Shown one piece after another: positions 1-64,000 of a DNA stretch of 64,000 nucleotides. The stretch is from the NCBI RefSeq assembly GCF_013307435.2, contig NZ_CP102845.1, positions 2,737,001-2,801,000 of the forward strand, read 5' to 3'. The stretch's first letter is position 1. The number at the start of each line of letters is the position of its first letter. This DNA is from Microvirga terrae (GTDB lineage: Bacteria > Pseudomonadota > Alphaproteobacteria > Rhizobiales > Beijerinckiaceae). The position numbers and the translations under genes are program-made. The notes beneath the pieces were generated by a model that had not been told where the DNA came from, did not search any database, and worked only from the letters and a program-made list of their open reading frames with translations.

Positions 1-176
1 ATAATTAACAATAACTTAAAAGTTCTGCTTAACTGAAATCGAGTTGATCGAAAATAGCATAGATATTTCAGGCTTTTGCACACTTCATTGTGCACCGCAA
101 AACAACTTTTGCCCTACTCGATTTCCGATTCCGACTGCGCTACAACTTTCGTCGAGGAAACCCTTCGGAGGACCCG

Positions 177-1238
177 ATGGCTGTTGCTGCCCGCAAGGCG
201 GGCCGTGCCGGTGCAGGCGCGGCTAACAAGACTACCCCCAGCAAAGGCTCCAAGAGCGGAGCGACCCCCAACTCCCCACAATTCGAGAAGAGCCAGGATC
301 TGTCAGCTTATAACGATATGCTGCTCATCCGCCGCTTCGAGGAAAAGTCCGGCCAGATGTACGGCATGGGACTGATCGGCGGCTTCTGCCACCTCTATAT
401 CGGCCAGGAGGCCGTCGTCGTCGGCATGCAGATGGCCACGACGGACGGCGACCAGGTGATCACGGGCTACCGCGATCACGGTCACATGCTCGCCTGCGGC
501 ATGGACGCGAAGGGCGTCATGGCCGAGCTGACGGGCCGTCGCGGCGGCCTGTCGAAGGGCAAGGGCGGCTCCATGCACATGTTCTCCAAGGAGAAGCATT
601 TTTACGGCGGTCACGGCATCGTGGGCGCTCAGGTGTCGCTCGGCACCGGCATTGCGTTCGCGAACCATTATCGCGAGAACGGCAATGTCTGCCTGACCTA
701 TTTCGGCGACGGCGCGGCCAACCAGGGCCAGGTCTACGAAAGCTTCAACATGGCGGCGCTCTGGAAGCTGCCGGTGGTCTACGTGATCGAGAACAACCGC
801 TACGCGATGGGCACGGCGGTGACGCGTGCGTCCGCCCAGACGGACTTCTCCAAGCGCGGCCTGTCGTTCGGCATCCCCGGAGAGCAGGTGGACGGCATGG
901 ATGTCCGTGCGGTCTACGCCGCCGGCCAGCGCGCCATCGAGCATGCCCGGACGGGCAAGGGACCGTACATCCTCGAGATGCAGACCTACCGCTATCGCGG
1001 TCATTCCATGTCCGATCCTGCGAAGTACCGCACGAAGGACGAGGTGACCCGCATGCGCGAGGAATACGATCCGATCGAGCAGGTCCGTCGTCGTCTGCTG
1101 GAGAGCTGGAAGCTGTCGGAAGACGAGCTCAAGGCCATCGACAGCAAGGTGCGCGAGATCGTCAACGAGGCGGCCGAGTTCGCCACGCACGATCCGGAGC
1201 CGGATCCATCCGAGCTCTACACGGACATCCTTCTCTAA
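177..1238 (+). CDS. pdhA: Pyruvate dehydrogenase E1 component, alpha subunit
   Basis: Thiamine-diphosphate E1 alpha chain (353 aa), which with PdhB decarboxylates pyruvate and acetylates the lipoyl arms of the E2 core in the cytoplasm. The family core starts at about residue 40 (YNDMLLIRRFEEK). The TPP-binding segment is visible as YFGDGAANQGQVYESFNMAA, and the phosphorylation-loop-like YRYRGHSMSDPAKYR follows. An in-frame ATG lies further upstream at 90, but I start at 177 because CGGAGGA sits just before it and the extra 29 residues do not resemble the family. The first 40 residues are Ala/Lys/Gly rich and low complexity, as in rhizobial homologues. The AT-rich leader (1-176) probably carries the operon promoter, though I cannot pick out a convincing -35/-10 pair. 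First gene of pdhA-pdhB-DUF5076-pdhC-tautomerase-lpdA. Confidence 0.96.
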   Translation: MAVAARKAGRAGAGAANKTTPSKGSKSGATPNSPQFEKSQDLSAYNDMLLIRRFEEKSGQMYGMGLIGGFCHLYIGQEAVVVGMQMATTDGDQVITGYRDHGHMLACGMDAKGVMAELTGRRGGLSKGKGGSMHMFSKEKHFYGGHGIVGAQVSLGTGIAFANHYRENGNVCLTYFGDGAANQGQVYESFNMAALWKLPVVYVIENNRYAMGTAVTRASAQTDFSKRGLSFGIPGEQVDGMDVRAVYAAGQRAIEHARTGKGPYILEMQTYRYRGHSMSDPAKYRTKDEVTRMREEYDPIEQVRRRLLESWKLSEDELKAIDSKVREIVNEAAEFATHDPEPDPSELYTDILL

Positions 1239-1301
1239 GCGGCGCGTTGGCGTCGCTTCCCCCCGAATCTCGCCGCTGCGACAATCAAAACGAGTCTTTT
1301 A

Positions 1302-2753
1302 ATGGCGATCGATATTCTCATGCCTGCCCTCTCGCCCACCATGGAGCAGGGCAAATTGGCCAAATGGCTGAAAAAGGAAGGCGATCAGGTCAAGCCCGGC
1401 GACGTGCTGGCCGAGATCGAGACCGACAAGGCCACCATGGAGGTCGAGGCGATCGACGAGGGAGTCCTCGCCAAGATCCTCATCTCCGACGGCACGGACA
1501 ATGTGGCCGTGAACACTCCCATCGCGATCCTGGCCGGCGAGGGTGAGGATGTGTCCGCCGCCGCGTCGTCGGCGAAGGCCCCCGCCGGTCCGGCCACGGA
1601 AGCCCAGCCCGCACCGACGCCCGACATGGAACGCGAAGGCATGGCCGACCGGCCATCGCCGGACTCGATCCCGGGTACGGACGCTAAACCGGTTGCAGAG
1701 CCGGCCGCTCCTTACGTGATCCAGACCCGCACGGCGCACGACGCCATGGCGGAGATCCCGGAAGGGACCGAGATGGTCTCCATGACGGTCCGCGAGGCGC
1801 TTCGCGACGCCATGGCGGAGGAGATGCGCAAGGACGACACAGTGTTCGTCATGGGCGAAGAGGTGGCCGAGTACCAGGGCGCCTACAAGGTCACGCAGGG
1901 ACTCCTGCAGGAATTCGGCGCCAAGCGGGTGATCGACACGCCGATCACCGAACACGGCTTTGCCGGCGTGGGGGTCGGCGCCGCCTTCACGGGCCTGCGC
2001 CCGGTCGTCGAGTTCATGACCTTCAACTTCGCCATGCAGGCGATCGACCAGATCATCAACTCGGCCGCCAAGACCCTCTACATGTCCGGCGGCCAGCTCG
2101 GTGCACCGATCGTGTTCCGCGGACCCAACGGGGCCGCCGCCCGCGTGGCCGCCCAGCACAGCCAGGACTTCGCGGCCTGGTATTCTCAGGTTCCGGGCCT
2201 CAAGGTCGTGGCGCCTTACTCGGCTTCGGATGCGAAGGGTCTCCTCAAGAGTGCCATCCGCGATCCGAACCCGGTGGTCTTCCTGGAGAACGAGATTCTT
2301 TACGGCCAGTCCTTTCCGGTGCCGAAGCTTGACGACTTTACGGTTCCGATCGGCAAGGCGCGCATCCACCGCCAGGGCAAGGACGTCACCATCGTGTCCT
2401 TCTCCATCGGCATGACCTACGCGCTGAAGGCGGCCGACGAACTGGCCAAGGAAGGGATCGAGGCGGAGGTCATCGACCTGCGCACGATCCGCCCGATGGA
2501 CACCGATACGATCGTCGCATCGGTCATGAAGACCGGCCGCTGCGTCACGGTGGAAGAGGGCTATCCGCAATCGGGCGTCGGCGCCGAGATCGCCATGCGC
2601 ATCATGGAAAATGCGTTCGACTATCTCGACGCCCCCGTGATCCGCGTCACCGGCAAGGACGTGCCCATGCCCTACGCGGCCAACCTCGAGAAGCTCGCGC
2701 TCCCGTCGGTGGCCGAAGTGGTGCAGGCGGCGAAGGCCGTTTGCTACAGGTGA
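1302..2753 (+). CDS. pdhB: Pyruvate dehydrogenase E1 component, beta subunit, with N-terminal lipoyl domain
   Basis: E1 beta chain of the pyruvate dehydrogenase complex (483 aa). Residues 1-80 form a biotinyl/lipoyl domain with the lipoylation motif [11 protein letters not shown] (Lys in DKA). A Pro/Ala linker runs from about 85 to 150. The transketolase-like pyrimidine-binding and C-terminal domains follow ([15 protein letters not shown] onwards). Plain E1 beta chains are about 330 aa, so the extra length is the lipoyl domain, an arrangement known in many alphaproteobacteria. It lies 63 bp after pdhA and 4 bp before the DUF5076 gene. Its lipoyl domain closely matches that of PdhC ([30 protein letters not shown]), so the two probably share an origin. 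Confidence 0.96.
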
Positions 2754-2757
2754 TGAA

Positions 2758-3054
2758 ATGACCGAACGGAAATTCGAAGCCCTCAACGTTCCGCCCGATG
2801 CCCTCGAAAAGGGGGGTGTCGAGATCCTGAGGGCTTCGGTGGTCGACGGGGCGGTGAGCATCGCGCTGCGCCGCGCCTTCGACGATCCGTTCACCTGGGG
2901 CGTTCTCCTGGTGGACCTCGCCCGTCACGCCGCGCGCGTCTACGCCATGGAAACCGAGTTCTCCGAGGAGGAGGCTCTCGCCGAGATCACGGCTGGCATC
3001 CAGGCCGAGCTCGACGATCCGAGCGATCCGGGCTCGACGCAGGCGATCAATTAA
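2758..3054 (+). CDS. DUF5076 domain-containing small protein
   Basis: A 98-aa acidic protein that I recognise as the DUF5076 type found inside alphaproteobacterial pdh operons. It starts 4 bp after the pdhB stop and ends 29 bp before pdhC, so it is co-transcribed and probably translationally coupled with pdhB. It has no signal peptide or membrane segment. The central part (VVDGAVSIALRRAFDDP, then WGVLLVDLARHAARVY) suggests a compact alpha/beta fold, followed by an acidic tail. Function is unknown. Its position suggests a role tied to the dehydrogenase complex, but nothing in the sequence shows a catalytic site. Confidence 0.88.
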   Translation: MTERKFEALNVPPDALEKGGVEILRASVVDGAVSIALRRAFDDPFTWGVLLVDLARHAARVYAMETEFSEEEALAEITAGIQAELDDPSDPGSTQAIN

Positions 3055-3083
3055 ACCTTTCCAGATCAGGATCCATCAACGCC

Positions 3084-4517
3084 ATGCCCATCAATATCCT
3101 GATGCCCGCCCTGTCTCCCACCATGGAAAAGGGCAACCTTGCCAAGTGGCTGAAGAAGGAAGGCGACACGGTGAAGTCCGGCGATGTCATCGCCGAGATC
3201 GAAACCGACAAGGCCACCATGGAGGTGGAAGCCGTCGATGAAGGCATTCTCGCCAAGATCGTCGTTCCGGAAGGCACGGCCGATGTTCCGGTCAACCAGC
3301 TCATTGCCCTGATCGCCGGCGAGGGCGAGGACCCGAAGAGCGTCACGGCTCCGTCTACGGGCGGTTCCGCTCCGGCACCCGCGCCCAAGGCGGAAGCCGC
3401 ACCGGCTCCGGCCGCTCCCGCGGCGGCGCCTCAGCCGCAGGCCAATGCCATTCCCGGCGACGCCTCGGCTCACATGTCCTATGCCCGGGTCGACCAGGCG
3501 CCGACCGGTCCCGCGCAGGCTGCAAAGGCCGATGGGGCAGGGCAGCAGGCTGGCGGCAATCGCGTCTTCGCCTCGCCGCTGGCCAAGCGCATCGCGAAGG
3601 AAGCCGGTGTCGACCTCGCCTCGGTCCGGGGTTCGGGCCCGCATGGCCGCATCGTCGAGAAGGACGTTCGCGCGGCGCTTCAGGGCGGAGGCGCGAAGCC
3701 TGCCGCCGCCCCGGCGGCTGCGGCCGCCGCGCCCGCGCCGGCGGCCAAGCCGGCGGCCCCGCAGCTCGCGTCGAGCATGGGCGCCGACCAGGTCAAGGCC
3801 ATGTTCGAGGCGGGCACCTACGAGGAGGTGCCGCTCGACGGCATGCGCAAGACCATCGCCAAGCGCCTCGTCGAGTCGAAGCAGACGGTGCCGCATTTCT
3901 ACCTGGCGCTCGACTGCGAGCTCGACGCGCTCATGGCCCTGCGCGAGCAGATCAACAACGCGGCCGGGAAGGACAAGGACGGCAAGCCCGCCTACAAGCT
4001 CTCGGTCAATGACTTCGTCATCAAGGCGCTCGCCATCGCGCTCCAGCGCGTGCCGGCTGCCAATGCGGTCTGGGCCGAGGACCGTATCCTGAAGATGAAG
4101 CACTCGGACGTGGGCGTGGCGGTCGCGATCGAGGGCGGCCTGTTCACCCCGGTCGTGCGCAGGGCCGAGCAGAAGACCCTCACGGCCATCTCGGCCGAGG
4201 TCAAGGACATGGCGGGCCGGGCCCGCAACCGCCGCCTGAAGCCGGAGGAATACACCGGCGGCTCGACGGCAGTGTCGAACCTCGGCATGTACGGCATCAA
4301 GGACTTCCAGGCCGTCATCAACCCGCCCCACGGGACGATCCTCGCGGTCGGCGCCGGCGAGCAGCGTGTGGTGGTGAAGAACGGCGCACCGGCGGTCGTG
4401 CAGGCCATGACCGTAACGCTGTCCTGCGACCACCGGGTGGTCGACGGGGCGCTCGGAGCGGAGCTGCTGGCGGCGTTCAAGCAGCTCATCGAGAGCCCGA
4501 TGGGCATGCTGGTCTAG
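3084..4517 (+). CDS. pdhC: Dihydrolipoamide acetyltransferase (E2) of pyruvate dehydrogenase
   Basis: E2 core of the complex (477 aa), moving the acetyl group from the lipoyl arm to CoA. Order of parts: lipoyl domain at 1-80 ([11 protein letters not shown], lipoyl-Lys), Ala/Pro linker, peripheral-subunit-binding domain at about 150-190 (ASPLAKRIAKEAGVDLASV then GSGPHGRIVEKDV), a second Ala/Pro linker, and the CoA acyltransferase catalytic domain ending with the active-site stretch TLSCDHRVVDGALGAE (His and Asp of DHRxxDG). Length is normal for a one-lipoyl E2. A palindromic repeat follows the stop, before the tautomerase gene. Confidence 0.96.
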   Translation: MPINILMPALSPTMEKGNLAKWLKKEGDTVKSGDVIAEIETDKATMEVEAVDEGILAKIVVPEGTADVPVNQLIALIAGEGEDPKSVTAPSTGGSAPAPAPKAEAAPAPAAPAAAPQPQANAIPGDASAHMSYARVDQAPTGPAQAAKADGAGQQAGGNRVFASPLAKRIAKEAGVDLASVRGSGPHGRIVEKDVRAALQGGGAKPAAAPAAAAAAPAPAAKPAAPQLASSMGADQVKAMFEAGTYEEVPLDGMRKTIAKRLVESKQTVPHFYLALDCELDALMALREQINNAAGKDKDGKPAYKLSVNDFVIKALAIALQRVPAANAVWAEDRILKMKHSDVGVAVAIEGGLFTPVVRRAEQKTLTAISAEVKDMAGRARNRRLKPEEYTGGSTAVSNLGMYGIKDFQAVINPPHGTILAVGAGEQRVVVKNGAPAVVQAMTVTLSCDHRVVDGALGAELLAAFKQLIESPMGMLV

Positions 4518-4525
4518 AAGGCGTC

Positions 4526-4548
4526 ATGGCCGGGCTCGTCCCGGCCAT
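4526..4548. repeat. REP-like palindrome in the pdh operon
   Basis: Perfect inverted repeat: arms ATGGCCGGG and CCCGGCCAT around a 5-base loop, 8 bp after the pdhC stop. The same arms recur at 11270, 11378 and, with a slight variant, 11868, so this is a member of a dispersed short palindromic family. In the RNA it would form a stable hairpin that could protect the upstream message end or lower expression of the distal genes; that effect is inference. Confidence 0.75.
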
Positions 4549-4573
4549 TCTCTGTCGGCGATAGGGAAGCTCC

Positions 4574-4963
4574 ATGCCGCTCATCCGCATTTCGCTCCGA
4601 AACGGCAAGTCGCCCGCCTATCGCAAGGCGCTGGCGGACGGGGTCTATCGCGCCCTTCGTGAGACCTTTAACGTCCCCGAGGACGATCTCTTCGTCACCG
4701 TCAGCGAGCACGAGGGCGACAATTTCTTCTACGGGGCGAGCTATCTCGACATCGAGCGGAGCGACGATCTCGTCATCATCCAGCTCACCGTCAGCAACAC
4801 GCGGACCGTCGATCAGAAGAAGGCTCTTTTCAAGCGCATCGTCGAGAAACTGGGCGCGGAGCCCGGCCTTCGCCCCGAGGATGTGTTCATCAACCTGATC
4901 GAAGTCGAAAAGGAAAACTGGTCCTTCGGTCACGGCATCGCGCAATACGCGCAGGGGAACTAG
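4574..4963 (+). CDS. Tautomerase family protein (4-oxalocrotonate tautomerase-like)
   Basis: A 129-aa member of the tautomerase/MIF superfamily. The N-terminus is Met-Pro-Leu-Ile, so removing Met would expose the N-terminal proline that serves as general base in this superfamily. At 129 aa it is the long, fused type rather than the 60-70 aa 4-oxalocrotonate tautomerase. It lies between pdhC and lpdA, ending 4 bp before lpdA, so it is co-transcribed with the pyruvate dehydrogenase genes. The substrate is unknown. An enol/keto tautomerase acting on pyruvate-like acids would fit the context, but that is inference. Confidence 0.85.
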   Translation: MPLIRISLRNGKSPAYRKALADGVYRALRETFNVPEDDLFVTVSEHEGDNFFYGASYLDIERSDDLVIIQLTVSNTRTVDQKKALFKRIVEKLGAEPGLRPEDVFINLIEVEKENWSFGHGIAQYAQGN

Positions 4964-4967
4964 CACT

Positions 4968-6407
4968 ATGGCAAACCAGTACGACATCATCGTCATCGGC
5001 GGCGGGCCGGGGGGCTATGTGGCGGCGATCCGCGCGGCCCAGCTCGGGTTCAAGACCGCGGTCGTCGAGCGCGAGCATCTCGGCGGCATCTGCCTCAACT
5101 GGGGCTGCATCCCGACCAAGGCGCTCCTGCGTTCGGCCGAGATCTACCATTACATGGAGCACGCCAAGGATTACGGCCTCTCGGCTCAGGGCATCGGCTT
5201 CGATGCGGCCGCCATCGTCAACCGGTCGCGGGGCGTCTCCGGGCGCCTGAACGGCGGCGTCGGCATGCTGCTGAAGAAGAACAAGGTCGACGTGATCTGG
5301 GGCGAGGCGACGATCTCAAAGGTCGGCGAGGTCGTCGTGACCGCGCCGAAGAAGCCCGCCATGCAGCCGCAGAACCCGGTGCCGAAGGGCGTGCTGGAGC
5401 CCGGCACCTACCAGGCCAAGAACATCATCGTGGCGACCGGCGCACGGCCCAGGGCGCTGCCGGGCATCGAACCGGACGGCAAGCTGATCTGGACCTATTT
5501 CGAGGCCATGGTGCCGCCTTCCATGCCGAAGTCGCTCATCGTCATGGGCTCGGGCGCCATCGGCATCGAGTTCGCCTCCTTCTACCGCACCATGGGCGTG
5601 GACGTGACCGTGGTCGAGGTCATGCCGCAGATCCTGCCGGTGGAGGATGCGGAGATCGCCGCGCTCGCCCGCAAGCGCTTCGAGAAGCAGGGCATGAAGA
5701 TCTTCTCCGGCGCCAAGGTCACGAAGGTCGAGAAGGGCGCGAACTCGATCACGGCCACCATCGACGACGGCAAGGGCGGCACGCAGACGATCACCGCCGA
5801 GCGGATGATCTCGGCGGTCGGCGTGGTCGGCAACATCGAGAATCTCGGTCTCGAGAAGCTCGGAGTGAAGATCGAACGGGGCGTCGTGGTCACGGACGGT
5901 CTCGGGCGCACCAACGTGCCCGGCATCTACGCCATCGGCGACGTGGCCGGCCCCCCGATGCTGGCCCACAAGGCCGAGCACGAGGGCGTCATCTGCGTCG
6001 AGACCATCAAGGGCCTGCATGCCCATGCCATTGACAAGGCGAAGATCCCGGGCTGCACCTATTGCAACCCGCAGATCGCCTCCGTGGGGCTCACCGAGGC
6101 CAAGGCGAAGGAGCAGGGCTACGACATTCGCGTCGGCCGCTTCCCGTTCATCGGCAACGGCAAGGCGATCGCGCTCGGCGAGCCCGACGGCTTGGTGAAG
6201 ACGATTTTCGACAAGAAGACCGGCCAGCTGCTCGGCGCCCACCTGGTCGGCGCGGAAGTGACCGAGCTGATCCAGGGCTTCGTGATCGCCATGAACCTGG
6301 AGACCACGGAAGAAGACCTGATCCACGCCGTCTTCCCGCACCCGACCCTGTCCGAAACCATGCACGAGAGCGTCATGGACGCCTATGACCGCGTGATCCA
6401 CATCTGA
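4968..6407 (+). CDS. lpdA: Dihydrolipoyl dehydrogenase (E3)
   Basis: FAD-dependent E3 (479 aa) that reoxidises dihydrolipoamide with NAD+. It shows the FAD-binding [17 protein letters not shown], the redox-active disulfide motif [16 protein letters not shown] (two Cys five residues apart), the NAD-binding [17 protein letters not shown], the second FAD motif [21 protein letters not shown], and the C-terminal His-Glu dyad in [16 protein letters not shown] roughly 25-residue insertion rich in Pro/Gln ([18 protein letters not shown]) sits before the ATGARPR motif, as in other rhizobial PDH-linked E3 enzymes. Last gene of the pdh operon. Confidence 0.96.
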
Positions 6408-6460
6408 CGCGCTCGGGTCCCGAACTTTGCGTGGACCCAAGGCGAGCTCAAGGAATTAAC

Positions 6461-6489
6461 CAGCCAGGACCTCCACGAGGCCCTGGCTG
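6461..6489. terminator. Strong hairpin between lpdA and dctA, possible terminator
   Basis: Inverted repeat CAGCCAGG ... CCTGGCTG with an inner CCTC/GAGG stem and a 3-base loop, 53 bp after the lpdA stop and 56 bp before dctA. No clear T-run follows, so it may be an attenuating or mRNA-stabilising stem rather than a classical intrinsic terminator. Confidence 0.45.
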
Positions 6490-6544
6490 TGTCGTCTCAC
6501 GACGGAGACGGCCGCCCACACCGTCGGTTCGTGAGGAGGCGGCG

Positions 6545-7879
6545 ATGACAAGCGTCGCAATAAGGGACGAGGTCGGGGCCTCGCGGTCTCGCAGGAAGCC
6601 CTGGTACAAGGTCCTCTACATCCAGGTTCTGATCGCCATCTTTCTCGGCATTCTCGTCGGCTGGCTGTTCCCCGATCTGGCCAAGAGCGACTGGATCAAG
6701 GCCCTCGGCGACGGCTTCATCAAGCTGATCAAGATGGTCATCGCGCCGATCATCTTCTGCACGGTGGTGTCCGGGATCGCCCACATCCAGGATGCCAAGA
6801 AGGTGGGGCGCGTCGGCATCAAGGCCCTCGTCTATTTCGAAGTGGTGTCGACCTTCGCGCTCATCATCGGCCTTCTCGTCGGCAATATCGTGAAGCCGGG
6901 TGCAGGCTTCGCCGGTACGCCTGACCCAGCCGCGGTCGCCGGCTACGCCAAGCAGGCCGCGGAGCAGAAGCCGGTCGATTTCCTCCTGCACATCATCCCC
7001 GACAGCGTCGTCGGGGCCTTCGCCCAGGGTGACATCCTCCAGGTTCTGCTGTTCGCGATCCTCTTTGGTTTCGCCCTTCTGGTGCTCGGCGACCGGGGCG
7101 CGACGGTCCGCAACCTCATCGACGATGTAGCCCATGGCATGTTCGGGGTCATCGCCATCATCATGAAGGCGGCCCCGATCGGAGCCTTCGGGGCCATGGC
7201 CTTCACGGTCGGACGCTATGGCCCCTCGGCCCTGGGAAACCTCTTCGGCCTGATCGTGACGTTCTATGCCACGGCGGCCCTGTTCATCTTCGTCGTGCTG
7301 GGAGCGATTGCCCGGATCGCGGGCTTCAGCATCTTCAAGTTCATCGGCTACATCAAGGACGAGCTGCTGATCGTGCTCGGCACGAGCTCGTCGGAGAGCG
7401 CCCTGCCGCAGCTCATGGAGAAGCTCGAACGGCTCGGCTGCTCCAAGTCGGTGGTGGGCCTGGTGGTCCCCACCGGCTACTCGTTCAACCTCGACGGCAC
7501 CAACATCTACATGACGCTGGCGACCCTGTTCATCGCGCAGGCCCTGGGCTACGAGCTCACCCTCAGCCAGCAGCTCACCATCCTGCTCGTGGCGCTGCTC
7601 ACCTCGAAAGGGGCCAGCGGCGTCACCGGGGCGGGCTTCATCACGCTCGCCGCGACCCTGGCCGTCGTGAACCCGGCGCTCGTCCCGGGGATGGCGATCA
7701 TCCTCGGCATCGACAAGTTCATGAGCGAGGTGCGCGCCCTCACCAACATCACCGGCAACGGTGTCGCGGCCGTCGTCGTCGCCTGGTGGGAGGGGGAACT
7801 GGACCGCGGCAAGCTCAATGCGGGCCTCAACCGGGAGGTGGACCCATCCGACATCGAGACCGCGGTCACGACGGATTGA
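6545..7879 (+). CDS. dctA: C4-dicarboxylate:cation symporter DctA
   Basis: Inner-membrane symporter (444 aa) of the DAACS family, taking up succinate, fumarate and malate with H+ or Na+. It has eight or more hydrophobic helices, the serine-rich re-entrant loop [16 protein letters not shown], the helix-7 motif [13 protein letters not shown], and [15 protein letters not shown] use the ATG at 6545 because GAGGAGGC precedes it; the longer in-frame start at 6431 adds an Arg/Pro-rich stretch unlike the family. The start [14 protein letters not shown] then the first TM segment [20 protein letters not shown] is typical. No dctBD sensor pair is adjacent. It is convergent with the DMT gene, with only 10 bp between the stops. 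Confidence 0.93.
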
Positions 7880-7889
7880 CCGCCGGGGT

Positions 7890-8807
7890 TCAGGAGCGAG
7901 TGCCCGTTCGGACCTCCGGAACGAGCGGGACGCCGGCCCTTTCGGGCTTTGCGAACCTCTTGGCGCCGGCCACGCAGCCGATCACCGCGAGCGTGGCGGC
8001 GATCATCGACCAGCCGACCGTCTCGTGCAGAAGGGCGGCCGCCCAGAGGAGGCCAAGGAAGGGCTGCAGCAGCTGCAGCTGCCCCACGCCGGCAATGCCC
8101 CCCAAAGCAAGGCCACGGTACCAGAACACGAATCCGATCAGCATGGAGAACAGGGACACGTAGGCGAGTCCGAGCCATGCCGGTGTGCCGATGCCGCTCA
8201 GGGAATCGGGCCAAGTGAGAAGTGTCAGCGGACCCGTGACGGGCACGGACAGGACAAGGGCCCAGGAAATGACCTGCCAGCCGCCGAGCCGGCGCGCCAG
8301 CGTCGCGCCCTCGGCGTAGCCGAGGCCGCAGAGTAGAACCGCCCCTACCATCAGCAGATCACCGGCCGCCGAGGCCGAGAAGCCCTGGAGCAGCGAGAAC
8401 CCGGCCACCATCGCTCCGCCGAGCGTGGAGAAGACCCAGAAGGCCGGCTGCGGCCGCTCGCCGCCCCGCAGCACCCCGAACACGGCCGTCGCCAGCGGCA
8501 GGAGGCCGATGAACACGATCGAGTGGGCGGACGTGATGTGCCGAAGCGCCAAGGCGGTCAGGAGCGGAAAGCCGATCACGACTCCCATCGAGACGATGCC
8601 GAGGGCGGCAAGGTCGGCGCGGGCAGGGCGATTCTGGCGCAGGATCAGGAGCAGGGCCGCTCCGAGGATCCCGGCGATGCAGGCCCGCGCCAGGGTCAGG
8701 AACAGCGGATCGAAATCGGCCACGGCGACGCGGGTTGCCGGCAGCGAGCCGCTGAAGATCAGCACGCCGACGAACCCGCTGACCCATCCTGACTTCGCCC
8801 GGTCCAT
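7890..8807 (-). CDS. DMT-superfamily EamA-type transporter
   Basis: Predicted inner-membrane carrier (305 aa) with about ten TM helices arranged as two EamA halves. The first half begins GWVSGFVGVLIFSGSLPATRV and the second about AGDLLMVGAVLLCGLGYAEG. The start at 8807 is preceded by GGAGGCAAGG; an upstream in-frame start at 8870 would add a hydrophilic leader. It is transcribed divergently from a MocR-type regulator, a pairing usually seen when the regulator controls the exporter. The substrate is unknown; amino acids or vitamin-B6-like compounds are guesses from the partner. Confidence 0.88.
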   Translation of the reverse strand: MDRAKSGWVSGFVGVLIFSGSLPATRVAVADFDPLFLTLARACIAGILGAALLLILRQNRPARADLAALGIVSMGVVIGFPLLTALALRHITSAHSIVFIGLLPLATAVFGVLRGGERPQPAFWVFSTLGGAMVAGFSLLQGFSASAAGDLLMVGAVLLCGLGYAEGATLARRLGGWQVISWALVLSVPVTGPLTLLTWPDSLSGIGTPAWLGLAYVSLFSMLIGFVFWYRGLALGGIAGVGQLQLLQPFLGLLWAAALLHETVGWSMIAATLAVIGCVAGAKRFAKPERAGVPLVPEVRTGTRS

Positions 8808-8871
8808 TTCCTTGCCTCCGCGTGATGAACTTCTCGCCACGATCGCATGGCTTTTCCAGATACGGTCCAAT

Positions 8872-8889
8872 ACAGTTCCTCCGAACTGT
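8872..8889. promoter_or_regulatory. Inverted repeat in the DMT/MocR divergent promoter region
   Basis: Arms ACAGTTC and GAACTGT separated by 4 bases, inside the 103-bp divergent spacer. TACAGT occurs here at 8871 and again at 8907, next to the regulator's proposed start. It is a good candidate for the regulator's own binding site. No sigma70 promoter of good quality could be fixed on either strand. Confidence 0.5.
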
Positions 8890-8910
8890 CATGGTCATGG
8901 GGGCGGTACA

Positions 8911-10320
8911 GTGGATGAACTGGGAACGAATCGCCCGCCGGGGACGCGGGTGGAGCACGTCATGCAGGCGGTCCGCGCCAAGATTGCGAGCCGGTCCCTG
9001 AATCCCGGCGCGAAGCTGCCGTCGATCCGCGGTCTCGCGACGGCTATGCGCGTGTCCAAGTCCACGGTCGTCGAGGCCTATGACCGGCTGGCGGCGGAAG
9101 GCGTCATCAGGTCGAGACCGGGCTCCGGCTTCTTCAGCGCGGCGCCATCGGCTCCCCTGTCCCTTGCGGAGCTCGCGCCCCGTCTCGATCGGGCGATCGA
9201 CCCGTTCTGGGTGTCCCGGCAATCCCTGGAAGCGGGGCCAGGCATGCTGAAGCCCGGCTGCGGATGGCTTCCCGCCGAATGGATGCCCGACGAGGACATC
9301 CGCCGCGCCCTTCGTCATCTCGCACGGACCAGGGACAACGGGAGACTGACGGATTACGGCACGCCACTCGGTCTGCCGGCCTTGCGTCAGTTTCTGTCGC
9401 GCCGCATGGCCGATCAGGGCTTTCATGCCGGTCCGGACCAGATCATGCTGACGGAATCCGGCACCCAGGCGATCGATCTCGTGTCCCGGCTCCTGCTGCA
9501 GCCGGGCGATGCGGTCCTGGTGGATGATCCCTGCTATTTCAACTTCCTGGCCCTTCTGCGAGCCCATCAGGCGAAGATCGTCGGCGTCTCCTATACGTCG
9601 GAGGGGCCCGATCTCCTGGCCTTCGAGGCGGCGCTCGCCGAGCACCGGCCCCGTCTCTACATCACCAATTCCGGTCTCCATAACCCGACCGGCGCCACTG
9701 TGAGGGCGGCGACCGCCCACAAGGTTCTGAAGCTTGCGGAAGCCTATGGCGCCCTCATCGTCGAGGACGACATCTTCGCCGATTTCGAGGTGGACGCGGC
9801 GCCGCGCCTTGCGGCCCTCGACGGGCTCGACCGGGTGGTGCGGATCGGGAGCTTCTCCAAGACGCTGTCGGCCTCCTTCCGGTGCGGCTATATCGCTGCA
9901 AGGACGGACTGGATCGACAGGCTGGTCGACCTCAGGATCGCCACGGGTTTCGCGAGCACACCGCTGTCGCAGGACCTCGTCTTCAACGTCCTCGGCAGCA
10001 GCACCTACCGAAAGTACCTGGATGGACTTCGAGTTCGGCTTGCGAAGGCGAGGGCGGACACCGTCCGGCGGCTGCGAGAGCTCGGCATCGAGCCATGGCT
10101 CGAACCCGAGGCCGGCATGCTGCTCTGGTGCCGCCTGCCGGACGGCCTGAACGCCGCCGACGTGGCGCGGCGAGCGCTTCAGGACGGCGTGGTCCTCGCC
10201 CCCGGCAATGTCTTCAGCCTCTCGCAATCCGCCGGCGATTTCATGCGGTTCAACGTCGCCCAATGCACGGATGAGCGCGTGTTCCAGGTCCTCCAGAGGG
10301 CGATGCGGACCACACCCTGA
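8911..10320 (+). CDS. MocR/PdxR-type transcriptional regulator (GntR-HTH fused to aminotransferase domain)
   Basis: Fusion of an N-terminal winged helix of GntR type (about residues 15-85: SLNPGAKLPSIRGLATAMRV, SKSTVVEAYDRLAAEGVI, RPGSGFF) with a C-terminal fold-type I aminotransferase domain. The PLP-Lys is in SFSKTLS, and HNPTGA and VEDDIF are conserved. MocR proteins use the aminotransferase domain as a PLP sensor, so this is likely a regulator rather than an enzyme. Start choice is uncertain: GTG at 8911 gives 469 aa, while GTG at 8950 or ATG at 8962 are also possible. The open frame reaches back to 8425, but that stretch is antisense to the DMT gene. The divergent DMT exporter is the probable target. 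Confidence 0.87.
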   Translation: MDELGTNRPPGTRVEHVMQAVRAKIASRSLNPGAKLPSIRGLATAMRVSKSTVVEAYDRLAAEGVIRSRPGSGFFSAAPSAPLSLAELAPRLDRAIDPFWVSRQSLEAGPGMLKPGCGWLPAEWMPDEDIRRALRHLARTRDNGRLTDYGTPLGLPALRQFLSRRMADQGFHAGPDQIMLTESGTQAIDLVSRLLLQPGDAVLVDDPCYFNFLALLRAHQAKIVGVSYTSEGPDLLAFEAALAEHRPRLYITNSGLHNPTGATVRAATAHKVLKLAEAYGALIVEDDIFADFEVDAAPRLAALDGLDRVVRIGSFSKTLSASFRCGYIAARTDWIDRLVDLRIATGFASTPLSQDLVFNVLGSSTYRKYLDGLRVRLAKARADTVRRLRELGIEPWLEPEAGMLLWCRLPDGLNAADVARRALQDGVVLAPGNVFSLSQSAGDFMRFNVAQCTDERVFQVLQRAMRTTP

Positions 10321-10410
10321 GCGCATCCGTCAAATGCCCCCAGCGGCGAAGCGTCGGGGAACATTGCGGGCCGGCATGTCTTTCTCCCCGCTACGCACGT
10401 GGAGAGCGAC

Positions 10411-10620
10411 ATGAAGCGCCTTGCCTCGAGCCTTGCCTGTCTTCTGCTGTCGACATTGGCCCATGCTCAGACCGGATCGGTTGCACCGACGACACCCTCG
10501 CCGGCAGCCTCGGGCACCGAGGGCGACGGCTGGCTTCTCCTTTTGGTGATTCCCCTCATCGTCGTGGCTGCCGGCGTCTATTTCTTCATCAAGCGCAACG
10601 GCACGACGTCGCGCTTCTGA
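10411..10620 (+). CDS. Small secreted/inner-membrane protein, unknown function
   Basis: A 69-aa protein: signal peptide MKRLASSLACLLLSTLAHAQ (likely cleavage after Ala-His-Ala or Ala-Gln), a Thr/Pro/Ser/Ala linker, one TM helix (WLLLLVIPLIVVAAGVYFF) and a short basic tail. GGAGAG precedes the ATG; another in-frame start 12 bases upstream is less likely. I do not recognise a family. It is probably a real gene because start, signal peptide, linker and anchor form a coherent order. It stands alone between the MocR gene and the GFA gene. Confidence 0.6.
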   Translation: MKRLASSLACLLLSTLAHAQTGSVAPTTPSPAASGTEGDGWLLLLVIPLIVVAAGVYFFIKRNGTTSRF

Positions 10621-10731
10621 TGGGCGGTATCGATCGGCGTGAGTTCCGCGAGAGCGCTCTCGTCCAATCGCGTTGACGCCTGCCATCAACCCGCAGCAAT
10701 CTTGCCGTCCAGCCCTGATGAGGAGGTGGTC

Positions 10732-11220
10732 ATGGCAGGTTCGGATGATCGGCACGAGGGCAGGTGCCGGTGCGGTCGGGTCAGGTTCCGCGTCGAGGGA
10801 GAACCCATCGTCACCATGGCCTGTCACTGCGAGGGCTGCCAACGCATGACTGCGAGCGCGTTCTCGTTGAGCGTCCTTTATCCGAGCGACAGGTTCGCCG
10901 TGCTGCAGGGGGAGCCCGTCATCGGCGGGCTGCACGGCGCCACGCGCCACTTCTTCTGTCCGCACTGCATGAGCTGGCTCTTCACCCGGCCGGAGGGAAT
11001 GGACGAGTTCGTCAACGTGCGCACCACCATGCTCGAAGACCCGGGCCGGTTCCCGCCCTTCATCGAAACCCACACGAGAGAAAAGCTGCCATGGGCCACG
11101 ACCCCGGCTCTGCACAGCTTCGAGGCACTGCCGCCGATGGAGCGCTATCCGGAGCTGATGGCAGAGTTCGCGGCGCGAAACGACCTGAGACCGGGCAGGG
11201 GCGCTCCCTCGCCGTCGTGA
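10732..11220 (+). CDS. GFA family (glutathione-dependent formaldehyde-activating enzyme-like) protein
   Basis: A 162-aa zinc-binding protein of the GFA/CENP-V fold. Metal-ligand cysteines are in CRCGRVRF, CHCEGCQRM and CPHCMSW, matching the two-zinc pattern of the family. The start at 10732 follows GAGGAGG; upstream in-frame residues are not family-like. True Gfa activity (glutathione plus formaldehyde) has been shown only for some members, so a specific reaction should not be assumed. No close operon partner; a repeat-rich non-coding region follows. Confidence 0.85.
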   Translation: MAGSDDRHEGRCRCGRVRFRVEGEPIVTMACHCEGCQRMTASAFSLSVLYPSDRFAVLQGEPVIGGLHGATRHFFCPHCMSWLFTRPEGMDEFVNVRTTMLEDPGRFPPFIETHTREKLPWATTPALHSFEALPPMERYPELMAEFAARNDLRPGRGAPSPS

Positions 11221-11269
11221 ACCGGCGGACGGGCCCGAACCCTCCTGGTCACGGCCACCTCCTTCTGTC

Positions 11270-11292
11270 ATGGCCGGGCTTGTCCCGGCCAT
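11270..11292. repeat. REP-like palindrome copy A
   Basis: Arms ATGGCCGGG and CCCGGCCAT with a 5-base loop, identical arms to the copy at 4526. Confidence 0.75.
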
Positions 11293-11377
11293 CCTAAGGT
11301 CGTTCCGTCACCCTCCGCCCTTCCTCGCCACCCCGCTCGTCTCGCCACCCTCCGTCCTTCCTGACACCCACCCCGTC

Positions 11378-11400
11378 ATGGCCGGGCTTGTCCCGGCCAT
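11378..11400. repeat. REP-like palindrome copy B
   Basis: Same arms and loop as copy A, 108 bp downstream in the same orientation. The surrounding stretch (11300-11377) is rich in imperfect repeats of CGCCACCCTCCGTCCTTCC type. Confidence 0.75.
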
Positions 11401-11424
11401 CCCCGCCGTGCCTTACGGATCGAG

Positions 11425-11447
11425 ATCACCGGCCCAGGGCCGGTGAT
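11425..11447. repeat. Second-type palindrome (ATCACCGG family)
   Basis: Arms ATCACCGGCC and GGCCGGTGAT around a 3-base loop, 25 bp after REP copy B. A relative occurs at 11927, again close to an ATGGCCGG-type copy, so the two palindrome types appear as pairs. Confidence 0.65.
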
Positions 11448-11498
11448 GACGTGGGAGTGGTGGACAGGTGTGGGTGCGATGATGTTCCATCTTTGTTC

Positions 11499-11527
11499 TT
11501 GACACATGCATCAAGCTAAGCTATATC
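11499..11527 (+). promoter_or_regulatory. Near-consensus sigma70 promoter
   Basis: A perfect -35 TTGACA at 11499-11504, a 17-base spacer, and a -10-like TATATC at 11522-11527. It is the best sigma70-type match I saw in the window and lies in an AT-rich island. Transcription would start near 11534. The next gene, lipA, begins 680 bp downstream, so it drives either a very long lipA leader or a separate non-coding RNA. Confidence 0.6.
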
Positions 11528-11533
11528 ATTGGG

Positions 11534-11790
11534 CAGATCGGTTCCTTCGAGGGGCGCGCTCGCGAGGCGTCGCAAGTGTGGGAGCCGGCACGGTCCTGCG
11601 ACAGGCTTCGCACCCCTGGGCGCGCAGGAGGCCGACCTTGGGCTCTGCCCAGCTGGTCCGCCTGAAAAGAACCGTGCGCGACGAGCAGCTTGGCTCTCGC
11701 TTATCACCTCAGACATCGAGCCGGGCTGCCACTCGCGCCACCCTCGATCATCCTGCAGGCTCGCAGCGCAAGCTGCGGGCCTGCAGGTGC
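11534..11790 (+). ncRNA. Candidate structured non-coding RNA downstream of a strong promoter
   Basis: No plausible protein: the open frame here only continues into lipA and reads as low-complexity Arg/Ser/Pro sequence. The stretch has potential long-range pairing (CGGTTC near 11539 with GAACCG near 11670, AGGCG with CGCCT inside it) and a GGGC-TCT-GCCC hairpin. It ends with a long stem at 11752-11787, with arms CCTGCAGGCTCGCAG and CTGCGGGCCTGCAGG. A rod-like RNA of 150-250 nt, 6S-like in outline, is one possibility. I could not match it to 6S, SRP, tmRNA or RNase P signatures. Boundaries are approximate. Confidence 0.35.
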
Positions 11791-11867
11791 TGGCTCTTTG
11801 ACAGCGCACAGATCAAGCACCCGCACCGCAGCGTGACGCTCCCCCGTCCCGCCACCCTGCGCCCGTC

Positions 11868-11890
11868 ATGGCCGGCCCTGTGCCGGCCAT
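11868..11890. repeat. REP-like palindrome copy C (variant)
   Basis: Arms ATGGCCGGC and GCCGGCCAT around a 5-base loop; a compensated variant of copies A and B, where the changed base pair keeps the stem intact. Confidence 0.7.
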
Positions 11891-11926
11891 CCCGATTGGA
11901 AAAGTGCCGCACCTCAAGCAATCGAG

Positions 11927-11949
11927 ATCACCGGGACAAGCCCGGTGAT
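11927..11949. repeat. Second-type palindrome (ATCACCGG family), copy 2
   Basis: Arms ATCACCGGG and CCCGGTGAT around a 5-base loop, 36 bp after REP copy C. Degenerate fragments of the same family continue to about 12035. From here to the lipA start (12214) I see no other gene or clear signal. Confidence 0.65.
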
Positions 11950-12213
11950 GACCGTGAGGGGGCCAGGGCCAGCCATTCCAATCCGGATAGGCACCCGCCT
12001 CGCAGCAGCGCGACCACCCGGACAAGCCCGGTGACGGCGGGAAACGGATGGGACCCGCCACTCCTTTGCACGCTCTGCATCAACAGCAAGCCGGTCACGG
12101 TCCAACAATGCAGGCAGACCTGCCATCTGAGCATTTGCGAATGTCCGCCGGACGCCTTAAATCAGCGGCATATCAGGAAGGGCAGGGTTTCCTCGCCCAG
12201 GGATTGTAGCTTC

Positions 12214-13173
12214 ATGGCCGTCGTTCTCGACCTTCTCAACAAGGACCAGCGCCCCCGCCATCCGGAAAAGGCGCATCGGCCGGATCAGCCCGTCCAGCAG
12301 CGCAAGCCCGAGTGGATCCGCGTGAAGGCGCCCGGTTCGCCGAAATGGGCCGAGACAAACCGGATCGTGCGCGAGAACAAGCTCGTGACCGTCTGCGAGG
12401 AGGCCGGCTGCCCCAATATCGGGGAGTGCTGGGAGAAGAAACACGCCACCTTCATGATCATGGGCGACACCTGCACCCGGGCCTGCGCGTTCTGCAACGT
12501 GAAGACCGGCCTGCCGCAGGCCCTTGACCCGAACGAGCCCGAGAGCGTGGCCAAGGCCGTGGAAAAGCTCGGACTGGAGCACGTGGTCATCACGTCCGTG
12601 GACCGGGACGATCTGGCGGACGGCGGCGCGCAGCATTTCGCCGACGTGATCCAGGCCATCCGGGCGCGCAGCCCGAAGACCACCATCGAGATCCTGACCC
12701 CGGACTTCCTCCGCAAGCCGGGCGCGCTCGAAGTCGTGGTCGCGGCCAAGCCCGACGTGTTCAACCACAACCTCGAGACCGTGCCGTCCAAGTATCTGAA
12801 AGTCCGGCCCGGGGCCCGCTACTTTCACTCCATCCGCCTGCTGCAGCAGGTGAAGGAGCTCGATCCGACGATCTTCACCAAGTCCGGCATCATGGTCGGC
12901 CTGGGGGAGGAGCGGAACGAGGTGCTCCAGCTCATGGACGACCTTCGTTCGGCCGATGTGGACTTCATGACCATCGGCCAATACCTCCAGCCCACGAAGA
13001 AGCACCACCCGGTGATCCGGTTCGTGACGCCCGACGAATTCAAAGCCTTTGAAACCACAGCCTACGCCAAGGGTTTCCTCCTCGTCTCCTCGACCCCGCT
13101 GACGCGCTCCTCGCATCACGCGGGAGAGGATTTTGCCAAGCTGAAGGCGGCTCGTCTGGCGAAGCTCGGCTGA
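12214..13173 (+). CDS. lipA: Lipoyl synthase
   Basis: Radical-SAM enzyme (319 aa) inserting two sulfur atoms into protein-bound octanoate, forming the lipoyl groups used by the PDH subunits at the start of the window. The auxiliary cluster motif is [13 protein letters not shown], the radical-SAM cluster motif [10 protein letters not shown] (CX3CX2C), and the family's C-terminal serine is in [10 protein letters not shown]. The open frame reaches back to 11506, but upstream codons look non-coding and cross the palindromes; [11 protein letters not shown] at 12214 is the usual N-terminus. It is followed 28 bp later by a P-loop gene and then a COQ10-like gene, and lipA next to the latter is common in this group. 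Confidence 0.96.
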
Positions 13174-13201
13174 AACCTGACGGGCACGATTCGGACTTGG
13201 C

Positions 13202-13726
13202 ATGCAGCGCATATTGGTGATCGGCAGCCCGGGCGCGGGCAAGAGCACCCTGGCGAGCCGTCTCGCGAGGCGCCTCGACCTGCCGCTGATCCACCTCGAT
13301 CGGGAATATTTCGGGCCCGGCTGGACCACACCGCCTAGGGCTGAATGGCGTGAGAGGGTGAAAACCCTTGCGGCCCGGCCGGTCTGGGTCATGGACGGCA
13401 ACTACGCCAGCACCTTCGCCATCCGTGTTCCCCGGGCGACCGCCATCGTCTGGCTCGACGTGCCGCGCTGGCGCTGCGCGTCGAGCGTGCTCTGGCGCGT
13501 CGTGAGGAACTACGGCCGCTCCCGGGCCGATCTCGGCGACGCCGGGCCCGAGCGGTTCGACTGGTCTTTCATGCGCTGGATCTGGTCCTATCCCCGGACG
13601 ATGCGGCCGAAAACCGCCCGGATGCTGGAGCGTCTGCGCCCCGATCAGCGGGTTTACGTGCTGCGCTCCCGCTCCGAGATCCCGGCCCTCGAGGCCGCGC
13701 TTGCAACCGTCAAAGAGGCCGCCTGA
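13202..13726 (+). CDS. P-loop NTPase of the adenylate-kinase-like / DNA topology modulation type
   Basis: A 174-aa protein starting directly with a Walker A loop (GSPGAGKSTLASRLARRL). Then come PLIHLDREYFGPGWTTPP and VMDGNYASTFAIRVPRATAIVWLDVPR, the pattern of FlaR-like 'topology modulation' proteins, which are small nucleoside/adenylate-kinase relatives. An Arg-rich lid region follows. The real substrate is unknown. It sits 28 bp after lipA and ends 2 bp before the next gene, so the three are probably co-transcribed. Confidence 0.82.
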   Translation: MQRILVIGSPGAGKSTLASRLARRLDLPLIHLDREYFGPGWTTPPRAEWRERVKTLAARPVWVMDGNYASTFAIRVPRATAIVWLDVPRWRCASSVLWRVVRNYGRSRADLGDAGPERFDWSFMRWIWSYPRTMRPKTARMLERLRPDQRVYVLRSRSEIPALEAALATVKEAA

Positions 13727-13728
13727 GC

Positions 13729-14211
13729 ATGCCGACCTTTCGCACCACGCGCACCGTCCAGCATACCCCGGCTCAGATGTTCGCCCTCGTGGCCGATGTG
13801 GAGCGCTACCCCGAATTCGTCCCGCTCTGCGAAGATTTGCGGGTCATGCGCCGGGTCCAGAGCGGGGAGGGCATTGAGTCGCTCGTCGCCACGATGTCGG
13901 TGGGATACAAGGCCATCAATGAGACCTTCACCACCCGCGTGACCCTGGACGACCCGCGCCGGAAGATCACGGTCGAATACGTGGACGGACCGTTCAAGTA
14001 TCTCGAGAACCGCTGGACCTTCCGCGAGGCACCGGGCGGATGCGAGGTCGATTTCTACATCAACTACGAGTTCAAGAGCTTCGCGCTCGGGCTTCTCATG
14101 GGCAGCGTCTTCGACAAGGCGTTCCGCAAGTTCACCGGAGCCTTCGAGGAGCGGGCGGACGAGATCTACGGGGCGCCGTCCGCATCCCGGGCCGGCGCCA
14201 AGTCCGCCTGA
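13729..14211 (+). CDS. COQ10/RatA family START-domain protein
   Basis: A 160-aa SRPBCC (START-like) protein with the family opening TRTVQHTPAQMFALVADVERY and the following PEFVPLCEDLRV. Known relatives are Coq10, which binds ubiquinone and aids respiration, and E. coli RatA, described as a ribosome-association toxin. In an alphaproteobacterium the ubiquinone-binding role is the more natural reading; the toxin label is an annotation habit. It begins 2 bp after the P-loop gene and its stop abuts the convergent cinA-like gene. Confidence 0.86.
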   Translation: MPTFRTTRTVQHTPAQMFALVADVERYPEFVPLCEDLRVMRRVQSGEGIESLVATMSVGYKAINETFTTRVTLDDPRRKITVEYVDGPFKYLENRWTFREAPGGCEVDFYINYEFKSFALGLLMGSVFDKAFRKFTGAFEERADEIYGAPSASRAGAKSA

Positions 14212-14700
14212 TCAGCGCAGAGCCTGCTCCAGCAGGGACAGGGCGTCCTCGACGGCCCGACGACGCACGGTCTCCCGGCCGAGATCGCCGTAGCGGCGCT
14301 CGAGGTGCACCGTCCCGGCGCCTTTCCGCGCAAGGCCGAAATGAACGAGACCCACCGGCTTCGTGAGCGTCCCGCCGGTCGGACCGGCGACACCCGTGAT
14401 GCCCACCGCCACGTCGGCCCGCGAATGGGCGAGGGCGCCCTCCGCCATGGCCCGTGCGACCTTCTCGCTCACGGCGCCCTCCGAGGCGATCATTTCGGCC
14501 GGAACACCGATCAGCTCCGTCTTCGCCTCGTTGGAATAGGTCACGAATCCGCGCTCCACTACGGCGGAGGAGCCCGAGATCTCCGTCAGCAGCGCCGCCA
14601 CGAGGCCGCCGGTGCAGGATTCCGCCGTCGCGATCTTAAGGCCCCTCCCGCGATAGGCCTGCAGGAGCGCAGCGGCGCGGTTCATCAACTCAGGGATCAT
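14212..14700 (-). CDS. CinA C-terminal domain family protein (nicotinamide-nucleotide amidohydrolase)
   Basis: A 162-aa stand-alone CinA C-terminal domain, probably PncC-type, deamidating NMN to nicotinate mononucleotide in pyridine-nucleotide recycling. Family motifs are [32 protein letters not shown] and [13 protein letters not shown]. The ATG at 14700 overlaps the ispDF stop by 4 bases (ATGA) and GGAGGTGAA lies upstream within ispDF, so it is translationally coupled to ispDF. The N-terminal molybdopterin-like half of full CinA is absent. Confidence 0.9.
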
Positions 14701-15890
14701 GCGTTCACCTCCGGCAGGCGGATCGTGGCGGCCGCCTGGGCGGCGATGCCCTCGCGGCGACCCGTGAAGCCAAGTTTCTCGGTGGTCGTCGCCTTGAGCG
14801 AGACCTGGTCGAGACGGAGGCCGGCGATCTCCGCGATCCGCTGCCGCATCGCCTCCCGATGCGGACCGAGCCGCGGCCTCTCGCACAGAAGGGTCGCGTC
14901 GAGATGGTCGACCATCCCGCCCCGGTGACGGACGAGTTCCACCGCATGAGCCAGGAACCGGTCGGAGGAGGCACCGCGCCATTGCGGATGGCTCGGCGGA
15001 AAGTGGGTGCCGATGTCACCGTCGGCCAGGGCCCCGAGGATGGCGTCCGTCAGAGCATGAAGGATCACGTCGCCATCGGAATGAGCGATGACGCCGCGGT
15101 CATGAGGAACCTTGATTCCCCCAAGCCAGACATGATCGCCCTCACCGAAAGCATGCACGTCGAAACCGGTGCCAAGGCGGGTCAGGTATGTCGTCTCTCG
15201 GCTTCTCATGCGCCGCTCGGCCTCTTGGAAATCGCCCGGATGGGTAAGCTTGATATTGCCGGGTTCCCCCTCGAAGACGTGAACCTTCAGCCCGGCCCAT
15301 TCTGCCAGGGCACCATCGTCGCTAAAACTGTGAAGGTCCGCATCGGCCGCAGCACGGTGTGCCGCGAGGAGGAGCGGAAACTTGAAGGATTGCGGGGTCT
15401 GCACCGCCCTGAGGGCTGAACGATCCGGCGTGGAGACTACCTCGGACCGATCCCCGACGATCTTGATCGTATCCGTCACCGGCGTCCCTGGAACGGCCGC
15501 GCCCCAGAGATCGCCGGCCTCGATGGCTCTGTCGATCAGGTCGGAGCTTGCAAAGGGGCGGGCCGCGTCATGAACGAGAACGATCTCGGGGTTCGAGGCG
15601 GCCAGCGCGTCCAGTCCGTTGCGAACCGAATCCTGCCGCGTCGTGCCGCCATGGACGCATGGCAGAACTGTCGATTCGGGGGATGGCAACGCGCGAATCG
15701 CTGCCTCATAAAACGCCCGGTCGTCAGGATGGATCACAACTACGGTCCGGCTGATCCGCGGATGAGACGCAAAGGCGAAGAGCGTTCGTGCAAGTACGGA
15801 TTGCCCTTGCACCAAGCGGTACTGCTTCGGGATTCCCTCACCCGCTCTCGATCCACGTCCTGCAGCAACGATGAGGGCGGCAACTGACAT
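14697..15890 (-). CDS. ispDF: Bifunctional IspD/IspF (MEP cytidylyltransferase / MECDP synthase)
   Basis: Fusion enzyme (397 aa) for two non-consecutive steps of the MEP isoprenoid pathway. Residues 1-225 are IspD, with the CTP-binding N-terminus [17 protein letters not shown] and [10 protein letters not shown]. Residues about 235-397 are IspF, with [11 protein letters not shown] (metal-binding Asp-x-His), [22 protein letters not shown] and [17 protein letters not shown]. The fusion is typical of alphaproteobacteria. It is divergent from dusB with 110 bp between the starts. Confidence 0.96.
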
Positions 15891-15962
15891 CCGGGCGAGC
15901 TCTCCGCGACGAAGGTTCTCCTAAGCATGAGGGGACAGGAAAGCAAATTCCCGTGAGAGGGG

Positions 15963-15991
15963 CTTGCACGGCCCGCCGAAATGGCTATTGA
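15963..15991 (+). promoter_or_regulatory. Putative sigma70 promoter of dusB-ntrBC
   Basis: CTTGCA, a 17-base spacer and TATTGA, with the predicted start of transcription only a few bases before the dusB ATG (16001). No Shine-Dalgarno sequence is visible there, so the message may be leaderless or nearly so. Confidence 0.4.
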
Positions 15992-16000
15992 TTAGGCACA

Positions 16001-17016
<1,016 letters not shown>

Positions 17017-17020
<4 letters not shown>

Positions 17021-18120
17021 CGGTGATGGCCATCAACGACCTCATCATGAACGCGCTCCCGATTCCGGTTCTGACCGTCGGGCCGGAGCACCGGATCGTC
17101 CATGCCAATGCCGCAGCTGAGTCCTTCTTCGAGATGAGCCTGCGCATGATGCTGCGCCAGAGGCTCAGCGACCTGCTGCCCTTCGGCTCGCCCGTTATGG
17201 CGCTGGTGGAGGATGTCCGCCAGCGGGGCTCCAGCGTCAGCGAGCACCGGGTCGATATCGGCAGTCCGCGCCTGGGAGCTGAACGCATCGTGGACGTCTC
17301 GGCCAGCCCACTCGGCGACGATGCCGACAGCGTCATCCTGATGCTCCAGGAAAGGACGATCGCCGACAAGATGAACCGCCAGCTGACCCACCGCGGCGCC
17401 GCGCGGTCGATCACGGCGCTGGGGGCCCTGCTGGCGCACGAGATCAAGAATCCGCTCTCCGGCATCCGGGGCGCGGCGCAGCTCCTCGAGCAATCGGCGA
17501 GCGAGGACGACCGCCTCCTGACGCGCCTGATCTGCGACGAGACCGACCGCATCGTGAAGCTCGTGGAGCGCATGGAGCTGTTCGGCGAGGAGAGGCCGGT
17601 CGAGCGTGGACCCGTGAATATCCACGGGGTGCTCGACCACGTGAAGCGCCTCGCGCAGTCGGGCTTCGCCCGGCACATCCGTTTCGTCGAGAATTACGAC
17701 CCGTCCCTTCCGCCGGTGCTCGGCAACAGGGATCAGCTGATCCAGGTCATCCTGAACCTGGTGAAGAACGCCGCCGAGGCGGTCGGAATCGATACCCCGG
17801 ACGGCGAGATCATGTTGTCGACAGCCTTCCGGACCGGTGTCCGGCTTCAGGTCCCCGGTTCCCAGGAGCGGGTCAGCCTGCCTATCGAACTGAGCGTCAT
17901 CGACAATGGTCCCGGCATTCCCCCGGAGCTGATGAGCGACCTTTTCGATCCTTTCGTCACGACGAAGGTCCAGGGCAGCGGCCTTGGTCTCGCACTGGTG
18001 GCGAAGATCGTCGGGGATCACGGTGGCATCGTCGAATGCGAACCGGCACCCAGACGAACCACGTTCAGAATTCTCCTGCCTATGCACCGCGCCGGCGACG
18101 GCCGCGGGTCCGATTTGTGA
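17017..18120 (+). CDS. ntrB: Nitrogen regulation sensor kinase NtrB
   Basis: Soluble histidine kinase/phosphatase (367 aa) that sets the phosphorylation state of NtrC under PII control. It has an N-terminal PAS domain (about 5-115), the phospho-acceptor His141 in [12 protein letters not shown], and a HATPase domain with N-box [10 protein letters not shown] and G-boxes [10 protein letters not shown] and GSGLGLALV. No TM segment is present, as expected. It overlaps dusB by 4 bases and is followed 9 bases later by ntrC. Confidence 0.95.
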
Positions 18121-18129
18121 GATTAAGCG

Positions 18130-19596
<1,467 letters not shown>

Positions 19597-19694
19597 GTGC
19601 TCCCGGCTGTAATAATTTGACCACAGTGTTGTGTTGGTGCATCACCCAGTGACGGGGTGCTGAACGGAAAGCGCCCCCTTGGGGGCCTCGGATC

Positions 19695-21944
19695 TTGACC
19701 GACCAGAGCACGATGGAACAGCACCGTTCGTCTGAAACGGGCCATAACTGGCTGATCTGGGTCGGTTATGTCGCCGTGCCGACGGCCCTTGCGTCGGCGC
19801 TGGTCACGTTCCTGATCCTTGCCGGGGCGACGCCGATCCCTCCCACGAACAGCATCGTCCAATGGGTTTTCATCCTGAACGGAGTTCTCATTGCCCTGCT
19901 GCTCGGGATCGTTGCCTGGCAGTCGCAGAAGCTGATTCGGGCAAGAATCCAGGGCGCGGCGGCTGCAGGACTTCATGTTAGGATCGTCGGACTTTTTACC
20001 CTCGTGGCTGGGGTGCCGGCTATTCTCATCGCGGGCGCAGCGTCGGTGTCGTTCGAACGAGGGCTCGACTCGCGATTAACGAGCAACATCAAAGATTTGA
20101 TGACGAACACGGTTGCGATTGCTTATTCGTACCGCGAGATCCAATGCCGGACCCTTGCCCGCGAAACACAATTATTGGCCGCGGATTTGAGCCGCGCCAT
20201 TGCGTTCTATAATACCGACCGCAACTTTTTCCGCGATTTCATGAGCTCGCGCGCCCGCTTTCTTGGACTCCCTGTCGCAATGGTCGTCGAGGCTAACGGC
20301 ACAGTTCTGGAGAGGGCCCTCGGTAAACCGCTTCCGGATCTTCCCGAGCCGACCCAGGCGGACATCGAGGACGCCAATACTCAAGAGGCTCTCTGCCTCC
20401 TCCCCGGGACCGGCAACATTCTGCGCTCGGTCCTCAAGCTGAACGACGGAAGCGGTCGAACTCTATACGTGGCCCGGGAGGTTGACCGCCAGGCGATCGA
20501 GTTCCCGGCGGTCGCCGAAAACGGCGTGGCCTTTTACGCGGCTCTCGACCAGAGAAAGGCCGGGCTTCAGTTCGCCTTCGCGTCCATGTTCACGCTGATT
20601 GCGCTGATCGTGCTGCTGTCCGCGGTCTGGTTCGGGCTCAACTTCGCCAACCGTCTCGTCGCTCCCATCCGGCGCCTCATCCATGCGACCGACCAAGTGG
20701 CGACCGGCAACTTCTACGTCCAGGTTCCTGTCCGCCGGGGCGAGGGCGATCTTGGCCATCTGGGCGAGACCTTCAACAAGATGACCTCCGAGTTGCGCCG
20801 CCAGCATGACGGGCTGACAGCCGCCAGTGACCTGATGGATCGCCGGCGGCGGTTCACGGAGGCGGTTCTCGCAGGCGTCTCCGCAGGCGTGATCGGCGTC
20901 AACGCCCGGGGCCAGATCACCATCGTCAATCCGTCGACGGAGGCGCTGCTCGGCACATCCCACAAGGAATTGCTCGGCCAGCCGATCACCGCGGTACTGC
21001 CGGAGGTCGCCTCCCTGGTCGAGGAGATGAACCAGGGGCGTCAGCGCCTGATGCAGCAGCAGATTCACATCGCCCGGAAGGGCAGGGAGCGCACCATCAA
21101 CGTTCGCGTGACCAGCGAACAGGCGCGCGGAGGCCTGAGGGATCTCGTCATCACTCTCGACGACATCACGGATCTCGTGGTCGCGCAGCGCACCTCTGCC
21201 TGGGCCGACGTGGCGCGGCGCATCGCGCATGAGATCAAGAATCCCCTGACGCCCATCCAGCTCTCGGCGGAGCGCATCCGCCGCAAGTACGGCAAGGTGA
21301 TCACGACGGACCGGGAAGTGTTCGATCAGTGCACGGATACCATCGTGCGGCAGGTCGACGACATCAAGCGGATGGTCGACGAATTCTCGTCCTTCGCCCG
21401 CATGCCGAAGCCCACCATCGGCGACGAGGACCTGACGGAGACGATCCGACAGGTGGTCTTCATGATGAAGATCGCCCATCCGGAGATCGCGTTCATCGAT
21501 CGGGTTCCGGCCGGCTCCCTGATTGCTCCCTTCGACCGGAGGCTCGTGTCGCAAGCGGTGACGAATATCGTCAAGAATGCAACGGAAGCGATTGCGGCGG
21601 TGCCGGAGGATGAGCGAGGCCAGGGGCAGATCTCAGTGCTGCTCGACGACACCCACCCGGATTATCTGATCCTGGCGATCACGGACAACGGCAAGGGGTT
21701 TCCCGTGGAAGGCCGCCAGCGCCTTCTCGAGCCCTACATGACGACGCGCGAGGGCGGAACCGGACTGGGGCTGCCGATCGTTGCCAAGATTCTGGAAGAC
21801 CATGGAGGTGGCATGGAACTGGCCGACAATCCCGAGGGCAGGGGCGGGCAGGTTCGCATGTGGATCCCCAAGACGAAGCATGTTGCATCAGAAGAGGCAT
21901 CGGCCGCTTCCAGCCGAAATGACTCTCGCAGGGCAAGCCAATGA
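19695..21944 (+). CDS. ntrY: Membrane-bound sensor histidine kinase NtrY
   Basis: Inner-membrane kinase (749 aa) of the NtrYX pair. Three N-terminal TM segments lie at about residues 17-42, 52-75 and 90-115, then a periplasmic region, and a fourth TM at about 295-318. HAMP, PAS (about 400-490), HisKA with HEIKNPLTPIQLS and a HATPase domain (NIVKNATEAI, ITDNGKGFP, GGTGLGLPIV) follow. TTG at 19695 or ATG at 19713 could be the start; neither has a strong ribosome-binding site. The 98-bp gap after ntrC contains a GCCCCC/GGGGGC palindrome at 19673-19686, so ntrYX may be partly independent of ntrBC. Its stop overlaps the ntrX start. Confidence 0.94.
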   Translation: MTDQSTMEQHRSSETGHNWLIWVGYVAVPTALASALVTFLILAGATPIPPTNSIVQWVFILNGVLIALLLGIVAWQSQKLIRARIQGAAAAGLHVRIVGLFTLVAGVPAILIAGAASVSFERGLDSRLTSNIKDLMTNTVAIAYSYREIQCRTLARETQLLAADLSRAIAFYNTDRNFFRDFMSSRARFLGLPVAMVVEANGTVLERALGKPLPDLPEPTQADIEDANTQEALCLLPGTGNILRSVLKLNDGSGRTLYVAREVDRQAIEFPAVAENGVAFYAALDQRKAGLQFAFASMFTLIALIVLLSAVWFGLNFANRLVAPIRRLIHATDQVATGNFYVQVPVRRGEGDLGHLGETFNKMTSELRRQHDGLTAASDLMDRRRRFTEAVLAGVSAGVIGVNARGQITIVNPSTEALLGTSHKELLGQPITAVLPEVASLVEEMNQGRQRLMQQQIHIARKGRERTINVRVTSEQARGGLRDLVITLDDITDLVVAQRTSAWADVARRIAHEIKNPLTPIQLSAERIRRKYGKVITTDREVFDQCTDTIVRQVDDIKRMVDEFSSFARMPKPTIGDEDLTETIRQVVFMMKIAHPEIAFIDRVPAGSLIAPFDRRLVSQAVTNIVKNATEAIAAVPEDERGQGQISVLLDDTHPDYLILAITDNGKGFPVEGRQRLLEPYMTTREGGTGLGLPIVAKILEDHGGGMELADNPEGRGGQVRMWIPKTKHVASEEASAASSRNDSRRASQ

Positions 21945-23311
21945 GCGCTGATATTCTCGTCGTCGACGACGAAGTCGACATTCGTGAGCTGGTGGCCGGC
22001 ATTCTCGAGGATGAAGGACACCGGACCCGGACTGCCGGCACGTCCGATGACGCCCTGGCGGCCATCGAGACTCGCCGTCCTCACCTGGTCTTCCTGGACA
22101 TCTGGCTCCAGGGAAGCCGGCTCGACGGGTTGCAGGTTCTGGAAATCATCAAGTCCCAGCACCCGGATCTGCCCGTGGTGATGATCTCCGGCCACGGCAA
22201 CATCGAGACGGCCGTGTCGGCCATCAAGGCCGGGGCCTATGACTTCATCGAAAAGCCCTTCAAGGCGGACCGGCTCGTCCTCGTTGCCGAGCGGGCGCTG
22301 GAGGCCTCGCGCCTGAAGCGCGAAGTGCGCGATTTGCGCTCGCGCTCGGTTCAGGCGAGCCGGATCGCCGGACGATCGATTGTCATTAACCAGCTCCGCC
22401 AGGCGGTGGAGCGAGCCGCGCCGACCAATGCGCGCATTCTGATCACCGGAGCACCCGGCTCGGGCAAGGAGCTGACGGCCAGGACCGTGCACGGCCTGTC
22501 CACACGTGCCAACGGTCCCTTCGTCGTTCTCTCGGCCGCGACGATCACGCCCGATACGATGGAAGCGGAGCTTTTCGGTACGGAAGGCGGCGAGGGCGGA
22601 GGACGCCGTGTCGGCGCGCTCGAGGAGGCCCATGGCGGCACCCTCTACATCGACGAAATCGCCGACATGCCGCGCGAGACGCAGAACCGGATCCTGCGCG
22701 TCCTGGTCGATCAGAACTTCCAACGGGTCGGCGGAACGACTCGGGTTCATGTGGACGTGCGCATCGTGTCCTCGTCCAGCCGTGACCTGCCTGCAGCCAT
22801 TGCGGCGGGCCAGTTCCGCGAGGACCTCTTCCACCGGCTCGGCGTGATCCCGATTCGCGTGCCGTCGCTCGCCGAACGGCGCGAGGACGTTCCCGAGCTG
22901 ATCGAGTTCTTCATGGAGCAGATTTCGTCCACGACCGGCCTCCCGAAACGGCGCATTGCCGAGGACGCCATGGCGGTCCTGCAGTCGCACGACTGGCCGG
23001 GCAACGTGCGCCAGCTCCGCAACAACGTCGAACGTCTGATGATTCTCACCTCCGGCGACCCCGATGCCGAGATCACGGCCGACATGCTGCCAACCGAAAT
23101 CGGCGCCCTGGTTCCGAGCACCCCGGGCGGGGCCGGGGGCGAGAAGCTCATGAGCCTGCCTCTGCGCGAGGCACGAGAGATCTTCGAGCGCGAGTATCTC
23201 CTCGCGCAGATCGCCCGCTTCAGCGGCAACATCTCGCGAACGGCGGAGTTCATCGGCATGGAGCGCTCGGCGCTGCACAGGAAGTTGAAATCCCTTGGGA
23301 TCGGAAGCTGA
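21941..23311 (+). CDS. ntrX: Response regulator NtrX
   Basis: NtrC-family regulator (456 aa). The receiver has phospho-acceptor Asp53 (LVFLDIWLQ). The AAA+ domain has Walker A GAPGSGKE, GGTLYIDEIADMPRET and WPGNVRQLRNNVERL. A C-terminal Fis-type HTH is seen (NISRTAEFIGMERSALHRKLK). The GAFTGA sigma54-contact loop is missing: after ELFG comes TEGGEGGGRRVGALEEA. Loss of GAFTGA is known in alphaproteobacterial NtrX, which is thought to act with sigma70 instead. It starts within the ntrY stop codon (ATGA). Confidence 0.94.
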   Translation: MSADILVVDDEVDIRELVAGILEDEGHRTRTAGTSDDALAAIETRRPHLVFLDIWLQGSRLDGLQVLEIIKSQHPDLPVVMISGHGNIETAVSAIKAGAYDFIEKPFKADRLVLVAERALEASRLKREVRDLRSRSVQASRIAGRSIVINQLRQAVERAAPTNARILITGAPGSGKELTARTVHGLSTRANGPFVVLSAATITPDTMEAELFGTEGGEGGGRRVGALEEAHGGTLYIDEIADMPRETQNRILRVLVDQNFQRVGGTTRVHVDVRIVSSSSRDLPAAIAAGQFREDLFHRLGVIPIRVPSLAERREDVPELIEFFMEQISSTTGLPKRRIAEDAMAVLQSHDWPGNVRQLRNNVERLMILTSGDPDAEITADMLPTEIGALVPSTPGGAGGEKLMSLPLREAREIFEREYLLAQIARFSGNISRTAEFIGMERSALHRKLKSLGIGS

Positions 23312-23543
23312 CGGGCTTCACTGTTACAGGGTGTGGCGGGCTCCCGGAGGTCGAGAAGAACCAAAACCTACAATCCACGGGAAAATATGCTCCGAGGGGG
23401 TAGAACTGTTGCGCCCCCCTTGCCGAACGCTGCCGTTCGCCCTGTAATAGATCTGCCGGTCACCGACCGCACGAAAGCGGACAACCATATTCAGGCGGCC
23501 CCATAGCCAAGACCGGCGGCGATGGGCTGGCGAGGCAACTTCA

Positions 23544-23798
23544 ATGGCGGGCGATCGCGCGCAGAATCTTCAGGACACATTTCTGAACTATGTTCGGAAG
23601 CAGAAAATTCCCCTGACGATCTTTCTCGTGAACGGGGTGAAGCTTCAGGGCGTCGTGACCTGGTTCGATAATTTCTGCGTCCTTCTGCGCAGGGATGGTC
23701 ATTCGCAGCTGGTTTACAAACACGCCATTTCCACCATCATGCCAGGACAGCCCGTGCAGTTGTTCGACCAGATCGACGAGGCTGGCGAGAAGGCTTGA
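23544..23798 (+). CDS. hfq: RNA chaperone Hfq
   Basis: An 84-aa Sm-like ring protein pairing small RNAs with mRNAs. Sm1 lies in [20 protein letters not shown], followed by [12 protein letters not shown], and Sm2 carries the RNA-binding [10 protein letters not shown] motif. It is short in its C-terminal tail, as usual in alphaproteobacteria. The 231-bp gap after ntrX should hold its promoter; I found no clear sigma70 match. It is followed at once by hflX, the classic hfq-hflX pair. Confidence 0.97.
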
Positions 23799-23799
23799 G

Positions 23800-25194
23800 G
23801 TGACCGAACCACGCAGCCCGGGGGAAGAACGTCTCGCCCAGCTTGCCGAACCTGAAAAAGAGGTTGCAGCCGGCACAAGAACCCTTGTGATCGGCCCGTA
23901 TCTGACTCGCAGGCGGCGCGCTTCGGTCGAGATGGACGGGGAGGGTGGCAACCCACGCCCTCCCGAGGCTCGCCTCGATGAGATCACCGGTCTCGCCCTT
24001 GCCATCGATCTGACCATTGTCCAGTCGCTGATCGCGCCTCTTGCGTCGCCGCGCCCCGCCACGTTCATCGGCAGCGGCAAGGTCGACGAACTGGCCGGTC
24101 TCATCCGGGCCGAAGAGATCGGGCTCGTGGTGATGGACTGCGCCCTCAGCCCGGTGCAGCAGCGCAACCTCGAGAAGGCCTGGAGCGCCAAGGTCATCGA
24201 TCGGACCGGCTTGATTCTTGAAATCTTCGGGCGGCGGGCCCGCACGAAAGAGGGCACCCTCCAGGTCGAGCTGGCCCATCTGTCCTACCAGAAGGGACGT
24301 CTGGTCCGTTCCTGGACCCACCTCGAGCGCCAGCGCGGCGGCTTCGGCTTCCTGGGTGGCCCGGGCGAGACCCAGATCGAGGCCGACCGGCGCCTGATCC
24401 AGGAGCGCATGACCCGGATCGAGCGGGATCTGGAGAGCGTCGTGAAGACACGCTCCCTGCACAGGACGAGCCGGCGGCGGGTCCCCTATCCGATCATCGC
24501 CCTGGTCGGCTACACCAATGCGGGGAAATCGACTCTGTTCAACCGCATGACCCAAGCCGATGTTCTGGCCGAGAACATGCTGTTCGCCACCCTCGATCCG
24601 ACCTCTCGAGCCATCGAGCTGCCGCACGGGGAGAAAGCCATTTTGTCGGATACCGTCGGCTTCATCTCCGATCTGCCGACGATGCTCGTGGCCGCCTTCC
24701 GGGCCACCCTGGAGGATGTGGTCGAAGCGGATGTCCTGCTCCACGTCCGGGATGTATCCCACGGAGAGACCGAGGCTCAGGCCGGGGACGTCGCCGTCGT
24801 CCTGCGAGAGCTCGGGATCGATCCGGATGACACGAAGCGTGTCGTCGAGGTCTGGAACAAGGCGGATCTCCTGTCGCCCGAGGACCGTGAGCGGCTGGCC
24901 GCCACATCCCACCGAACGGACGAGGAGAGGCGGCCGATCCTCATATCGGCTCTGACCGGCGACGGCATTCCCGAACTCCTCGCCACGATCGAGCAGCACT
25001 TGGCCCTGGGGCGGCTGACCTACGAGGTCGACGTGGCTCCGGAGGACGGGCAGGGGCTTGCCTGGCTGCACGAGAACACGGAGATCCTGGAGCGCCGGAC
25101 GAAGGAGAATGGGCACACCATCCTCCAGGTGCGGCTTGTTTCCGGCAAGGAACCCCGGTTCCTGAACCGGTTTCCCGAGGCGCGGGTCCTATAA
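23800..25194 (+). CDS. hflX: GTPase HflX
   Basis: Ribosome-binding GTPase (464 aa) that splits stalled or stressed 70S ribosomes. The N-terminal glycine-rich HflX domain has [15 protein letters not shown] and [19 protein letters not shown]. The G domain has G1 [13 protein letters not shown]3 DTVGF and G4 NKAD. The start is a GTG one base after the hfq stop; the open frame reaches 105 bases upstream into hfq but those codons are out of register with a family N-terminus. Tight coupling to hfq implies co-expression. It overlaps the convergent mazG end by 6 bases. Confidence 0.95.
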
Positions 25195-26034
25195 GGCCGG
25201 ACCGGATTTGCGCTCGGCGAGCTTCGCCGCCACCCAGAGCCGCTCCATCTCGTCGAGCGAGGCTTCATCGAGGCTCCTTTCCTGCGCCTCCAGGGCCTCC
25301 TCGATCGCCTTGAAGCGCCGCTCGAACTTGGCGTTGGTCCGCCGCAGGGCGCGCTCGGAATCGATGCCGAAATGCCGAGCCAGGTTGGTCACGGAGAAAA
25401 GCAGATCCCCAATTTCGTCTTCGATCCTGTCCCGGTCGCCGGATGAAGAAGCGTCCTTAACCTCCTCCAGCTCCTCGTGAATCTTGTCGATCACCTGCGT
25501 GGCTTCGGGCCAATCGAACCCGACCTTGGCGGCCTTGGACGTCAGCTTCTGGGCTCGCGTCAGAGCGGGCAGGGCCGTGGGAACTCCACCGAGGAAGCCC
25601 GCCTCGTGGGCCTCGGGCGAATGCCCCATTGCCTCACGGTCGGCGCGCCGCTCGGCCTTCTCTTCCGACTTGATCCTGTCCCAAAGGCGTTTCACATCCT
25701 CGGGCGACAGCTCCTTGATGTCTCCGAAAACGTGAGGATGACGCCTGATGAGCTTTCGCGTGATGGCTTCCACTACGTCTGGAAAGGCGAACGCACCCTG
25801 CTCTTCCGCCATGCGGGCGTGGAAGACGACCTGGAGCAGCAAATCGCCGAGTTCATCCCGCAGATCGGCCAGATCGCCGCGCTCGATGGCGTCGACCACC
25901 TCGTAGGCTTCCTCGAGCGTGTAGGGGGCAATCGATGCGAAGTCCTGCTCCAGATCCCAGGGACAGCCGGTCTCGGGCGTGCGCAGGGCCGCCATGATCT
26001 CGATCAGCCGCGTGATATCCGTGGAAGGCTTCAT
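25189..26034 (-). CDS. mazG: Nucleoside triphosphate pyrophosphohydrolase MazG
   Basis: House-cleaning NTP pyrophosphatase (281 aa) with two MazG repeats. The first carries CPWDLEQDFASIAPYTLEEA with EEAYEVVDAIE metal-binding acids and DLRDELGDLLLQVVFH. The second has KVGFDWPEATQVIDKI with EELEEVKDA and IEDEIGDLLFSVTNLAR. I chose the ATG at 26034 (MKPSTDITRLIEIMAALR); an earlier start at 26079 lacks family support. Gene order hfq-hflX-mazG is common in Rhizobiales, but here mazG is convergent. Confidence 0.94.
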   Translation of the reverse strand: MKPSTDITRLIEIMAALRTPETGCPWDLEQDFASIAPYTLEEAYEVVDAIERGDLADLRDELGDLLLQVVFHARMAEEQGAFAFPDVVEAITRKLIRRHPHVFGDIKELSPEDVKRLWDRIKSEEKAERRADREAMGHSPEAHEAGFLGGVPTALPALTRAQKLTSKAAKVGFDWPEATQVIDKIHEELEEVKDASSSGDRDRIEDEIGDLLFSVTNLARHFGIDSERALRRTNAKFERRFKAIEEALEAQERSLDEASLDEMERLWVAAKLAERKSGPAL

Positions 26035-26169
26035 GATGGAATCCCTGGTCGTTGCGGCCGTGTCATAGCCTGAGGACAAAACGCCCGGCTAGCTGGAATT
26101 GCCCCATTGCCCTGCGTTAGCGGTATAAGGTGAGCAGGACACTTCAAGCACAGCAAGGACGAAAACCCA

Positions 26170-26613
26170 ATGAGAGCGCGGGTCAAACTGGTCGACGGGA
26201 TGATGTTCGTGGGCGAATCCGGCAGCGGCCACGCCGTAGTCATGGACGGAGCGCCGGAATATGGCGGCCGCAATGTCGGCATCCGCCCCATGGAGATGCT
26301 TCTGATCGGGTTGGGAGGCTGCACGGCTTTCGATGTGGTCCAGATCCTCAGGAAGGGCCGCGAGAAGGTCACGGATTGCGACGTCGAGGTCACCGCCGAG
26401 CGTGCCGAGACGGACCCCAAGGTCTTCACGGCGATTCATCTCGATTATCGGGTCAAGGGGAGGGACCTTGCGCCGGCCAAGGTCGAGAGGGCGATCGAAC
26501 TCTCCAAGGAGAAGTACTGCTCTGCCTCGATCATGCTCGGCGCCGTCGCTAGGATCAGCTATTCCTGGACGGCGATCGAGGAAGTCGGGGAGATGCAAGC
26601 CGCCTCCTCCTGA
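26170..26613 (+). CDS. OsmC family protein
   Basis: A 147-aa OsmC/Ohr-fold protein of the YhfA-like subgroup. The first conserved Cys is in LLIGLGGCTAFDVVQILRK and the second in KYCSASIML, placed as the peroxidatic and resolving cysteines of this fold. Peroxide or hydroperoxide reduction is the family's usual role, but YhfA-like members are not well characterised. It is followed 25 bp later by the deacetylase-family gene, same strand. Confidence 0.87.
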   Translation: MRARVKLVDGMMFVGESGSGHAVVMDGAPEYGGRNVGIRPMEMLLIGLGGCTAFDVVQILRKGREKVTDCDVEVTAERAETDPKVFTAIHLDYRVKGRDLAPAKVERAIELSKEKYCSASIMLGAVARISYSWTAIEEVGEMQAASS

Positions 26614-26638
26614 AACCCTCCTAATTCGAGCCACGAAC

Positions 26639-27694
26639 ATGAAGCTGTTCTTCTCGGAAGCCCAACTGGCTCATCAGCCCCGGCAATACATGGTGCACGG
26701 GAGGATCGTTGCGCCGTTCGAAAATCCGGACCGGGCGACAACGCTTCTCGAGGTTCTGGCAGCGCAGGGCCTGATCCCGGCCGATCCGGGCGATCGCGGC
26801 CCGGAGCCGATTCTTGCCGTTCATGCCGACCATTACGTGGATTTCCTTCAGAGCGCTTATGATCGCTTCCTGGAACTGCCGCATCATGGTCCGGAGGTGC
26901 TGCCGAACGTCCATCCCTATCGAGGCTCAGGCAGCGACCTGGAAGAACGCGGCAGGCCACGCCCGACCGGGATTCTCGGCCAGGCCGGCTGGTATGTGGG
27001 CGATATGTCCTGCGCGATCATGGCAGGTACCTTCCAGGCGGCCTACGCGTCCGCCCAAGCGGCAATTGCCGCAGCGGAAGCGGTGCTGGCCGGCGAGCGC
27101 GCTTCCTTCGCCCTCTGCCGCCCGCCCGGCCACCACGCCTATGCGGACCGGGCCTCGGGCTTCTGCTTCTTCAACAATGCCGCGATCGCGGCCAAGCTGC
27201 TGCGCGGCCACTTCTCCAAGGTCGCGATCGTGGATTTCGATACGCACCACGGCGACGGGACGCAGGCGATCTTCTATACCCGCCCGGACGTCCTCTACGG
27301 CTCCGTCCACACCGATCCCACGGCTTACTACCCGCATTACGCGGGCTATGCGGACGAAACCGGAGCGGGGCCCGGCGAAGGCGCCAATCACAACCTGCCG
27401 CTCGCGCCCGGCGCCGATGACGAAGCCTTCATCGATGCCAACCAGCGCTTGGCGCTGGCCGTTCAGGCCCATGGGGCGGAGGCGCTGGTGCTCTCGGCCG
27501 GCTGGGACGCCCACCGGGACGACCCGTTGTCGAAGCTCGACGTCACGACGGACGCCTTCGCCAGGATCGGAGAGATCTGGGGCAAAATCGATTTGCCGAC
27601 CCTGATCGTCCAGGAGGGCGGATATTCGCTTACCGCAGCGGCTGAGGCCGCGCCGGCTTTCATGGCCGCATTCCGAGCCAATGGCGCTGAATAG
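26639..27694 (+). CDS. Histone deacetylase / acetylpolyamine amidohydrolase family protein
   Basis: A 351-aa zinc hydrolase of the arginase/deacetylase fold. Visible catalytic parts are RPPGHHAYADRASGFCFFNN (tandem His), DFDTHHGDGTQ (Asp and His zinc ligands), LVLSAGWDAHRDDP (Asp ligand) and EGGYSL. The N-terminus MKLFFSEAQLAHQPRQYMVHG and the insertion between residues 40 and 100 resemble acetylpolyamine amidohydrolases rather than acetoin-utilisation AcuC. Substrates could be acetylated polyamines or small amides. The start at 26639 is preferred; codons upstream overlap osmC in another frame. Confidence 0.87.
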   Translation: MKLFFSEAQLAHQPRQYMVHGRIVAPFENPDRATTLLEVLAAQGLIPADPGDRGPEPILAVHADHYVDFLQSAYDRFLELPHHGPEVLPNVHPYRGSGSDLEERGRPRPTGILGQAGWYVGDMSCAIMAGTFQAAYASAQAAIAAAEAVLAGERASFALCRPPGHHAYADRASGFCFFNNAAIAAKLLRGHFSKVAIVDFDTHHGDGTQAIFYTRPDVLYGSVHTDPTAYYPHYAGYADETGAGPGEGANHNLPLAPGADDEAFIDANQRLALAVQAHGAEALVLSAGWDAHRDDPLSKLDVTTDAFARIGEIWGKIDLPTLIVQEGGYSLTAAAEAAPAFMAAFRANGAE

Positions 27695-27861
27695 ATCCGA
27701 GGACACGCATAAGGACACGCACTTCAGCCAGCGCCGACCAGCCGGCCATTCTCAACCATTAGGCTCAAGGGAAGGGCACGCGACGACGAGCCTGTCACCC
27801 CACATCTGTAATTCGCATAAGATATATTATGGAACTAACAACGATGCTCCTCGGGTCTCGA

Positions 27862-28212
27862 CTACCGATCGGTATGTGAGTTCGCGCCAAGGGAGAAAAA
27901 CCATTCAGCATATGGCGTATCGCGTACCAGCTGGCGATTGTAATCGGGCGCGCCGTCATCCCACCACACCGGACCACGCTCGCCGAGTGCCCGCTTCGCG
28001 GCATCGACCTGGGCACGCACGCCGGCCAATGCCACTGGATCGCCCCTGACGCTGCGGACTGCCCGCCGCGCCGTCATCAGCTCGCGGACAAGGCGTTCGC
28101 GCTCCTGAGGCTCCAGTTCCGGATTGCTCAGCCGCCACAACCGGCCGCGAACCACGAAATAGCGACCGTCCGGAGTTCGCGGATACTGAGGGTCTGATGG
28201 CGCACGACCCAC
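27862..28212 (-). CDS. Small hypothetical protein conserved in Hyphomicrobiales
   Basis: A 116-aa charged soluble protein with a GTG start. It opens DPQYPRTPDGRYFVVRGRLW, continues RRLSNPELEPQERERLVRELM, and carries a Trp-rich patch (GPVWWDDGAPDYN) near the end. I have the impression of a family of similar small proteins in Methylobacterium-like genomes but know no function. No metal-binding, membrane or DNA-binding motif is visible. It stands alone between the deacetylase gene (opposite strand) and the MBL gene. The 167 bp to its left hold nothing I can identify. Confidence 0.7.
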   Translation of the reverse strand: MGRAPSDPQYPRTPDGRYFVVRGRLWRLSNPELEPQERERLVRELMTARRAVRSVRGDPVALAGVRAQVDAAKRALGERGPVWWDDGAPDYNRQLVRDTPYAEWFFSLGANSHTDR

Positions 28213-28306
28213 TGGTCACCCCAATGAGCTGGCAGCATGGGAAGCTAGGGTGAAGTCCGCCAGTCCCGTCGTCACGGGCCGAGCCTCCGTCCTTGCAGCC
28301 CCACCA

Positions 28307-29104
28307 TCACGCTGCCTCGATCTGGAGCCCGTCATAGGCCGGTTCGATGTGCGGCGGCAGCTCGCGGCGGAGCGTCTCGTAATCCAGATCCGTGTGCAGG
28401 TTCGTCAGGATGGCCCGCTTCGGCCGAACCCTCGCGATCAGCTCCAATGCTTCCGAGAGCGAGAAATGCGTCGGATGCGGGGTGTAGCGCAAGGCGTCCA
28501 GGATCAGAACCTCCAGGCCCTCCAGGACCGACAGGCTCTCGTCCGGCATCTGGCTCACATCCGGCGCGTAGGCGATGCCGCCGAACCGGAATCCGAGGGC
28601 GTCGATGTCCCCATGGATCATCCGGAACGGCAAGGCTTCGACAGCGCCGCCGGCGCCCGGAACCGCGACCGGGATCCCGGGCTTCAGCCCCCGCATCTTT
28701 AGGATGGGCGGATAGCTGCTGCCGGCCGGCGTTTCGAAGCAGTAGCCGAATCGCATCTGGAGCAGCTCGCTGGTCATCCGGTCCGCGTAGACCGGGATCC
28801 GCTGATGCTGAACGATCGCAAGCGGCCGCAGGTCGTCGATTCCGTGGATGTGGTCCGCGTGCTCGTGGGTGATCAGAACGCCGTCGAGGTGCCGCACGTC
28901 GGCCCCAAGGAGCTGGTCGCGCAGATCCGGACCCGTATCGACCAGGACGGTCGTGACGCCATCCGGCCCGGTTCTTTCGACGAGAACGGAGCAGCGCCTG
29001 CGCCGATTCCTCGGATTGTTCGGGTCACAGGCTCCCCAGCCGACTCCCACGCGTGGGACGCCTGCCGAGGATCCGCAGCCGAGAATCGTCAATCTCAATG
29101 TCAT
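28307..29104 (-). CDS. MBL-fold metallo-hydrolase (PhnP / RNase Z-like)
   Basis: A 265-aa metallo-beta-lactamase-fold hydrolase. The N-terminus LRLTILGCGSSAGVPRVGVG is the GCGSSxGxP type of PhnP/RNase-Z relatives. The metal motif is THEHADHIHGIDDLRPL (HxHxDH), with further His ligands in RMIHGD and NLHTDLDYE. Two Cys (GACDPNNPRNRRRRCS) match the structural-zinc-like insert. It overlaps tatD by 4 bases and so is probably co-translated with it; the metG-tatD-MBL order is usual in Rhizobiales. A phosphodiesterase role is likely; the exact substrate is unknown. Confidence 0.87.
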   Translation of the reverse strand: MTLRLTILGCGSSAGVPRVGVGWGACDPNNPRNRRRRCSVLVERTGPDGVTTVLVDTGPDLRDQLLGADVRHLDGVLITHEHADHIHGIDDLRPLAIVQHQRIPVYADRMTSELLQMRFGYCFETPAGSSYPPILKMRGLKPGIPVAVPGAGGAVEALPFRMIHGDIDALGFRFGGIAYAPDVSQMPDESLSVLEGLEVLILDALRYTPHPTHFSLSEALELIARVRPKRAILTNLHTDLDYETLRRELPPHIEPAYDGLQIEAA

Positions 29105-29910
29105 GATGCGAGCGCCCGCCCGGATGCTGCATCGGCGGAGGCCGCCTTGGAGAACAGGCGATAGAAGTTGGCTGTCGTCAGCGAGGCGACTTCCTGCTCG
29201 CTCACACCAACGACTTCGGCAAGAACCCGGGCCGTATGCGCCACGAAGGCCGGTTCGTTGGTCTTTCCACGATGCGGCACGGGAGCAAGATAGGGGGCAT
29301 CCGTCTCCACGAGCAGGCGATCGTGCGGAACGGCAGCGGCGATCCGGCGGATCTCCTCCGAATTACGGAACGTCAGGATACCGGAGAAGGAAACATACAG
29401 GCCGAGTTCGACCCCGACCTGGGCGAGCGTCTCGCCCGACGAGAAGCAGTGGAGAACAGCGTCGAAGCGCCCTCGCCTCATCTCGTCGGTCAGGATCCGG
29501 ATCATGTCCTCGTCGGCGTTGCGCGCATGGATCACCAGGGGCAAACCGGTTTGCTGCGCGGCCTCGATATGGGTGCGGAAAACCCGCTGCTGCACGTCGC
29601 GCGGGCTCTTGTCGTAATGATAATCGAGTCCGGCTTCGCCGATGGCGACGCAACGCGGATGTTCGGACAGCTCGATCAGCCGTTCGGCCGGGACATCCGG
29701 CTCGGCGGCCGCATTATGGGGATGCGTTCCGACGGTGCAGAAGATGCTGTCATGGGATTCGGCCAAGGTCCGGTATGTCTGGAAGCGCTCCACATGGGTC
29801 GAGATGGTAACCATGCGACCGACCCCGGCGGCCGTGGCAGACGCTAGAACCTCGGGGAGGCGGCTCTGAAAGTCCGGGAAGTCCAGGTGGCAATGGCTAT
29901 CGACCAGCAT
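29101..29910 (-). CDS. TatD family metal-dependent hydrolase
   Basis: A 269-aa TIM-barrel hydrolase, generally a 3'-5' DNase/RNase. The metal ligands are in DSHCHLDF (His-x-His), IGEAGLDYHYD (Glu), LVIHARNADED (His), LHCFSSGE (His) and VETDAPYLAPVPHRGK (Asp). N-terminal MLVDSHCHLDF fixes the start. Its neighbour upstream on this strand should be metG, but a glycosidase gene is inserted between them. Confidence 0.93.
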   Translation of the reverse strand: MLVDSHCHLDFPDFQSRLPEVLASATAAGVGRMVTISTHVERFQTYRTLAESHDSIFCTVGTHPHNAAAEPDVPAERLIELSEHPRCVAIGEAGLDYHYDKSPRDVQQRVFRTHIEAAQQTGLPLVIHARNADEDMIRILTDEMRRGRFDAVLHCFSSGETLAQVGVELGLYVSFSGILTFRNSEEIRRIAAAVPHDRLLVETDAPYLAPVPHRGKTNEPAFVAHTARVLAEVVGVSEQEVASLTTANFYRLFSKAASADAASGRALAS

Positions 29911-29968
29911 CGGTGAAGGCGCCCTCCTCTATAGTGGCTTGCTGCATAAATCGGTTCAAAGCCGGCGT

Positions 29969-31300
29969 CTAGCGACGCACCCCCTGGGCCGTCGCCTCCG
30001 GCTCGTCATCTTCCTTCGATTCCTTATGGCGCATCAGGCGCAGCCGCTCCTGCTGCCGGGAAACGGGAGCCTCGTCACATTCCTGCGGCCGAACCACGGG
30101 GACCGCCAGGCACACGCTCTGGGCCGGAAGAACATTGCACCAGTCATGGATCAGTTGCTTGTAGCAGCGTCCCACGGGCCGGATGTTGCGATCCAGGTCG
30201 TACAACCCAACCGGCGTGACACGGTTGTTCTCCTCGCGCAGCGCCGTGTCCCAGTCCATCTGGTCCGTGAGCGAATACCAGGTGAACCCGACGATCGGCA
30301 CGCCGGTGTTGCGGACCCTCAAAACGTTGGCCCATTGCTTCCAAAGCCAGTTCACGGCTTCGTCGCCATTCGGCCCCTGCATCAGGTTCGTCTCCGTATG
30401 CATGACCGGCAGCCTGTAGCGCTCGTAATATTGGCGGGTGATCTCGTCGTAGCCGAAGACATCGCCAGCCGATCTCGTCAGACCGTCGGCGCTGACCCGG
30501 TGCTCATTGGTCACGTAATAGTCGTTCCCCATGATGCAGTGATGACGCAGCGAGGAGCGGCTGAGGAAGAAATGGTACTCGTCCCGGCTCATGCCGCTAT
30601 CCATCAGGAACTCGTACATCTCGGAGTCGATCCGGCGGCCATAGTTCAGATCGAGGGACAGGAAGCGCCGGGCGTTCATGATCTCGGCCGGCTTGATCGC
30701 CGCCGGGTTCTCGGCATGAAAGTACTCGGACGACTCGCTCTGGATGAAGAGCGCGTCCGGCCGGACCTTGAGGATCCGCTCCATGGCCAGGACGTTGGCC
30801 TTCACGATATGCTTGAGGGCGGTCACGAAGGCTTGGTCGGTGGTCAGCTGCTCGTTCCACCAGCCGTAGGCGGCGGAGAACTGGGCGCAGATGAACATCT
30901 CGTTGATCGGGGTATAGAGCTGCACCCAGGGGAACCGGTGTGCGAAGTCTTCCGCATAGGCTGCAAAGAGATCCGGAAAATCCGGATTCTGGAAGTTGCC
31001 GATCCAGTCTGGGACGCCGAAGTGGCAGAGATCCACGATGGGAATGATGTTGCGGCGGAAGATCTCGCCGAAGGTCATGTCGGCGAAGGACCAGTCGTAG
31101 CGGCCCGGGCCGATGAACGTCTTGTGCAGAGGTGGACCGTAGCGCAGGACCTGGATGTCGAGATCCTTCAGAAGGTCGAAATCCGTCTGCCAGTGGGTGT
31201 AATGGCCGCATTTCTCCATCTGGTCGATGCGGGTGCGGCCATTGTTGATGGTCGGGATGCTGTTCTCGATCCCGGTCGCGAACATGAAGCTGGTGTACAT
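29969..31300 (-). CDS. GH1-like family glycoside hydrolase
   Basis: A 443-aa TIM-barrel glycosidase related to family 1 beta-glycosidases. The acid/base region is TPINEMFICAQFS (Glu134, corresponding to the NEP motif) and the nucleophile region is LPVMHTETNLMQG (corresponding to TENG). The barrel-like run QTDFDLLKDLDIQVLRYG and DLCHFGVPDWIGNF fits GH1. There is no signal peptide, so it should act in the cytoplasm on an imported or internal glycoside. It is 58 bp from tatD and 47 bp from metG on the same strand, so it probably shares their transcript. The substrate is unknown; the rest of the block is housekeeping. Confidence 0.78.
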   Translation of the reverse strand: MYTSFMFATGIENSIPTINNGRTRIDQMEKCGHYTHWQTDFDLLKDLDIQVLRYGPPLHKTFIGPGRYDWSFADMTFGEIFRRNIIPIVDLCHFGVPDWIGNFQNPDFPDLFAAYAEDFAHRFPWVQLYTPINEMFICAQFSAAYGWWNEQLTTDQAFVTALKHIVKANVLAMERILKVRPDALFIQSESSEYFHAENPAAIKPAEIMNARRFLSLDLNYGRRIDSEMYEFLMDSGMSRDEYHFFLSRSSLRHHCIMGNDYYVTNEHRVSADGLTRSAGDVFGYDEITRQYYERYRLPVMHTETNLMQGPNGDEAVNWLWKQWANVLRVRNTGVPIVGFTWYSLTDQMDWDTALREENNRVTPVGLYDLDRNIRPVGRCYKQLIHDWCNVLPAQSVCLAVPVVRPQECDEAPVSRQQERLRLMRHKESKEDDEPEATAQGVRR

Positions 31301-31347
31301 TGCGCGCTTCCGCTGAGGGCCTCGGAGGGCCGTTCAAAACGGACGCG

Positions 31348-32898
31348 TTAGGACGCCTCCGCCTCGATATAACGCGGGAAAATCGGCCCAGGTTGCGGCA
31401 GGGCCATGCCGGCCGCCAGACGGTGCTCCGGTCCGACCGCCGCGAGCACCCTGCCCTCCGGTGGAACCGCCAGCAGATCGAGCAGCTTTGCCGCGGCCGT
31501 CGGAACGAAAGGCTGAGCCAGGATGCCGACGGCGCGGAGCACCTCGGCCGTCACGTAGAGCACCGTATTCATGCGCGCCGGATCGCTCTTGCGCAGAACC
31601 CAGGGCTCCTGAGACGCGAAATACCGGTTGGCCTCCGCCACGACGGCCCAGATCTCAGCCAGGGTCGTATGCACGGAGAAATCCTTCATGGCCGCCCTAG
31701 CCTTTCCGGGCAAAGCGTCGGCCAGCCAGAGAATATCCTGATCCGCCTGGGTGAATTCGCCCGGCTGCGGGACGGCGGCGTCGCAGTTTTTGGCGATCAT
31801 CGAAAGCGATCGCTGCGCCAGATTCCCGAGATCGTTCGCCAGGTCCGCATTGATGCGGTTGACGATCGCCTCGTGGGAGTAGTTCCCGTCCTGCCCGAAG
31901 GGCACCTCGCGCATGAAGAAATAGCGGATCTGGTCGACCCCGTAAGTGTCGGCAAGGTCGAAGGGATCGACCACGTTGCCGACCGATTTCGACATCTTCT
32001 CGCCCTTGTTGAGCAGGAACCCGTGCCCGAAGACACGCTTCGGCAACGGCAAATCGGCCGACATCAGGAAGGCCGGCCAATAGACCGTGTGGAAGCGCAC
32101 GATGTCCTTGCCGATGATATGAACATCGGCCGGCCAGTAGTGCCAGCGCGGATCGCTCGCGTCAGGGAATCCGCAGCCCGTGACGTAGTTGTTCAGGGCA
32201 TCGATCCACACGTACATGACGTGCTTCGGGTCGCCCGGCACCGGCAGACCCCAGTTGAAGGTCGTCCGGCTGATCGAGAGATCCTGCAGCCCAGACCGCA
32301 CGAAGCTCGTGATCTCGTTACGGCGGGTCTCCGGACTGATGAAATCCGGGCTGGCCTCGTAGAGCGCGAGGAGCCTGTCCTGATACGCGGAGAGACGGAA
32401 AAAGTAACTTTCCTCCTCGATCCATTCGACCGGAGTGCCGGTCGGCGCGCGCCAGCTGCCGTCCGGCTGCTTCGTCAACTCGCTCTCGTCGTAATAGGCT
32501 TCATCCCGCACCGAGTACCAGCCGGAATACTTCGACAGATAGATGTCGCCCTTCTCCTGCATCCGGCGCCAGAGTTCCTGGGTCGAGGGCAGGTGATCGG
32601 AATCCGTGGTCCGGATGAACCGGTCGTAGGAGCAGTCCAGCCGGTCGGCCATGGCCTTGAACTTCGCGGCCATTTCGTCGACGAAGGCCTTCGGGGTCGT
32701 GCCGTTCCTGTCGGCCGTCTGCTGGATCTTCAGGCCATGCTCGTCCGTACCGGTCATGAAGAAGACATCATAGCCGTCGATGCGCTTGAAGCGGGCGATC
32801 GCGTCGGACGCCACGACCTCGTAGGCATGACCGATATGGGGAGCCCCATTCGGGTACGAGATAGCCGTGGTGATGTAGAATTTCTGCTTGTCGGCCAT
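31348..32898 (-). CDS. metG: Methionyl-tRNA synthetase
   Basis: Class I synthetase (516 aa) charging tRNA-Met. HIGH motif: [18 protein letters not shown] motif: [17 protein letters not shown]. Length and the absence of the four-Cys zinc knuckle place it in the short MetG type common in alphaproteobacteria. No C-terminal tRNA-binding (EMAP-like) domain is present. Part of the minus-strand run tmk-holB-metG. Confidence 0.96.
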
Positions 32899-32944
32899 GT
32901 CGGATCCTAAGCCCTGAAATCAAAAACCTTCGAGAAACGAAGCT

Positions 32945-34009
32945 TCAAGCCGCTCGCCGAACCGCATCGGCGAGATCGTCGAACATCGTCAGGATGAAGG
33001 GCCGGCGGTCGAGGTTGAACACGTCGATCTCCCGCGCCGAACGGCCGATCTTCTCACATACCTCTACCAAAGGCGCAAGGCGGGACGCGCCGAGACCCGC
33101 CTGCTCGTGGAGGCGCTCGGAGACCCAGCGCTCCACTGTTTCGAGGGCCAGCGCGTAGCTGTCGTCCGCATCCCGGCGGGAGAGGGATTCCGCGAGCGCG
33201 AGGACCTGTCTGGCATCGGTCGTCGGCAATCCGTTCAGGAGACGGGTGACCTGGTCGATGAAAGCGACTTTCTCGGCGTCGAGCAACTCCAAGGTGCGCC
33301 GGACGGAGCCCTCGCCGTAAGGCAGGGCCTGATCCACCAGATCCTGCGGGATATCGCTCCAGGGCGAGCCAAGGGACCCTATCGCCGCCCGGATGTCGCG
33401 ATCCTCCAGGGGGCGAAGGAGAAGCCGGCGGCAACGGGACCGAATGGTGGGAAGCACCCTCTGGGGCGCATGACTGACGATGAGGAAGAGCGACCGCGGC
33501 GGCGGCTCCTCGATCACCTTGAGCAGTGCATTGGCACTCGAGATCGTCAGATCCTCGGCGCTGTCGACGATGCAGACCCGGTATCCTCCGTCGGCCGCAG
33601 TCGAGCCGAACATGGCGAGCGCCCGTCGGACCGCGTCGACCGGGATGGTCGCGGACGGCCCCTTCTTGTCCGTGGCGGGCGCCCTTCTCAGAACCGATAG
33701 GTTCGGGTGGGACAGGGCCGCCACCTGGCGTGCCGCATGCGTGCCATGGGGCACGTCCAGGCTCGCAATGGCGCGATCGCGGCTCCGCTGAGGATCGAGG
33801 ACGGTGCGGGCGACCCGGTAGGCCAGAGTGGCCTTGCCGATCCCCTGAGCGCCGCCGATGAGCCAGGCATGATGAAGTCGGCCGCTGCGCAACCCTTCCA
33901 GGAAGTCCTCCTCACCTTCCCTGTGGCCGAAGAACGCGAACTGCTCCCGGGGATGAGGGGCTCCCTCGAGCTGATCGGGCTCAGCGCCCCCTTGAACGTC
34001 ACGCGACAT
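32945..34009 (-). CDS. holB: DNA polymerase III delta' subunit
   Basis: Clamp-loader delta' (354 aa). The AAA+ fold has LIGGAQGIGKATLAYRVART, the sensor/SRC-like region, and EDLTISSANALLKVIEEPPPRS with LIVSHAPQRVLPTIRSRCRR (SRC motif) as in holB. The zinc-module cysteines seen in E. coli delta' are not visible. Its start overlaps the tmk end by 11 bases, so the two are translationally linked. Confidence 0.94.
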   Translation of the reverse strand: MSRDVQGGAEPDQLEGAPHPREQFAFFGHREGEEDFLEGLRSGRLHHAWLIGGAQGIGKATLAYRVARTVLDPQRSRDRAIASLDVPHGTHAARQVAALSHPNLSVLRRAPATDKKGPSATIPVDAVRRALAMFGSTAADGGYRVCIVDSAEDLTISSANALLKVIEEPPPRSLFLIVSHAPQRVLPTIRSRCRRLLLRPLEDRDIRAAIGSLGSPWSDIPQDLVDQALPYGEGSVRRTLELLDAEKVAFIDQVTRLLNGLPTTDARQVLALAESLSRRDADDSYALALETVERWVSERLHEQAGLGASRLAPLVEVCEKIGRSAREIDVFNLDRRPFILTMFDDLADAVRRAA

Positions 34010-34676
34010 CGAGCGACCTCGCAGGCGGTTCCGTCACCTGGGGAAGGCGCTCGCGCAGTGCTGCCCAGATCGCAGCCGCGACCTCGTCCGGATTCTGATC
34101 CGCGTTGATCACGGCGCACCGTTCCGGCGCGGCCCGGGCGATGGACAGGTAAGCCTGACGGAGAGACTGATGAAAGGAGAGATCCTCTTTCTCGAACCGG
34201 TCCGCGCCCTCACCCTTACCGGCCTGCCGCGCTCCCGCCCGGGCGAGCCCCGTCTCCGCCGGCAGATCGAGAATGAGCGTCAGGTGGGGCTTCACGCCCC
34301 GGAGAGTGATGGTCTCGAGCCGGTCGATCAGCCCCTTGTCGATATTGCCGAGGGAGCCCTGATACGCCCGGGTTGAATCGGCGAAGCGATCGCACAGAAC
34401 GTGGGTTCCGCTCGTGAGTGCCGGCACGATCGTCTTGTCGAGATGGTCGATCCGGGCGGCGGCAAACAGGAGGGCTTCCGCGAACGGCCCAAGATGCTTG
34501 GCATGGCCTTCCAGGATGAAGGCGCGGATCTCCTCGGCATGGGGAGATCCGCCGGGCTCGCGGGTCACGAGAACGGGCTGTCCCATCTCCGACAGCCGGG
34601 CCTTGAGCCTCTCGATCTGTGTCGACTTGCCAGCGCCCTCCCCGCCTTCGAAGGTGATGAAGCAGCCTGCCATCAA
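33999..34676 (-). CDS. tmk: Thymidylate kinase
   Basis: dTMP kinase (225 aa). P-loop TFEGGEGAGKSTQ, the DR(Y/F)-type motif in LCDRFADSTRAYQG, and a lid region around RAGARQAGKGEGADRFEKED. N-terminal MMAGCFITFEGGEG fixes the start within one codon. It overlaps dacA by 4 bases and holB by 11, so dacA-tmk-holB form an operon that runs into metG. Confidence 0.95.
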   Translation of the reverse strand: MMAGCFITFEGGEGAGKSTQIERLKARLSEMGQPVLVTREPGGSPHAEEIRAFILEGHAKHLGPFAEALLFAAARIDHLDKTIVPALTSGTHVLCDRFADSTRAYQGSLGNIDKGLIDRLETITLRGVKPHLTLILDLPAETGLARAGARQAGKGEGADRFEKEDLSFHQSLRQAYLSIARAAPERCAVINADQNPDEVAAAIWAALRERLPQVTEPPARSLDVA

Positions 34677-35884
34677 ATGCCTTCGATCACGCTCGTGAAT
34701 GCGCGGCGGACCCAGCCGGTGCTGAATTCCAGCAGGCCATCCAGGGCACGCTGGCTCAGCGTGCCTTCCTGAATGTCCTCGTTGGCGTAAAGCGGCATGT
34801 CGAGAGCCTGCATGTCCCCGCGGTTGACCTGGAGCCGGGCCACCTCGGCCCCTTTCTGAACGGGGGCTTTCAGGGGGCCGGTGTAGATGATGCGCGCAGT
34901 CACCCGTTCGCCCTCTCCACGAGGCACAAGTACACGAACCGGCTTCTGCGACACAAGCGGCAGCGAGCGCCGGCTCCCGCCGAAAACCTGAGCTTCCCCA
35001 ACGACCTGTCCCTCGGCAAACAGTTGCTGGGTTTCGAAGGCCCGGAAGCCCCAGTCCAGGAGCTTGCGCGATTCCGCAGCCCGGTCCTTGGCCGTCTTGA
35101 GGCCGTTCACGACAACGATGAGACGCTGGTCGTTCTGGACGGCCGAGCCGATGAGACCGAAACCCGATTCATCGATATTGCCCGTCTTCAGCCCATCGGC
35201 CCCGATATCGAGGAACAGCAGTGGATTGCGGTTCTGCTGGCGGATCTTGTTCCAGGTGAACTCGCGCTCTCCGAAGATCTTGTAGAGATCGGGATAAGTT
35301 TCGATGATGTGGAGGGCGAGCTTCGCCAGGTCCCGGACGGTGGTCTTCTGCTCAGGATGCCCGTAGCCCGTCGCGTTGCGGAAGGTCGTCTTGGTCAGTC
35401 CGATCTGCTTGGCCCGCTCGTTCATCATGCGGGCAAAGTTGTCTTCCGTACCGGCAACGCCCTCGGCGATCGCGATGGCCGCGTCATTGCCGGACTGGAT
35501 GATGAGACCGCGCAGCAGATCCTCGAGTCGGATCGAGGTGTTCACCCTGGCGAACATGGCTGAGCCGCCCGATCCCCCTCCCCCTTTGCGCCAGGCATTC
35601 TCCGAGATCGTGAACTCGCTGTCGAAATTCAGCCGGCCATTCTTGATCTCGTTGAAGACGACCTCGGCCGTCATGGTCTTGGCCATGCTGGCCGGCACAG
35701 TCGCCTCATCGGCATTCTTCTCGAAGAGAACCGCATGGCTGCCGGCATCCATGAGGATGGCCGTAGGCGCCATGGTCTGAAAATTCTGGGCTTTCGCGGC
35801 CTGCGGCCATGCGGCCGAGAGCGAGATGGCACCCCATGCCAAACCAATCGCCGCCAAGCAGCGGGCGACCTTAACGTGACGCAT
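34673..35884 (-). CDS. dacA: D-alanyl-D-alanine carboxypeptidase (PBP5/6 type)
   Basis: Periplasmic low-molecular-mass penicillin-binding protein (403 aa) trimming the terminal D-Ala of peptidoglycan pentapeptides. Signal peptide at about 1-32 (ending AWPQAAKAQ). The catalytic triad motifs are SMAK in VPASMAKTM, SGN in IQSGNDAAIAIAEG, and KTG in DGLKTGNIDESG. A C-terminal PBP5-type domain precedes a short amphipathic end (RAFTSVIEGI). I use ATG 35884 with GGAG 9 bases upstream; a TTG two codons earlier is also open. Confidence 0.94.
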   Translation of the reverse strand: MRHVKVARCLAAIGLAWGAISLSAAWPQAAKAQNFQTMAPTAILMDAGSHAVLFEKNADEATVPASMAKTMTAEVVFNEIKNGRLNFDSEFTISENAWRKGGGGSGGSAMFARVNTSIRLEDLLRGLIIQSGNDAAIAIAEGVAGTEDNFARMMNERAKQIGLTKTTFRNATGYGHPEQKTTVRDLAKLALHIIETYPDLYKIFGEREFTWNKIRQQNRNPLLFLDIGADGLKTGNIDESGFGLIGSAVQNDQRLIVVVNGLKTAKDRAAESRKLLDWGFRAFETQQLFAEGQVVGEAQVFGGSRRSLPLVSQKPVRVLVPRGEGERVTARIIYTGPLKAPVQKGAEVARLQVNRGDMQALDMPLYANEDIQEGTLSQRALDGLLEFSTGWVRRAFTSVIEGI

Positions 35885-36010
35885 CGTCAAATTCTCCAGG
35901 ATCCTCCCTTAGGAGACCCCGAATCTGTGGCGCGTCAACAACAAATCAACGTCCGGCTACGCTGCTCTGTGCGGCATGTTACGCGGATCAGGCCGGTCGA
36001 AGGCGATCTG

Positions 36011-37054
36011 CTACCGCAGCACGAACTTCTCCGGGTTGGCGGGCGCATAGGCGCCTGCTCTCTGGAAACCGGATTGCGCATTGCCGGCCGGCGCCTCATA
36101 AAGGCTCGCGACCACCGGACGCGATGCAGGAACGGTCCCGGGAGCCGCCGAGCTGATCCGCGCGACCGGGCTCGCCGCACTCGGGATCGTCCCGAGGTCG
36201 AACGGGCGCTCCGGCGGAAGCGGCACGTTGCTGGCCATTGCGGCACCGGCAGCCTGGGCCGGACGAGCTGGGGTGGAATAAGCCTCGTCGTCAGGCTCGT
36301 AGGTGCGGAGGGCGATGGCCTGGCGGGGTGCGTTCGGCTGCGGCGCCGCCCGGGCGATCATGGTCGGGGCCGACCCGGTCAGGGTCGCCGGCGTGCCGTC
36401 CGTCCTGAGGCTGGCCAGGAGAATGCGGTCGTCGCTGCCGTTGGTGGAGGCGCGTCCGACATACTCGACCCGAACCCGCGCCGTCCCCGACTGCCGGAAG
36501 CCCAGGGCCGCGGCGGCCCGCTCGGACACGTCGATGACCCGGTTACCGTGGAAGGGTCCGCGGTCATTCACGCGAACGATCATCGAGTTGCCGTTCTGCA
36601 GGTTCGTGACGCGGGCGTAGCTCGGCAACGGCATGGTCGTATGGGCGGCGGCAATGGAATCGCGGTCGAAGACCTCGCCGTTGGCCGTCATGCGGCCGTG
36701 GAAGTTAGAACCATACCAGGAGGCAAGTCCCTCGCTGGCGCGTGGGGTCTCGTTCGGAACGTAGGTGCGGCCCGCGACCACATAGGGCTTGCCGACCATG
36801 TCGCGGCCGCCGCCCTTCGGGATCGGCTGCCCGTCGGCCACGACCTTCGGGCTCGGGGCCACGCCGTATTTGGGATCGATGCCGCCCCGAACATTCGAGG
36901 AGCAGTTGGCTGCCGTCAGGGCGATCGCGGTCACACCTGCGATGCGGAGGAGAGCCCTTTGATTGAAGGACGAGGCCCGTCCCTTCACTCCGGTCTTCGC
37001 TTCAGCGCGATCACAAGCCATATCGTCTCGCATCCTATCGTCTGTTCGGCCCAT
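36011..37054 (-). CDS. rlpA: RlpA family septal-ring lytic transglycosylase-like lipoprotein
   Basis: A 347-aa lipoprotein. The signal sequence with lipobox-like LTAANCSS at about residue 50 follows a long, basic N-region. The double-psi beta-barrel core (about 105-200) has GLASWYGSNFHGRMTANGEV, AAHTTMPLPSYARVTNLQNG and VRVNDRGPFHGNRVIDVS, with the conserved Asp and His. RlpA cuts peptide-free glycan strands in the septum. The rest is Pro/Ala-rich and I see no C-terminal SPOR domain, which normally targets RlpA to the septum. The ATG at 37054 has GGAGGA just upstream; a start at 37069 is also open. Confidence 0.87.
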   Translation of the reverse strand: MGRTDDRMRDDMACDRAEAKTGVKGRASSFNQRALLRIAGVTAIALTAANCSSNVRGGIDPKYGVAPSPKVVADGQPIPKGGGRDMVGKPYVVAGRTYVPNETPRASEGLASWYGSNFHGRMTANGEVFDRDSIAAAHTTMPLPSYARVTNLQNGNSMIVRVNDRGPFHGNRVIDVSERAAAALGFRQSGTARVRVEYVGRASTNGSDDRILLASLRTDGTPATLTGSAPTMIARAAPQPNAPRQAIALRTYEPDDEAYSTPARPAQAAGAAMASNVPLPPERPFDLGTIPSAASPVARISSAAPGTVPASRPVVASLYEAPAGNAQSGFQRAGAYAPANPEKFVLR

Positions 37055-37458
37055 GGGGTCTCCTCCCATGCGCGGACATCAAGCCAAAGTGCTTATCAAG
37101 TCCTTAAAAGGAGGTTAAACCGCTCCGCTTGTCAATGGCAAAGCTGCCATATCGGCAACATTAAAACAAATCGAAAAAAGCTTTTGCTTTGCAGGGCGAT
37201 AGACGCGATCCTTACCCAACCAGATTAGCGATCTCGATGCCACGCAGCCTTAGCCGGCAACGCGGCAAGGAGCATGGAATCGACGAGCGTCGGCACCGGC
37301 AAAATCAATTTCTCCACCATTCGCAGAAGCTTAGCCGATGATGCTCGCAACAGACGTCACGACGCGACTCTCCCGAAGACAGCGGACCACATTTGCAAGG
37401 AATTGGTTAACAAAGCCCTTCCCATTGCGTGAGGCGGCGCCGAAGGACCCGCGGAGAA
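37055..37458. other. Non-coding gap upstream of rlpA and downstream of tRNA-Ser
   Basis: About 400 bp without a credible gene. It is clearly more AT-rich (37080-37220) than its surroundings. A TTGACA on the minus strand at 37130-37135 points towards rlpA, but no good -10 lies at the right distance. The short open frames here have no family character. Confidence 0.5.
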
Positions 37459-37548
37459 TGGCGGAGGGGGTGGGATTCGAACCCACGGTGGGCTTGCACC
37501 CACGGCGGTTTTCAAGACCGCTGCCTTAAACCACTCGGCCACCCCTCC
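37459..37548 (-). tRNA. tRNA-Ser (anticodon UGA)
   Basis: A 90-nt class II tRNA on the minus strand. Acceptor GGAGGGG pairs with CCCCTCC. The anticodon stem GCGGT/ACCGC holds loop CTTGAAA with anticodon TGA. A long variable arm (GTGGG...CCCAC) marks tRNA-Ser, and the T-loop GGTTCGAATCC is canonical. CCA is encoded at the 3' end (37459-37461). A 7-bp inverted repeat GGATGCG/CGCATCC lies immediately 5' (37549-37581), perhaps the end of the adhesin-operon transcript or a processing stem. Confidence 0.96.
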
Positions 37549-37659
37549 GGATGCGGGAAAAATCCGCACCGGCACGCATCCTTCTCTAAGGCCGCTCGAC
37601 CGGATACGTCAACCGAGATGGCCCGATCTCTGGGCGTGAGCCCTCCTCGCACACCCTTC

Positions 37660-40600
37660 TCACGACCAATGCGTGCGCGCCGTATCGATGTGAAGATCGT
37701 CGATGGGCTGAATAGTGTCCGCGACAGGCTGATCGAGCCCCGGCGACGGATGAGGCCCGGCGTGATGGGGATCGCCTGCACTGACCTGATCCGTCCAGGC
37801 GCTCGAGGCGTCGTGGCCGGGATCGAGGACCCCGTCCGCCATCAGCAGGAGGATGTCCGATCCGGAGAGTTCCTGGGTCGTTCCGGAATCCGCCCCGGCG
37901 GCGAGGCCGTGAACCTCCGGTGCTGCCGGCGGGGGCTCGTCCACGACGATTTCGACGGATCTCGGCGTAGAGGTCGCGCCCTCGCTGTCGTGCAACGTGA
38001 CCGAGATGCTCCTGGATCCGGCCGCGAGCCCCGCGGCATCGCTGCTCTCGAGGACGAGAGACTGAAGCACCGCAGCATAGGTCTCAGGCTTGGCGTGGCC
38101 GCTCAGCGTCAGGGCCCCGGCCACATAGCCGCCGCCGACCACCTCGATGCCCGTATCGCCGATCATCAGGTGCCCGTTCTGGTCATGGAGGGCATAGCCG
38201 TCGAAGTCGAGACGATCGTTCGGCTGCCCGCCGGACAAGGTGATGGTCGCGCCACCGAGCTGGGTGCTGTCGATGTCGCTCGCCTGGGCCGCCCCGATCG
38301 CGTGGGCCTGATGCGCGCTCGCGCCCGCATGGGCCGGCGCGGTCAGGGTCAGCTCGGGAGCGTCGTTCACCGGCTCGATGGTCACCGTGAAGGGAGTCGT
38401 TGTCGTCGCGGTCTCGCCGGTCGCCTCGGTGCTCGTGGCCTGAAGGGTGAGATGCAGCGTCCCGTGCCAGTCGTCGGCGGGGATGAGCTGGAGGCCCGTC
38501 AGAGCCCCCGCAGGAACCCGCCATGCGCCGCCGGCGAGCGCCTCGCCCTGCGAGAGCCTGCAGTCCGCGGGAATTCCCAGAATGGTCACCGAGAGGGTCT
38601 CGGAGCCGTCGGTGTCCACAAGGGCGGCGGACAGGTCCAGTGCGATCGCATGATCCTCCTGCCCGAGCACGTCGCGGGCGGTCACCTCGGGTGCGTCGGC
38701 TACCGCAGCAACGGTCACCAGATGGGTTCCGGTGACGTCGCGGGTCGAAGTGACGCCGTTGCCCGTGTCGGTGATGGTCGCTTTGAGGGTCAGGGTGAAA
38801 TCCGCATCGCTGTGACCCGAGAGCTGAACCGATACGAGACCGGCCCGCAGGTCGGACGTGGAGACCAGCCAGGTGCCGGGCGCCTGCTGGGAGCCCACGG
38901 TCAGGCTCGCGCCGGTCGGAAGGCCCGAGACCTGGGTGAACTCCGACCAGGCCTCGGATCCGTCGTTGTCCTGGAGGGTGAAGGTCGGCTTGATCAGGAT
39001 CGAAGTATCCTCGGCTCCCGCGCTCATGCCGCCGATCGTCCCTGCATCCGCGACAGGGTTGAGGCTCACCGTGAAGTCCGCCGAGGTCCGGGCAGTCGAC
39101 CCGCCGGTTTTTTCCGTGGCCACCCCGGTCAGCGTGAGGGTAAACTCGCCCGAGAACTGCGCAGGCGGGGTCAGAGTCAGACCGGTCAGCTGCGCGGGCG
39201 TCAGCAGCCAGCTGCCGTCTGCCTGCTTCATGCCTGCGTTGAGGCTGGCCCCCGCAGGCACGCCGCTGAGCACGAACTCCAGGGTCTCGGACCCGTCCGT
39301 ATCGCGCAGGGAGCCGCCCAGGCCCGCAAGGCTGACCGTCGTGTCCTCACTGCCGGTGGCATCGGACACGATCACCTCGGGAGCATCCGCAACGGCACCG
39401 ACCTGAACGCGGAAGCTCGCCTCGCTCGTAATGGGCACACCCGCGCTCTCCTGAGCCGTGGCCCGTATGGTGAGCGAAAACGTCCCCGAGTAGTTCTCAG
39501 GCGGAGTGACTTCGAGGTGCGGCAGGTCGGCTGGCGAAACGATCCATGTGCCGTCACCCTGAGGCGAGCCATGGGAGAGTCGAGCTCCGGCCGGCATGCC
39601 CGAGATGACAACCGTCAGCACCTCCGAGCCGTCCCGGTCCGTCAGGGCTGCCGAGAGGTTCAACGCTATCGGCTGATCCTCGAGACCGGACGCATCGCGG
39701 GCGCTCACGACCGGCGCGTCGCTCACGGCATCCACCTGCACCTGGAACGTGCCGCGGGTGGTCGCCACGGAGCCGTTGGACGTCTCCCGCGCGTGGGCCA
39801 GCAGGGTCAGGTTCATGGTCCCGCTCCAGTCGCCCGGCGGCGTGACGGTGAGACCGGCGAGCTGGGAGGGCGTGAGCGTCCAGCTGCCATCGCCGTTGTT
39901 GATGCCCGTGGACAGGCGCGCCCCTTCGGGCAGCCCCTCGATCACCACGGAAAGCACCTCCGAGCCGTCGGTATCCGTCAGCTGGGCCGAGACGTTGAGA
40001 CTGATGGTCCCGTCTTCGTTCCCCGCCGCATTGTGCACTTCGATCGTCGGTGCATCGGCCGCAGGCGCGACCGAAACGGAAATCGTCCGGCTCGTGCTCT
40101 GCGTGACGCCGTTGCTCCCTTCCTGAGTCGTCGCCTCGACTTTCAGTTCGAAGGTCCCGTACTTGTCCGGCGGCGGCACGAAGCGCAGGCTCGCGAGATC
40201 GGCGGCTTCGACCCGCCACTTTCCCCCTCCGAGATCGATGAGTCCCGTGCCTTCCAGGCGTGCGCCCGCCGGAAGATTGGAGATGACGATCGACGTGACG
40301 CTCTCGCTCCCGTCGCGGTCGCTCGCCGTGACGGAAAGGTTGAGCGGGACTCCCGTGTCCTCGACGCCCGCGGGAGGATTGGCGCCGATGACGGCATGGT
40401 CCGCAACGGGGGTGACGTCGACGTTCAGCGCGGCGATCGTGCTCGTCTGGCTGCCTGTGGCCTCGGTGGAAACGGCCGCGACCTTGAGCGTGATCGTTCC
40501 CGAGAAGTCGGCCGGGGGCGTCAGGGTCAGTCCGGTCAACTGATCAGGGCGAAGCACCCACGCGCCGGTCGCCGGGTCCCGCACGCCGGCCGACAGGTAC

Positions 40601-43600
40601 GCGCCGGCGGGAACGCCCTCGATGCGGATGCCGAGGGTCTCGCGACCGCTATCCGTGTCGTTGGTATTGGCATCGATGGACAACACAATCGCGTTGTCCT
40701 CGTTCGTGACCGCATTGTGCACCGTCAGGCCGGGAGCCTGCGCGACCGGCGCGGTGCCGGGCGTGGTGCCCGATCCGCCACCGGTGCCCTCGCCGCCACC
40801 CACAGGAGCGGTGACCGTCACCGGGACGATTTCGGTCCGGTCGGCCTGATCGCCCTCGCGCTCCACTCCGACGGCGGTCACAGTCAGATTGAAACTCCCG
40901 GTGAACCCGGCCGGGGGACGGATCGACAGCGTCGGCAGGGACTCGACCGGGACCAGCCACAGCTTTTCGCCCGCCGGGATGCCGGCGGACAGAACGGCGC
41001 CGTCGGGCACATTCCGGACCCAGATATACAAGGTTTCCGAGCCGTCGTTGTCGCCGGGGAGCGCCGTAATGTGAAGCGGGATCCGACCGTCGTCGGGATT
41101 GATGCTGGTATGGCCTGTGCCGGTCGATTGTTCGAAAGTCAGGACCGGCGTGTCGGCATCGCCGAGCGGATCCACCACCATCTGACCGCCGATCGTCGCC
41201 CGCACGCCGCCGCTGTCCTCGATCATCATCGTCACGTGGAGGGTGGCCGCCCGGTCGCTGTCGTGCGGCATCGTGAGCGTGATCCCGGTCATGTCCTTTG
41301 CGGCGATCCTGTAGACGCCGTGTTCGTCCGGCGTGACGACGCTGTCATCCGCCAGGCGCAGAACGGCTCCGTCGGGAACCCCGCTGATGAGAATGTCGCC
41401 GACGACCTTCTCCGAATTGTCGCTGTCCGTGAGGCCGGGATCGAGGCGCAGCGCGATGGGCCGATCCTCGGTTCCGTGCATGGCCCCCCAGTTGCCAGAG
41501 ACCCCGTCGAGACCGCCGACGGCGGGTACGTCCACCACCGCTTTGACCTCGACCGGGAACGTGACGGGCGTCCTGGCCTCGTCGCCTCCCCGCTCCTCCT
41601 GCGAGACCGCCGTCACGGACAGATTGATCGTGCCGGAAAAATTGGCCGGCGGCAGCAGCGTGACCGCCTTGGCCTCCGCTGCCGTCAGCGACCAGACGCC
41701 GGGGCCGCGATAGGTACCGTGGGACATGATCGCGCCATCCGGCACGCCCCTGATCACGAAGCTCAGCGCCTCGGACCCGTCGCTGTCCGGAAGGGTCGCC
41801 GTGAGGTTGAGGGCGATCGGAGTATCCTCCAGGCCGCTGGCGCTGGTGACATCCATCACCGGAGCGTCCGCGACCGCCCGCACCGTCACCGGGATGTCGC
41901 GCGGCTCGCTCTCGGCCGTACTGCCGTTGGGCTCGGCCGAGACCGCCACCACGCGCACGGAGAAATCCGCGTCCGATTGAGCAGGCGGCGTGATGGTCAG
42001 GCTGTTCACCTGCGCCGGATCGACCAACACGCTCCCGTCGACCGCGACCAGTTCCATGCCACCGGCGCGGACGGTCGCTCCATTCGGAATGCCCGTGATC
42101 CTGAATTCGACGATCTTTTCCGAACCGTCCCGATCGGTGGTCCAGGCCGTCATGTTCAACGGAATGGCCGTATCCTCGTCGCCGAAGGCCGGCGCGACCC
42201 GCAGCCCCGGTGCATCCGCGACGGCGTCGACCGTGACCTGGAAGGACACGTCGCGCATTTCGGTCCTGCCGGTCGATGTCTCCTTGGCGGTCGCTTCGAG
42301 CCTCAGATCGATCGTTCCCGAAAAGTCCGCCGGAGGCTTCAGGGAAATGCTCGAGAGATCCTTTGCGTCCACGAGCCAGGAGCCGTCGGACTGAGGTGTG
42401 CCCTTCGTCAGGGAGGCGCCGCTCGGGACGCCATAGATCCTGACCGCAAGGGTTTCCGAGCCATCGGTGTCCACCAGCGAGGCCGAGAGGTCCAGCGCGA
42501 TCGCCTGATCCTCCTTTCCGGACACGTCCGAAGCGCTCACGTTCGGCGCGTCCGTCACGGCCAGGACCTTGACGCCGTAGGTGCCCGTCACCTCCTCGTG
42601 GACAGTCTTTCCGTTGCCGGTGTCGCTCAGAGTCGCCTTGAGAGTCAGACTGAAGTCCTCATCGCTGTTGACTGGCGGTTTGACGTACACCCGCCCGGCC
42701 TGCAGATCCGCCGTGGACACGGTCCACACGCCGTCCGCGAGCGTCCCTCGGCTGAGGGTAGCGCCTGCCGGAACTCCGATGATCTGAGTCGTTTCGGACC
42801 ACTGTTCCGATCCGTCGACATCGGGCGTGCCGAATGACGGTTTCAGGCGGATCCACGTGTCCTCGTTGCCCCTGCCCGATCCGCCAATCGTTCCCGTGTC
42901 GAGAACCGGGTCGAGATCCACGGTGAACGGCGCCGAGTTCTGAGCGGCCGGGGCGCTCGGGTCGCTCTCGGTCGCAACGGCCGTGAGCGTCAAGGTGATC
43001 CTGCCGGAGACGTTCGGCGGCGGCGTGAGGATCACCCCGTCGAGCTGAGCCGGGGTGAGAAGCCAGCGTCCGTCCGCCTGCTTGACGCCTACATTGAGGG
43101 TTGCACCGGCCGGAACGGTCAGGAGAAAGCTCAGGCTCTCCGAGCCATCGAGATCGCGCAGCGCTCCGCCGAGCCCCTTGAGGACGACAGGCTCATCCTC
43201 GCGTCCGGAGAAGTTCGCCACGGTGACGTCGGGCGTATCGGCAACCGCGCCGACCTCGACGCGGAAAGCGGCGGAGCTGGTCCGCGTATCGCCGTTGCCT
43301 TCTTTCGCCGTCGCCTCGATGCGCAGGGTCAGCACACCCGAAAAGTCTTTCTGCGGCATGAGCGAAAGGTGCGGGAGATCGGCGGGAGACACGCTCCAGC
43401 TGCCGTCCTGCTGCCGGATGCCGTGGGACAGGCCGACATCAGCCGGCACGCCGAAGATGGCGACGGATAGCACTTCAGATCCGTCCCGATCCTTCAAAGT
43501 CGCGGACAGATCGAGCGCGACCGGCGTGTCCTCGAGACCCTTGACGTCGTGAACCACGATTTGCGGAGCATCAGCGACCGCCTCGACCTCGACCTTGAAG

Positions 43601-46600
43601 GGAACCCGCGTCGTCGCGGTCGATCCGTTCGACGTTTCCCGCGACTGAGCCACCAGGGTCAGGGCCATGGTGCCGCTCCAGTCGGCGGGCGGCGTGATCT
43701 TGAGTCCGGTGAGCTGTGCCGGAGACAGGCTCCAGGTGCCGTCGCCGTTGTCCTTGCCAGCGGACAGCTGGGCGCCCGGCGGCAGGCCTTCGATCACGAA
43801 CGACAGCACTTCCGAACCGTCGATATCGGTCAGAGCGCCCAAAAGGTCGAGACCCGCGGGCTGGTCTTCCTTGGTGGCCGCGTCATGGGCGCCGGCCTGG
43901 GGGATGTCGGCAACGGCCTCCACATGCACCCGGAAAGGAGCATCGGTCGTCGCCGTCGAGCCGTTTTCGCTCAACGAGACCGCGCGCAGGGTCAGGCTGA
44001 TCGTGCCGGAGAAGTTCTCCGGCGGCAGGATGGAGAGGTTCGACAGATCCGCCACATCCACATGCCAGCTGCCGTCCGCTGCGCGGTTGCCGCGCGACAG
44101 CGAAGCCCCAGGCGGAACGCCGAGGATGCTGACCGACAGAGTCTCGGAACCGTCTGTATCGGTCAGAGCGGCGGAGAGGTCGAGGGCAGCCCATCGGTCT
44201 TCGGGTCCCGACGCGTCTTGGACGCTGACCGCCGGAGCGTCGGAGACGTTGTCGACCTCCACCTGGAAGCCGGTGCTCCGGGTTGCGATCGAGCCGTTCG
44301 ACGTCTCGCGGGTGGTTGCCTCGAGGGTCAGATTGATCGTGCCGGAAAAGTCCTTCGGGGCCGTGATGGTGAGATGCGCGAGGTCGGTCGGCGGCACGCT
44401 CCAGCTGCCGTCGGCCTGGCGTACACCGTGCGAGAGTGATGCGTCCGCCGGCACGCCGAGGATGCGGACCGACAGGACTTCCGACCCGTCGGCATCGACG
44501 AGAGCAGCCGAGAGTTTCAGCGGGATCGGGCGATCCTCGTCCCCGGTCACGTTGGCCGCCGAGATCGTGGGGGCATCGGCGACGGCTGACACCGCAACCG
44601 TATGTGTTCCGGTCACGACCCGGCTCGCGCTCCGGCCATCCACACTGTCGATCAGCGTCGCGGTCAGGGTCAGGGCGAAATCCTGGTCGCTGTGCTCGGC
44701 CGGTCGAACCGCGATGAGCCCGGCCTGCAGGTCGGCCGTCGACACCTGCCACACGCCCGGCGCGATCTCGGTGCCGCGGTTGAGCGAGGCGCCGGCCGGC
44801 AGACCCGCCACCTGGGTAAATTCGGCCCAGCTCTCGGATCCGTCCCCATCCGGAATGACGAAGGTCGGCTGGAGCAGGATCTCCGTATCCTCCGGTCCGG
44901 CGCTCGCGCCTGAAACGGTACCGGCGTCGGCGACTGGATCGACGATGACGTTGAAGGTCGTGCTGCTGCGAGCGCTCGGAACGCCGGGCTCACTCTCGGT
45001 GGCGACGGCCGTGAGAGTGAGGCGGATCGTCCCGGAGAAATCCCTGGGTGGCGTGATCGACAGGACTCCGAGGTCCGCCGGAGACACGCTCCAGCTGCCA
45101 TCCGACTGGCGCGTGCCGTGCGACAGCGAGGCGCCGTCCGGGACACCGAGAATGCTGACAGACAGAACTTCCGACCCGTCGGTGTCGACGAGCCGGGCGG
45201 ACAGGTCGAGCGGAATCGGCTGGTCCTCGTCGCCCGATACGTCGGCGGCGGCGATCGAAGGGGCATCGGCGACGGCTGTGACGGTGACGGAATGCGTTCC
45301 GGTCACGACGCGACTGGCGCTCGTGCCGTTGGCGCTGTCGATCAGGGTCGCGGTCAGCGTCAGGGTGAAATCGGCATCGCTGTGGGCGGCGGGCCGGATG
45401 GTCACGAGCCCGGCCCGCAGATCCGCGGTCGCGACCTGCCACAGGCCCGGCGCGATCTCGGTGCCGCGGTTGAGCGAGGCGCCGGCTGGGAGGCCCGCCA
45501 CCTGGGTAAATTGGGCCCAGCTCTCGGATCCATCCGCATCCGGACTCATGAAGGTCGGGCGAAGCAGGATCGGGGCGTCTTCCGATCCCATGCTCGTCCC
45601 GCTGATCGTGCCAGCATCCGCCACCGGATCGACGACGACGTTGAACGTGGCCGAGGTCCGGGCGCTCGGGACGCCCGGCTCGCTTTCGGTCGCGATAGCC
45701 GTCAGAGTCAGGGTGAACGACCCGGATGCCTGCAGGGGTGGAGTGAAGGTGAGGCCTTCGAGTTGTGCCGGCGTCAGGGCCCAGCGGCCACCACCGAGCG
45801 CCGTGCCGGCGCTGAGCGTGGCTCCTTCGGGCACTCCGCTGAGCACGAAGCTGAGGCTCTCCGAACCGTCCGTATCACGCAACGCGCCGCCGAGGCCAGC
45901 GAGGCTCACGGGAACGTCCTCGTGTCCGTGAGCGTCGGCGACCGTCACGGCCGGCGCGTCGGCCACTGCATGGACCTGCACCCGGAACGGCGCATCGACG
46001 AACGACGTCCCGCCATTCACCTCCTGCGATGTGGCTCGCAGAGTGAGGCTGACGGTGCCGGAGAAGTTCTCCGGCGGAACGAATCCGAGATGCTGCAGAT
46101 CGGCCGGCGACACGGTCCAGCTGCCGTCCGGCTGGCGCGTCCCATGGGTCAGCGATGCGCCTTCGGGAACGCCAAAGATCGTGATCGACAGCGCCTCCGA
46201 GCCGTCCGTGTCGCCCAGGATGGCCGTGAGGTCGAGCGCGATCGGCTGATCCTCCTCGCCCGACGCATCGGCGACCTGGACGCGTGGAGGAGAGGCCATC
46301 GTATCGCGTGGCTCCTCGGGCTGAGGCTCCCCGGGCGTCGGCTGGTCTACGGAAGGCGGCGCCACGACGGCCTGGTCCTCACGCTCGGAGGGACCCACGG
46401 TTGCGAATCCAGGCTCAAATGAGGACCCGGTCGAGGAAGGCGGCGTGCTGGAGGATCCTGCAACCGCTCCCGCCTTCGCAGAGACGGACGATCGCACGAG
46501 GGTCGAAGCAACCTCCGGAGCATCGGCAATGACTCTCCGGATATCGATCGGCAAGCCGGACAGAGACGGCGTCTCCAGCCTCCCGAGCGCCACGTCGATC

Positions 46601-46842
46601 GGTCTGGCAGCCTGGGTTTCTGCTAGCGGCGCGATCCCAGCGGTTGCCGCGGAGCCGCCTCCCGTCGGGGCTCCCGGCACCATGCCGAAAGCCGCCACCG
46701 CCTCCGTTCCACCAACGAGATTGCCGCTGGCACCGCCATCGCCGACGGGAACCGCCCGCTGCACGGCGCGCAGGGCCCGCAGGGCCTCCTCGTCGACCAC
46801 GCTGGCATCGAATGGAATGGTCAGATCAGGTTGCTGGGTCAT
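37660..46842 (-). CDS. Giant cadherin/Ig-like repeat protein, probable type I-secreted adhesin
   Basis: A 3060-aa acidic protein. It has no Sec signal peptide. Residues about 1-190 are unique, starting MTQQPDLTIPFDASVVDEEA. From about 200 to 2850 there are 23 repeat units averaging 115 aa with the core pattern DTDGSExLSVxIxGVPxGAxL, then (DGSW)xVxxxDL, xxPxxFSGTxxLTL and a FxVxVxAVADAP junction. The DxDGSE motif looks calcium-binding, as in cadherin-like and VCBS-type bacterial adhesins. Four units (3, 5, 11, 22) are of a second type (WxEFTQVxGLPxGASL). The last about 200 residues are a different beta-rich domain, and the C-terminus carries no RTX nonapeptides. Almost no Cys: I noticed one, in repeat 23. 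It lies 8 bp after an HlyD gene and two ABC exporter genes, so a T1SS cargo is the best reading. Confidence 0.85.
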   Translation of the reverse strand: MTQQPDLTIPFDASVVDEEALRALRAVQRAVPVGDGGASGNLVGGTEAVAAFGMVPGAPTGGGSAATAGIAPLAETQAARPIDVALGRLETPSLSGLPIDIRRVIADAPEVASTLVRSSVSAKAGAVAGSSSTPPSSTGSSFEPGFATVGPSEREDQAVVAPPSVDQPTPGEPQPEEPRDTMASPPRVQVADASGEEDQPIALDLTAILGDTDGSEALSITIFGVPEGASLTHGTRQPDGSWTVSPADLQHLGFVPPENFSGTVSLTLRATSQEVNGGTSFVDAPFRVQVHAVADAPAVTVADAHGHEDVPVSLAGLGGALRDTDGSESLSFVLSGVPEGATLSAGTALGGGRWALTPAQLEGLTFTPPLQASGSFTLTLTAIATESEPGVPSARTSATFNVVVDPVADAGTISGTSMGSEDAPILLRPTFMSPDADGSESWAQFTQVAGLPAGASLNRGTEIAPGLWQVATADLRAGLVTIRPAAHSDADFTLTLTATLIDSANGTSASRVVTGTHSVTVTAVADAPSIAAADVSGDEDQPIPLDLSARLVDTDGSEVLSVSILGVPDGASLSHGTRQSDGSWSVSPADLGVLSITPPRDFSGTIRLTLTAVATESEPGVPSARSSTTFNVIVDPVADAGTVSGASAGPEDTEILLQPTFVIPDGDGSESWAEFTQVAGLPAGASLNRGTEIAPGVWQVSTADLQAGLIAVRPAEHSDQDFALTLTATLIDSVDGRSASRVVTGTHTVAVSAVADAPTISAANVTGDEDRPIPLKLSAALVDADGSEVLSVRILGVPADASLSHGVRQADGSWSVPPTDLAHLTITAPKDFSGTINLTLEATTRETSNGSIATRSTGFQVEVDNVSDAPAVSVQDASGPEDRWAALDLSAALTDTDGSETLSVSILGVPPGASLSRGNRAADGSWHVDVADLSNLSILPPENFSGTISLTLRAVSLSENGSTATTDAPFRVHVEAVADIPQAGAHDAATKEDQPAGLDLLGALTDIDGSEVLSFVIEGLPPGAQLSAGKDNGDGTWSLSPAQLTGLKITPPADWSGTMALTLVAQSRETSNGSTATTRVPFKVEVEAVADAPQIVVHDVKGLEDTPVALDLSATLKDRDGSEVLSVAIFGVPADVGLSHGIRQQDGSWSVSPADLPHLSLMPQKDFSGVLTLRIEATAKEGNGDTRTSSAAFRVEVGAVADTPDVTVANFSGREDEPVVLKGLGGALRDLDGSESLSFLLTVPAGATLNVGVKQADGRWLLTPAQLDGVILTPPPNVSGRITLTLTAVATESDPSAPAAQNSAPFTVDLDPVLDTGTIGGSGRGNEDTWIRLKPSFGTPDVDGSEQWSETTQIIGVPAGATLSRGTLADGVWTVSTADLQAGRVYVKPPVNSDEDFSLTLKATLSDTGNGKTVHEEVTGTYGVKVLAVTDAPNVSASDVSGKEDQAIALDLSASLVDTDGSETLAVRIYGVPSGASLTKGTPQSDGSWLVDAKDLSSISLKPPADFSGTIDLRLEATAKETSTGRTEMRDVSFQVTVDAVADAPGLRVAPAFGDEDTAIPLNMTAWTTDRDGSEKIVEFRITGIPNGATVRAGGMELVAVDGSVLVDPAQVNSLTITPPAQSDADFSVRVVAVSAEPNGSTAESEPRDIPVTVRAVADAPVMDVTSASGLEDTPIALNLTATLPDSDGSEALSFVIRGVPDGAIMSHGTYRGPGVWSLTAAEAKAVTLLPPANFSGTINLSVTAVSQEERGGDEARTPVTFPVEVKAVVDVPAVGGLDGVSGNWGAMHGTEDRPIALRLDPGLTDSDNSEKVVGDILISGVPDGAVLRLADDSVVTPDEHGVYRIAAKDMTGITLTMPHDSDRAATLHVTMMIEDSGGVRATIGGQMVVDPLGDADTPVLTFEQSTGTGHTSINPDDGRIPLHITALPGDNDGSETLYIWVRNVPDGAVLSAGIPAGEKLWLVPVESLPTLSIRPPAGFTGSFNLTVTAVGVEREGDQADRTEIVPVTVTAPVGGGEGTGGGSGTTPGTAPVAQAPGLTVHNAVTNEDNAIVLSIDANTNDTDSGRETLGIRIEGVPAGAYLSAGVRDPATGAWVLRPDQLTGLTLTPPADFSGTITLKVAAVSTEATGSQTSTIAALNVDVTPVADHAVIGANPPAGVEDTGVPLNLSVTASDRDGSESVTSIVISNLPAGARLEGTGLIDLGGGKWRVEAADLASLRFVPPPDKYGTFELKVEATTQEGSNGVTQSTSRTISVSVAPAADAPTIEVHNAAGNEDGTISLNVSAQLTDTDGSEVLSVVIEGLPEGARLSTGINNGDGSWTLTPSQLAGLTVTPPGDWSGTMNLTLLAHARETSNGSVATTRGTFQVQVDAVSDAPVVSARDASGLEDQPIALNLSAALTDRDGSEVLTVVISGMPAGARLSHGSPQGDGTWIVSPADLPHLEVTPPENYSGTFSLTIRATAQESAGVPITSEASFRVQVGAVADAPEVIVSDATGSEDTTVSLAGLGGSLRDTDGSETLEFVLSGVPAGASLNAGMKQADGSWLLTPAQLTGLTLTPPAQFSGEFTLTLTGVATEKTGGSTARTSADFTVSLNPVADAGTIGGMSAGAEDTSILIKPTFTLQDNDGSEAWSEFTQVSGLPTGASLTVGSQQAPGTWLVSTSDLRAGLVSVQLSGHSDADFTLTLKATITDTGNGVTSTRDVTGTHLVTVAAVADAPEVTARDVLGQEDHAIALDLSAALVDTDGSETLSVTILGIPADCRLSQGEALAGGAWRVPAGALTGLQLIPADDWHGTLHLTLQATSTEATGETATTTTPFTVTIEPVNDAPELTLTAPAHAGASAHQAHAIGAAQASDIDSTQLGGATITLSGGQPNDRLDFDGYALHDQNGHLMIGDTGIEVVGGGYVAGALTLSGHAKPETYAAVLQSLVLESSDAAGLAAGSRSISVTLHDSEGATSTPRSVEIVVDEPPPAAPEVHGLAAGADSGTTQELSGSDILLLMADGVLDPGHDASSAWTDQVSAGDPHHAGPHPSPGLDQPVADTIQPIDDLHIDTARTHWS

Positions 46843-46850
46843 GGATGTGC

Positions 46851-48299
46851 TCAGCGCTCGTGAAAGGATGCCGCGATGGCGGAGTAGATCGGCTTCAGCA
46901 GATACTGCAGCACCGTCTTGGTGCCGGTGGTAATGTCCGCCTGGACGGTCATGCCGGCGACGAGCTGCGCGTGACGCGGGTCATGGCCGACATGCTGCTG
47001 CTTCAGGGCGATGCGGGCGCGGTAGTGCGGCTGCCGCTGCTCGTCGAGGAAGGTGCCGGCCGAGATGCGCTCCACCGTCCCTTCCACGGAGCCGAAGCGC
47101 GCGTAGTCGAAGGCCTGAACCTTCACATGCACCGGCTGGCCGACCTCGATGAAACCGATATCGCGTGGCATCAGGCGGACGTCCGCCACGAGCTGCGCGT
47201 CCTGCGGCATGATTTCCGCGATCAGTCCGCCGGGCGGCAGCACCGTTCCCGGGCGATGGACGGCAAGCCCGCGCACGACGCCGCCGATCGGCGCGCGCAG
47301 CACGATCCGCTCGGCCCTGTCTTCCAGCTTGTGGACCAGGTCACTCGTCTCGGCGACCTCGAGGGCGACGCGAGCCGCCTCCTGCCGCGCCTCGTCGACC
47401 GCCGCGGACCGCGCCTCGACGACCCGGGCTTCGGCCTCGGCGAGACTACGCTGCGCTGTGGCACGCTGACTGGTCAGCCGCTCGTGCTCGGCCTTGGCGC
47501 TCATGAAAAGGCGCTGCGCTTCCAGCACCGAGAGACGCGTCGTCAGGCCATTGCGGGCGAGGTCCTCACGAATTCCAAGCTCCTTGGAATGCAGCTCCAT
47601 CTGTTCCTGAACGGACGTGATCTGTCCCGCCAACGTTGCCAGATCGCCGCGCCGCTGCGCCACCTGCTCCTGCAGAACCGAAACGCGGTCGCCCAGGGCC
47701 TTCAGGCGTGCGGTCAGGGCCGCGCGCTGCGGCTCGAGGAACTTCCCGGAGGCCAGGGGCGGCAAGGTTTCAGCCTCTCCGCCCGCATGAGCAATGACCC
47801 CGGCCAGCGGCCCCTGACGCCCACGAAGGTCGAGAGCCACCATGTTGCCCTCGGCAGCTGCAGCAAGGCGCTCCGACTGCAATTGGAGAGATTCGAGCCT
47901 ATGACGCGCCTGCGACAGCTCCGACTGCGCGATCGCATCGTTCATGCGCATGAGAGCCTGCCCCTCCTCGACGGATTCGCCCTCGTTCACGAGCACCTCG
48001 GCGACGATCCCGCCCTCGAGATGCTGAACGGGCGCGGGCGCCACGGTCGGGGCGATCTCGCCCACGCTGACGGCGACTTCCGGCACATGGGCAAGCGTCG
48101 CCCAGGTCAGTCCTGCGGCGACCAGAAGCCCGGTTCCGAGGACGACCGTTCGTTCGAGCCCATGCACCCGCAGCTCTTCGAGGGCAAGCACATGGCCGTC
48201 GGGACGCGGCTTGCGGCTTGCACGCGGCAGGACATGACGGTCCGCCATCGGCGGGAGGATTTCGCCGGTCGTGGCGGAGAGTGCGGTCTTGCTCATCAT
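46851..48299 (-). CDS. HlyD-family periplasmic adaptor of a type I secretion system
   Basis: Membrane-fusion protein (482 aa) linking the ABC exporter to a TolC-like outer-membrane channel. It has a short cytoplasmic N-terminus, one TM helix at about residues 53-75 (TVVLGTGLLVAAGLTWATLA), a lipoyl-like half (VQHLEGGIVAEVLVNEGE), a long coiled-coil hairpin (about 110-330) and the second lipoyl/beta-barrel half (RIVLRAPIGGVVRGLAVHRP). It ends with the HlyD signature-like RARIALKQQ and AGMTVQADITTGTKTVLQYL. The start overlaps the upstream ABC stop by 4 bases, and its stop is 8 bp before the giant adhesin. No TolC-like gene is present in the window. Confidence 0.93.
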   Translation of the reverse strand: MMSKTALSATTGEILPPMADRHVLPRASRKPRPDGHVLALEELRVHGLERTVVLGTGLLVAAGLTWATLAHVPEVAVSVGEIAPTVAPAPVQHLEGGIVAEVLVNEGESVEEGQALMRMNDAIAQSELSQARHRLESLQLQSERLAAAAEGNMVALDLRGRQGPLAGVIAHAGGEAETLPPLASGKFLEPQRAALTARLKALGDRVSVLQEQVAQRRGDLATLAGQITSVQEQMELHSKELGIREDLARNGLTTRLSVLEAQRLFMSAKAEHERLTSQRATAQRSLAEAEARVVEARSAAVDEARQEAARVALEVAETSDLVHKLEDRAERIVLRAPIGGVVRGLAVHRPGTVLPPGGLIAEIMPQDAQLVADVRLMPRDIGFIEVGQPVHVKVQAFDYARFGSVEGTVERISAGTFLDEQRQPHYRARIALKQQHVGHDPRHAQLVAGMTVQADITTGTKTVLQYLLKPIYSAIAASFHER

Positions 48300-50485
48300 G
48301 CAACTTTCGAGTTGTTGGCGGCAGACAGATGACCGAAGGCGGCGTTCGCCACGGACGGGCCGATCGGAGCTCTCGTCGGACGGGGGCCGACGGGAGGAGC
48401 CGTCTGCTGGTCGAGTTCTTCCACCTGACCGTCACGCAGGCGCAGGACGCGGTCGGCCAGCCGGATGTGGCTCGGCCGGTGGGTTGCCATCAGGATCGTG
48501 CAACGGCCGCGGCGCGAGGCGATGACGTCGGTGAAGGCTTTCGCGCAGGCGTCGTCGAGACCCGCGACAGGTTCATCGAGCAACAGGATCGGCGCATTAC
48601 GCAGCAAGGCGCCCGCAAGGGCGATCCGTTGCAGGATGCTGCGCGGCAGGCGGCCGCTCTGGTTGTCGCCCACTCGGGTGTCGAAGCCCTGCGGCAGCGC
48701 CTCGATGGCCTCAAGGACACCGGCTTCCGCGGCCGCGTCGCGGAGCTCCGTGTCCGACGCGCTGGGGCGGGCGAGACGCAGGTTCTGCGCCACCGTGCCG
48801 TAGAGAAGACCGGGCGATTGCGGCACCCAGCCGATGCTGCGACGAAGCACGGCGGGGTTGAAGGAGCGCACGTCGTGGCTGTCGATCCGAACGAGTCCAC
48901 CCTGAGGCCTGTAGAGCCCTGCGATCAGCAGAAGCAGGGTCGATTTGCCACTTCCTTCCGCACCCGTCACGGCAACGACCTGACCGGGCTGGATGGCGAA
49001 GCTGGCACCGGCGAGAACCGGTTCGGATTGCGGAAGATAGCGCAGGGTCACGCGCTGGAACACGATGGCGCCCTGCTCCGGCGGCGCCATGCGCGCCTCG
49101 AGCGGCGGAGGCCGTTCCGTCTCCAGGGCCATCAGCCCGTCGACCTGCCGGATGGAGGCCTGTGTCTGCTCCCAGCGCGACAGCATCACGAAGCAGGTCT
49201 GCAGCGGGCCGAGAATTCGCCAGATCAGCATCATCCCGGCAATCAGCGCACCTGCGGTCATCGAGCCGCCCAGAACCGCGAGCACTCCCATCACGACGGC
49301 GGCGAGACCCGACAGGGTCACGAGAGCTTGGCTCGTGGCGAGAACCGACCCGGACAAGGTGCTGACCCGGGCCGAGGCGACGGCCGCGGCAGCCGCTGCG
49401 GCGGAATAGCGATCGATCCAGCGCTCCTCAGCCCCGACGAGCTTCAGGGTCCTGACGGTTTCGAGAGCTTCGACAGCGAGCGCTTCCCGCGCCTGATTGG
49501 CCCGAGCGGCCTGCTCAATCGCCAGTCGCATCGGGCCGCGGGACACGAGGTAGAGGGCGACGAACCCGATGGCCGTGCCCACCGGAACCACCGCAATCCA
49601 GCCCCCCAGCAGCACCATGAGGATGATGACGAGCAGCGTGAAAGGCATGTCGAGAAGAGCGACGGCGAAACTGCCCGTGAGAAACTCACGGATCGCCGCG
49701 AAATCGCGGAGCCGCGAGACTTGGGAGGCGGTTCCGGCTCTTTCCACCAGGGCCGTCGGCAGGGACATGAGCTGCGTGAAGACGGCGCTCGGCACGGTCC
49801 GGTCGAGCCGTTCCGCGATGCTGAGCAGAGCCCGCTGGCGAATGGACCGGAATGCGACCTCAAGGAGGATGGCGATTGCCGCGCCAACGACCAGCATCGG
49901 CAGGGTCTGCGGGCTATAGCCGGCGATCACGGTGTCGAACACCGACATGGTGAATACGGGCACCGCGAGCCCGAGCACCGCCATCAATCCGCTGATGCCG
50001 AGCAGCGCCGGCAGATCGCCGCGGAACCGCCGGGCGATTCCGCTGAACCACCCCTGACGCGACGCTCCTACATCCGCATCGATGACGAGCATCAAGGTCC
50101 CGCGAAGCGTCTCCGGGCTGCAGGGCTCCACGTGGCCGGTCGCCCCGTCGAGGAGAAGGATTCTCCCCTCTTCGTCGCGATAGACGATTGCCGCTGCGCC
50201 GCCCGTCGGGAGCAGGATCGCCGGCAGCCGCCTCGGGTCGAGGCTCCCGCGCGACAGGCGCTCCATGCGGGTCGGATAGCCCAGGATGGCCAGAGTGTTC
50301 CGCACGTCCGTGATGTCGAGGTCCGGTTTGACATGCGGCAGAGCCGACAGCAGATCGTCCGCGCTGCCGGACCATTCCATCAGCCACAGCATGGACGTCA
50401 GGCAGCGGGCGAGATCGGATGGCGCAACCAGATCCTCCGGCAGTTCCAGCGGAAAGCGCGAACGGTCTTCCTTGGCCAGGTTCAT
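48296..50485 (-). CDS. Type I secretion ABC exporter half A, with degenerate C39-like domain
   Basis: A 729-aa exporter half. Residues 1-140 resemble a C39 peptidase-like domain, but the catalytic pattern is absent: the position expected to read GHW reads GGAAAIVYR, so it is presumably a non-proteolytic substrate-docking (CLD) domain. About 155-440 is the six-helix TM domain. The ATPase domain has Walker A GAEGSGKST at 508-516, Walker B ILLLDE with catalytic Glu638, and the H-loop ATHRPS. Its signature motif is degraded (QSGRLPRSILQR at 609-620 instead of LSGGQ). It overlaps both neighbours by 4 bases. It likely pairs with the 566-aa half next door. Confidence 0.9.
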   Translation of the reverse strand: MNLAKEDRSRFPLELPEDLVAPSDLARCLTSMLWLMEWSGSADDLLSALPHVKPDLDITDVRNTLAILGYPTRMERLSRGSLDPRRLPAILLPTGGAAAIVYRDEEGRILLLDGATGHVEPCSPETLRGTLMLVIDADVGASRQGWFSGIARRFRGDLPALLGISGLMAVLGLAVPVFTMSVFDTVIAGYSPQTLPMLVVGAAIAILLEVAFRSIRQRALLSIAERLDRTVPSAVFTQLMSLPTALVERAGTASQVSRLRDFAAIREFLTGSFAVALLDMPFTLLVIILMVLLGGWIAVVPVGTAIGFVALYLVSRGPMRLAIEQAARANQAREALAVEALETVRTLKLVGAEERWIDRYSAAAAAAAVASARVSTLSGSVLATSQALVTLSGLAAVVMGVLAVLGGSMTAGALIAGMMLIWRILGPLQTCFVMLSRWEQTQASIRQVDGLMALETERPPPLEARMAPPEQGAIVFQRVTLRYLPQSEPVLAGASFAIQPGQVVAVTGAEGSGKSTLLLLIAGLYRPQGGLVRIDSHDVRSFNPAVLRRSIGWVPQSPGLLYGTVAQNLRLARPSASDTELRDAAAEAGVLEAIEALPQGFDTRVGDNQSGRLPRSILQRIALAGALLRNAPILLLDEPVAGLDDACAKAFTDVIASRRGRCTILMATHRPSHIRLADRVLRLRDGQVEELDQQTAPPVGPRPTRAPIGPSVANAAFGHLSAANNSKVA

Positions 50486-52182
50486 GACACGCGCTCCAAT
50501 CGGCTGTCCCGGATCGCGTAGACCCTGTCGGCGATGTTCAACGTGGAGGGGCGATGCGTGACGATCACCACCGTCACCCTGCCCCGCAGGTCCGCCAGGA
50601 GACGGGCCAGTCGTGCATCGCTGTCGCCGTCGATCTGCGACGTGATGTCGTCCAGGAGCAGGATGCGCGGTTCCTCGACGAGTGCACGAACGACACCGAT
50701 GCGCTGGGCGGCGCCGCGCGGCAAGGGCGTGGCGGCCACACCGACCTGGGTGTGCCAGCCGCCCGGCAAGGCGCTGGCAACCTGGTCGAGACCGAGTTCC
50801 GTCGCCAAGCGCAGGGCCAGACCCTCGCGCTGCGGCTGATGCATGGTCATGTTCTGCAGCAGGGTGCCCCGGACCAGTGCCGGATCCGGCGGCACCAGAG
50901 CGACGAGCCGCCGTGCCGGCCCGACATCGACCTCGGCGAGATCCTGCCCGTCGATCTGGACCTGTCCGCTCGTCGCCTTGAGGTCTCCCGCGATCAGGCG
51001 CAGCAATGCGGAACGGCCGGATCCGTTGGAGCCCGTGATGCCGACGATCTCGCCCGGCAGGGCTTCAAGGTCGAGACCGTCGAACAGCCATTCGCTATAG
51101 CGCGGGGTCCGGAACCGAACGTCCTGCAGAAGAACGTGACCGGCAGGGACCTGCAAGGCGGGCCGCCCGGCGCTGCGTTCCTGCGGAAGCGCCCCGATCT
51201 CGGCGACGCGCCGCTTGCTCTCTCTGAGCGATTGCAGGCGCGACCACAGGGCGACGCCGCCGAGGAGAGGCTGCATCGTGCGACCGACCAGCATGGTGCA
51301 GGCGCCAAGCCCGCCGACGCTGAGCTGTCCGCTCAGAACCATGTGGCACCCGAAGGCCGCGACTCCCACCGTGGCGACCTGGGCCAGCAGCATGCCGCCT
51401 TCCTGACCGGACGAAATCCGATGCGACAGCTTCCGACGCAGTTGCGCGGAGCCGTTCTGCAGGCGCTCGTAGCGCCTCTCCAGCAAGGGCTCGGCGCCCA
51501 GCACCTTCATGGAGTGAATGCAGTTCAGCGTGTCGAAGAGAAAATTGAAGCGACGCTCCTCGGCCATCGCGAGCTCATGTGCCGCGCGGCGAACACGGTG
51601 TCCGGTCAGCGCAGCCAGAAGGCCGACGCCGGCCAGAAGCGTCAGGGGCACCAGAACCAGGGGACCTGCCAGATACCAGATGCCGAGGAGGTAGAGCAGC
51701 GCGAAAGGAAGGTCGAGCATCGCCTGCAGGGCGGGACCGGACCAGGCCTCGCGCAGGGTGCCGATCGCCGAGAGGCGCTCGGCGTAATAGCCGTTGCCGT
51801 GGGCCTCGAGTTCGGACAGAGGGGCATTCAGCAGGCATTGCATGGCCTGGCGATGGGCCTGGGCCTCCGAGGTTGCCGCGACACGGGCGAGCACCCGGCC
51901 GCGCACGTGGCGCAGCAGCGCCTCCAGAAGGACCGCGATGGCCACCGTCGTGGCAAGCACCGCCAGGGTCCCGATAGCCTTGTTCGGCAGGATCCGGTCG
52001 TAGACCTGAAGCAGCGCGACGGGAAGCGCCAGCGCCAGCAGGGTGATGAGCAGCGTCGCCTCTATCACCGGGATCAGGAACCCGATCCCGAAGCGGCCGA
52101 TCAGGCCTCTGAACGGGCGCGTCAGCCAGGGGCCGGCGGACACCATCGATGGTGCCGCGGTAGAAATGGCGGACCGATCCAT
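50482..52182 (-). CDS. Type I secretion ABC exporter half B, with divergent ATPase
   Basis: A 566-aa exporter half and first gene of the secretion operon. TM domain about 33-310 (LIPVIEATLLITLLALALPV opens TM1), no C39-like domain. The ATPase domain is unusual: Walker A GSNGSGRSA at 384-392 has Arg390 in place of the phosphate-binding Lys, the LSGGQ position reads PLPRGAAQR (487-494), and the catalytic Glu after Walker B is Asp512 (LLLDDI). The H-loop His543 is kept (VTHRPS). Half A keeps Walker A Lys and Walker B Glu, so the pair may be an asymmetric heterodimer. The upstream 310 bp hold inverted repeats. Confidence 0.9.
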   Translation of the reverse strand: MDRSAISTAAPSMVSAGPWLTRPFRGLIGRFGIGFLIPVIEATLLITLLALALPVALLQVYDRILPNKAIGTLAVLATTVAIAVLLEALLRHVRGRVLARVAATSEAQAHRQAMQCLLNAPLSELEAHGNGYYAERLSAIGTLREAWSGPALQAMLDLPFALLYLLGIWYLAGPLVLVPLTLLAGVGLLAALTGHRVRRAAHELAMAEERRFNFLFDTLNCIHSMKVLGAEPLLERRYERLQNGSAQLRRKLSHRISSGQEGGMLLAQVATVGVAAFGCHMVLSGQLSVGGLGACTMLVGRTMQPLLGGVALWSRLQSLRESKRRVAEIGALPQERSAGRPALQVPAGHVLLQDVRFRTPRYSEWLFDGLDLEALPGEIVGITGSNGSGRSALLRLIAGDLKATSGQVQIDGQDLAEVDVGPARRLVALVPPDPALVRGTLLQNMTMHQPQREGLALRLATELGLDQVASALPGGWHTQVGVAATPLPRGAAQRIGVVRALVEEPRILLLDDITSQIDGDSDARLARLLADLRGRVTVVIVTHRPSTLNIADRVYAIRDSRLERVS

Positions 52183-52492
52183 AACGCTACCAATGGCCTT
52201 TCGGCCGAAAGAACAAGGACGATGTCTTTGGTGAAATATACCGGGCTCTCACCGGTATGGCGGGGCGGCATCATGCCTTTGAGCCGTTCTCATCCGAGTG
52301 AGAGCTCAACCCGCCATGGGCTTCAACATATAGCTACAATAGAATTCGGAAATATTTTCTTATGAGTCAACGCAATGGTGTGACGGGTTCGGCGTTAATG
52401 CTTCGGTAAAGTTAACGCCGGGTCCCGCTCGCGCCGCCAACACGAGCCTGAGATCCAGCAAACGCCTGACCGTTGTCCCGGAAGGATCCGTC
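52183..52492. promoter_or_regulatory. Upstream region of the secretion/adhesin operon, rich in inverted repeats
   Basis: This 310-bp AT-rich gap between the exporter operon and the preceding operon's last gene contains three clean inverted repeats. CTTTCGGCCGAAAG (52198-52211) lies just upstream of half B's start. ATACCGG/CCGGTAT with a 7-base spacer is at 52238-52258. CGGCGTTAA/TTAACGCCG with a 13-base spacer is at 52390-52420. The first two are candidate operators; the third may be the end hairpin of the preceding aromatic operon, though no T-run follows it. No gene is visible in the gap. Confidence 0.5.
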
Positions 52493-53461
52493 CTAGTCGT
52501 CGATCTCGACTGGAGGCGTCCCGTAGGTGTGGAACGACTCGACGGTCTTCATGCCCCAGGCCTGGCCTTTCCTGCGCTCCTCCTCGGTCCAGACGACCGG
52601 CTTCCAGTCCGGGGCCAGGATGAGCCGGGCGCCGGCGTTGCAGACCTCGACCCGGTTGCCGCCCGGCTCGTACACATACAGGAAGAAGGTCTGCTGCACC
52701 GCGTGCTTGTGCGGCCCGGACTCGATCGGGACGCCGGCCTCCAGAAAGATGTCGGCGGCTCTCAAGACGTCTTCGCGGCTGTCGAGCGCATAGGTCAGGT
52801 GATGGAAGCGGCCCCTCGCGCCGGTATGGTCCCGCGTGAAGGCGAAGTCGTAGCTCTTGTTGGTCAGCGTCATCCACATGCCGGCCTCGTTGCCGTCGTC
52901 GAGGACGATCTGCTCGGTCAGGCGGCACCCGAGATAAGTCTCGTAGAAAACCCGGTTCGCCCGGATGTCCGAGGCAAGGCAGTTCAGGTGGTCGAGCCGG
53001 CGGACATTGACGCCACGGGCCGGAAAACGCTGCGCCTGGTTCTTCAGGGCCGGCTTCAGTTCCGGCGGAGCCTGATACCACTCGGTTTCGTAATAGAGCT
53101 CGACCACATGCCCGTCCGGATCGCGGCAGAGGAAGGCCGGCCCATGACCGAGATCGCCATCCGTCCAGCCGATCTCATAGCTCGACCCTTTCAGGGCGGC
53201 CACGCGACGCTCCAGAGCCTGCGGGCTCCGGGCACGGAACGCCATGTGGCCCATGCCGGGCTTCTTCGACGCCGTGAGCTTGAGCGAGTGGCGCTCGTAA
53301 TCGTCCCAGCCCCGGAGATAGACGGAGTCTCCCTGGCGCCCGCTCTCCGTCATGCCGAGCACGTCGACGAAGAAGCGCAGGCTCTCCTCGGGCTTCGGCG
53401 TGAGCAGTTCAAGGTGGCCGAGATGGGCCAGGTCGAGCACCGGTTCGTCTTGCATCAGCAT
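52493..53461 (-). CDS. Extradiol ring-cleavage dioxygenase (VOC family, catechol 2,3-dioxygenase-like)
   Basis: A 322-aa two-domain vicinal-oxygen-chelate protein. The C-terminal half keeps the Fe(II) ligands: His in LDHLNCLASDI, His in RFHHLTYALDS and Glu in NRVEVCNAG. The N-terminal half is a structural copy (LAHLGHLELLTPKPEES). Length and layout match type I extradiol dioxygenases, which open catechol, homoprotocatechuate or related rings next to the hydroxyls. The exact substrate is not readable. It is the last gene of the operon, 60 bp after the MetE-like gene, and is probably fed by the VanAB-like products. Confidence 0.85.
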   Translation of the reverse strand: MLMQDEPVLDLAHLGHLELLTPKPEESLRFFVDVLGMTESGRQGDSVYLRGWDDYERHSLKLTASKKPGMGHMAFRARSPQALERRVAALKGSSYEIGWTDGDLGHGPAFLCRDPDGHVVELYYETEWYQAPPELKPALKNQAQRFPARGVNVRRLDHLNCLASDIRANRVFYETYLGCRLTEQIVLDDGNEAGMWMTLTNKSYDFAFTRDHTGARGRFHHLTYALDSREDVLRAADIFLEAGVPIESGPHKHAVQQTFFLYVYEPGGNRVEVCNAGARLILAPDWKPVVWTEEERRKGQAWGMKTVESFHTYGTPPVEIDD

Positions 53462-53521
53462 GTCTCTCGCATGTGACGGGAATGGCGAGGGAACGCAGGG
53501 TCCGTCCCCTCGCCTGCCCGA

Positions 53522-54655
53522 TCAGGCCGCCTTCTGGGCTCCGGAGCCAGGGCTGCCCCACACCTCTTCGGCGATCTCGACGATCATGCGCAGCTTGGCC
53601 CATTGCTCGTCCTCGGCCAGGGTGTTGCCCTCCTCGGTCGAGGCGAAGCCGCATTGAGGCGAGAGGCAGAGCTGATCGAGATCGACATATTTCGTCGCCT
53701 CGTCGATCCGGCGCTTGATGTCGTCCTTCTTCTCGAGGATCCCGGTCTTGGAGGTCACGAGGCCGAGAACGACGGACTTGCCCTTCGGCAGGAACCGCAG
53801 GGGCTCGAAGCCCCCGGCGCGGTCCGTGTCCCATTCCATGAAGTAGCCGTCTACCGGCATGCGGTTGAACAACACCTCCGCGACCGGCTCGTAGCCGCCC
53901 GACGCGATAAAGGTCGAGCGGAAGTTGCCGCGGCACAGGTGCATGGTGATCGTCAGATCCTCCGGCTTGTCCCTCAGCGCCTCGCGCACCATGCCGGCAT
54001 AGATCTCGGGCTGCTTTTCCGGATCGTCCCCGCGCTGGCGCAGCATCTCGCGCTGCTCCGGATCGCAGAGATAGGCGAACGAGATGTCGTCGAGCTGGAG
54101 ATAGCGGCAGCCGGCATCATAGAAGGCGTGAACGGCCTTGTTGTAGGCCCGGCCGACATCCGCGTAGAAGTCGTCCATGTTCGGGTAGACGCCCATGTTC
54201 ATCATCTTCCGCCCGCCGCGGTAATGGAGCATGCTCGGTCCCGGAATGGTCATCTTGGCGACCCGGTCCGTGTTGTCCTTCACGAAGCGGAAATGGTCGA
54301 TCATCGGGTGATGGCCGGAAAAGCCGACCTTGCCGGTGATCCGCAGCGCCTTCGAAATGCCGACGCCTCCCTTGAAGTTCATGCCGGAATCGGCCTCGAC
54401 GGACGTCACGCCGTCGAGATGCTCCAGAAAGTCGAAGTGCCAGAAGGCGCGGCGGAACTCGCCGTCCGTCACTGCCTGCAGGCCGATCTCCTCCTGACGC
54501 TTGATCAGGGCCCGGATCTCGCGGTCCTCGACCTCCTTCAAGGCCTCGTCCGAGATCTCGCCGTCGTGATGCTTGTGGCGCGCTTCCTTCAAGGCAGCGG
54601 TACGGAGCAGGCTGCCGACCATGTCGGCGCGGAAAGGCGGTTTGGTGCGTTGCAT
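53522..54655 (-). CDS. MetE C-terminal-domain-like methyltransferase (cobalamin-independent)
   Basis: A 377-aa protein similar to the catalytic C-terminal half of MetE, of the short YxjG type. The zinc ligands expected for MetE are recognisable: His and Cys in TMHLCRGNF, Glu in FMEWDTDRAG and Cys in LSPQCGF. The N-terminal MetE half is missing, so use of tri-glutamyl folate by the usual mechanism is uncertain. It lies between the Liv transporter and a ring-cleavage dioxygenase, suggesting a methyl-group transfer during aromatic breakdown or methionine supply, but this is inference. It starts 23 bp after livF. Confidence 0.8.
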   Translation of the reverse strand: MQRTKPPFRADMVGSLLRTAALKEARHKHHDGEISDEALKEVEDREIRALIKRQEEIGLQAVTDGEFRRAFWHFDFLEHLDGVTSVEADSGMNFKGGVGISKALRITGKVGFSGHHPMIDHFRFVKDNTDRVAKMTIPGPSMLHYRGGRKMMNMGVYPNMDDFYADVGRAYNKAVHAFYDAGCRYLQLDDISFAYLCDPEQREMLRQRGDDPEKQPEIYAGMVREALRDKPEDLTITMHLCRGNFRSTFIASGGYEPVAEVLFNRMPVDGYFMEWDTDRAGGFEPLRFLPKGKSVVLGLVTSKTGILEKKDDIKRRIDEATKYVDLDQLCLSPQCGFASTEEGNTLAEDEQWAKLRMIVEIAEEVWGSPGSGAQKAA

Positions 54656-54678
54656 GGGCGTTCCTCCAGATGAAAAAT

Positions 54679-55413
54679 CTAACGCGCGGCCACCCGGGCC
54701 GGCTTCTTCTTGGCCGTCACCCCGAGATGCTGTTCGAGAGCCGCCGGGTCATCGATCAGCGACCGGCTTGTACCGGCATGCACGATGGTGCCGCGGTCGA
54801 GGATGACGGCATTGTCGGTCACGCCGAGGATCTTCTGGGCATGCTGCTCCACCACGATGGCGGACATCCCCTCCTGACGGATGATCCGGTTCAGGGCCGC
54901 CAGCAGCTCCTCGATGATGATGGGTGCGAGACCCTCGGTCGGCTCATCCAGCAGCATGAGCTTGGGATTGAGCACGAGCGCGCGGGCGATGGCCAGCATC
55001 TGCTGCTCGCCGCCGGAGAGCTGGTTGCCGAGATTGGAGCGACGCTCCTTCAGGCGGGGAAACATCTCGTAGGCGCGGGCCAGCGTCCAGGGTCCGGGGA
55101 GCGCCACCGCGGTGATGTTCTCCTCCACGGTCAGGGACTTGAAGATGTTGCGCTCCTGCGGCACCCAGCCGATCCCGGCGAGCGCCCGCCTGTCCGGGCG
55201 GATTGCCGTGACGTCCCGGCCGTCGAGCCGGATCGAGCCGCCGCGCAGCCGGGTCACGCCGATGATCGTGTTGAGCAGGGTCGTCTTGCCGGTGCCGTTG
55301 CGGCCGAGCACCGCCAGGGATTCCCCTGGTTTGAGCCGGAGGTCGATGTTCGAGATCACGACCGCCTCCCCGTAGCCGGCGGAGACCTGGCTGAGTTGCA
55401 GAAGATCACTCAT
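54679..55413 (-). CDS. livF: Branched-chain-type ABC transporter ATPase LivF
   Basis: ATPase (244 aa) of a Liv/HAAT-type importer. Walker A GRNGTGKTTLLN, signature LSGGEQQMLAIARAL, Walker B LMLLDEPTEGL, and QERNIFKSLTVEEN in the Q-loop region. The longer frame to 55548 lies inside livG in another reading frame, and MSDLLQLSQVSAGYGE at 55413 is the family N-terminus. It overlaps livG by 8 bases. The cluster context suggests uptake of an aromatic acid rather than Leu/Ile/Val. Confidence 0.92.
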   Translation of the reverse strand: MSDLLQLSQVSAGYGEAVVISNIDLRLKPGESLAVLGRNGTGKTTLLNTIIGVTRLRGGSIRLDGRDVTAIRPDRRALAGIGWVPQERNIFKSLTVEENITAVALPGPWTLARAYEMFPRLKERRSNLGNQLSGGEQQMLAIARALVLNPKLMLLDEPTEGLAPIIIEELLAALNRIIRQEGMSAIVVEQHAQKILGVTDNAVILDRGTIVHAGTSRSLIDDPAALEQHLGVTAKKKPARVAAR

Positions 55414-56158
55414 CGATGCTCTCCCCGAGATAGACCGCCCGAACCCTCGGGTCGGTCGAGACCTCGTCGACGCTGCCTTCGGTGAACAGCGCACCGTTGA
55501 CCAGGACCGAGATCCTGTCCGCGAAGCTGAACACCAGATCCATGTCATGCTCGATCAGGAGAACTGACACATCCCGCGGCAGAGCCGCCACCGTGGCGAG
55601 CAGTTCGTGCCGCTCGGCCTCCGGCACGCCGGCGGCCGGCTCGTCGAGCAGGAGCACCCGCGGCCGGCAGGCGAAGGCGACGGCGATCTCCAGCAGACGC
55701 TGCTTACCGTAGGCCAGGTTCGATGTGCGCTCGTCTAGCACATCGGTCAGGCGGAAGCGCTGCGCGATCTCGACGATCTCGTCGACGATCTCGCGCTTGC
55801 TGCCGATCACCCGCCACCAGTCGCGCCCTCCTCCCATGCGCTCGGAGACCGCCAAGCCGAGCGTTTCGAGGGGCGTCATGGCCGGGAAAAGCTGGTTGAT
55901 CTGGAACGTTCGGGCAAGACCGCGCTGGACCCGCAGTTCGGGCCGCAGGCGCGTGATGTCCTGACCTTCCAGCAGGATCTGCCCCGATGTGGGGGCGAGC
56001 ACTCCCGTGAGGAGGTTGATGAACGTGGTCTTACCGGCGCCGTTCGGCCCGATGAGGGCGTGGCGGGCGCCCTGCTCCAGCCTGAACGTCACGTTGTCCG
56101 TGGCCACGAGGCCGCCGAAGCGCTTGATGAGGCCCCTGGTTTCGAGAGCGGGCGCCAT
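55406..56158 (-). CDS. livG: Branched-chain-type ABC transporter ATPase LivG
   Basis: ATPase (250 aa), partner of LivF. Walker A GPNGAGKTTFIN, a LivG-type Q-loop LARTFQINQLFPAMT, and Walker B VLLLDEPAAGVPEAE. The signature is altered: the LSGGxQ position reads LAYGKQRLLEIAVAFA, as usual for LivG proteins. The ATG at 56158 follows GGGAGGT and is one base after the livM stop. An earlier start at 56203 sits inside livM. Confidence 0.92.
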   Translation of the reverse strand: MAPALETRGLIKRFGGLVATDNVTFRLEQGARHALIGPNGAGKTTFINLLTGVLAPTSGQILLEGQDITRLRPELRVQRGLARTFQINQLFPAMTPLETLGLAVSERMGGGRDWWRVIGSKREIVDEIVEIAQRFRLTDVLDERTSNLAYGKQRLLEIAVAFACRPRVLLLDEPAAGVPEAERHELLATVAALPRDVSVLLIEHDMDLVFSFADRISVLVNGALFTEGSVDEVSTDPRVRAVYLGESIDE

Positions 56159-56159
56159 G

Positions 56160-57197
56160 TCAGACCTCCCGGGCTTTCGTCGTCGGCAGAGGCTGCGAAG
56201 CATCCGCCACGAGGCTGCGCCTCGAGCGCGGCCACAGGGCCCGGATGCGGTCCGTCAGCCGCTCGCGCCCTGCCAGCACGAGAAGGACGAGGATCAGGCC
56301 GATCCAGAACTGCCAGTATTGCGGCGTCCAGGCGGACAAGACGTCCTGCAGCACCTTGAAGAACACGGCCCCGATGAGCCCGCCGTAGAGATAACCGACG
56401 CCGCCGATCACCAGCACGAGCATCACGTCCGCCGAGCGGTGGAAGGCGAGCACGTCGAGGGACACGAACTGGGTGGTCTGCGCCAGCAGGGCGCCGGCAA
56501 TCCCTGCATAGGCGGCTGCCAGCGTGTAGATCGCCACGAGGCGGCGGTTGACGGGGATTCCGACCGCCCTGGCCCGCAGGGGATTGTCGCGGATCGAGCG
56601 CAGCGACAGCCCATAGGGCGATACGACGATCCGGCGTGCCAGGACGAACAGCACGAAGGTCACCACGAGGCTGTAGGTGTAGGCGACCGTGCCGAAGATG
56701 TCGAACTCGAACAGGCCGAGGATCGGCCCCATGCTGATGCCCTGGAGACCGTCCGCGCCGCCGGTGAGCCACGACATCTGGTTGGCGAGTTCGCCGAGGA
56801 CGAGAGCGACGCCGAGCGTCACCATGAGCTTGGTCAGGTCCGATCCGCGCAGGACGAGGAAGCTGGTGACGAACCCGAGGATCGCCGCGGCGAGTGCCGC
56901 GACGGCCAGGCCCACGAGGGGATCGCCGATTCCGTTCCTGGCGAGGATGCCGGCCGCATAGGCGCCCAGGCCGAAGAACGCGGCATGACCCAAAGATACG
57001 ATGCCCGCATAGCCGAGGATCAGGTCCAGAGACAGGGCGAACAGGCCGATGATCGCGACCTCGTTCAGGATGAGGTGGCGCTCGGGCAGGAAGAACAGGG
57101 TCGCGGCCGCCATGAGCCAGAAGGCGATCTCGCCCCAGCCCCATCGGCCTCTCCGGCCCAGGGCCGCCCTTACGTTATCGGCAGTATTCGACTGCAT
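56160..57197 (-). CDS. livM: Branched-chain-type ABC transporter permease LivM
   Basis: Inner-membrane permease (345 aa) with about ten TM helices. Family motifs: LDLILGYAGIVSLGHAAFFGLGAYA with the following AGILARNG, and LVIGGVGYLYGGLIGAVFF. A GTG at 57227 could extend it by ten residues, but the ATG at 57197 is the better start. The gene is 19 bp after livH and 1 bp before livG. Confidence 0.91.
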   Translation of the reverse strand: MQSNTADNVRAALGRRGRWGWGEIAFWLMAAATLFFLPERHLILNEVAIIGLFALSLDLILGYAGIVSLGHAAFFGLGAYAAGILARNGIGDPLVGLAVAALAAAILGFVTSFLVLRGSDLTKLMVTLGVALVLGELANQMSWLTGGADGLQGISMGPILGLFEFDIFGTVAYTYSLVVTFVLFVLARRIVVSPYGLSLRSIRDNPLRARAVGIPVNRRLVAIYTLAAAYAGIAGALLAQTTQFVSLDVLAFHRSADVMLVLVIGGVGYLYGGLIGAVFFKVLQDVLSAWTPQYWQFWIGLILVLLVLAGRERLTDRIRALWPRSRRSLVADASQPLPTTKAREV

Positions 57198-57216
57198 CGG
57201 CTTGTTTCCTGTCGGT

Positions 57217-58107
57217 TCAGCGCGCACGGGCGAAGAGCCCCTGTGGGCGGAGAACGAGAACGACGATCATCAGCGTGTAGATGACGAAGGCGCCTAGGCT
57301 CGGCACGTAGTACTTCCCGGCCACGTCGGCGATCCCGAGCAGCAGGGAGGCCAGGAAGGGACCGGTGATGCTCGTCGTCCCGCCGACGGTCACGACGATC
57401 AGGAAGTAGATCATGAACTTGAGCGGGAACGTGGGGTCGAGCCCCAGGATCTCGGCCCCGAGGGCGCCGCCCAGCCCCGCGAGGCCGGACCCCACCGCGA
57501 ATGTGGCGGCGAAGATCACGCTGACGTTGATGCCGAGCCCTCGCGCCACGCGGGGATCGTCCACGGCGGCCCTCAGGCGGCTGCCGAACCGGGTCCGGGT
57601 GAGAATGAATTGCAGGGTCACCACCAGAACGCCGCAGACCGCGATGATGAAGCTGCGGTAGAGGCCGACCTGGATCCCCAGGATCTCGACCCGCCCCTGC
57701 AGCCAGGTGGGGATGCGGATCATCTGCTGCTGCGATCCCATCGTGTAGTCGACGGCGGCCACCGCCATGAACACGAGGCCGATGGAGAACAACACCTGAT
57801 CGAGATGGCTGCGCGTGTAGAGCTGCTTGTAGAGGGTCCGTTCGAGCACGAGACCCGCGAGGGCCGGGACGAGGAAGGCCAGCGGCAGCGTCAGGAGGAA
57901 CGGAACCCCGTAGCGGTTCATCAGGACGGCCGTCACATAGCCGCCCGCCATGGCGAAGGCCCCGTGCGCCAGGTTGACGAAGTTCATCAGCCCCAGGGTC
58001 ACGGCAAGCCCGCAGGCCAGCACGAACAGCAGCATGCCGTAGGCCATACCGTCAAAGAGAATGGTCAGCACCGGTCTCTCCAGGAAACGTAACGCAGGCG
58101 CCGTCAT
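57217..58107 (-). CDS. livH: Branched-chain-type ABC transporter permease LivH
   Basis: Inner-membrane permease (296 aa). Family motifs: GLAVTLGLMNFVNLAHGAFA and VTVGGTTSITGPFLASLLLG near the end. It forms the channel with LivM. It starts 22 bp after livK within the same transcript. Confidence 0.91.
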   Translation of the reverse strand: MTAPALRFLERPVLTILFDGMAYGMLLFVLACGLAVTLGLMNFVNLAHGAFAMAGGYVTAVLMNRYGVPFLLTLPLAFLVPALAGLVLERTLYKQLYTRSHLDQVLFSIGLVFMAVAAVDYTMGSQQQMIRIPTWLQGRVEILGIQVGLYRSFIIAVCGVLVVTLQFILTRTRFGSRLRAAVDDPRVARGLGINVSVIFAATFAVGSGLAGLGGALGAEILGLDPTFPLKFMIYFLIVVTVGGTTSITGPFLASLLLGIADVAGKYYVPSLGAFVIYTLMIVVLVLRPQGLFARAR

Positions 58108-58129
58108 GCGACGGCGCCTGCCACTGCGA

Positions 58130-59293
58130 TCAGTTGGACTTGGCGGCTTTCACCGGGTCCTTGACGTTCGGGATCGTGGCGAACTCCACGTTGTAGAGCT
58201 CCCCGTCCTTCCGTTCGACCTTGCGCACGTAGATGTTCTGCACGATGTCGCGGGTCTGCGGATCGATGGAGACCGGGCCGCGCGGGCTCGTCCAGCTCAT
58301 GCCCTTCATGGCGTCGATCAGCGCCTGGCCTCCCTGGCCGCTGGTCTTCTTCAGGCCCTCATAGATCAGATGCATGCCGTCGTAGCCGCCCACCGCCATG
58401 AAGTTCGGCCGCATGCCGTTGTTGGCCTTCTTGAACGCCTCCACGAAGGCCTTGTTCTCCGGGCTGTCATGGGCTGCCGAGTAATGCTGGGTCGTGATCG
58501 CCCCGAGCGCCACGTCGCCCATGTTGTTGAGCAGGTCGTCGTCCGTCACGTCGCCGGGGCCGATCAGCCTGATCCCGCTCTTGTCGAGGCCGCGTTCCAC
58601 GAACTGCTTCATGAACTGCGCGCCGATGCCTGACGGCACGAATACGAACAGGGCGTCGGGCTTGGCGTCCGCCACCTTCTGCAGGAACGGCGAGAAGTCC
58701 GGGTTGGCCAGCGGCACCCGCAGGTTCTCCACCTGCCCGCCCTTGGCCGTGAAGGCTGTGGTGAACGCCTTCTCGGCGTCGATGCCCGGCCCGTAATCCG
58801 ACACGAGCGTCGCGACCTTCTTGATGCCGTTCTGGGCCGCCCAGTCGGCCATGGGCACGGTGGCCTGCGGCAGGGTGAAGCTGGTGCGCACGATGTAGGG
58901 CGAGGCCTCGGTGATGGTCGCCGTGGCGGCCGCCATCACGACGGCGGGCACCTTGGCCTGGGTGGCCAGAGGCGCCGGCGCGAGGGCGAGCGGCGTGAGG
59001 CCGAAGCCCGCCATGACGGCGATCTTATCGTTGACGATGAGTTCCTGGGCGAGGCGCTTGGTGACGTCGGCCGTGCCGGTGTCGTCCTTGACGATGAGCT
59101 GGATCTTCTTGCCCGCCACCGTGTCGCCGTTCTGCTGCATGTAGAGCTTCGCCGCCGCCTCGATCTGCCGGCCCGTCGACGCGAAGGGGCCGGTCATCGG
59201 CAGGATCAGGCCGATCTTCAGGGGCTCCTGGGCCAACGCGGCCCCGGTCAGGGCCAGGACGGCCGCGGCCCCTAGAAATGTCCGTCTCAACAT
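58130..59293 (-). CDS. Liv-type substrate-binding protein, copy 1
   Basis: Periplasmic binding protein (387 aa) of the type I fold (LivK/HAAT). The signal peptide MLRRTFLGAAAVLALTGAALAQ should be cleaved after AQ. The mature start EPLKIGLILPMTGPFASTGR is typical of receptors for aromatic and branched acids. It is nearly identical along large parts to the protein at 62304-63479, notably the last 130 residues and the region after the signal peptide. It lies first in the liv block, 31 bp after the gntR gene, and is expected to deliver substrate to LivHMGF. Confidence 0.93.
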   Translation of the reverse strand: MLRRTFLGAAAVLALTGAALAQEPLKIGLILPMTGPFASTGRQIEAAAKLYMQQNGDTVAGKKIQLIVKDDTGTADVTKRLAQELIVNDKIAVMAGFGLTPLALAPAPLATQAKVPAVVMAAATATITEASPYIVRTSFTLPQATVPMADWAAQNGIKKVATLVSDYGPGIDAEKAFTTAFTAKGGQVENLRVPLANPDFSPFLQKVADAKPDALFVFVPSGIGAQFMKQFVERGLDKSGIRLIGPGDVTDDDLLNNMGDVALGAITTQHYSAAHDSPENKAFVEAFKKANNGMRPNFMAVGGYDGMHLIYEGLKKTSGQGGQALIDAMKGMSWTSPRGPVSIDPQTRDIVQNIYVRKVERKDGELYNVEFATIPNVKDPVKAAKSN

Positions 59294-59324
59294 GTTTCCT
59301 CACTCCCTCTTCGGCTTTTCGCCA

Positions 59325-60080
59325 TTAGGCGCGGACGCGCCGTTTGATGAGCGCAGAACCCGGCACAAGGTCCATGTCCCTCTGGTTTGTCAGCGCTCTT
59401 TCCAGATTTCGGTGGGCGATGCGGGCATGCTCGCGCATGATCGCCTCGGCCCGGCTGCCCTCGCGCCGCTCGATGGCGGTCAGGACGCAGCGATGCTGGT
59501 CCTGGGCGACGGTCAGAATGTGATGCAGCTCCGGCGAGCGCGATTGAACGGGAACCAGCGCGCTCGCCGAGGCGAACGGCAGGGCGCTCGCCCGCTCGAT
59601 CTGACGTGCCAGGGGCGGAGAATCCGCCATGTCGATCAGGATCCGGTGAAAGCGGGCGTTGAGCTCGACATATTGCGACAGGTCGATCTCGAGCATGTCG
59701 CGACGGATGACCTCGTCGATGTCGTCGAGGCATGATGCGGCCTCGACGAGCTCGGAGCGGCCGACGCCGTGCTCGGCGGCGAGGCGTGCCGCCAGTCCTT
59801 CCAGCGTTCCGCGGATCTCGATGGAGATGAAGACTTCCTTCTCGGAGAAGGCTTTCACGGCGAAGCCGCCGGACGGGATCGCTTCCAGAAGCCCCTCTTC
59901 CTCGAGACGGACAAGGGCCATTCGGACCGGGGTGCGGGAGACGCCGAGGCGCTCGACCATCTGCAGCTCGGAGACACGCTCGCCCGGGTTCAGGGCTCCA
60001 CGAAGGACCAGTTCGCGCAGGGCAAGCTGTGCCTTCACGGTTTGGGAGAGGGAGCGGTCGCCGGGCTTCTCGATGCTCAT
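59325..60080 (-). CDS. GntR-family regulator, FCD (VanR) type
   Basis: A 251-aa regulator: N-terminal winged helix (ALRELVLRGALNPGERVSEL, MVERLGVSRTPVRMALVRLE) and a C-terminal all-helical FCD ligand-binding domain (about 100-230) with conserved Asp/His metal sites (EIDLSQYVELNARFHRILID, EHARIAHRNLE). It starts on the last base of the vanB stop (TGATG), so it is co-expressed with vanAB and likely autoregulated. Two TGTATACA sites upstream of vanA are the probable operators. The ligand should be a pathway substrate or product; the nearest known model is VanR, which responds to vanillate. Confidence 0.9.
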   Translation of the reverse strand: MSIEKPGDRSLSQTVKAQLALRELVLRGALNPGERVSELQMVERLGVSRTPVRMALVRLEEEGLLEAIPSGGFAVKAFSEKEVFISIEIRGTLEGLAARLAAEHGVGRSELVEAASCLDDIDEVIRRDMLEIDLSQYVELNARFHRILIDMADSPPLARQIERASALPFASASALVPVQSRSPELHHILTVAQDQHRCVLTAIERREGSRAEAIMREHARIAHRNLERALTNQRDMDLVPGSALIKRRVRA

Positions 60081-61054
60081 CAGGCCGCCCTGTCCGCCGT
60101 GTCGATGGTGATGCTGCCCCCTGCGACCCGCGACACGCAGGTGCAGAGTTTGGCGTTGGCAGCCTTCTCCTCGTCGCTGAAGAAGACGTCGCGATGATCG
60201 ACGATGCCGTCCACCTCCAGGATGGAGAGCGCGCAGAGGCCGCATTCGCCGCGCCGGCAATCCGAGATCATGGCGACTCCGGCCGTTTCGAGGGCGTCGA
60301 GCATGGTCTGGTTCTGCGGCACGTCGACCACGAGGTCGAGCCGGGGAATGCAGACCTTGAAGGGCTGAGAGGCAAAGCGCCCGCTGTTGCCGAAAGTTTC
60401 GAACCGGAGCTGGTCGACCGGGCGGCCGCTCTGCTGCCAGGCGCGCTTGGCCGCCTCCAGCAGGCCGATCGGCCCGCAGACGTAAAGCTCGCCGCCGGGC
60501 GCGAGCCGGGCGATCTCGGAATCGAGATCCACCCTGCCCCCGTCCGCGTCGACGAACATCTGCAGCCGCTCGCCGACCCGCTCGCGCAGCTCGTCGGCAA
60601 GGGCCGCATCCTCCCGCCGCCGGCAGGCGTAGAGCACCCGGAAATCCGCATCGATCTCCGCCAGCGCCATCGCCATGGTGAAGATCGGCGTGATCCCGAT
60701 GCCTCCGGCGAGGAGCAGGTATTCCGGTCGTCCCCGGCCGAGATCGAAGTGATTGCCCGGGGTCGAGATGGTGAGCTGGGCCCCCGGCTTGAGACCCCAC
60801 ATGTAGGCGGAGCCGCCCCGGCTGTCGCCGAGGAGCTTCACGGCGATCCTGTAGAGGCCGTCGGAACAGGGGCCCACGATCGAGTAGGACCGCACGTCCG
60901 GCCTCTCGCCGATCTGCACATTCACGTTGATGTGGCTGCCGGGCGTCGGGGCGACGAAGTCTCCCGAGGGCTCGATCTCGAAGAGCCGGATGTCCGGGGA
61001 GAGATCCCGGGTCCGGAGCAGCTTCGCGGCCCGCCATTCGATTTGTTCGGCCAT
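60080..61054 (-). CDS. VanB-like oxygenase reductase (PDR family)
   Basis: Reductase component (324 aa). The flavin-binding domain has RSYSIVGPC and GRGGSAYMWGLKPG-like segments, then the NAD-binding domain (LLAGGIGITPIFTMAMAL). The C-terminal plant-type [2Fe-2S] ferredoxin has Cys in DCRRGECGLC and LCTCVSRV (CX4CX2C...C). This order (flavin, NAD, ferredoxin) is that of vanillate demethylase VanB and phthalate dioxygenase reductase. It passes electrons from NAD(P)H to the VanA-like oxygenase 8 bp upstream. The flavin is probably FMN. Confidence 0.9.
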   Translation of the reverse strand: MAEQIEWRAAKLLRTRDLSPDIRLFEIEPSGDFVAPTPGSHINVNVQIGERPDVRSYSIVGPCSDGLYRIAVKLLGDSRGGSAYMWGLKPGAQLTISTPGNHFDLGRGRPEYLLLAGGIGITPIFTMAMALAEIDADFRVLYACRRREDAALADELRERVGERLQMFVDADGGRVDLDSEIARLAPGGELYVCGPIGLLEAAKRAWQQSGRPVDQLRFETFGNSGRFASQPFKVCIPRLDLVVDVPQNQTMLDALETAGVAMISDCRRGECGLCALSILEVDGIVDHRDVFFSDEEKAANAKLCTCVSRVAGGSITIDTADRAA

Positions 61055-61062
61055 GGTCGACC

Positions 61063-62145
61063 CTACTCGGCCGCCTGGCTCGGCACGTGCGGTTGCGGGC
61101 CGTATTCGTCGTCCAGCATCCGGTCGATCAGCTTGCGCGCCCACAGGGCGCCCGCGTCGATGTTGAGGTTGTAGAACGGCATCCTGGGATTCCGGTCGAT
61201 GGCGACCTGCTGCGCCTCGAGGACCACGTGGTCCTGGTCGTAGACGCCCTTGCCCTCGTTGACATGGGCCTTGTTGATGTCCCGAGTCAGCTGCTCGTCA
61301 TCCGTCCGGAAGGTTCTGACGAAGTTCCAGAAATAGTGGCAGGAGCCGTCCTTCTCCGGCGTGATGGCGGCCAGGAAGGCGCCGTTGACGCCCTGTGAGC
61401 GGTCGCCCTGCGGGGCGCCTGTTCCGGTCACGGCGACGCCCACGTCGCCGACGACCGTGGACGGCGCCTGGAAATAGATGATCTGCCACCGGTCCACATG
61501 CGCGCCGGGACGATTGAGCTGCCGGGCCCAGAACGGCGGCGGCTCGATGTTGATCATCCAGCGCGTCACGGTGGCCGTGTGGTCCGTATGCGTGACGTCG
61601 AAGGGCGCGCTGGTGATCGCCTCGTCGCCGATGCTGCCCGCATGCACGTAGGTCTCGTGCGTCAGGTCCATGAGGTTGTCGATCACGAGGCGGTAGTCGC
61701 ATTTCAAGCTGTAGAAGGTGCCGCCCTCGCCGACCCAGTCGGTGCCGTCGTTCCAATGGAAGTCCGGGATCTTGGCCGGATCCGCCAGTGCGGGATCGCC
61801 CGGCCAGATCCACACGAGGCGATGCCGCTCGGCCACGGGATAGGAGCGCACGCAGGCCGACGGGTTGATGGTCTTCTGCGCCGGCATGTAGGTGCACCGG
61901 CCGGCGGAATTGAACACGAGGCCGTGATAGCCGCAGATCACCTGGTCGCCTTCGAGGCGACCCATCGAGAGCGGCAGCAGGCGGTGCCAGCAGGCATCCT
62001 CGAGGGCGGAGACCTGGCCGTCCGTGCGTCGGTAGAGAACGACATCCTTGTCGCAGATCGTCCGGGCCGCGAGCTCGTGCCTGATCTCATGGCTCCAGGC
62101 TGCGGCGTACCAGGCATTGAGGGGATAAGCCTTGGCGTGCGTCAT
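61063..62145 (-). CDS. VanA-like Rieske non-heme iron oxygenase (aromatic O-demethylase/hydroxylase)
   Basis: Oxygenase component (360 aa). The Rieske domain is at about 40-95 (CWHRLLPLSMGRLEGDQVIC, GYHGLVF: CxH...CxxH). The catalytic domain keeps the iron ligands in NLMDLTHETYVHAGSIG (two His) and a later Asp. Length (about 350) and pairing with a VanB-type reductase fit monomeric-type oxygenases such as VanA (vanillate to protocatechuate) and dicamba monooxygenase. The exact substrate is not readable. First gene of the operon; the TGTATACA sites lie 20 and 107 bases upstream of its ATG. Confidence 0.88.
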   Translation of the reverse strand: MTHAKAYPLNAWYAAAWSHEIRHELAARTICDKDVVLYRRTDGQVSALEDACWHRLLPLSMGRLEGDQVICGYHGLVFNSAGRCTYMPAQKTINPSACVRSYPVAERHRLVWIWPGDPALADPAKIPDFHWNDGTDWVGEGGTFYSLKCDYRLVIDNLMDLTHETYVHAGSIGDEAITSAPFDVTHTDHTATVTRWMINIEPPPFWARQLNRPGAHVDRWQIIYFQAPSTVVGDVGVAVTGTGAPQGDRSQGVNGAFLAAITPEKDGSCHYFWNFVRTFRTDDEQLTRDINKAHVNEGKGVYDQDHVVLEAQQVAIDRNPRMPFYNLNIDAGALWARKLIDRMLDDEYGPQPHVPSQAAE

Positions 62146-62164
62146 CTGTTTTCTCCCTGAACAG

Positions 62165-62176
62165 ACTGTATACAGT
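62165..62176. promoter_or_regulatory. Operator-like palindrome 1, upstream of vanA
   Basis: Perfect 12-bp palindrome ACTGTATACAGT, 20-31 bases before the vanA ATG. It matches the GntR/FCD-type operator class (TGTATACA core). Its position is consistent with repression by the regulator encoded two genes downstream. Confidence 0.7.
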
Positions 62177-62251
62177 TGAGGACCGACAACAACTATACTT
62201 GCGGCTAATACGGGCTTTTGCGGTGCAAAATCAGTCAGGATGATCCGGGTC

Positions 62252-62259
62252 TGTATACA
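62252..62259. promoter_or_regulatory. Operator-like palindrome 2, upstream of vanA
   Basis: Second TGTATACA core, about 85 bp from the first (roughly eight helical turns, centre to centre), in the gap between vanA and the second binding-protein gene. Two sites on the same face of the helix would allow looping. No convincing -35/-10 pair was found between them. Confidence 0.6.
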
Positions 62260-62303
62260 AGAAAAAGCGCCATCGCGAGATGGCGCTTTCGGCAGGCGTG
62301 ATT

Positions 62304-63479
62304 TCAGTTGGACTTGGCGGCTTTCACCGGATCCTTGACGTTCGGGATCGTGGCGAACTCCACGTTGTAGAGCTCCCCGTCCTTCCGTTCGACCTTGCGG
62401 ATATAGACGTTCTGCACGATGTCGCGGGTCTGCGGGTCGATGGAGACCGGGCCGCGCGGGCTCGTCCAGCTCATGCCCTTCATGGCGTCGATCAGCGCCT
62501 GACCGCCCGTACCATTGGTCTTCTTCAGGCCTTCGTAGATGAGATGCATGCCGTCATAGCCGCCCACCGCCATGAAGTTCGGCCGCATGCCGTTGTTGGC
62601 CTTCTTGAACGCTTCCACGAATGCCTTGTTCTCGGGGCTGTCATGGGCCGCCGAGTAATGGTGCGCGGTGACGGCCCCCAGAGCGACGTCGCCGATATTG
62701 TTCAGAAGATCGTCGTCCGTGACGCTGCCTTCCGCCAGGAACCGGATGCCGCTCTTGTCGAGGCCCCTCTCGACGAACTGCTTCATGAACTGCGCGCCGA
62801 CCCCGGAGGGCACGAAGGCCAGGAGGGCATCGGGCTTGGCGTCGGCAACCTTCTGCAGGAAGGGCGAGAAGTCCGGGTTGGCCAGCGGCACGCGCAGGTT
62901 CTCCACCTGTCCACCCGCCTTGGTGAAGGTTTCCGTGAAGGCCTTCTCCACATCGATGCCGGGACCGTAATCCGACACGATGGTGACCACCCGCTTGAGG
63001 CCTTCCTTCGCGGCCCATTCGGCGAGCGGCACGGTCACCTGCGCGGCCGTGAAGCTCGATCGTACGATGTAGGGCGACTGCTCTGGAATGATCGAGGTGG
63101 CGGCCGCCATCACCACCTCGGGCACCTTGGCCTGAGTGGCCAGCGGCGCGGTCGCAAGCGCCAGCGGCGTCAGCCCGAAGCCTGCGAGCACCGTCACCTT
63201 GTCCTGAACGATCAGCTCCTGCGCCAAGCGCTTGGTGACGTCGGCCGTGCCGGTGTCGTCCTTGACGATGAGCTGGATCTTCTTGCCCGCCACCGTGTCG
63301 CCGTTCTGCTGCATGTAGAGCTTCGCGGCCGCCTCGATCTGCCGGCCCGTCGACGCGAAGGGGCCGGTCATCGGCAGGATCAGGCCGATCTTCAAGCTCT
63401 CCTGGGCCGACGCAGCCCCGCTCAGGGCCAGCAGGGCGGCCGCGGCGCTGGCGGCGCTGATGAAAGTCCGTCGTAACAT
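62304..63479 (-). CDS. Liv-type substrate-binding protein, copy 2
   Basis: Periplasmic binding protein (391 aa), close paralogue of the protein at 58130-59293. Signal peptide MLRRTFISAASAAAALLALS, cleaved near GAASAQ, and mature start ESLKIGLILPMTGPFASTGR. The last about 130 residues and the block around PMTGPFASTGRQIEAAAKLY are almost the same. Differences cluster in the middle (about 110-250). It lies upstream of the vanA promoter with no transporter of its own; it may share LivHMGF or extend the substrate range. GGGAGGAAG precedes the ATG at 63479. Confidence 0.92.
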   Translation of the reverse strand: MLRRTFISAASAAAALLALSGAASAQESLKIGLILPMTGPFASTGRQIEAAAKLYMQQNGDTVAGKKIQLIVKDDTGTADVTKRLAQELIVQDKVTVLAGFGLTPLALATAPLATQAKVPEVVMAAATSIIPEQSPYIVRSSFTAAQVTVPLAEWAAKEGLKRVVTIVSDYGPGIDVEKAFTETFTKAGGQVENLRVPLANPDFSPFLQKVADAKPDALLAFVPSGVGAQFMKQFVERGLDKSGIRFLAEGSVTDDDLLNNIGDVALGAVTAHHYSAAHDSPENKAFVEAFKKANNGMRPNFMAVGGYDGMHLIYEGLKKTNGTGGQALIDAMKGMSWTSPRGPVSIDPQTRDIVQNVYIRKVERKDGELYNVEFATIPNVKDPVKAAKSN

Positions 63480-63578
63480 CTGTGCTTCCTCCCGTTGCAA
63501 TCTCCCCGGTATCCCCGTCGGGCACTTGTCGGCCTCTTGCAGGAACCCGGGATGGTGGTCATGTCCGCGATCCCGCGG

Positions 63579-64000
63579 CTATTCAGGCTTGATCCCGGCG
63601 CGTTTCACGAGATCGCCCCAGCGCGCCATCTCACTGGCGATATGACGGCGAAACTCGTCCGGCGTCGTGGTCCAAACCTCGGCGCCTTCGAGCGACAGGC
63701 GCTCGGCGATCTCCGGCGCGCCCATGGCGGCCCTGATCTCGGCGTTGAGGCGATCGACGATGGGCTTCGTCGTGCCGGCCGGCACGAGGATCCCGTACCA
63801 CTGGGACGCTTCGAAACCGGGAAATCCCAATTCCGCAACGGTCGGCACGGTGGGGGCGGCCTCGAGGCGCGACAGGCCGGACACGGCGAGAGCCCGCATC
63901 GTGCCGCCTTCCACGTGCTGAACCAGGTTCGGCGCGCCGGTGAACATGACCTGCACCCGTCCGCCGAGCAGATCCGTCACCGCCGGGGCCGTGCCGCGAT
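63579..64000 (-). CDS. TctC/Bug-type periplasmic binding protein, 5' part outside the window
   Basis: C-terminal 140 residues of a tripartite tricarboxylate transporter receptor (Bug family). The family segment TDLLGGRVQVMFTGAPNLVQ, RALAVSGLSRLEAAPTVPTV and the typical EASQWYGILVPAGTTKPIVD are present. The reading frame continues to the window edge (GTAPAVTDLL before the first GTG), so the gene is truncated by the window, not broken. Whether TctAB genes are near cannot be seen. These receptors bind carboxylic acids, including aromatic acids such as terephthalate. Confidence 0.85.
   Translation of the reverse strand, partial: RGTAPAVTDLLGGRVQVMFTGAPNLVQHVEGGTMRALAVSGLSRLEAAPTVPTVAELGFPGFEASQWYGILVPAGTTKPIVDRLNAEIRAAMGAPEIAERLSLEGAEVWTTTPDEFRRHIASEMARWGDLVKRAGIKPE

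Follow-up and report, generated by a model that had tools for sequence, protein, structure and literature searches.

Layout of the locus

Four consecutive open reading frames on the minus strand of the window (the 64,000-nucleotide stretch of Microvirga terrae DNA that was analysed) encode, in order, an ABC exporter half (half B), a second exporter half (half A), a HlyD adaptor and a giant repeat protein. The B and A genes overlap by 4 bp (50482-50485), as do the A and HlyD genes (48296-48299; 4 bp), and 8 bp (46843-46850) lie between the HlyD and cargo genes. The packing described in the sequence-only reading is therefore exact in the ORF coordinates.

50482..52182, minus strand: half B, ABC exporter half (TMD and NBD) of 566 aa, without a C39-like domain and with degenerate ATPase residues (ORF; PF00664/PF00005; motifs)
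50710..50724, minus strand: half B signature motif, LPRGA in place of LSGGQ, residues 487-491 (motif alignment)
48296..50485, minus strand: half A, ABC exporter half of 729 aa, with a C39-like N-terminal domain and canonical Walker A, Walker B and H-loop (ORF; TIGR03375; model; fold match)
50084..50416, minus strand: residues 24-134 of half A, its C39-like N-terminal domain (model secondary structure; full-length alignment to HlyB and PCAT1)
48635..48649, minus strand: half A signature motif, LPRSI in place of LSGGQ, residues 613-617 (motif alignment)
46851..48299, minus strand: HlyD-family periplasmic adaptor, 482 aa (TIGR01843, 327.4 bits against a cut-off of 208.65)
37660..46842, minus strand: giant cadherin-like repeat protein, 3060 aa, likely cargo, acidic, about 23 repeats of about 112 aa, no RTX motif (ORF; domain and motif searches)
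46648..46842, minus strand: residues 1-65 of the cargo, an N-terminal block conserved in an alignment of 12 Microvirga cargos
37663..37917, minus strand: residues 2976-3060 of the cargo, its C-terminal tail and a candidate secretion signal (alignment; pLDDT)

Both halves match PF00664 and PF00005 above the Pfam cut-offs, and they share 31% identity across their common core, which bears out the earlier view that they are unlike each other. By its exporter and HlyD matches, and with a TolC channel encoded elsewhere, the locus is identified as a type I secretion locus. It is not self-contained, as had been proposed, since it holds no outer-membrane channel gene: the sole TIGR01844 match above cut-off in the whole genome lies at C1:2529402, about 0.24 Mb away, and this distant TolC-type channel presumably serves the A/B exporter.

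The possibility that the locus is a recent genomic island at a tRNA-Ser was considered and is not supported, as GC content, the tRNA and an upstream ORF in relatives speak against it. The GC content of the locus is 0.66-0.69 vs 0.62-0.67 in its surroundings. Of 12 relatives scanned, 7 have the same tRNA-Ser past the locus, and two of the five without it have fewer than 300 bases of sequence past the cargo gene. An ABC-ATPase ORF lies about 3 kb upstream of the locus in the window and in five relatives (L031, L032, L035, L047, L050).

Recurrence of the exporter pair

A half-B profile found at least 42 places (533-755 bits), the window's own included, in 41 of 385 genomes of the class, which are an even draw from a larger group. 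Matches of equal strength occur phylum-wide at 77 or more places in 51 of 398 genomes, three of the 51 also belonging to the class set. In both searches the places per genome are lower bounds, the three best candidates in each having been scored. Half A lies next to half B in 40 of the 41 class loci fetched besides the window, and a HlyD gene is present in 37 of them; the misses fall at contig ends. Among 20 phylum-wide places, chosen rather than drawn at random, 19 have half A and all 20 have HlyD. As half B was the search handle, any half A that lacks a half B would tend to be missed. The sequence-only reading had weighed the chance that the halves are unrelated and never recur together; they were found instead to recur jointly, in the class and in the phylum, and to group with type I exporters.

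The 127 half-B units collected comprise 111 distinct sequences, and some genomes occur in two collections (e.g. L031/L189, L047/L188). Eight units at first scored as half B alone include five with half A or its start (L240, L245, L246, L024, L048) and two that end at contig edges (L150, L072). The one genuine case is L241, where half B and HlyD stand with no half A in the vicinity; its genome carries a complete pair at L240. Of the 36 other genomes in the genus, 17 carry a full-length half B with 80-96% identity. One Microvirga relative (G004/L025, the same DNA as L103) has half B reduced to a remnant, and no complete half B accompanies the A-like exporters of L026 and L028 within the sequence stretch examined.

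A cadherin- or Ig-like protein adjoins the exporter in Microvirga, Roseibium, Palleronia, Azospirillum and one Bdellovibrionota MAG. No giant repeat protein was found beside the exporter in loci L051-L065 (Magnetospirillum and other Rhodospirillales or proteobacterial MAGs).

Fusions and phylogeny

The best evidence for a heterodimer comes from natural fusions, in which B and A are encoded in one polypeptide or frame. These occur in 10 fetched loci (Azospirillum L114/L115, L172, L231-L237). A single change on the half-B tree accounts for the fused forms, but the half-A tree takes two, so that fusion may have happened once or more than once. Adaptor genes are mostly present once per A/B pair, with two flanking the fused gene in L232-L234.

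Phylogenetic analysis separates A and B into groups of their own, distinct from the single LapB-type exporters. B sequences fall on one side of a branch with support of 100, A sequences form a group with support of 72 (98 for 19 of its 20 rows, when the long-branched L116 is left out), and the single LapB-type exporters form a third group with support of 89. Distances within A and within B are strongly correlated (r 0.91, 54 pairs; none of 1000 permutations as high), a sign of co-inheritance rather than of contact.

ATPase motifs

In the window's half B, Walker A reads GSNGSGRS, with Arg390 replacing the Lys, and Walker B reads ILLLDD, with Asp512 replacing the Glu. Wider counts were made after dereplication at 75% identity, which left 65 B, 62 A and 19 single exporters. 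The Gln of LSGGQ is present in all 19 single exporters, in 0/65 B and in 0/62 A, and this departure in both halves was unexpected. In an earlier, looser set it was present in 37 of 39 exporters labelled single, and the two exceptions (L026, L028) look A-like.

Other residues are lost more often from half B. The Walker A Lys is present in 53/65 B and 62/62 A, the catalytic Glu in 44/65 and 58/62, and the H-loop His in 25/65 and 50/62. On the trees, the minimum numbers of changes in B vs A are 7 vs 2 for Glu, 17 vs 6 for His and 9 vs 0 for Lys. Signature Gly 4, however, is present in 57/65 B but only 34/62 A, a pattern complementary to the other losses of half B. The state of the catalytic residues in B leans toward association with the signature in A, in a raw table that takes no account of the tree. 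The pair does not divide cleanly into one canonical and one degenerate site: half B is more degenerate, but LSGGQ is absent from both halves. In Roseibium (L067/L068) the catalytic Glu is absent from both, so that a description of A as the working half has exceptions.

The likely cargo protein

Domain searches place the cargo among tandem-95/Cadherin_4 repeat proteins. A repeat landmark recurs 21 times at a spacing of about 112 aa, with two double-length steps, which implies approximately 23 repeat units. As the sequence-only reading had noted, RTX nonapeptides are lacking: GGxGxD and GxGxD each occur 0 times in the 3060 residues. Giant adhesins of the SiiE type also lack RTX repeats, so their absence is unremarkable on its own. 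Cargos at some related loci do carry RTX motifs, and the C-terminal ending shared by several RTX-bearing cargos of other taxa was not found in the window's cargo. The N-terminus has no strongly hydrophobic segment (best 15-residue Kyte-Doolittle mean 1.3 over the first 80 windows), in keeping with that reading's view that an N-terminal signal peptide is absent.

A C-terminal secretion signal is plausible. The Microvirga alignment shows two conserved islands in the tail, GSDILLLMADG and QPIDDL...WS, and the last 85 residues are predicted to be disordered (pLDDT <50 for residues 252-336 of the C-terminal model). Fold matches of the C-terminal part include SiiE chains, with E 1e-5 and TM-scores of only about 0.2.

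At the other end of the protein, some exporter-adjacent cargos of other taxa have a short N-terminal box in common. A loose pattern for this box shows no enrichment (36/302 vs 31/374, p 0.12), and a strict one is enriched (11/302 vs 1/374, p 0.002). A third pattern, picked after matches had been seen, occurs in 25/182 vs 27/910, with shuffles giving 3.7 on average and 10 at most; several of the 25 are improbable as cargos (e.g. L052, L053, L064, L206). All box counts keep related loci separate (e.g. L147/L149, L151/L154, L160/L161, L164/L165). The box is absent from the cargos of Microvirga, Roseibium and Azospirillum. SGNLVGGTE, at residues 39-47 within the N-terminal block of the window's cargo, is tentatively regarded as, at most, a loose counterpart. 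The box is thus a lead only; if confirmed, it would offer a new handle for predicting the exported cargos of A/B systems.

A probable heterodimeric exporter

These findings are best read, with considerable confidence, as a type I locus with an obligate A:B heterodimeric exporter for the co-encoded 3060-aa cargo. The exporter is most likely an A:B heterodimer because of the recurrence of the pair, the natural fusions, the tree groups and the asymmetric motif losses, all of which, like the gene order, are observed; as evidence for a dimer, co-inheritance and fusion are of an indirect kind.

We infer a physical heterodimer in which half A would bring the sole C39-like domain and most conserved ATPase residues, and half B would be a partner stripped of the C39-like domain and of part of the ATP-hydrolysis residues. 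By analogy with other degenerate-site exporters, the ATP site formed by the Walker motifs of A and the signature of B is probably the working one, and the site formed by the Walker motifs of B and the signature of A is probably regulatory or ATP-holding. Together with the HlyD adaptor and the TolC channel encoded elsewhere, the dimer would export the unfolded 3060-aa cargo in one step, and the exported cadherin-like protein would most likely be a surface adhesin.

A bolder reading, possible but doubtful, is that within type I secretion the family is a branch whose asymmetry is hard-wired. Here an obligate A:B dimer would have one C39-like domain, both ATP sites without LSGGQ and one half freed from catalysis. 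Export of giant proteins would proceed in slow steps driven mostly by ATP binding, and, alongside the usual C-terminal signal, a short N-terminal box peculiar to these cargos ([N/G/A/S/T]-[I/L/V]-H-x-G around residues 40-95; SGNLVGG in Microvirga) would address or hold them.

Other explanations have to be weighed. The locus could be a member of the MARTX-type four-component system (RtxB-RtxD-RtxE) serving an adhesin. The principle is common to both, as published accounts of MARTX systems describe two unlike ABC proteins (RtxB/RtxE) that are both required, along with a single adaptor and an unlinked TolC, to export a very large cargo, and suggest that RtxB and RtxE, which fall in separate clades, form a heterodimer (PMC3034196, PMC4316617). 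According to the same accounts, however, the ABC genes flank the adaptor (rtxB-rtxD-rtxE), where the order here is B-A-HlyD, and an RTX cargo and an rtxC acyltransferase homologue are present, where the cargo here is adhesin-like and has no RTX motif. On this comparison, made by gene order, content and published description, membership is improbable.

Alternatively, the operon could encode two separate homodimers (A2 and B2), the second for another cargo or with a regulatory role. TMD and NBD matches in both halves, the many half Bs that retain Lys and Glu, and the B without A at L241 would all fit. This is nevertheless quite improbable given the fusions and the mostly single adaptor gene per pair; moreover, with neither the catalytic Glu nor the Walker A Lys in the window's half B, B2 would be a poor ATPase. 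That half B is a decaying duplicate bound for loss, with half A alone exporting, is highly improbable: repeated losses of its ATPase residues, the remnant in G004/L025 and the A-like exporters of L026 and L028 point that way, but full-length half B persists in nearly half of the other genomes of the genus and is paired with half A over wide evolutionary distances.

The occurrence of the two-half pump in many bacteria, sometimes as a fusion, points to a widespread, little-studied variant of type I secretion. The earlier suggestion that the system is little described holds for the A/B family, which recurs and for which no description was found in a search of titles and abstract openings (with most subscription journals outside reach), nor any export experiment on a member in the literature searched. 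It does not hold for the two-ATPase principle, which is known from MARTX systems.

Most accounts of type I exporters describe homodimers, in which the part played by each half is hard to study. A natural heterodimer, present in about a tenth of the sampled class genomes (41/385), would allow each half to be mutated alone. With such mutants one could ask which of the two recognises the cargo, whether a 3000-aa chain can be pushed through with a single ATP site, and whether a single C39-like domain suffices for a dimer. The loss of LSGGQ from both halves also raises the question of whether protein export can do without the best-known ABC motif.

Comparison with known systems

LapB/LssB-type exporters (TIGR03375) are the best family match of both halves. 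The likeness extends to the C39-like architecture of half A, the HlyD partner and the giant repeat cargo; the differences are the two unlike subunits and the loss of LSGGQ from both. Against a TIGR03375 cut-off of 693 bits, the window's A (451 bits, aligned from model position 3) and B (363) fall short, as do three other A/B members given alone (387-514), whereas three LapB-type controls pass (796-1001). The fused Azospirillum protein also passes, with 855 bits over two stretches.

SiiE/LapA-type giant adhesins have long Ig- or cadherin-like repeat arrays and are exported by type I systems. The window's cargo differs in its N-terminal block, which is of its own kind. Retention of LapA-type proteins involves an N-terminal module with a TAAG/PAAG cleavage motif; neither form occurs in the first 200 residues of the cargo, where there is only AATAG at 65-69. 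The LapG-type protease family PF06035 has 11 matches in the genome and none inside the window, and PF16448, used to search for LapD, matches neither this genome nor the control genomes.

Heterodimeric ABC exporters such as TM287/288 and TmrAB also consist of two halves, one of which has degenerate ATPase residues (PMC7756269, PMC8277102). The A/B pair differs in sitting with HlyD in a type I locus and in that both signatures, not one, depart from LSGGQ. Both exporters are among the fold matches of half A.

HlyB, the best fold match of half A, is encoded by a single gene and forms a homodimer, whereas two unlike genes are found here. In a fold search, the predicted model of half A resembles HlyB along its entire length (best match 8dck_A, TMq 0.78 over 685 columns). 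Of paired HlyB chains in solved HlyB/HlyD complexes, one has 691-700 modelled residues and the other 570. Judged from these chain lengths, the 729:566 pair of A and B could hard-wire the asymmetry that HlyB homodimers display.

The locus

The window carries a tightly packed set of four genes, and the ORF coordinates agree with the order given by the sequence-only reading, that is, exporter half B, exporter half A, HlyD adaptor and giant repeat protein:

50482-52182, minus strand: half B, first gene of the packed set
48296-50485, minus strand: half A, second gene
46851-48299, minus strand: HlyD, third gene
37660-46842, minus strand: giant protein (likely cargo), fourth gene
37459-37548, minus strand: tRNA-Ser(TGA), immediately after the giant-protein gene on the downstream side

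The genes upstream of this operon, in a genome of 6.13 Mb, encode a glyoxalase-like protein, a cobalamin-independent-synthase-like protein and transporter proteins of the branched-chain type. The tRNA-Ser(TGA) is also present at 7 of 12 Microvirga loci scanned.

Identity of the exporter halves

The best type I exporter model for both halves is TIGR03375, with scores (451 bits for half A, 363 for half B) far under its cut-off of 693; the cut-off is exceeded by three single exporters of LapB type taken from elsewhere (other genomes; 1001, 995 and 796 bits). By this curated cut-off, neither half is a member of LapB/LssB. The predicted structure of half A (mean pLDDT 82) follows HlyB, as found in the HlyB/HlyD complex, over its length; an alpha/beta domain stands at the N-terminus of this half. 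Half B begins near the transmembrane part, its match to TIGR03375 starting at residue 37 (model position 152).

Recurrence of the pair

A half-B profile found 42 places in 41 of 385 genomes of the class, the window included, at 533-755 bits, clearly separated from the next full-length match (453 bits); two truncated contig-edge matches, scoring 477 and 464 bits, could represent additional half Bs. The other 41 places were all fetched, and half A adjoins half B in 40 and HlyD in 37, the loci lacking either being at contig ends. Matches of the same strength occur at 77 places in 51 of 398 genomes sampled phylum-wide; among 20 of these selected by the analyst, half A is present in 19 and HlyD in all 20. 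The check for a recurrent neighbourhood of the two halves was positive in both the class and the phylum set. The exception is L241, a locus with half B and HlyD and no half A nearby, from a genome that has a complete pair elsewhere (L240).

Full-length half B occurs in 17 of 36 other genomes of the genus, and is 80-96% identical to that of the window in named Microvirga records. A Microvirga relative (L025 in G004, the same DNA as L103) has just a short half B remnant, which suggests loss of the locus. Other named carriers include Magnetospirillum, Roseibium, Azospirillum and Palleronia (with a divergent half B, 438 bits), together with MAGs of Rhodospirillales, Hyphomicrobiales and Bdellovibrionota. 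The compact cluster of one Bdellovibrionota MAG (L071, 5104-18424) comprises an outer-membrane channel (OEP), half B, half A, HlyD, a HATPase-domain protein and a cadherin-like giant protein. At three further loci, proteins of about 890 aa lie just upstream of half B (L179, 11512-14196; L182, 7198-9888; L184, 6445-9114) and share the N-terminal stretch AEDLDGVTE..FGSGN[LV]; in L182 and L184, HlyD is followed by proteins that, on reading, look membrane-anchored and sensor-like.

A probable single transporter from two halves

That A and B most likely form one transporter is supported best by their natural fusion. In Azospirillum lipoferum and A. oryzae, a single annotated gene (1378 aa and 1354 aa, respectively) encodes B then A, adjoining HlyD and a divergently oriented gene for an Ig-like protein of about 5,200-5,500 aa. 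B and A also share one frame at L172 in the class set and at seven loci (L231-L237) in the phylum set. The fusion may have arisen once or twice. In L232-L234, the fused gene is flanked by two HlyD-type adaptor genes.

In a 60-row tree of half A, half B and single exporters, half B forms one side of a branch with support 100, half A one side of another (72) and single exporters one side of a third (89). Once the long-branched L116 is set aside, the other 19 of the 20 half A rows have support 98. Within-A and within-B distances correlate (r 0.91, 54 pairs; none of 1000 permutations above 0.28), as would be expected of genes inherited together.

ATPase motifs were compared in a dereplicated set, as follows.

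Residues kept at ATPase motifs
Group: Walker A Lys; catalytic Glu; His; signature Ser; signature Gln
Half A: 62/62; 58/62; 50/62; 16/62; 0/62
Half B: 53/65; 44/65; 25/65; 3/65; 0/65
Single exporters: 19/19; 19/19; 17/19; S..GQ frame kept in 19/19

The signature Ser, where replaced, has usually become Pro. In an earlier, looser set, 2 of 39 exporters labelled single lacked the signature Gln (L026, L028), and both look A-like. Residue changes mapped on trees are commoner in half B than in half A, and the half B of the window has Arg for the Walker A Lys and Asp for the catalytic Glu. The signature Gly predicted to face A's Walker motifs is kept in 57 of 65 B, and the one predicted to face B's in 34 of 62 A. 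This pattern would be expected if, in a single dimer, the A-Walker/B-signature site were the working ATP site. Where an exporter has a degenerate site, the ATP bound at it is proposed to serve as a lasting glue (PMC7756269); the B-Walker site might have a similar role. In two Roseibium loci (L067, L068), the catalytic Glu is missing from both halves and half A has Tyr for the H-loop His, so that neither ATP site looks canonical.

The likely cargo

The giant protein is built from cadherin-like repeats, about 23 in number and each about 112 aa long, with one cysteine and an acidic composition (391 D+E versus 148 K+R). A motif search found no RTX motif in it, as the sequence-only reading had held. 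In the 13 fetched Microvirga loci with DNA going well past HlyD (L188-L196, L198, L201-L203), the next gene is a large ORF of similar type; it is short in L195 (866 aa) and split over two frames in L203/L050. No giant repeat protein lies beside the exporter in L051-L065.

An N-terminal block is conserved in 12 aligned cargos, that of the window included, and the C-terminus in the 11 with a complete end. The C-terminal 336 residues are predicted to form Ig/cadherin-like domains, with the last 85 residues disordered (mean pLDDT 74, pTM 0.52); fold matches include protocadherins and SiiE (E-values 2e-6 to 1e-5, but TM-scores of only about 0.2). The predicted disordered tail is compatible with a type I signal, and proves nothing. 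In other taxa, a short box (for example NIHTG, NVHYG or NLHFG) lies at residue 40-95 of some exporter-adjoining proteins, including one of the Bdellovibrionota MAG; the statistics for this box are partly post hoc. Microvirga cargos have SGNLVGG at this position, an uncertain counterpart. The genome of the window has a striking number of matches to Peptidase_C93 (PF06035; 11, none inside the window), LapG-like proteases.

Comparison with known systems

The locus has a type I secretion exporter and adaptor and should work accordingly. In principle, its closest precedent is the MARTX system, which requires both RtxB and RtxE and for which a heterodimer has been suggested (PMC3034196, PMC4316617); as described there, MARTX loci differ from this one in gene order and cargo. 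Tandem ABC genes also occur in the BapP cluster of Pseudoalteromonas, where they were modelled as a heterodimer (PMC12153261); a separate LolD-like ATPase marks that cluster as another type.
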